Virus record (IMG/VR): IMGVR_UViG_3300033146_002265
Span: 1 to 21,175 of that record
Strand: one strand, 5' to 3'
DNA: 21,175 nt
From: a virus
Shown here: piece after piece, positions 1 through 21,175 of the stretch
Position numbering within the stretch: position 1 is the stretch's first letter
Layout of the letters: each line of letters starts with the position of its first letter
Translations under genes and position numbers: made by a program
Notes under the pieces: generated by a model
Seen by the model: only the letters and a program-made list of their open reading frames with translations
What the model was told of the DNA's origin: nothing
Databases searched by the model: none

Positions 1-1
1 A

Positions 2-49
2 GAAGATTACGGTATCTTTGGTAGAGGATACACCACTATTAAAGCTTGA
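2..49 (+). CDS. C-terminal end of an unidentified upstream gene (partial)
   Basis: Only the last 15 codons of a gene cut by the window edge are visible in this frame, ending in TGA. The codons have the purine-first pattern typical of the genes downstream (12 of 15 start with A or G), so I prefer it over the overlapping frame that stays open to 113. In T4 the gene upstream of this cluster is the portal gene 20, but the fragment is too short to identify. The stretch from 50 to 129 holds no gene I can support. Confidence 0.3.
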   Translation, partial: EDYGIFGRGYTTIKA

Positions 50-129
50 TCAAACCGAATCTGAAGATCCCTGTTATGCTATATTCAATTGTAAGCGAAT
101 ATTAGATTTTTAACCTTAAAATAATTAAT

Positions 130-137
130 TATAAATA
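130..137 (+). promoter_or_regulatory. T4-type late promoter (TATAAATA)
   Basis: An exact match to the T4 late promoter -10 box TATAAATA, 29 bases upstream of the start at 166. Late promoters have no -35 element and are read by RNA polymerase carrying gp55, which is encoded in this window. It would drive the head-assembly genes from 166 onward. Confidence 0.75.
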
Positions 138-165
138 ACTATAATCAAACTAAAGGAGTTTAATT

Positions 166-510
166 ATGCCAGAACGAAGTGAATTATCGAAAGCTATTGT
201 AGCTGCCGCAGATAGAGAATTTTCAACTTTTAAAGATACTATAAGTGGTGCTTTAGAACAAAGATTTAAAGATAAAATCAATGCAATTTCAAAAGAGAAA
301 GCATCTAAGATGTTTAATCCAGAATATGAGCCAGAAAACACTGAAGCTGGTGACGATAATACAGACGATGAGCTTAACGACGATGAGCTTAACGACGATG
401 AGCTTAACGACGATAAAGACGACAGCACTGATGATCTCGATGACGATGGTGCTGACGATGAAAATGATGATCATGAAGATGATGATCATGAAGACGAAAA
501 AGAAGATTAA
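166..510 (+). CDS. Acidic prohead core protein candidate (gp67/gp68 position)
   Basis: A 114-residue protein of unknown exact identity. The first ~50 residues are mixed charged and probably helical. From about residue 55 to the end it is almost wholly Asp/Glu/Asn with a run of DDELN repeats and a DDHED repeat, giving a very acidic, probably disordered tail. T4 has small acidic prohead core proteins (gp67, gp68) encoded just before gene 21, and this gene has the same position and composition; that role is inferred, not shown by a domain. The start is well supported by AAGGAG 7 bases upstream and by a late promoter at 130. It could instead be another internal core component. Confidence 0.75.
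   Translation: MPERSELSKAIVAAADREFSTFKDTISGALEQRFKDKINAISKEKASKMFNPEYEPENTEAGDDNTDDELNDDELNDDELNDDKDDSTDDLDDDGADDENDDHEDDDHEDEKED
364..408 (+). repeat. Three tandem copies of a 15-bp unit encoding DDELN
   Basis: The unit GACGATGAGCTTAAC occurs three times with no mismatch, followed by a partial copy (GACGAT). It is in frame and encodes a repeated acidic pentapeptide in the core protein tail. A second, shorter repetition (GATGATCATGAAGA-like) follows at about 466-496. Exact copies suggest recent slippage expansion. Confidence 0.9.
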
Positions 511-541
511 AATCTCGTAAATATTTAACAAGGGATATATT

Positions 542-1216
542 ATGTCAAAATTAGCAATAATCACTGAAGACTGTGATCTTGATTCTATTACGAATGAGAT
601 TATTGAAGAAGAGGAAAATCTTGAAGAAGGTAAGAAGGCCGAAAAATCTTTTTACATTACAGGACCATATCTTCAAGCTGATGTTAAAAACGGAAATGGA
701 AGAACTTATCCGGGGAAAGTTCTCGAGAGTCAGGTGTCAACCTTTAATGAGCAGCGTATTAAATCAAATCGTGCCATGGGCGAACTTGGACATCCTTCCA
801 CTACCGAGATCAATTTAGATCGTGTTTCTCACTTAATCAAAGAGCTTAAAATGGATGGTAAGAACGGCATGGGTAAATCCTTAGTTATGGATACTCCTAT
901 GGGTCGTATCGCTAAATCATTAATCGAGTCTGGTGTTAAGCTAGGAGTTTCAACTCGTGGAGTTGGCACACTGAAAGAAAATATCGTACAAAACGATTTT
1001 CGTTTAATCACTGTTGATATCGTGGCAGATCCTTCCGCTCCTGATGCTTTCGTTAATGGAATTCTTGAGAGTCAAACTGAGTGGATCATGGAAAACGGTA
1101 TTCTTGTCGAGAAAGAAATTGAAGAGTTAAAAGATAAGCTCGACGAATATGCTAAAGAAGATATCATGAATGCTACCAAACGTGTTTTTGAAGATTTCTT
1201 AAACACTATAAGATAA
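542..1216 (+). CDS. 21: Prohead core protein protease (gp21)
   Basis: This is the T4-type prohead protease, a serine peptidase with a herpesvirus-assemblin-like fold that digests the scaffold and trims capsid proteins during head maturation. The family hallmarks are visible: the GELGHP motif with the catalytic His at residue 84, the GVSTRG motif with the catalytic Ser at 137, and a VDIVADPSAP segment at about 158-167. The N-terminal ~35 residues are acidic and probably part of an autoprocessed propeptide. Length (224 aa) is close to T4 gp21 (212 aa). The gene lies between a core-protein candidate and gp22/gp23, as expected. In T4 the enzyme cuts after Glu in (L/I)-x-E motifs, and such motifs occur in several neighbours. 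Confidence 0.95.
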   Translation: MSKLAIITEDCDLDSITNEIIEEEENLEEGKKAEKSFYITGPYLQADVKNGNGRTYPGKVLESQVSTFNEQRIKSNRAMGELGHPSTTEINLDRVSHLIKELKMDGKNGMGKSLVMDTPMGRIAKSLIESGVKLGVSTRGVGTLKENIVQNDFRLITVDIVADPSAPDAFVNGILESQTEWIMENGILVEKEIEELKDKLDEYAKEDIMNATKRVFEDFLNTIR

Positions 1217-1226
1217 GGAAAAAATT

Positions 1227-1475
1227 ATGAAATCGTTTCAAGATATTTTATCAGAAGATCTCAAAAGCGAGATTAAAGAAATGGGTCCACGTTCTACGAA
1301 GATCATGAAAGAGGCTCATTCAGAACTAGTGATCAATCTTGATAAATTGATTAACGTTTTAACCCAACTGAATCTTAATCGTGGGATTAAAGATTTTGGG
1401 AAAGAACTTGAGCTTTACGAAAAAGTAAAGAAACAAGTTGAAAAATCAAATTTAGGTAAACACTTAAAAAACTAG
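1227..1475 (+). CDS. Small head-cluster protein with capsid-targeting-like N-terminus
   Basis: An 82-residue, helix-rich, Lys/Glu-rich protein that I do not recognise as a named family. Its first residues, MKSFQDILSED, line up position by position with the capsid-targeting sequence shared by T4 internal proteins IPI-IPIII (MKTYQEFIAEA), including an (I/L)-x-E gp21 cleavage motif at residues 8-10. By that analogy it would be packed into the prohead core and cut after Glu10 by gp21. A second motif, LYE, occurs at about residues 62-64. It sits 10 bases after gp21 in the head operon, which fits a core or internal protein. It could also be a pure scaffold component. Confidence 0.8.
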   Translation: MKSFQDILSEDLKSEIKEMGPRSTKIMKEAHSELVINLDKLINVLTQLNLNRGIKDFGKELELYEKVKKQVEKSNLGKHLKN

Positions 1476-1499
1476 TGAAATAGTTTAAAGGATAAATTC

Positions 1500-1724
1500 A
1501 TGGATAAGTCAGAGATGTACGTAGGTTTACTTGAGGGTACTATTCTACTCAAGGATGTACTGGAAGGAAAAATTCCAGATCAGTTTAAGAAAAAGAAAGA
1601 TTCTGATGAGGACGATGAGTCTGACGAAGAAGAAACTGACGAAAAAGGTAAGAAGAAGAAAAAGAAAGGTGATAAGAAGAAGAAAAAGAATCCTTTCGAG
1701 AAGGCTGACAAAGAAGACGAGTAA
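1500..1724 (+). CDS. Small, highly charged prohead core protein candidate
   Basis: A 74-residue protein with a short hydrophobic/helical N-terminus (to about residue 30) followed by an Asp/Glu block, a Lys block and a final mixed-charge tail. No domain is recognisable. The pattern resembles T4 gp67, whose N-terminus is followed by an extremely charged tail, and the gene lies directly before gp22. Two Leu-Leu-Glu/Val-Leu-Glu stretches (residues 10-12 and about 20-22) are possible gp21 cleavage points. AAAGGA lies about 10 bases before the ATG. The functional call is by position and composition only. Confidence 0.75.
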   Translation: MDKSEMYVGLLEGTILLKDVLEGKIPDQFKKKKDSDEDDESDEEETDEKGKKKKKKGDKKKKKNPFEKADKEDE

Positions 1725-1753
1725 TTTAAAAACATCGCTTTTTTGTTATTAAT

Positions 1754-1761
1754 TATAAATA
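1754..1761 (+). promoter_or_regulatory. T4-type late promoter (TATAAATA) before gp22
   Basis: An exact TATAAATA box in the 113-base gap between the charged core protein and gp22, 77 bases upstream of the gp22 start. It would give gp22 and gp23, which are only 13 bases apart, their own late transcript. The rest of the gap shows no convincing hairpin. Confidence 0.7.
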
Positions 1762-1837
1762 ATTTCATATTATAGTTATATGTTTTATTACGGGTGAAAA
1801 CACTCATCCATTAACCATCAAATAGGAGAACAACATC

Positions 1838-2518
1838 ATGCTAGACCAGCTTTTTGAAAAAATCAATTCTGAGCTGCTCACTGATGAGATTAAACTCGAA
1901 ATGACTGCCATGTTCGAAAGCAATGTTAATATTGCTATCGAGAAAAAAGAGCAGGAGTTAGACGAGTCCAACAGAAAAGAAATTGCTGAGTTCAAAGACG
2001 AGCTTACTATTAAATTGGATGAGTATCTAACATATTTCGTTGAAGAGTTTACTCAAGAAAATGAGCAACAGGTTGAAGATGCTGTGAAGATTCAAACAGC
2101 AGAAAAAGTGCTTGGTGTTTTCGAGGGTATCGTTAATGATTTCAACATGAAATTATCTGACGAAGTCGAAAGCAACGAGACTGAGCTTGCTGAAGCTAAA
2201 TCTACTATTGATTCCCAAACAGAAGAATTGCTCGAGGCGCGTAAGCAAATCGAATCAATGCAAATTGAGGGCATCATCGCAGAAATGGCGGAAGGCTTTG
2301 AAACTGAAACTGACCAAGAAAAATTCCGTGAAGTAGCTAAAACTATTACATTCACTGAAGAAGTTGAATACAAAGAGAAACTCAAAGTTCTCAGCGAGAC
2401 AATTTCAAAATCTGAAAATAATTCTCAACGTCTAGATGAAGAAGATGAGAATTTAGACGAAGGACACGATGAAGAAAAACCATCAAGAATGTCCTCTTAC
2501 CTCACACAATTAAGTTAA
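1838..2518 (+). CDS. 22: Prohead scaffold core protein (gp22)
   Basis: The main scaffold of the prohead, around which gp23 assembles and which gp21 later degrades. The 226-residue product is strongly acidic, almost entirely predicted helix/coiled coil and rich in Glu, as expected. A central segment (about residues 65-110, containing YLTYFVEEFTQEN and VLGVFEGIVNDFN) matches the pattern of T4 gp22 (a FIDHLAKEWLTEN-like segment followed by SMLGGLKELFVEHN). Several (L/I)-x-E motifs suit gp21 digestion. T4 gp22 is longer (269 aa). AGGAG precedes the ATG, a late promoter lies at 1754, and gp23 follows after 13 bases. Confidence 0.92.
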   Translation: MLDQLFEKINSELLTDEIKLEMTAMFESNVNIAIEKKEQELDESNRKEIAEFKDELTIKLDEYLTYFVEEFTQENEQQVEDAVKIQTAEKVLGVFEGIVNDFNMKLSDEVESNETELAEAKSTIDSQTEELLEARKQIESMQIEGIIAEMAEGFETETDQEKFREVAKTITFTEEVEYKEKLKVLSETISKSENNSQRLDEEDENLDEGHDEEKPSRMSSYLTQLS

Positions 2519-2531
2519 TAGGAGATTAACA

Positions 2532-4022
2532 ATGTCACAAACTTTACTTGAAAAATGGAATGATGTTATCACTGCTACTGGTGATAAACTCAAGCCAGTT
2601 CAAGAAGCAGAGGCAATGGCTCAAGTTCTTGATAACGAAGAGACTTATGTCCTCCAGGAAGAACAAAATAACACTGGCGATATGGCCCCATTCTTCCCTG
2701 TTCTTGTTCCAGCTGTCCGTCGTATTTTCCCTGGCTTGCTAGCTAACGACCTTGTCGGTGTTCAACCACTGAATGGTCCTACTGGTTATGCTTATGCTAT
2801 CCGCTTCCGTTATGGCGATGGTGCTGCACCTGGCGCACGTCGTGGTGATGGTACTTACCCTGGTCCTATGGACGATGATGGTCTTTCACGCGGTCTTACA
2901 CCTAACCCAGCAAACTTTAAATCTTTTGCTATCGTTTTGACTGATCCTTTGATCGACATCCCAATGAATACCGAAGTTGGTTTTGGTACCGGTACTACTA
3001 CCGTCATGGGAACTGTTGTTTACACTGAAACTGGTCGCGTACTTGTAGATCTTGCTGGTGCTGATGTTCCAGAAAGTGGTGATTTCTTAGTTGTTGATCC
3101 TACTGGTGCTGCTACCGAACTTCCTACCGAACTCGCACTTGGTAACGAAGCCGGTTTCAATATCATCTTCAAGGATTATGCTTCTAAAGTTTCTACTCAA
3201 TTTGGTGAAACTATGGGACAAGTTGGAGCTACTGTTTCAGCTCGTGAGCAAGAAATCAAAACAATGAAAATGAGTCTTGAGCGCGTAAGTGCTGAAGTTA
3301 AAACTCGTAAGCTTAAAGCTGAATATTCTATGGAATTAGCACAAGATCTTAAGAATGTTCACGGCCTTAATGCTGAGCAAGAACTCATCAACATCATTGA
3401 ATATGAAGTTGCTTCTGAAATCGATCGCGAGCTCGTTGATAAAATGAACTACGTGGCCGTTTCTGGTCTTAACCCTTGGGTTTATGGTCTTACCTCTGGT
3501 ACACCAATCGCACCAGGTTCTAACGTATCTGATGGCCGCTGGGAAGCTGAGAAATTCCGCACACTTTACACACGTATTGTTAAAGAGGCTAACACAATTG
3601 CTCTTACCACTCGTCGTGGTGCTGGTAACTTCATCATCGTTTCAACCAACGTTGCTACCGCTCTTGAAACACTTTCTAGCTTTATGTATTCTGCTGTCCC
3701 TGGTTCCGTTACTACAGGTACTGGCGTTTCTAAAGTCGGTGTTCTTGATGGTCGTTTCACTGTCTACGTTGACACATTCGCACTTATCGACTATGTAACA
3801 ATTGGTTATAAAGGTCCAGGCGCATTTGATACTGGTCTTGTTTATTGTCCATATGTTCCACTTATGGTACAAAAAGTAGTTGATCCTCAGTCATTCCAAC
3901 CAAAAATTGGTTTCATGACTCGTTACGCTTTGGTAGAAAACCTCTTCGGAGCTGGAAACTACTATCGTCGTTTCTTAGTTGAATTTAAAGGTTCATCACT
4001 TGCTGGTTCAAGTATGTACTAA
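2532..4022 (+). CDS. 23: Major capsid protein (gp23)
   Basis: The hexamer-forming head shell protein with an HK97 fold. At 496 aa it is near the T4 length (521). Conserved blocks include GVQPLNGPTGYAYAIRFRYG (about 76-95), the segment KLKAEYSMELAQDL (about 260-273), NFIIVSTNV, the YKGPGAFDTG region and FQPKIGFMTRY near the C-terminus. By alignment to T4, where cleavage after Glu65 removes the N-terminal propeptide, the likely gp21 site here is LQE (residues 41-43). A Thr/Gly/Val-rich segment at about 150-205 differs from T4. Codons are unusually rich in C-ending and GGT/GCT choices, fitting very high expression. A strong terminator follows. Confidence 0.98.
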   Translation: MSQTLLEKWNDVITATGDKLKPVQEAEAMAQVLDNEETYVLQEEQNNTGDMAPFFPVLVPAVRRIFPGLLANDLVGVQPLNGPTGYAYAIRFRYGDGAAPGARRGDGTYPGPMDDDGLSRGLTPNPANFKSFAIVLTDPLIDIPMNTEVGFGTGTTTVMGTVVYTETGRVLVDLAGADVPESGDFLVVDPTGAATELPTELALGNEAGFNIIFKDYASKVSTQFGETMGQVGATVSAREQEIKTMKMSLERVSAEVKTRKLKAEYSMELAQDLKNVHGLNAEQELINIIEYEVASEIDRELVDKMNYVAVSGLNPWVYGLTSGTPIAPGSNVSDGRWEAEKFRTLYTRIVKEANTIALTTRRGAGNFIIVSTNVATALETLSSFMYSAVPGSVTTGTGVSKVGVLDGRFTVYVDTFALIDYVTIGYKGPGAFDTGLVYCPYVPLMVQKVVDPQSFQPKIGFMTRYALVENLFGAGNYYRRFLVEFKGSSLAGSSMY

Positions 4023-4044
4023 GATTCAATTTAAAAGCAAAAAT

Positions 4045-4079
4045 AAAAAAGCAGGATTCTTCGGGATCCTGCTTTTTTT
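4045..4079 (+). terminator. Rho-independent terminator after gp23
   Basis: A 9-bp stem (GCAGGATTC at 4051-4059, GGATCCTGC at 4064-4072, with one T-G pair) closes a TTCG tetraloop and is followed by seven T. A-rich sequence upstream can lengthen the stem. It ends the head-gene transcript 23 bases after the gp23 stop. Confidence 0.95.
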
Positions 4080-4121
4080 GGCTCACCATGTTCATTTTTC
4101 TTAGACGTTCAATTTTTAAAG

Positions 4122-4129
4122 TATAAATA
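4122..4129 (+). promoter_or_regulatory. TATAAATA late-promoter-like box downstream of gp23
   Basis: An exact late-promoter box 42 bases after the gp23 terminator and 187 bases before uvsY. No gene follows closely, so it may produce a leader RNA, be a second uvsY promoter, or be chance in AT-rich DNA. Confidence 0.45.
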
Positions 4130-4136
4130 TAAACCC

Positions 4137-4165
4137 TTGACAGCACAGTAAAAGTATGATAGATT
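4137..4165 (+). promoter_or_regulatory. Possible sigma70-type promoter (TTGACA-17-TAGATT)
   Basis: A perfect -35 TTGACA at 4137-4142 with a poorer -10 TAGATT at 4160-4165 after 17 bases. A transcript would start near 4172, more than 130 bases before the next gene. Its role is unclear; an origin primer or leader RNA is one option. Confidence 0.4.
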
Positions 4166-4248
4166 AATCTAGGTTGCCGGTGCACAAAAAGGATCTAGTT
4201 GGTGCTTACTAATACATGGAAGATTAATTTTTCTTAATCACGAAACTG

Positions 4249-4277
4249 TTTACAGAATGAAGAAAGTTTGATATAAT
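4249..4277 (+). promoter_or_regulatory. Sigma70-type promoter for uvsY (TTTACA-17-TATAAT)
   Basis: The -35 TTTACA (4249-4254) and perfect -10 TATAAT (4272-4277) are 17 bases apart, an excellent match to the bacterial housekeeping consensus. Predicted start near 4284, giving a leader of about 25 bases to the uvsY ATG. It would allow uvsY expression before gp55 is made. Confidence 0.8.
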
Positions 4278-4282
4278 TAGAA

Positions 4283-4290
4283 TATAAATA
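4283..4290 (+). promoter_or_regulatory. T4-type late promoter (TATAAATA) for uvsY
   Basis: An exact TATAAATA box 5 bases after the sigma70 -10 element and 18 bases before the uvsY ATG. It overlaps the predicted start of the sigma70 promoter, so the early and late polymerases would compete for the same site. Confidence 0.65.
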
Positions 4291-4308
4291 CTAATATAAG
4301 GAAAACTA

Positions 4309-4740
4309 ATGGAATATCCAGAACAAAGAGAGCAAATAATTAAAAAATATAAAGCACTTAGAGATGAAGGCCTTGCTGATATTAAATATAATAAATCAGA
4401 TCTTGGTAAATCATTTGACACGACAGAAAAAATAATGAAATGGTTAGCTCATAGAGCACAATGGCTTCAGTTACATCATTCATTTGAGTATAATAGAATG
4501 AGAGCCTGGAAAAAATCATATGAATATTATAAAACAGATTATCAATTCACGTTAAATACTAAAGAAGAGTACAATATAATGATTAACACTGACCCTTCTT
4601 ATTCTGAACCGGCTGACTTAGCCACTCTTACTTCACAAATTATTGATTATATTGATGATACTATAGCAAATCTTAAATCTAGACAGTTTGAAATTAAAAA
4701 TTATATTGAATGGCGACGTTTCCAAGCGGGGTTGAGTTAA
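4309..4740 (+). CDS. uvsY: Recombination mediator protein (UvsY)
   Basis: UvsY loads the UvsX recombinase onto single-stranded DNA coated with gp32. The 143-residue product is close to T4 UvsY (137 aa), helical and rich in basic and aromatic residues. The C-terminal motif KSRQFEIKNYIEWRRFQAG (about 123-141) matches the conserved T4 end (KSRGFAIKHIQDMRAFEAG). A KWLAHRAQWLQLHH segment at 44-57 matches the position of T4's YSKWLNKHSSIKKE. It is followed with no gap by an unknown gene and then uvsW. Both a sigma70-type and a late-type promoter lie directly upstream. Confidence 0.92.
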   Translation: MEYPEQREQIIKKYKALRDEGLADIKYNKSDLGKSFDTTEKIMKWLAHRAQWLQLHHSFEYNRMRAWKKSYEYYKTDYQFTLNTKEEYNIMINTDPSYSEPADLATLTSQIIDYIDDTIANLKSRQFEIKNYIEWRRFQAGLS

Positions 4741-5160
4741 ATGAACACTAAATTTAGAAAATATCTTTTAGAAGCAAAACCCAAAATAAAATACACTTAT
4801 TCAGAAGATGGAATCTTTAGTAATATTTTTTCTTCACCTTATGGAGAGTATTCTAATTTTAAATCTGCTAAAAAAGAATTAGTTAAAAACACAAAAGTGC
4901 GCATGCAGAATTTTAAAAGCGGCTTAAAATCTTTACATAAAAAAGCTTCTGATGTTGATGGCGAGGGAAAGTATTTCGACGTGTATTTTGATGGAATGTA
5001 TACTCAGATAACAAGGTCAACTGTTGAGTTTGACGAAATAAAGAATTTTGCTGCTGCTAAGAAAATGGCTCGTGACTATTTTAGAGAACGCATAAGAGAA
5101 TGGTCAACTGCTTGGAAAGATGCTGTAGCTAAAAAGGAATCTGATGTTGAAGAGGATTAA
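4741..5160 (+). CDS. Unknown basic protein between uvsY and uvsW; possible internal head protein
   Basis: A 139-residue Lys/Arg-rich protein that I do not recognise. It begins MNTKFRKYLLEA, which resembles the capsid-targeting start of T4 internal proteins (Met, polar residues, an aromatic, then a hydrophobic pair and Glu-Ala) and contains an L-L-E|A gp21-type cleavage motif at residues 9-12. If processed, a basic ~127-residue protein would remain, like the T4 injected internal proteins. The rest has aromatic-rich stretches (YFDVYFDGMYTQ, about 79-90) and a helical C-terminal half ending in an acidic tail. The ATG abuts the uvsY stop and the stop overlaps the uvsW ATG, so it is translated with recombination genes; a recombination role is the alternative. 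Confidence 0.85.
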   Translation: MNTKFRKYLLEAKPKIKYTYSEDGIFSNIFSSPYGEYSNFKSAKKELVKNTKVRMQNFKSGLKSLHKKASDVDGEGKYFDVYFDGMYTQITRSTVEFDEIKNFAAAKKMARDYFRERIREWSTAWKDAVAKKESDVEED

Positions 5161-6740
5161 TGAGAACTGAACTTTATATAAGAAAACTAAATTCATCTAT
5201 ATTATTCGTTGACGGAAATCCAAAAGTATTAAGAGAGTTAGAATTTTATTTTAAATCAAAAGCTGCCAATTATCAATTCAGCCCAAAGTATAAAGCTGGA
5301 TTCTGGGATGGCTGGATTTATCACTTTCATTTAAGCACTCAACACTTACATATAGGATTATTTAACGAGCTATGTCAATTCTGTAGAAAAGGCGGATATC
5401 GTTATGAAACAGATTTTAGTGTTGGCCACGAGCTTTCTATAGAATTCTTTAAGAGATTTGTTAGCGCTCTTGATATAAGAATAAAAGATCGGCATGGTAA
5501 AGTTATTCCTGACGCAAAGCCAAGAAATTATCAGCTCCAGTCAGTGTATGATGCTTTAACAAAACAACATATTAATATAGAGGTGCCTACCTCTGGTGGT
5601 AAAACATTAATCTCATACATGATAGCGAGATATTTACAAGCTCGTAATCAAAAAATGATTTTAATAGTGCCAACTACTACTTTAGTGGAACAAACTTATG
5701 GCGACTGGTTTGATTTTGGGTGGGATTATGTACGTGATCATGTGCACAGAATCTATGGCGGACAAGAGAAATGGTTCGGAGCACCAATAACGATATCCAC
5801 TTGGCAGAGTCTTTACAAAGATAAAGAAATATTCGAGCAGTTCGATTGCATTTTAATAGATGAAGCTCACGGAGCAAAAGCTAATAGCTTAAAAAATATA
5901 GCAAATTGGTGTTGTAATGCTGATTGGCGCATTGGTATGTCAGGAACTTTTCCATCTTATAAAGATAAAGATGAACGCTCTAGCTACTTTAATATTGTTG
6001 GGGCCCTTGGTGAGATAAAAACTTACACTTCTTATAAAGAGATGCAAGATAAAGGCTGGATTCCAAAAGTTAAAATAATGGCTATAATTCTTCGTTATGA
6101 TTTAGCTAGAAGAAAAGAGATAGCTACTCACATGATTGAACTCAAAGAAGAAGCTAGGGTATTAAAAGCTCAGGGCTTAAAAGCGCCTTCTGTCTACAAT
6201 GAAGAAATAGATCTTATTCATAACTTTGAAGAAAGAAATAATTTTATAATAAATCTCGTTGATAAATCATGTGTTGGAAATACTATGATATTATTCACGA
6301 AGACTGATAAGCATGGCATACCTCTTAAAGAAGAACTAGAAAAAGCTTTTAGAAACAAGAAAAAGATAATTTATATAGATGGTGGAATCAAAACAGCTGA
6401 CCGAAATGCGCTGAGAAAAAAGATAGACGCTGAAGATAATATTGTTTTGATTGCTTCTTATGGCACCTTCTCAACTGGTATCTCAATTAAAAATATTCAT
6501 AATTTAATTTTAGCTTCGAGTTATAAATCTAAAATTAAAATACTACAATCTATTGGGCGTGGGCTACGTAAGATGGAAGGTAAAGAATCGATAAATGTGT
6601 ATGACATTGTCGATGATTGTTCTATTAGAATGAAAAACTATCCTACTTACGAAAATAGTTCTCTAAAGCATTTTAATAAACGTAAAATGATCTATGAAGA
6701 TAAGGAGTTAAACTGGAAATCAATAAAGTATAAGTTTTGA
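5160..6740 (+). CDS. uvsW: Superfamily 2 DNA/RNA helicase (UvsW)
   Basis: UvsW is a RecG-like branched-DNA helicase that also unwinds the origin R-loops, switching T4 from origin- to recombination-dependent replication. Length 526 aa versus about 503 in T4. The N-terminal DNA-binding part (1-110) carries YQFSPKYKAGFWDGWIY, matching the T4 pattern YRFNPRFRYGNWDGRIR. Helicase motifs in order: I, PTSGGKTL (143-150); Ia, VPTTTL (170-175); II, DEAH (234-237); III, SGT (261-263); V, SYGTFSTGISIKN (433-445); VI, QSIGRGLRK (463-471). It overlaps the preceding stop by one base (TAATG). Confidence 0.97.
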   Translation: MRTELYIRKLNSSILFVDGNPKVLRELEFYFKSKAANYQFSPKYKAGFWDGWIYHFHLSTQHLHIGLFNELCQFCRKGGYRYETDFSVGHELSIEFFKRFVSALDIRIKDRHGKVIPDAKPRNYQLQSVYDALTKQHINIEVPTSGGKTLISYMIARYLQARNQKMILIVPTTTLVEQTYGDWFDFGWDYVRDHVHRIYGGQEKWFGAPITISTWQSLYKDKEIFEQFDCILIDEAHGAKANSLKNIANWCCNADWRIGMSGTFPSYKDKDERSSYFNIVGALGEIKTYTSYKEMQDKGWIPKVKIMAIILRYDLARRKEIATHMIELKEEARVLKAQGLKAPSVYNEEIDLIHNFEERNNFIINLVDKSCVGNTMILFTKTDKHGIPLKEELEKAFRNKKKIIYIDGGIKTADRNALRKKIDAEDNIVLIASYGTFSTGISIKNIHNLILASSYKSKIKILQSIGRGLRKMEGKESINVYDIVDDCSIRMKNYPTYENSSLKHFNKRKMIYEDKELNWKSIKYKF

Positions 6741-6765
6741 CAGATCTTAATATATGTGATATAAT
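6737..6765 (+). promoter_or_regulatory. Perfect-consensus sigma70 promoter for gp55 (TTGACA-17-TATAAT)
   Basis: Both hexamers are exact (TTGACA 6737-6742, TATAAT 6760-6765) with the optimal 17-base spacer. The -35 overlaps the uvsW stop codon. Transcription would start near 6772, about 15 bases before the gp55 ATG and right at its ribosome binding site (TGGAG). Confidence 0.9.
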
Positions 6766-6786
6766 TAAATTAAACTGGAGAATCTA

Positions 6787-7344
6787 ATGGCTAAAAAGAA
6801 AACAGAACATTATGTTAATAATAGAGAATTTACTGGGGCTATGACCGACTGGATAATTCTATTAAATAAAACAAAGAAAGAAGCAGAAGAGCAGGACATC
6901 GAATATATTAGGCCAAAACTAACCGAGTATATAGCATCCTGTTTCTTAAAGATCGCAACAAAATACGCCTCCCGTCCGAATTTTTCTGGATACACATATA
7001 AAGAAGATATGATTGGCGAAGCAGTGTACATCTGCCTGCGTTACGCGCATAACTTTAACCCAGAAAAATCTAACAACGCTTTTTCCTATTTCACTCAATA
7101 TTGCCATAACACTTTTATTCAATTCATAGGAAAGGAAAAGAAATTCGCTGATTTTAAATTTGAGCTCGTAAAAGACGCTGAGCCAAAATTAGCCAAGAAT
7201 GACTTTAAGAACATAACTTTATTCGACGAAGATAATACTGGCATAGAAGATCTAGAAAAGCAAGAAGAAGAAATTATTGCTGCTCACGTTATTCCTGTAC
7301 AAGACATCATAAAAGAAGAAACAAATGACAAAATTCGAAAATAA
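6787..7344 (+). CDS. 55: RNA polymerase sigma factor for late transcription (gp55)
   Basis: gp55 is the small divergent sigma factor that directs host core polymerase to TATAAATA late promoters, with gp33 and the gp45 clamp as co-activators. At 185 aa it equals T4 gp55 in length. Matching blocks: YVNNREF (9-15; T4 YVNNKEL), NFSGYTYKEDMIGEAV (65-80; T4 NFSGYTQSWKQEMIADGI) and NFNPEKSNNAFSYFTQ (89-104; T4 NFDETKYKNPHAYITQ), the last two being the sigma region 2 core-binding and -10-recognition part. It has its own consensus promoter, and its end overlaps the gp47 start by 20 bases. Five intergenic late boxes in the window are its probable targets. Confidence 0.95.
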   Translation: MAKKKTEHYVNNREFTGAMTDWIILLNKTKKEAEEQDIEYIRPKLTEYIASCFLKIATKYASRPNFSGYTYKEDMIGEAVYICLRYAHNFNPEKSNNAFSYFTQYCHNTFIQFIGKEKKFADFKFELVKDAEPKLAKNDFKNITLFDEDNTGIEDLEKQEEEIIAAHVIPVQDIIKEETNDKIRK

Positions 7345-8461
7345 TGCACCAATTCCGTTCATTAGCGACACACATTTTGGATCTAAATCGTTTAATAAAA
7401 TTGTTTTTAATAATATGCTTCTTTTCTTCGAGGAACAGTTTTTTCCTTGGTGTCTTAAGCATAACGTTAAACATGTTTTCCATCTAGGGGATTTAGTACA
7501 TAATAGAAACATGATTGACCTCTGGATAAATCAGCAAATTAAAACGAGATTTTTCCAGTGGTTTGAAGATAATGATATTACTCTCCACGTGCTTGTTGGA
7601 AATCATGATCTTTATTATAAGACTGCTATGGAGTTTAATTATTTAGCAGAAAATACTAAAGAATTTAAAAACATCGAAATTTACGATAAACAAGAGAAAA
7701 TTCATGTCGGTAAATACTCGTTCTTGATGATTCCCTGGGTGCTTAATAACTCGAATTTCAAATTTAAACATGATGCTGATATTTGCTGTGGTCACTTTGA
7801 GACTATAGGTTTTAAAATGACTCCCCAACAGTACGCTGATGATGGATTCGACATTAAAGCTTTTGAAAATTTTAAGCACGTTTTCTCTGGTCACTTCCAC
7901 GTTAAATCTCATAAGAAAAATGTGTATTATATTGGAACTCAGTATCCGATTACTTGGAACGATTATGGCGAAACCAAAGGATTTTATGTTTTAGAAGAAG
8001 ATTTTAAAGTAAAATATGTAGAAAATAAGGTTAGTGGCAAATTTATTAAATTATTTTATAATGAGATCGGTTCTCAGCAGAAGATTGAAGTTGGTGGAAT
8101 TAAGAAAAGAACCATCCAAGAAATAACGCAAGAAGAAGCGGTGAAAATAGCTTCTGAGAATTATTGTAGACTTTACACGAGAAATGTTGAGCACCAAATT
8201 TTATGCGACACGTTTAGTCAATCTCTAGAACGAGTTTCAAGAGATAACTATAAGATAGAAATAGTCGACACGAATGAAGTTATTGAGTCTCTGAACATCT
8301 CTGAAATTGAAGAACAGATAGAGGAAGAAGAGGACACTTTAACTATCGTATCAACTTATCTTAACGGTATGACTTTTGAAGAGGACGTTGATAAAACTTA
8401 TTTAATTAATATGTTTGAAGATCTTTATAAAGAAAGTTCAGAACGGGTTATTGAAGAATGA
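7325..8461 (+). CDS. 47: Recombination endonuclease subunit, Mre11/SbcD-like (gp47)
   Basis: The metallophosphoesterase nuclease subunit which, with gp46, resects DNA ends for recombination-dependent replication. Length is 378 aa against 339 in T4. The two-metal motifs are present: DTHFG (15-19), GDLVHNRN (55-62), GNHDLYYK (92-99), the CGHFE motif with His157 and GHFH (189-192). The sequence after about residue 230 is a variable C-terminal domain ending in an acidic stretch that should contact gp46. The start lies inside gp55 with only a weak SD, so it is probably translated by coupling. The stop overlaps the gp46 start (ATGA). Confidence 0.96.
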   Translation: MTKFENNAPIPFISDTHFGSKSFNKIVFNNMLLFFEEQFFPWCLKHNVKHVFHLGDLVHNRNMIDLWINQQIKTRFFQWFEDNDITLHVLVGNHDLYYKTAMEFNYLAENTKEFKNIEIYDKQEKIHVGKYSFLMIPWVLNNSNFKFKHDADICCGHFETIGFKMTPQQYADDGFDIKAFENFKHVFSGHFHVKSHKKNVYYIGTQYPITWNDYGETKGFYVLEEDFKVKYVENKVSGKFIKLFYNEIGSQQKIEVGGIKKRTIQEITQEEAVKIASENYCRLYTRNVEHQILCDTFSQSLERVSRDNYKIEIVDTNEVIESLNISEIEEQIEEEEDTLTIVSTYLNGMTFEEDVDKTYLINMFEDLYKESSERVIEE

Positions 8462-10194
8462 TTGAATTTGAAAAAATAGAATTTCGCAATTTTTTATCAT
8501 ATGGAAATACACCAACCACTTGGGAATTCGCTCCCGGAGTGATAACTAGGATTGCTGGTGAAAACGGGGCCGGTAAATCCTCATGTGTCGTTGATGTGCT
8601 TTATTTTGGCTTATTTGGTAAAACATATCGCAAACAAAAAATGGAACAAATAGTTAACTGGGTGAATCGAAAAAATTTAGAAGTAACTGTTTGGTTCACG
8701 ATTAAATCCGACAAATATAGAATTGAGCGTGGTCTGAAGCCAAGCTTTCTAAGAGTCTATAAAGAAGAACAAGGTGATTATGAGCTGATACCAGTCATGT
8801 CATCAAGTAGAGATTATCAGAAAATTATCGAAGAAGATATTCTTCAAATGAACGAAAGCGTTTTTAATCAAACCGTTATTAAGTCAATGACTAAAAATCT
8901 GTCGTTCATGAATTTAAGTAAACGCGAAAAACGTGACGTGGTTGAGTCTATTCTTGGTATTGAAGTGTTCACTCACATGAACTATTTAACTAAGCATAAA
9001 TTATACGATCTTAAATCTGAGATCGAGGTGATGATAGAGAAAATCACAGCAAATAAAAGCTTAATTTTCGCAGAACAAAATAATCTAGAGTCTCTAAAAT
9101 TAATTAGAGAAAAAGTTAAAGTTGAGTCAGCTAATAGAGTGGCCGACCTAAATAAGTCGATTGAAGAAGCAGAAGAAAAATATAAAGATTTTTTCCAAGC
9201 ATCCAAAAAATTAAAGAAGTACTTAGTCAAAGAAAAAGATTTAAAGTCTGAGATAAAAAAGATCAACGACTTATTAAATTTACAGAAGAAGGCTAAGAAA
9301 GAGTTAGAAACTGACATTTTATTCTCAGATAGAAAAATTAAAATGTTTGAAGAGACATGTCCAGGGTGTCCAAAAATTAAAGAAATGAAACATGATGATT
9401 CTTTGGTGAAAAAGAAAGCTCAAATTAGAGTACTGGATTTAGAGATTGATTCTTATAAAGATCAACAAGAAGAGCTAAAGAATTCGCTTAATAAAACTCA
9501 AAAATTGTTGGTTAATGAAACGTTCGTTAATAATTCGCTTAATAGTTTAAAAAATGAAATCATAAAACTCCGAGCAGATATCGATAAAACAAAAGAGGCA
9601 AAAGAACTTATTCTTATTGATGAAACTAATCTAAAGAAACTTTTAAAACAAAGAGCTACTTTAGATCGTAAGTATGATAAGTTGAATAAAGCTAAACGCC
9701 ACTTGATTATAATGAAATCTCTTCTATCTGATGATGGAATAAAGACTTTTATAATTAAAAGATATTTACCACATATTAATAAATTATTAAATACTTATTT
9801 ACAGAAATTTAATACTAATATTCTGTTTTACTTTGATGCTGAGTTTAATGACGTGATTGGTTCTCGTTATAAGGAGGGATCAAGTTATAATTGTTTCTCT
9901 GAAGGCCAAAAGCGTAGAATTGATTTATCGGTGCTTTTCACTTTCATCGATTTCAGTCAAATGAAAAACAGAAAATCCAATACTAACTTATTGGTTCTTG
10001 ATGAGATCACGACTGGCGTTGATTTGTTCGGAGAAAATATTCTGTTTGATATTCTAAAGGATATTTCTGTTAAGGAAAACAAAGAGATCATCACCATCAG
10101 TCACTCTGGAAATATTGACCCTGAGAAAATCGATAGATTGTTCGAGGTTAGCACTGTTAATGGATTTTCAGAGATAGAATTAATAGAATCTTAA
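8458..10194 (+). CDS. 46: Recombination endonuclease subunit, Rad50/SbcC-like ATPase (gp46)
   Basis: The ABC-type ATPase partner of gp47. The 578-residue product (T4: 560) shows Walker A GENGAGKSS (34-42), a long coiled coil from about 180 to 420 interrupted by a zinc hook CPGC (301-304), the ABC signature SEGQKRRIDLS (481-491), Walker B LLVLDE (511-516) and an H-loop ISHSG near the C-terminus. The hook joins two complexes by a shared zinc. It overlaps the gp47 stop by four bases. A late-type promoter box begins 5 bases after its stop. Confidence 0.97.
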   Translation: MIEFEKIEFRNFLSYGNTPTTWEFAPGVITRIAGENGAGKSSCVVDVLYFGLFGKTYRKQKMEQIVNWVNRKNLEVTVWFTIKSDKYRIERGLKPSFLRVYKEEQGDYELIPVMSSSRDYQKIIEEDILQMNESVFNQTVIKSMTKNLSFMNLSKREKRDVVESILGIEVFTHMNYLTKHKLYDLKSEIEVMIEKITANKSLIFAEQNNLESLKLIREKVKVESANRVADLNKSIEEAEEKYKDFFQASKKLKKYLVKEKDLKSEIKKINDLLNLQKKAKKELETDILFSDRKIKMFEETCPGCPKIKEMKHDDSLVKKKAQIRVLDLEIDSYKDQQEELKNSLNKTQKLLVNETFVNNSLNSLKNEIIKLRADIDKTKEAKELILIDETNLKKLLKQRATLDRKYDKLNKAKRHLIIMKSLLSDDGIKTFIIKRYLPHINKLLNTYLQKFNTNILFYFDAEFNDVIGSRYKEGSSYNCFSEGQKRRIDLSVLFTFIDFSQMKNRKSNTNLLVLDEITTGVDLFGENILFDILKDISVKENKEIITISHSGNIDPEKIDRLFEVSTVNGFSEIELIES

Positions 10195-10198
10195 TCTA

Positions 10199-10206
10199 TA
10201 TAAATA
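10199..10206 (+). promoter_or_regulatory. T4-type late promoter (TATAAATA) after gp46
   Basis: An exact TATAAATA box in the 31-base gap, 20 bases before the start at 10226. It would give late transcription of the two small unknown genes and possibly uvsX. Confidence 0.65.
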
Positions 10207-10225
10207 TAATAGTTAGGAGTACTAC

Positions 10226-10453
10226 ATGTCTAAAGCACACGAAAGATATTTTCGAAGATTGTCAAGAAGAGCCAAAATCCCAGCAAAAGAAGTGTCCAAA
10301 GTATGGGATGATTTTACTACGAAATTGATAGATGAAGGATTTAAACAAAATGATCCTAAATTTATCCAGATACTAAATTCTCGTGTGCGTGTGGAATTAG
10401 AAATAGAATCTAACAATATTTGTCTAGATAAATTTAAGAAATTTTTGAAATAG
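10226..10453 (+). CDS. Hypothetical small basic protein
   Basis: A 75-residue, helix-rich protein, Lys/Arg-rich at both ends, that I cannot assign. The middle (about 27-55, VWDDFTTKLIDEGFKQNDPKF) looks like an amphipathic helical bundle. GGAG precedes the ATG by about 8 bases and a late promoter lies just upstream. It sits between gp46 and uvsX, 10 bases before another small gene. T4 has unassigned small genes next to 46, but I see no specific match. Confidence 0.75.
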   Translation: MSKAHERYFRRLSRRAKIPAKEVSKVWDDFTTKLIDEGFKQNDPKFIQILNSRVRVELEIESNNICLDKFKKFLK

Positions 10454-10463
10454 GAGAATCATT

Positions 10464-10703
10464 ATGGCGTTAGCTATAAAAATATTAGGTTATGACACTA
10501 TTTGGAATGCAACTATTAGCGCTCCAGATGCTTTAGGTAATGTCACTGTTTCTGGTGAGACGCGCCAAACAAATCCAAATCTGGAACATGCTAACACAGC
10601 AGCTCCTTATTCTGAAGATGTTGCGGCGGATTTTCCTCCAGTAGCACATCCTGTGGAAGTAACAGTTAATCCATCTAGAATTCAAGAATCAGCTACTTAT
10701 TAA
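10464..10703 (+). CDS. Hypothetical 79-residue protein
   Basis: No recognisable family. Composition differs from the neighbours: few charged residues, many Ala, Thr, Val, Pro and Asn, and a predicted beta-rich N-terminal half. No Cys, no membrane segment. GGAG lies 8 bases before the ATG. It lies downstream of a late-type promoter, so a structural or virion-associated role is possible but unproven. Confidence 0.7.
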   Translation: MALAIKILGYDTIWNATISAPDALGNVTVSGETRQTNPNLEHANTAAPYSEDVAADFPPVAHPVEVTVNPSRIQESATY

Positions 10704-10788
10704 TTTCACTCAATAAAGAGTGACTTTCCATTGCCACCAGTACCCACGCAATTCTGCACAGGGGAATTAGGCACAAAAGGAGAACAAT
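10704..10788 (+). other. Gap upstream of uvsX with a small hairpin
   Basis: An 85-base gap. A 6-bp stem TCACTC/GAGTGA with an AATAAA loop lies at 10706-10723, just after the preceding stop, with no T tract behind it. No clear promoter is seen; AAAGGAG at the end serves uvsX. Confidence 0.4.
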
Positions 10789-11922
10789 ATGGCTAAATCA
10801 ATGCGTGAGCGCATGCTCGCGTCGTCCAAAAGTCCTTACGCTGGATTTTTTGATGACGAAGACTATGGTAAAATTCGTGATTATATTGACATGGGAGCAA
10901 TTATTCTTAACGCTCAGTGTTCAGCAGATCCAAGAAAAGGCGTACCATCCGGCAGAGTTATTCAAATGGCCGGTCCAGAATCAAGCGGAAAAACTTTCGT
11001 TTGCCTAGAAACTGTTAAGAACGCTCAAAAAGATGGGTATTTCATTATCTACTATGACTCTGAGTCAGCCAACGACGCTGAGTCAATGGGAAGCCGTGGA
11101 GTTGATTTATCTCAACTCATGTACGTGCCTATTGCTACAGTTGAAGAATTAACCACATCTATACTAAATATCTTAGATGAATTATCAAAAGACGATCGCG
11201 TGATGATTGTTGTTGATTCACTTGGAAATTTATCTTCTACGAAAGAACTTCAAGATTCAACTGATGGAAAAGGTACGAGAGATATGACTCGTGCCCAAAA
11301 ACTCAAAGCTCTTTTTAGAACTGTCACTGTTAAAGCGGGAGTATTAAATGTACCTATTATGGCTGTTAACCACGTTTACGCCACTATCGGCTCATTCTTC
11401 GGCGGGAGTACTGTTGCTGGTGGGTCTGGTCCTGCTTATGCCAATTCCTGTACTTTAGAACTCACTAAAGCCCAACTAAAGAAGGGCGATGCTGTTGTTG
11501 GTGGTATATTTACCTCCAAAGCTACTAAAAATCGTTTGGCTCGTGAAAAAACCAAAGTTAAATTTAAAATCAGTTTTGAAAACGGCATCTGTAGATATTC
11601 TGGATTGGATATCTTAGCAGAAACGACAGGTTGGTTAATTCTTCCAGAACGAGCTCGTTCTTACCGTGTGAATATTGGTGGTCAAATCCCGAAAGAGTGT
11701 CAAGGTAAAACAAAAGATGCCAAGGATGCTAAAAAACTCTGGCTCGACACGCTTCCACAAGTATCAAAATCTACGATCGAAGATGGAATTGATGCTGAGT
11801 TCTGGGAAGACTTCTTGGATAAAGGTTTTGAGAAGGTGCTCTGTTCTACGTTCGAATATGGGGCGAATGAACTTGTTCTTGATTTATCAGGAGAAATCCC
11901 AGAAGATATCGATGATGATTAA
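10789..11922 (+). CDS. uvsX: RecA-like strand-exchange recombinase (UvsX)
   Basis: UvsX coats single-stranded DNA with help from UvsY and performs strand invasion to start replication forks. The 377-residue product (T4: 391) has the RecA core: Walker A AGPESSGKT (61-69), the Glu/Asp-containing segment IIYYDSESAND (86-96), Walker B MIVVDSLGN (139-147), a Gly/Ser-rich loop GSFFGGSTVAGGSG (about 201-214, DNA-binding loop 2 region) and an acidic C-terminus (DLSGEIPEDIDDD), as in RecA-family regulatory tails. The Walker A is RecA-like rather than the divergent T4 form. AAAGGAG precedes the ATG. Confidence 0.96.
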   Translation: MAKSMRERMLASSKSPYAGFFDDEDYGKIRDYIDMGAIILNAQCSADPRKGVPSGRVIQMAGPESSGKTFVCLETVKNAQKDGYFIIYYDSESANDAESMGSRGVDLSQLMYVPIATVEELTTSILNILDELSKDDRVMIVVDSLGNLSSTKELQDSTDGKGTRDMTRAQKLKALFRTVTVKAGVLNVPIMAVNHVYATIGSFFGGSTVAGGSGPAYANSCTLELTKAQLKKGDAVVGGIFTSKATKNRLAREKTKVKFKISFENGICRYSGLDILAETTGWLILPERARSYRVNIGGQIPKECQGKTKDAKDAKKLWLDTLPQVSKSTIEDGIDAEFWEDFLDKGFEKVLCSTFEYGANELVLDLSGEIPEDIDDD

Positions 11923-11944
11923 TGATTTTTAATAGAAATAACCA

Positions 11945-11972
11945 TTGACGAGAGATGAATCCGGTATATAAT
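11945..11972 (+). promoter_or_regulatory. Sigma70-type promoter for gp41 helicase (TTGACG-16-TATAAT)
   Basis: The -35 TTGACG (11945-11950) and perfect -10 TATAAT (11967-11972), 16 bases apart, lie in the 76-base gap after uvsX. Transcription would begin about 20 bases before the TTG start of the helicase gene. Confidence 0.8.
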
Positions 11973-11998
11973 TAACTAATAAACGAACGGAGAATTCA

Positions 11999-13393
11999 TT
12001 GGAATCGATAAGTATTTTTAATGGGCTGTTAACTCAGCCCTCTTTTTATAGATCTGTTATAGCGCACCTTGACGATGACTTGTTCGATGGCGCTGAAAAG
12101 ATAGTGTTTAATAAGATTAAAAGCTATTCTACAGAATATAATAAACAAGCTTCAGCTGCGGATCTACAGTTGCTCCTGAAAAATGACATGGATCTTACTG
12201 AAGGTGAGACTCAAGAAGCTCTTGAGCTAGTAAATATAGCGAAAAATTTAGAGCAGATCGACGAAGATCTTCTCTTTAATGAGACAGAAAAGTTCGCCCA
12301 AGATAGATCTTTTGAGAATGTACTAAAACAAGCAGTCGATACGGTAGTTAACGAAAAAGATGCGTCAGCTACCAAAGGTCTCTTACCTGAGTTATTTCGT
12401 AACGCTTTATCAATATCATTCACAACCACTCTTGGTCATGATTATTTTAGAGATGCGCCTGATCGATATGAATATTACACAAGCGAAGAAGAAATAATTA
12501 AGATAGATGTTGAAGCTCTAAATAAAATGCTAAACGGTGGCTTTCGTCGAAAGACCATTTCTGTTTATCTTGGTAGAACTAACATCGGTAAAACACTATT
12601 TCTATGTCATCATGCGACGGCATTAATGGAATTAGGTTATAATGTACTTTACGTTTCTGGGGAAATGGATGAAAATCTAATTGCTCAGCGTGTTGATGCT
12701 AATATTCTAAATATGAGCATGGACGATTTTAATACTGAACTTGAGAAAAAACCATATCTAAGTAAAATTAGAGATATCTATGGTAAAGTTCAAGGCAGAT
12801 TAAAAATTAAAGAGTACTCTGCCGGCGCTTGTAATGCTCTTCACCTGAAAAATCTTCTTCAAGAATATAAACTGAAAGACGATTTTGTCCCAGATGTTGT
12901 TATCTTAGATTATATCAATTTATTTAGTTCATTCCGTTTGCCAGCTGCAGCGATGAGTAATTCATATCTTTATGTGAAAAGCGTAGCTGAGGAAATGAGA
13001 GGGTTAGCTAGGGAATTTAATTTCGCATGTATCTCAGCAACACAAACAAATAGGTCCGGGGCTGATGCTGGGGATTCTACTGACATGAGCGATACTGCTG
13101 ATTCTTACGGTTTACCAATGACTGTTGATGGTCTTTATGCTATCATTCAGAACGAAGAACTATTTAAACTCAACAAGTATTTAACCAAAGTACTAAAATC
13201 TAGATTCGGCGATAACATTAACGAAATTTATACTCTTGGTGTTGAGCGCAGTCACATGAGACTGAAAGACGTAGAAGAATCTGAACAAGAACTCCCGCAA
13301 CACATTAAAGACCAATTAGAATATCAAGCGCAAAAAGATAAAAAGAAGAAAGATATGGAAGCAATCGAAGACATCGGAATATCATTTGACTAA
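11999..13393 (+). CDS. 41: Replicative DNA helicase, DnaB-like (gp41)
   Basis: The hexameric 5'-3' helicase of the phage fork, partner of the gp61 primase. The 464-residue product (T4: 475) has an N-terminal helical domain (1-135) and a RecA-like motor: Walker A GRTNIGKTL (192-200), the segment VLYVSGEMDE (216-225), Walker B VVILDYINL (300-308), and SATQTNRSG at about 346-354. The C-terminus is acidic/lysine-rich. The start is an unusual TTG, supported by GGAG 6 bases upstream and by the absence of an in-frame ATG near it. A promoter lies just upstream; no gp59 loader gene is seen nearby. Confidence 0.95.
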   Translation: MESISIFNGLLTQPSFYRSVIAHLDDDLFDGAEKIVFNKIKSYSTEYNKQASAADLQLLLKNDMDLTEGETQEALELVNIAKNLEQIDEDLLFNETEKFAQDRSFENVLKQAVDTVVNEKDASATKGLLPELFRNALSISFTTTLGHDYFRDAPDRYEYYTSEEEIIKIDVEALNKMLNGGFRRKTISVYLGRTNIGKTLFLCHHATALMELGYNVLYVSGEMDENLIAQRVDANILNMSMDDFNTELEKKPYLSKIRDIYGKVQGRLKIKEYSAGACNALHLKNLLQEYKLKDDFVPDVVILDYINLFSSFRLPAAAMSNSYLYVKSVAEEMRGLAREFNFACISATQTNRSGADAGDSTDMSDTADSYGLPMTVDGLYAIIQNEELFKLNKYLTKVLKSRFGDNINEIYTLGVERSHMRLKDVEESEQELPQHIKDQLEYQAQKDKKKKDMEAIEDIGISFD

Positions 13394-13404
13394 GCGAGGT
13401 TATT

Positions 13405-13890
13405 ATGCAGAGAGAAGAATCAATAAAATTATTTAATTATCTAATTAAAAACGGTATCGCTATCGGTTCTAGAGCTTGGGGAGGTTTCACCAAAGAATCT
13501 GATTTTGATCTGGTTTTTTCAGTAGAAAAATATGATTCTATTTTAGCAGAAATCTTTAAAAATAAAATCGATATTAGAATCGATCCAGTTGGTGGCTCTT
13601 CCGGACATCATGAAGATAATACTATGTTTAATATTTTTAATGATAAACTGTATTTCCACGATGGTCTTGTTATTAATGTCTTGACTTATAAGGAAGAAGA
13701 TATTCCTAAGATAGTGGAATTAAATAAAATCATCTATGGTTTCAGAGATACCACTATCTATGAAAAAATGGCGAAAAATAAAACCATGAGAATTAATATC
13801 GTTGAAGCACTGTTAAATGCGCTCTTCCAACCGGAAGAAAGAGAAATTGAGACACCAACCGATTTCCATGACGATGATTTTCCATTTTAA
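13405..13890 (+). CDS. Minimal nucleotidyltransferase-like protein (Pol beta superfamily)
   Basis: A 161-residue protein with the core signature of the DNA polymerase beta-like nucleotidyltransferase superfamily: GSRAWGG (21-27) followed by ESDFDLVF (31-38), i.e. Gly-Ser plus an Asp-x-Asp metal pair at 33/35. A third candidate carboxylate is in KIDIRID (54-60). Such small enzymes transfer a nucleotide to a small molecule, RNA or protein; the acceptor cannot be told. The C-terminal half (75-140) is helical and could bind substrate; the tail DFHDDDFPF is acidic. AGCGAGG precedes the ATG. It follows the gp41 gene by 11 bases, so it is co-expressed with replication genes. Confidence 0.85.
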   Translation: MQREESIKLFNYLIKNGIAIGSRAWGGFTKESDFDLVFSVEKYDSILAEIFKNKIDIRIDPVGGSSGHHEDNTMFNIFNDKLYFHDGLVINVLTYKEEDIPKIVELNKIIYGFRDTTIYEKMAKNKTMRINIVEALLNALFQPEEREIETPTDFHDDDFPF

Positions 13891-13902
13891 GGAGAGAATA
13901 TT

Positions 13903-14109
13903 TTGGATCCAATAGAATTTGGCACAACAAAAAGAGACGCCTTTTGCCGAGGCTGCGATAAAGTGATTGTTAGAAACACAGAAAAAGTGTTTAAAACTTA
14001 TTCGTATAGAAATCGAGGGCAGTACATCTATATCTGTATGGACTGCATTAATAAATTTTTAACTTTAGTAGAAGAGGAGAATAAAAATGAGTCAACTGAC
14101 CCAACTTAA
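13903..14109 (+). CDS. Small zinc-ribbon-like protein
   Basis: A 68-residue protein with two CxxC knuckles, FCRGC (C15/C18) and ICMDC (C45/C48), spaced like a zinc ribbon. The specific function is unknown; nucleic acid or protein binding is typical of such folds. The start is TTG, supported by GGAGAG 6 bases upstream. Its end overlaps the next gene by 23 bases. Confidence 0.75.
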   Translation: MDPIEFGTTKRDAFCRGCDKVIVRNTEKVFKTYSYRNRGQYIYICMDCINKFLTLVEEENKNESTDPT

Positions 14110-14416
14110 ATGCCCGCAATGTGATGGTGAATTAGGGCTGAGAGAACGTTACGAAAGGCTTTTAGACCTGTTAGAATCCGGACTTATAGTATATAATGCT
14201 AATAACAAGTTCGAGGCTAACCAGCAAAATCCAGAACTTGCCGCCCATGTTATGGAAGCCTCGGTTCAAATGTACGATATTTTAGCAAAATACTGGAACG
14301 ATATTCCGGGTGATAACGTCCAAGAAAAAATTAATATGGTCGAGGAAAAACGTATTTACCAACGTGATGTAGATGGTAACGTTATTCCACAAGAAAAAAA
14401 TACTTTAATTCAATAA
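14087..14416 (+). CDS. Hypothetical protein with N-terminal CxxC
   Basis: A 109-residue protein starting with a short CPQC knuckle (residues 9-12) followed by helical sequence (ELGLRERYERLLDLLESGL, 15-33) and a polar C-terminus. One CxxC alone cannot hold a zinc fully, so it may dimerise, share the metal with a partner, or be a relic. The start lies inside the previous gene with a strong GAGGAG. Function unknown; it lies directly before RNase H. Confidence 0.75.
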   Translation: MSQLTQLKCPQCDGELGLRERYERLLDLLESGLIVYNANNKFEANQQNPELAAHVMEASVQMYDILAKYWNDIPGDNVQEKINMVEEKRIYQRDVDGNVIPQEKNTLIQ

Positions 14417-14425
14417 GGCTTTAGT

Positions 14426-15403
14426 ATGATTATTATAGACTTGTCGCACCTTTTCTTCAGAAATTTCTGGATGAACAAAAAAGAAATTATCGAATATCGA
14501 CCAGACGATAGAGGTATTTCCAGACCCACCGGAGAAATAAATGAAGGCTATATGATGCATGTGATATTTGCTTCTATTCTGAAATTAACTGGAAAATTTC
14601 AGGCGTCAGAAAAAAATCGTGTTGTGATAGCATGTGATGCAAGGCCTTCATGGCGACATGAATATTATCTTGAGCACTCAAAAGAATTTATTGAATATAA
14701 GAATCAGACTTATAAGGGTAATAGATCAAAAGATCCAACACTGCCATGGGATAAAATCTTCGGTTGCCTGAATATTGCCACTAAAATGCTTGACGAACTA
14801 ACAGATTTTATTGTTCTTGAAGTTCCACTTCTAGAAGCTGATGATGTTATCGCTATTCTGGCTCGTTACGCTGGAGAAACGGAAGATGTTTTCGTTTGCT
14901 CTTCTGATAAAGATTTTCATCAACTTCAGACAGAAAAAATTCATATTTATGATCCCATGAAAAAAATCATAATCCCACCAATCGACGTCGAGAGACATAA
15001 GCAACTTCATTATATTGTTGCGGGTGATGATAATATTAAAGGGATAAAATCTAGAGTCGGCAAGAAAACCGCTGAGAAATTAATCAATTCCGGGCTTGAC
15101 ACAATTCTTAAAACAAATCCAGATATGATGGCTAGGTATAAGTTCAATGAGCACTTAATGGATTTTGATTGTATTCCTGAAGATTTATGCGAAAACTGTA
15201 AAATAATGTTTGACAAAAACAAAGAATACAGTTATAATGGTATTGAATTGATGCGCTTCTTTGCTGGCTACAGAATGCAGAAAATGGCGGGTCGCTTAAC
15301 AGAATTTAAATTTAAGGGTAAGGTTAGAGAATCTTACAAAGCACCAAAACCGAAAGTTCGTGAAGAAATCGTAGAAACATCAATCGCAGAATTCTTTTCT
15401 TAA
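14426..15403 (+). CDS. rnh: Ribonuclease H / FEN-type 5' nuclease (Rnh)
   Basis: The phage 5'-3' exonuclease that removes RNA primers and adjoining DNA from lagging-strand fragments. The 325-residue product (T4: 305) has the FEN/5'-nuclease carboxylates: IIIDLSH (Asp5), ACDARPSWR (Asp71), LLEADDVIAI (Glu137, Asp139, Asp140), SSDKDF (Asp161, Asp163) and GDDNIKGIKSRVGKKTAEKL (200-219), the helix-three-turn-helix region with Asp201/202. DFDCIPEDL near 250 matches the T4 FDYIPDNI pattern. AAGG precedes the ATG by 7 bases. It sits with primase and helicase genes. Confidence 0.93.
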   Translation: MIIIDLSHLFFRNFWMNKKEIIEYRPDDRGISRPTGEINEGYMMHVIFASILKLTGKFQASEKNRVVIACDARPSWRHEYYLEHSKEFIEYKNQTYKGNRSKDPTLPWDKIFGCLNIATKMLDELTDFIVLEVPLLEADDVIAILARYAGETEDVFVCSSDKDFHQLQTEKIHIYDPMKKIIIPPIDVERHKQLHYIVAGDDNIKGIKSRVGKKTAEKLINSGLDTILKTNPDMMARYKFNEHLMDFDCIPEDLCENCKIMFDKNKEYSYNGIELMRFFAGYRMQKMAGRLTEFKFKGKVRESYKAPKPKVREEIVETSIAEFFS

Positions 15404-15413
15404 GGAGAAAGAA

Positions 15414-15632
15414 ATGGCTGAATTTAAAATGGAATCAAAACTTTTTTGTAGCGCGAAGATTCGTCCTGATTATTGTATAGTAGAAACTAATATTTGTTGT
15501 TTCAACTGTGAGCATCGAGATTCGTGTGTCGCAAAAACTATTCAGAACAACAAATCCCGAAAACTTAAAAGTGTCGTTCCGTGCACAGAAGCTAATATTC
15601 TTAGTGCCGAGATTTGTGAATTTGCGTGCTAG
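15414..15632 (+). CDS. Small cysteine-rich protein
   Basis: A 72-residue protein with nine Cys (12, 21, 28, 29, 32, 38, 57, 68, 72). The centre, ICCFNCEHRDSC, has a CC-x2-C-x5-C pattern and resembles uncharacterised metal-binding phage proteins. It probably holds zinc or an iron-sulfur cluster; function unknown. AAGGAG precedes the ATG and the end overlaps the primase start by 7 bases. Confidence 0.8.
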   Translation: MAEFKMESKLFCSAKIRPDYCIVETNICCFNCEHRDSCVAKTIQNNKSRKLKSVVPCTEANILSAEICEFAC

Positions 15633-16633
15633 ATCCTTATGATGAATTAGAATTTATTCATCTATTAAACTTACGTAATTTTCGGCAGTTCAGCGCCGGC
15701 TACAATTTTTCGTGTCCAATCTGTAATGAAGGAAAAAGCAGAAACAAGCGGCGCGGTTTTATTTTAGTAGCCGGTGCAAAACACGACCATAATACGTATG
15801 TTTGCCAAAACTGCCTGCCTGAAGGAATATCACTTAAAAATTTTATTTCTGAAGTGGATCCGTATGTAGCAAAGAAGTACGCCGAACGTGAAAAACAGAA
15901 ATATATCGAAGACATTAAATCTGGTAAAGCGCTGAAGAAGAAAAAGCGAGTTATAAATATATCTTACCAGGAGGAACTTTCTGAAAAACCTCAATATGTT
16001 TTCAAGTTAAATCCGAACACTTTTATTCCATGCTCTAAAGTTCCACTGGCGATCGAATATTGTAAAAAACGAAATATTCCAAGGGCTGTCATTGAAAAAC
16101 TTTTCTATTGTAAACGCACAGATCTTGCTTATAGTGATATGATTATTTTTCCTCTTTGGTTCGATGAGGAAAAGGTCTACGGATTTCAAGGTAGATCTAT
16201 AAAAGGCAAAAGATTTCATACGTTCATGCCAAATGATAATTATAAAGTCTATAACCTATTTGGTGTTGATAAGTCTAAAGATGTTTTCGTCTTTGAGTCT
16301 ATAATAGATTCTTTAAGTGTCCCAAACTCAATTGGAATGCTTGGATCAGATTTATCTAAACCAGTTAAACTCTTATTGAAAAACAGAATTTTCGTTTTCG
16401 ATAACGATAGAACTGGTGAAGAAAAGACTTTAAAATATATCAGCCAGGGCGAAAAATGTTTTATTTGGCCGCCCCAGTTAAAATCTAAAGATTTTGGTGA
16501 ATTAGTAGAAAAAAATATTCCTCAGAATCTGTTAACGAAAATCATCGAAATGAGAACTTTTTCTGGGCTCAAAGGTGAAGTCGAAATAAAAATTAAATTA
16601 AGTAAGTCCAAAAAGACTTTCAGGAGAAGATAA
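15626..16633 (+). CDS. 61: DNA primase (gp61)
   Basis: The primase that makes short RNA primers and works with the gp41 helicase. The 335-residue product (T4: 342) has an N-terminal zinc-binding domain with FSCPIC (C30/C33) and VCQNC (C60/C63), and a TOPRIM domain with FVFESIIDS (Glu224) and VFDNDRTG (Asp259/Asp261). The YGFQGRSIKGKRFHTF segment (185-200) and KSKDFGE near 290 match the T4 pattern (ESFQGRALKK; KSKDVND). The start is a GTG inside the preceding gene with a weak SD; no in-frame ATG fits the zinc domain. A TATAAATA match at 15952 is within codons. Confidence 0.95.
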   Translation: MLDPYDELEFIHLLNLRNFRQFSAGYNFSCPICNEGKSRNKRRGFILVAGAKHDHNTYVCQNCLPEGISLKNFISEVDPYVAKKYAEREKQKYIEDIKSGKALKKKKRVINISYQEELSEKPQYVFKLNPNTFIPCSKVPLAIEYCKKRNIPRAVIEKLFYCKRTDLAYSDMIIFPLWFDEEKVYGFQGRSIKGKRFHTFMPNDNYKVYNLFGVDKSKDVFVFESIIDSLSVPNSIGMLGSDLSKPVKLLLKNRIFVFDNDRTGEEKTLKYISQGEKCFIWPPQLKSKDFGELVEKNIPQNLLTKIIEMRTFSGLKGEVEIKIKLSKSKKTFRRR

Positions 16634-16893
16634 TGCTATATGATTTTAAATGCATAGATTGCGGGTATGTTGAAGAAATAAAAATTAAATTAAAAGACTA
16701 CGAAGAAAAAAAAGATCGGATTCGTTGTCGATACTGCGGTGAAAAAATGAAACGCATGATGGATTTTAAGGGCGGTTTCACTTTGAAAGGCGCCGGATGG
16801 CATGCAAACGAGGGAACTGGATATAGCATCACACAAAATGAAATGGATAAGAATGGCGACAACAATAAATTCTTAGAGGAAAAAATGTCATGA
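16633..16893 (+). CDS. FmdB-type zinc-ribbon protein
   Basis: An 86-residue protein matching the FmdB/CxxCG putative regulatory zinc-ribbon family: MLYDFKCIDCGY (C7/C10), RCRYCGEKMKRM (C32/C35) and a GFTLKGAGWHANEGTGY segment (48-64), as in family members where the ribbon is followed by LKGxGW. The function of the family is poorly known. It overlaps the primase stop by one base (TAATG), and its stop overlaps the next ATG. Confidence 0.85.
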   Translation: MLYDFKCIDCGYVEEIKIKLKDYEEKKDRIRCRYCGEKMKRMMDFKGGFTLKGAGWHANEGTGYSITQNEMDKNGDNNKFLEEKMS

Positions 16894-17468
16894 GAACTTT
16901 TAAAGAAATTAATGAAATGAAAAAATTCTTTGAGATCAGAACCAACCTCCATATTGAAAGAGTCCAAAAATACGCTAATATGCTAGCGGACAAATTTCCG
17001 GAGATTAGATATCTTAGAAAAGTCGTGGAAACACACGACCAATCTAAATTTATGGACCCAGAATACGTTCCCTATCTTTATATCACTTGGAATTATAAGT
17101 GTAAAAAAGAGGGTGTTAAATTTGACATCCCAGAAGAAATAAAAGATAGAATGCATGAAGCAACCACTCACCACGTTTTAAGCAATAAACACCACCCAGA
17201 ATTCTGGTCAGTCGATAAGACAGACGTGATCAATAAAAATCTTGAAGATCGAGATAAACCTGCCAAAGAAATTTTCGCTTTAAATATGCCCGAAGTTTAT
17301 TTAGCTGAGATGGTCGCTGATTGGTCATCAATGTCAGAAGAACATGGCGAAAAGGCTGGACCATATAAATGGGCGCAAGAAAATATCAATATTCGCTGGA
17401 AATTTAGCAAAACTCAAACGGAACAGATCTATAAATTTATAGATTTTTTATGGAAGGATGTAAAATGA
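16890..17468 (+). CDS. HD/DUF5662-like protein
   Basis: A 192-residue protein that resembles the DUF5662 family, an HD-domain-like group common in phages. Visible features are His21 (HIERVQKY), His49-Asp50 (THDQSKF), the His-rich TTHHVLSNKHHPEFW (92-106) and MPEVYLAEMVADWSSMSEEHG (133-153) with Asp144, giving the H...HD...D order of metal-dependent phosphohydrolases. A nucleotide-hydrolysing role would fit its place before the ribonucleotide reductase, but this is inference. The start overlaps the previous stop (ATGA). Confidence 0.82.
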   Translation: MRTFKEINEMKKFFEIRTNLHIERVQKYANMLADKFPEIRYLRKVVETHDQSKFMDPEYVPYLYITWNYKCKKEGVKFDIPEEIKDRMHEATTHHVLSNKHHPEFWSVDKTDVINKNLEDRDKPAKEIFALNMPEVYLAEMVADWSSMSEEHGEKAGPYKWAQENINIRWKFSKTQTEQIYKFIDFLWKDVK

Positions 17469-20110
17469 ACAAAAACGGTTTTTTCGTTAATGATTTTCAA
17501 GAAATGGTCTGGAATGAGAATTATCAAGATCAGGTTGAAACTATTGAGGGCACGAATAAGCGACTCTCTAATACTATCTATGAAGAGGATGCACAAAGTG
17601 TTCAACTAGCAGCGTATTTATCTATGATGAATAGACGTTTGTTCTTCGGGGGTCGAGTTACCGCTAATACAGGAACATTCGTAAAAAACGTTCACTCCTT
17701 TAATTGTTATGCTGCTCAAAGAGCTGTGAAACCGGTAGATTCTATAAAAAATATTTTTACCGACGTGCTCAACGCCGCTGAAATTCTTAAAACTGAGGGA
17801 GGAATCGGATTTAACTTTAATCATATTCGCCCAAAAGGGACATTAATTAAAGGTGTCGGTGTCGGTACACCGGGCGTCGTAGCCTTCATGGAGATCTACG
17901 ATAAGTCAGCTGAAATCATTACACGAGGAACCTCAGAAGATGTAATTCAGAGAGCGAATGCGCCGATTAAAAAGAAAATCCGTAAGGGTGCTCAAATGTC
18001 TATGCTTTCTATTAGACACCCAGAGTCGATGGATTATATCAAAGCAAAGTCAATCCCTGGTATCCTCACCAAATTCAACATGTCAGTTATTATCACTGAT
18101 GCTTTTATGCTCGCCTTAGAAAAAGGTGAGTTCTGGGATTTTTGGTTTCCAGATATTCACTTCAGTAAATATGATGAAGAATGGAATGGCGACTTCGAAG
18201 AATGGGAAGAAAAAGGTTATCCGAAAGTAGTTTATGATACTATGCCAGCTCAAGAGATCTGGGATATCTTAATCGATAACATGTATCGTAGAAATGAACC
18301 AGGGTTATATTTCATTGATAACGCTAACAGATTTAATAATCTTATTCATTACCAAAAAATCACAGGCACCAACCCTTGTGGTGAAATTTCAATGCTCGCA
18401 GACGGTGGTGTCTTTGAGAAAAATGGTATCGTCTATGAATATCTAGGTGACATCTGTAATCTTGGAAGTTTAAACCTCTGTGAATATGTTAACACACTTC
18501 TTTACGCCAACAGAACAGCTCCAATGCCAGACTGGTGTAATGGTGATTTTAAAGAGTTCGATTGGAAAATGTTTGCTGCTGATATCGCTCTGCTTGTGCG
18601 GGGTCTAGATAATCTTATTGATATCTCAGGTTATCCTTTTAAGAAATTGGAGACTGCTGCTAAACTTCGCAGAAAAATCGGTGCTGGAATTTTTGGTTAT
18701 GGTTCAGCATTAATGATGATGGGTATGCGTTATGGCTCAAAAGAAGCTAACGCGTTTACTGAAAAACTCATGTCTCTTTTTGCTAACGTGGCTTATCAAA
18801 CTTCAGCACAATTAGCTCGGGAAAAAGGCCCGTTCATTCTCTATGACGAGAACGTTATAAATCAAGGCTTCATTAAAAATTCTGGCATTCTTTATCCAGA
18901 AACTATTGAGATGATTAGACAAAACGGTCTTAGAAATTCTCAATTATTAACTGTAGCACCAACTGGAAATCTTTCTATTTATGCTGGTTGTATTTCTGGT
19001 GGAATTGAACCTGTCTACGAATTAGACTATTTCCGCTGGGTTATTTCCAACCATAAAACTAAAGCGATACTTAAAACTTTAGCATATCCTGCTTGGGACA
19101 CCGGTGAATGGTTTGAAACTGATGATTTTAAATTCCAAATGCGTGGTGATGACCAAGTCTTAGTTTCCAAATGTGGACACTTCATGATTGATCAGAATCG
19201 TGGTCTCACAGAGAAAATTCAAGTTTATGACTACGCTTATCAAGTTATCGTGGACGAATATTCTGAAGAGGTTTATCACGACTTCGAGAAACGTGGAGTA
19301 TTCGCCACCGCCATGGATTTATCAGCCAATGACCATTTAGATCCATTTATCATTCTTGGTAAACACGTAGATAATTCTATCAGTAAAACTATTAATCTGC
19401 CGAATGATTATCCTAAAGAAGATCTGGATTCACTTTATAAGAAATTATGGAGAGAAGGGGGAAGAGGTGTCACGACGTATCGCGAAGGTACAATGATGGC
19501 AGTTCTTGAGACGAAAAAAGAGTCTGAAAAAGCAAAGAAATCTCTCAAACGAGAACAACGTGATTTCTTCGAAGAATGGAAAGAACATGAAAAAGGAACT
19601 GTAGTTCCACATCAGGTCGATCTACCTTCTACATATCCAATGCTTGGACATAAAATCACTTCTGAGGGTAAAAAATGGTATGTGTCTCTAGCATTTAAAG
19701 ACAAGAAAATGGAACGACCATTTGCTATTTTCGTTTCAACCAATCACAGAGAGTCTGAAGTTGTTGCTTACGGCACAATGGAAGCATTAACTGAGTTGGC
19801 TGAAAATGAAGGTATCTCTTTAGAAATGATCGAGGACAACGATAAAAAATGTTCAGGTCAAAACAACGTTAATAAGATCGCCCGAACAATTAGTCTTTTG
19901 CTTAGACATAATGTTAAGATTGAACTAATCGTGAAAGTATTGGATCAGCTAGATATTCCAATTTCTTCGTTGGTGACAAGGTTGAAGAAACTTCTCATGA
20001 AGTATATTTTTGAAATGGAGAACGGGAAAAAATGCCCAATCTGTGATGAGAAGATGATCTTTATCGAAGGATGCGTTAAATGTTCTGGCTGTGATTATTC
20101 AGAATGTTAA
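17465..20110 (+). CDS. nrdJ: Class II (adenosylcobalamin-dependent) ribonucleoside reductase
   Basis: Reduces ribonucleotides to deoxyribonucleotides using vitamin B12 coenzyme, without a small subunit or oxygen. Starting at 17465 the protein is 881 aa. Key residues: Cys81 (FNCYA), the NPCGE radical-cysteine loop (303-307), Cys331 (DICNLGSLNL), PTGNLSIYAG (499-508), a TSCPD-like segment near ITSEGKKWYVSLAF, and a Cys-rich tail with six Cys (857, 860, 870, 873, 876, 881) typical of NrdJ for active-site re-reduction. GGAAGGA lies 6 bases before ATG 17465, whereas the in-frame ATG at 17450 has no ribosome site. T4 itself uses class I and III enzymes. Confidence 0.95.
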   Translation: MNKNGFFVNDFQEMVWNENYQDQVETIEGTNKRLSNTIYEEDAQSVQLAAYLSMMNRRLFFGGRVTANTGTFVKNVHSFNCYAAQRAVKPVDSIKNIFTDVLNAAEILKTEGGIGFNFNHIRPKGTLIKGVGVGTPGVVAFMEIYDKSAEIITRGTSEDVIQRANAPIKKKIRKGAQMSMLSIRHPESMDYIKAKSIPGILTKFNMSVIITDAFMLALEKGEFWDFWFPDIHFSKYDEEWNGDFEEWEEKGYPKVVYDTMPAQEIWDILIDNMYRRNEPGLYFIDNANRFNNLIHYQKITGTNPCGEISMLADGGVFEKNGIVYEYLGDICNLGSLNLCEYVNTLLYANRTAPMPDWCNGDFKEFDWKMFAADIALLVRGLDNLIDISGYPFKKLETAAKLRRKIGAGIFGYGSALMMMGMRYGSKEANAFTEKLMSLFANVAYQTSAQLAREKGPFILYDENVINQGFIKNSGILYPETIEMIRQNGLRNSQLLTVAPTGNLSIYAGCISGGIEPVYELDYFRWVISNHKTKAILKTLAYPAWDTGEWFETDDFKFQMRGDDQVLVSKCGHFMIDQNRGLTEKIQVYDYAYQVIVDEYSEEVYHDFEKRGVFATAMDLSANDHLDPFIILGKHVDNSISKTINLPNDYPKEDLDSLYKKLWREGGRGVTTYREGTMMAVLETKKESEKAKKSLKREQRDFFEEWKEHEKGTVVPHQVDLPSTYPMLGHKITSEGKKWYVSLAFKDKKMERPFAIFVSTNHRESEVVAYGTMEALTELAENEGISLEMIEDNDKKCSGQNNVNKIARTISLLLRHNVKIELIVKVLDQLDIPISSLVTRLKKLLMKYIFEMENGKKCPICDEKMIFIEGCVKCSGCDYSEC

Positions 20111-20122
20111 AGGAGAGTGAAA

Positions 20123-20341
20123 ATGGGTTTTATAGATGATGAACGAAAAGAAGGATTCGTTTCTAGTTTTATAGTAAGAACATTCATTTGTCCAATCTGC
20201 GAAGTAGATCTTGAAAATAAAAGAATGTTTATCCTTCATATGTACGCGCAACATCCGAAAGAATATCGGAACATGAATTTTGACAAGCTAGACGAGCTAG
20301 AAGATTTTAAAGCAGGAAAATCCGATGTTTTAAACTTATAA
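20123..20341 (+). CDS. Small C2H2 zinc-finger-like protein
   Basis: A 72-residue protein with a C-x2-C-x12-H-x4-H finger (C23, C26, H39, H44: FICPIC ... ILHMYAQH), a pattern that can bind DNA or protein. I chose ATG 20123 because AAGGAG ends 7 bases before it; the in-frame GTG at 20117 would have only one base of spacing. Specific function unknown. It follows NrdJ closely. Confidence 0.75.
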   Translation: MGFIDDERKEGFVSSFIVRTFICPICEVDLENKRMFILHMYAQHPKEYRNMNFDKLDELEDFKAGKSDVLNL

Positions 20342-20355
20342 TTCCCTTTTTATCC

Positions 20356-20384
20356 TTTACTTCTCCTTTGATTTTTGATAGAAT
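20356..20384 (+). promoter_or_regulatory. Sigma70-like promoter inside the hairpin (TTTACT-17-TAGAAT)
   Basis: The -35 TTTACT (20356-20361) and -10 TAGAAT (20379-20384) are 17 bases apart. Transcription would begin near 20391, after the 5' arm of the hairpin, leaving the ribosome site unpaired. The hexamers are weaker matches than the other promoters here. Confidence 0.55.
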
Positions 20385-20410
20385 AACATATCAATTAATC
20401 AAAGGAGAAG
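20360..20410 (+). promoter_or_regulatory. Long hairpin sequestering a ribosome binding site
   Basis: A perfect 14-bp inverted repeat (20360-20373 with 20397-20410) encloses a second 6-bp stem TTGATA/TATCAA (20375-20380 with 20389-20394) and an 8-base loop. The 3' arm contains the whole AAAGGAG of the gene at 20415. No T tract follows, so it is not a normal terminator. T4 uses such hairpins to block translation of early read-through RNA for genes such as e and soc. Confidence 0.85.
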
Positions 20411-20414
20411 ATTT

Positions 20415-20783
20415 ATGGAATTTAGAACTTGGGACCAATTAACTGAAGAGGAACAACTGTTAACCGAGATTTCTGATGTCTACAAGGACATCCACGGTTT
20501 TCGCCCCCGTTCTGTTCTTAACGGAAAATCTGTTGAAGATCTCCGTTCCTTTCTCGCCGATCTTCACACTGAAGCTGAGGCTACTTTCATTCGCAATAAG
20601 CAAGCTCAGCTCAGCAACGTGGCTGATTTCGAGGAATTGATAAAATCCACTCGGGCTATTTGTTCTTGCGACCGCTCATCTGCTGTCCGTTTTCTGATGG
20701 ACGCCGAAGAAGATCCGGACGTGGAATATATTGAATTCGTCTACAACCTCCCTTACGGATATCTCATGAACGAGGCTGCATAA
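20415..20783 (+). CDS. Hypothetical phage protein (TWDQLTEEEQL... family)
   Basis: A 122-residue acidic protein. The N-terminus TWDQLTEEEQLLTEIS, followed by YKDIHGFRPR (23-32), is a pattern seen in uncharacterised proteins of many phages; no function is known to me. Codons are more C-rich than in most genes here. AAGGAG at 20402-20407 is well placed but buried in the upstream hairpin. The stop overlaps the next ATG (TAATG). Confidence 0.8.
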   Translation: MEFRTWDQLTEEEQLLTEISDVYKDIHGFRPRSVLNGKSVEDLRSFLADLHTEAEATFIRNKQAQLSNVADFEELIKSTRAICSCDRSSAVRFLMDAEEDPDVEYIEFVYNLPYGYLMNEAA

Positions 20784-20944
20784 TGGAAGAAAAAAGAGAA
20801 TTGTGCGATTACACTCTTGAAGAACTTGAGAAGAGTTTTGATCCCTACTACATGTATTCTGATGATTTTTCTGTCTGGTCAAAACACGATGCCATATCTA
20901 AAGAAATTCGTGCAAGAAAACAAAAAGGACCAGTAAATGGCTAG
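20783..20944 (+). CDS. Hypothetical small protein, 53 aa
   Basis: Starts at the TAATG overlap with the previous gene, with GAGG 7 bases upstream. The product is acidic at the N-terminus (MEEKRELCDYTLEELEKSF), aromatic in the middle (PYYMYSDDFSVW) and basic at the end. No family recognised. It overlaps the next tiny ORF by 8 bases. Confidence 0.65.
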   Translation: MEEKRELCDYTLEELEKSFDPYYMYSDDFSVWSKHDAISKEIRARKQKGPVNG

Positions 20945-20987
20945 AAAAACGGTGGAAATTGAATTTTTGATTTTAAGGAGAAAATAA
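20937..20987 (+). CDS. Possible 16-residue peptide or remnant gene
   Basis: The frame MARKTVEIEFLILRRK has a good ribosome site (AAGGA, 7 bases before ATG) and stops immediately before the next ATG. Its start resembles small phage proteins beginning M-x-RKTVEVE, so it may be a truncated copy or a coupling leader for the next gene. Its last codons contain the next gene's ribosome site. Confidence 0.35.
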   Translation: MARKTVEIEFLILRRK

Positions 20988-21175
20988 ATGAGTGAATATG
21001 ATGTAATTCCAGAACTTACAATGGGTGCTTTGGAACGATATGTTCAAGATCGAATTCCAACTGGCGGTTTTCTTTATAGTGTTTTGACCAATGATTTGAT
21101 GGGAGCTATGAATAAAGCTGATTATGCTAACCAACTCGCTTTACCTGCCATTTGTAAATTTGTTTATAATCGAAT
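20988..21175 (+). CDS. Hypothetical phage protein (partial, continues past window)
   Basis: The first 62 residues of a gene cut by the window end. The segment LERYVQDRIPTGGFLYSVL...DLMGAMNKADYANQLALPAICKF follows the pattern of a common small phage protein family (L-x-RYV-x-(D/H)-xIP-x-GGFL-x-AVL-x-NDL) of unknown function. AAGGAG lies about 9 bases before the ATG. Confidence 0.75.
   Translation, partial: MSEYDVIPELTMGALERYVQDRIPTGGFLYSVLTNDLMGAMNKADYANQLALPAICKFVYNR

Follow-up and report, generated by a model that had tools for sequence, protein, structure and literature searches.

Leaders that hide the ribosome binding site have been described for T4 genes e, soc and 49, for I-TevI, I-TevII, I-TevIII and segB, and for Aeh1 mobE (PMC3014915, PMC2988022). 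In read-through RNA the Shine-Dalgarno (SD) sequence of such a gene is held in a stem, whereas RNA whose promoter lies within the 5' half of the hairpin lacks that half and is translated; the T4 cases are all late genes with late promoters (PMC3014915, PMC2988022). The DNA studied here, a 21 kb virus record (21,175 nucleotides; the whole stretch is called the window below), comes from an uncultured phage of the T4 superfamily, and has the T4-superfamily genes for a major capsid protein, a UvsW-like helicase, a gp55-like late sigma factor, UvsX and a ribonucleotide reductase. A preliminary description of the window had likened the start of the gene at 20415 to the leaders of e, soc and 49 with their late promoters, an account of T4 that agrees with the reviews (PMC3014915, PMC2988022). 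Judged from the predicted fold and the inferred start position, the locus has the same SD-hiding stem and the same promoter placement as the T4 leaders; it differs from them in its sigma70-like promoter and its unrelated gene, whereas the T4 cases use late TATAAATA promoters. The late (gp55, TATAAATA) promoter that belongs to T4-type sequestration was not found at 20415, and the sigma70-promoter version is a new variant beside T4's late-promoter cases.

A fold-back is also known from the transposons IS10 and IS50, in which transcripts entering from the flanking DNA fold over the start of the transposase gene, unlike those made from the internal sigma70 promoter. The passages of the transposon literature that we searched do not describe it. 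Unlike IS10 and IS50, the window has neither transposon ends nor a transposase; the site is a phage operon boundary and the gene is a phrog_21968 member.

A hairpin spanning a promoter and an SD sequence

The outer arms of the hairpin (Table 1) are a perfect inverted repeat of 14 bp, 23 nt apart, and the inner stem encloses a loop at 20381-20388. The hairpin alone folds at -25.2 kcal/mol; a 101-nt segment containing it reaches -32.8 kcal/mol, compared with -15.7 +/- 2.95 for its shuffles (z -5.8; 0/200). A perfect 14-bp pair with a spacer of at most 40 occurs once in the real window and in none of 40 simulated windows, and the arms are found nowhere else in the record. The hairpin at 20360-20410 is real and far beyond chance, and the fold, shuffle and simulation tests confirm the 14-bp repeat and inner 6-bp stem of the preliminary description. 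That description had also buried AAAGGAG in the 3' arm, which is correct; if its wording is taken to mean the inner stem, this part fails, the motif sitting in the outer arm. The 3' arm at 20397-20410 runs on into ATTTATGG, with no U-tract directly after the stem. Between the stop codon at 20341 and the 20360 hairpin no terminator-like hairpin was found, and an Rfam scan of the window gave zero matches at gathering thresholds.

Table 1. Features of the nrdJ-phrog_21968 junction, and other promoter-spanning hairpins in the window and in kin phages
Feature	Location	Strand	Remarks
nrdJ-like ribonucleotide reductase large subunit	17450..20110	+	phrog_84, E 1.4e-110; PF02867
C2H2-like zinc-finger ORF, 72 aa	20123..20341	+	Pfam zinc-finger matches below cut-off
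-35 element TTTACT	20356..20361	+	overlaps foot of hairpin 5' arm
Hairpin 5' arm (anti-SD)	20360..20373	+	CTTCTCCTTTGATT; almost wholly within promoter spacer
Inner 6-bp stem, 5' arm	20375..20380	+	TTGATA
Extended -10, TG-A-TAGAAT	20376..20384	+	top of hairpin; position agrees with family promoters
Inner 6-bp stem, 3' arm	20389..20394	+	TATCAA
Hairpin 3' arm	20397..20410	+	AATCAAAGGAGAAG
Shine-Dalgarno AAAGGAG	20401..20407	+	inside outer 14-bp 3' arm
phrog_21968 ORF, 122 aa	20415..20783	+	E 6.5e-18; function unknown
Second, weaker candidate	11945..11999	+	uvsX/gp41-like junction; TTGACG-16-TATAAT; spacer pairs with SD region
dsbA leaders of large phages	L180, L208, L216-L295		SD-hiding hairpin, embedded sigma70-like promoter
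410-aa gene, kin genome G004	L098 -11959		SD-hiding form
SprT-like gene	L108 +15542		SD-hiding form
DnaJ gene	L125 +11177		SD-hiding form
phiM12 SmphiM12_025	L008 -7297		SD-hiding form
uvsX-junction hairpins	L091 +10460, L092 +11169, L094 +565, L090 +8778		promoter in terminator
DNA polymerase gene, G004	L098 -7083		promoter in terminator; TTGACA-16-TATAAT in loop, GC-containing hairpin, T run after
Ahead of a G016 gene			promoter in terminator

The TAGAAT hexamer (20379-20384) has a TG at 20376-20377 and a spacer of 17 from TTTACT. Taken alone, the sigma70-like promoter at 20356-20384 is weak and unremarkable: it scores 9/12, a score reached by 31% of shuffled upstream regions. Its -10 lies 3' of the end of the arm at 20373, so that locally started RNA, with a start predicted near 20390-20391, would be without the 5' arm. 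The preliminary description had placed a promoter across the 5' arm with this very consequence, and had called it sigma70-like rather than late; both statements hold. The best match to TATAAATA, the gp55 late motif, is 5/8 at the -10 and 6/8 nearby, exact TATAAATA sites preceding late genes elsewhere in the window, and by its motifs the promoter of ORF 20415 is not late-type. The exact sites, at 130, 1754, 4122, 4283 and 10199, lie in or near intergenic gaps and are likely T4-type late promoters.

In equilibrium predictions the probability that the SD is unpaired is about 0.0007-0.001 in read-through RNA, at every context length tried, and 0.72-0.79 in RNA starting at 20386-20395 (about 0.75 near 20390), values that could be affected by folding during transcription or by ribosomes that terminate at 20341 (19 nt 5' of the arm). 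The predicted switch holds across the context lengths and start positions tried, and among the gene starts examined in the window the SD of ORF 20415 has the lowest accessibility.

It is probable, in our judgement, that the hairpin acts in cis as RNA, as a translational insulator at the boundary of the nrdJ unit and the next accessory unit. A sigma70-like promoter would be nested in the inverted repeat, its spacer serving as the 5' arm and the 3' arm holding the SD of the next gene. Read-through RNA from upstream would contain both arms, its leader would fold, and ribosomes would not load on ORF 20415; RNA from the internal promoter would begin 3' of the 5' arm and would be translatable. ORF 20415 would thus depend on its own promoter for all expression, which would probably be early, and would be silent while later or upstream transcription crosses it. 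The use of the promoter, the passage of upstream transcripts across the junction, the silencing of their translation and the timing are the steps that we infer here.

The junction in the window and in its relatives

The immediate upstream neighbour of the hairpin is the 72-aa zinc-finger-like ORF, which nrdJ precedes; this ORF is the last gene of the nrdJ unit, and nrdJ is the presumed source of the read-through RNA. The phrog_21968 gene has a higher GC content (0.42-0.47) than its surroundings. Other repeats were seen in the window. An AT-rich palindrome with TATAAATT and a T-run (17422-17449) adjoins the nrdJ start and could be a weak late promoter or a terminator; a perfect inverted repeat of 13 bp at 4045-4078, 3' of the major capsid gene, has runs of A and T and is likely a bidirectional terminator; and a 15-bp tandem repeat (364-414) encodes an acidic repeat, DDELN, close to the C-terminal end of ORF 166-510.

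The search for phrog_21968 relatives found 380 in viral contigs, of which 80 were fetched (L010-L089); there were more in rhizobial phages. A promoter of at least 10/12 was present in 49 of the 63 distinct relatives examined, and in 46 of these 49 the -10 ended 27-35 nt before the start codon (30 nt in the window). Because these 46 share their distance to the start codon, the position of the predicted promoter is a trait of the phrog_21968 family. Most of its members have a sigma70 promoter of their own, close to consensus and some 30 nt ahead of the start. In the Atu_ph07 sequence (L006), some 45 nt 5' of position 1971, the -10 of the phrog_21968 promoter is exactly enclosed by a 13-nt inverted repeat that leaves the SD outside and may be an operator.

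The orthologous hairpin is lacking in most relatives and is no family trait. Its exact arm pattern was not found in the viral contigs searched, a phage blastn search for it gave no matches, and neither nrdJ nor the 72-aa gene led to usable relatives in viral contigs. Conservation of the hairpin at the gene at 20415 is therefore not supported, most relatives being without it; of the two-arm covariation proposed as a check in the preliminary description, we found examples at other genes of the same design, and the phrog_21968 site has no orthologous hairpin.

Close kin were identified through UvsX (L090-L094, 80-89% identity). One close relative, L096, has kept nrdJ and the orthologous zinc-finger gene, again 3' of nrdJ; the latter is followed by an intrinsic terminator, then by TTGACT-17-TATAAT and an unrelated gene. 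Since terminator, promoter and unrelated gene stand there, the nrdJ junction appears to be a unit boundary with exchangeable downstream genes. The same junction would be insulated by a terminator in L096 and by an SD-hiding hairpin in the window.

Promoter-spanning hairpins in kin phages

The scan for recurrence covered 2.6 Mb of kin phage DNA and 2665 gene starts, with thresholds chosen in the course of the work. Perfect stems of at least 11 bp that bury the SD numbered 11, two cases of which count both strands of one palindrome, and there were none with shuffled upstream sequence. Among 394 sigma70-like starts, spacer-leader pairing at or below -16 kcal/mol that included the SD was seen 15 times (3.6 expected), and stems spanning sigma70-like promoters with a score of at least 11 were found in 11 cases in the window's clade (1.0 expected). 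The equilibrium long/short accessibility switch, over all sigma70-type starts in the kin, showed a modest excess, 22 vs 13.3; because this excess is small, the long/short SD switch is a minority device among kin phages. More was learned from the duplex and swap tests than from this comparison. A strict CTCCT-TATAAT-AGGAG pattern had 0 matches in 30 kin records, and was too strict, because the register varies among real cases. A dyad at every sigma70 promoter was not seen in phiM12 or Atu_ph07. The stems of L186 (15-bp), L133 and L100 -14900 were set aside as terminator-like or ambiguous.

Promoter-spanning hairpins occur in the kin in two forms, one hiding the SD and one with the promoter in a terminator, that is, with a U-tract after the stem (Table 1). 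We found no relevant literature match for promoter-in-terminator loops in phages, coverage being incomplete and absence unproven. The classic T4 arrangement also appears in kin genome G004 (L196 -3856), at endonuclease VII (T4 gene 49; PF02945, E 5e-16): an 11-bp stem there takes in the SD, its loop contains TATAAATA, and the site serves as a positive control. The gene-49 arrangement is conserved in this distant clade. The same clade appears to use both promoter types, late and sigma70-like.

The SD-hiding gene of L180 (87 aa) is DsbA, a T4-type DNA-binding protein, and its orthologue in the PA5oct group, which in PA5oct itself is EST35_0310, has the same design with different arms. Our dsbA set consisted of 70 distinct leaders with a sigma70-like promoter, from jumbo and T4-like phages. 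A leader's pairing with its own spacer averaged -6.99, against -5.73 with permuted partners (z -5.8, which overstates independence, as the orthologues share descent); 11 leaders lay at or below -12 kcal/mol, compared with 1.6 expected. For the swapped average and the expected counts, pairs with 85% identity or more were excluded; the permutation retained them. The dsbA spacer and leader coevolve, hiding the SD as in the window, and the arms vary between orthologues yet remain complementary. Several leaders read TTGAC(T/A)TCTCCT...TATAAT...AGGAGA, near the window's TTTACTTCTCC...TAGAAT...GGAGAAG: the layout that they share with the window is a -35 element, TTGAC(T/A) in dsbA, followed immediately by the anti-SD, then the -10, TATAAT in dsbA, and the SD in the 3' arm. 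Unlike the window, they stand before another gene, that of the DsbA DNA-binding protein, and about one fifth of the orthologues pair strongly.

The uvsX-type hairpins were compared in a set of four from the kin only, three directly 3' of uvsX and that of L090 about 0.8 kb downstream. Their promoter hexamers are kept and their arms change, 94% of cells being paired, with changes on both sides at 10 of 16 pairs. The covariation score is 0.74, against 0.42 for shuffles (0/500) and at most 0.31 for slid structures. The arms contain G-U pairs, which favours RNA over a DNA operator. These hairpins of close kin resemble that of the window in the sigma70-like promoter inside, the 5' arm formed by the spacer and the place at a unit boundary; they differ from it in the U-tract after the stem, so that insulation would come from termination and not from hiding of the SD. 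In the window's clade the best-supported covarying hairpins are of the terminator kind and not of the SD-hiding kind, which counts against the insulator reading. At the weaker candidate of the window (11945-11999), where related phages have promoter-in-terminator hairpins after uvsX, the SD is unpaired with a probability of 0.22 in long and 0.84 in short RNA, and the duplex has -12.5 kcal/mol (p 0.12).

Alternative readings and wider meaning

The computed support for a translational insulator consists of the inverted repeat with its predicted fold, the accessibility switch, the promoter position shared by the family, and recurrence with covariation at other genes. Against it stand the 9/12 score of the window promoter and the phrog_21968 relatives without an orthologous hairpin, which leaves the exact site without covariation of its own. 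The interpretation of the preliminary description is borne out in the fold, the buried SD, the promoter placement and the T4 analogy, and not in conservation at the gene at 20415.

Instead of RNA, the functional element could be a DNA operator, a dyad centred on the -10 that would bind a dimeric repressor or activator, the RNA fold being a by-product. The dyad axis does lie at about 20385, at the 3' end of the -10, and the rhizobial phages Atu_ph07, Phosso and phiM12 have a shorter dyad around the -10, with the SD outside (p 0.003, 0.043 and 0.053). However, 14-bp perfect half-sites exceed the usual operator length, and dyads at the -10 were no commoner than chance in 46 phrog_21968 family members; with 2/46 below p 0.05, a conserved operator at this position across the family was rejected. 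The kin hairpins tolerate G-U, their arms change completely and their 3' arm follows the SD or the U-tract, which points to RNA, and we consider an operator unlikely. The hairpin might also be an intrinsic terminator of the nrdJ unit, degenerate and with the promoter in its loop, whose main role is to stop transcription. This would fit the promoter-in-terminator hairpins that relatives have at uvsX and ahead of both DNA polymerase and the G016 gene, as well as the plain terminator at the nrdJ junction of a relative; but the window hairpin, which lacks a U-tract and runs into ATTTATGG, was not among the terminator-like sites found, and this explanation seems to us quite improbable. There is a very small chance, finally, that the hairpin is a functionless accident or a mutational quasi-palindrome: perfect arms can arise by template switching and the hairpin at phrog_21968 is unique to the window sequence, yet it coincides, at a unit boundary, with an SD and with a promoter of conserved position, and at other loci the arrangement is found again, with coevolving arms.

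By its recurrence, the design looks like a reusable insulator that related phages also use elsewhere. A more general proposal, to which we give even chances, is that T4-superfamily and jumbo phages have a modular insulator of operon boundaries, in which the spacer of a sigma70 promoter is one arm and the other arm hides an SD or ends in a U-tract. The gene behind it would be deaf to upstream transcription and would fire from a promoter of its own; at equivalent junctions one form would replace the other. The known T4 examples all hold back late genes on early RNA. The sigma70 version would act in the opposite way, limiting a gene to an early promoter of its own and silencing it on read-through RNA made later. 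The recurrence of this design and the coevolving arms of the dsbA leaders and uvsX junctions suggest a compact insulator, which would let accessory genes be exchanged at the ends of operons without coming under the control of adjacent genes.
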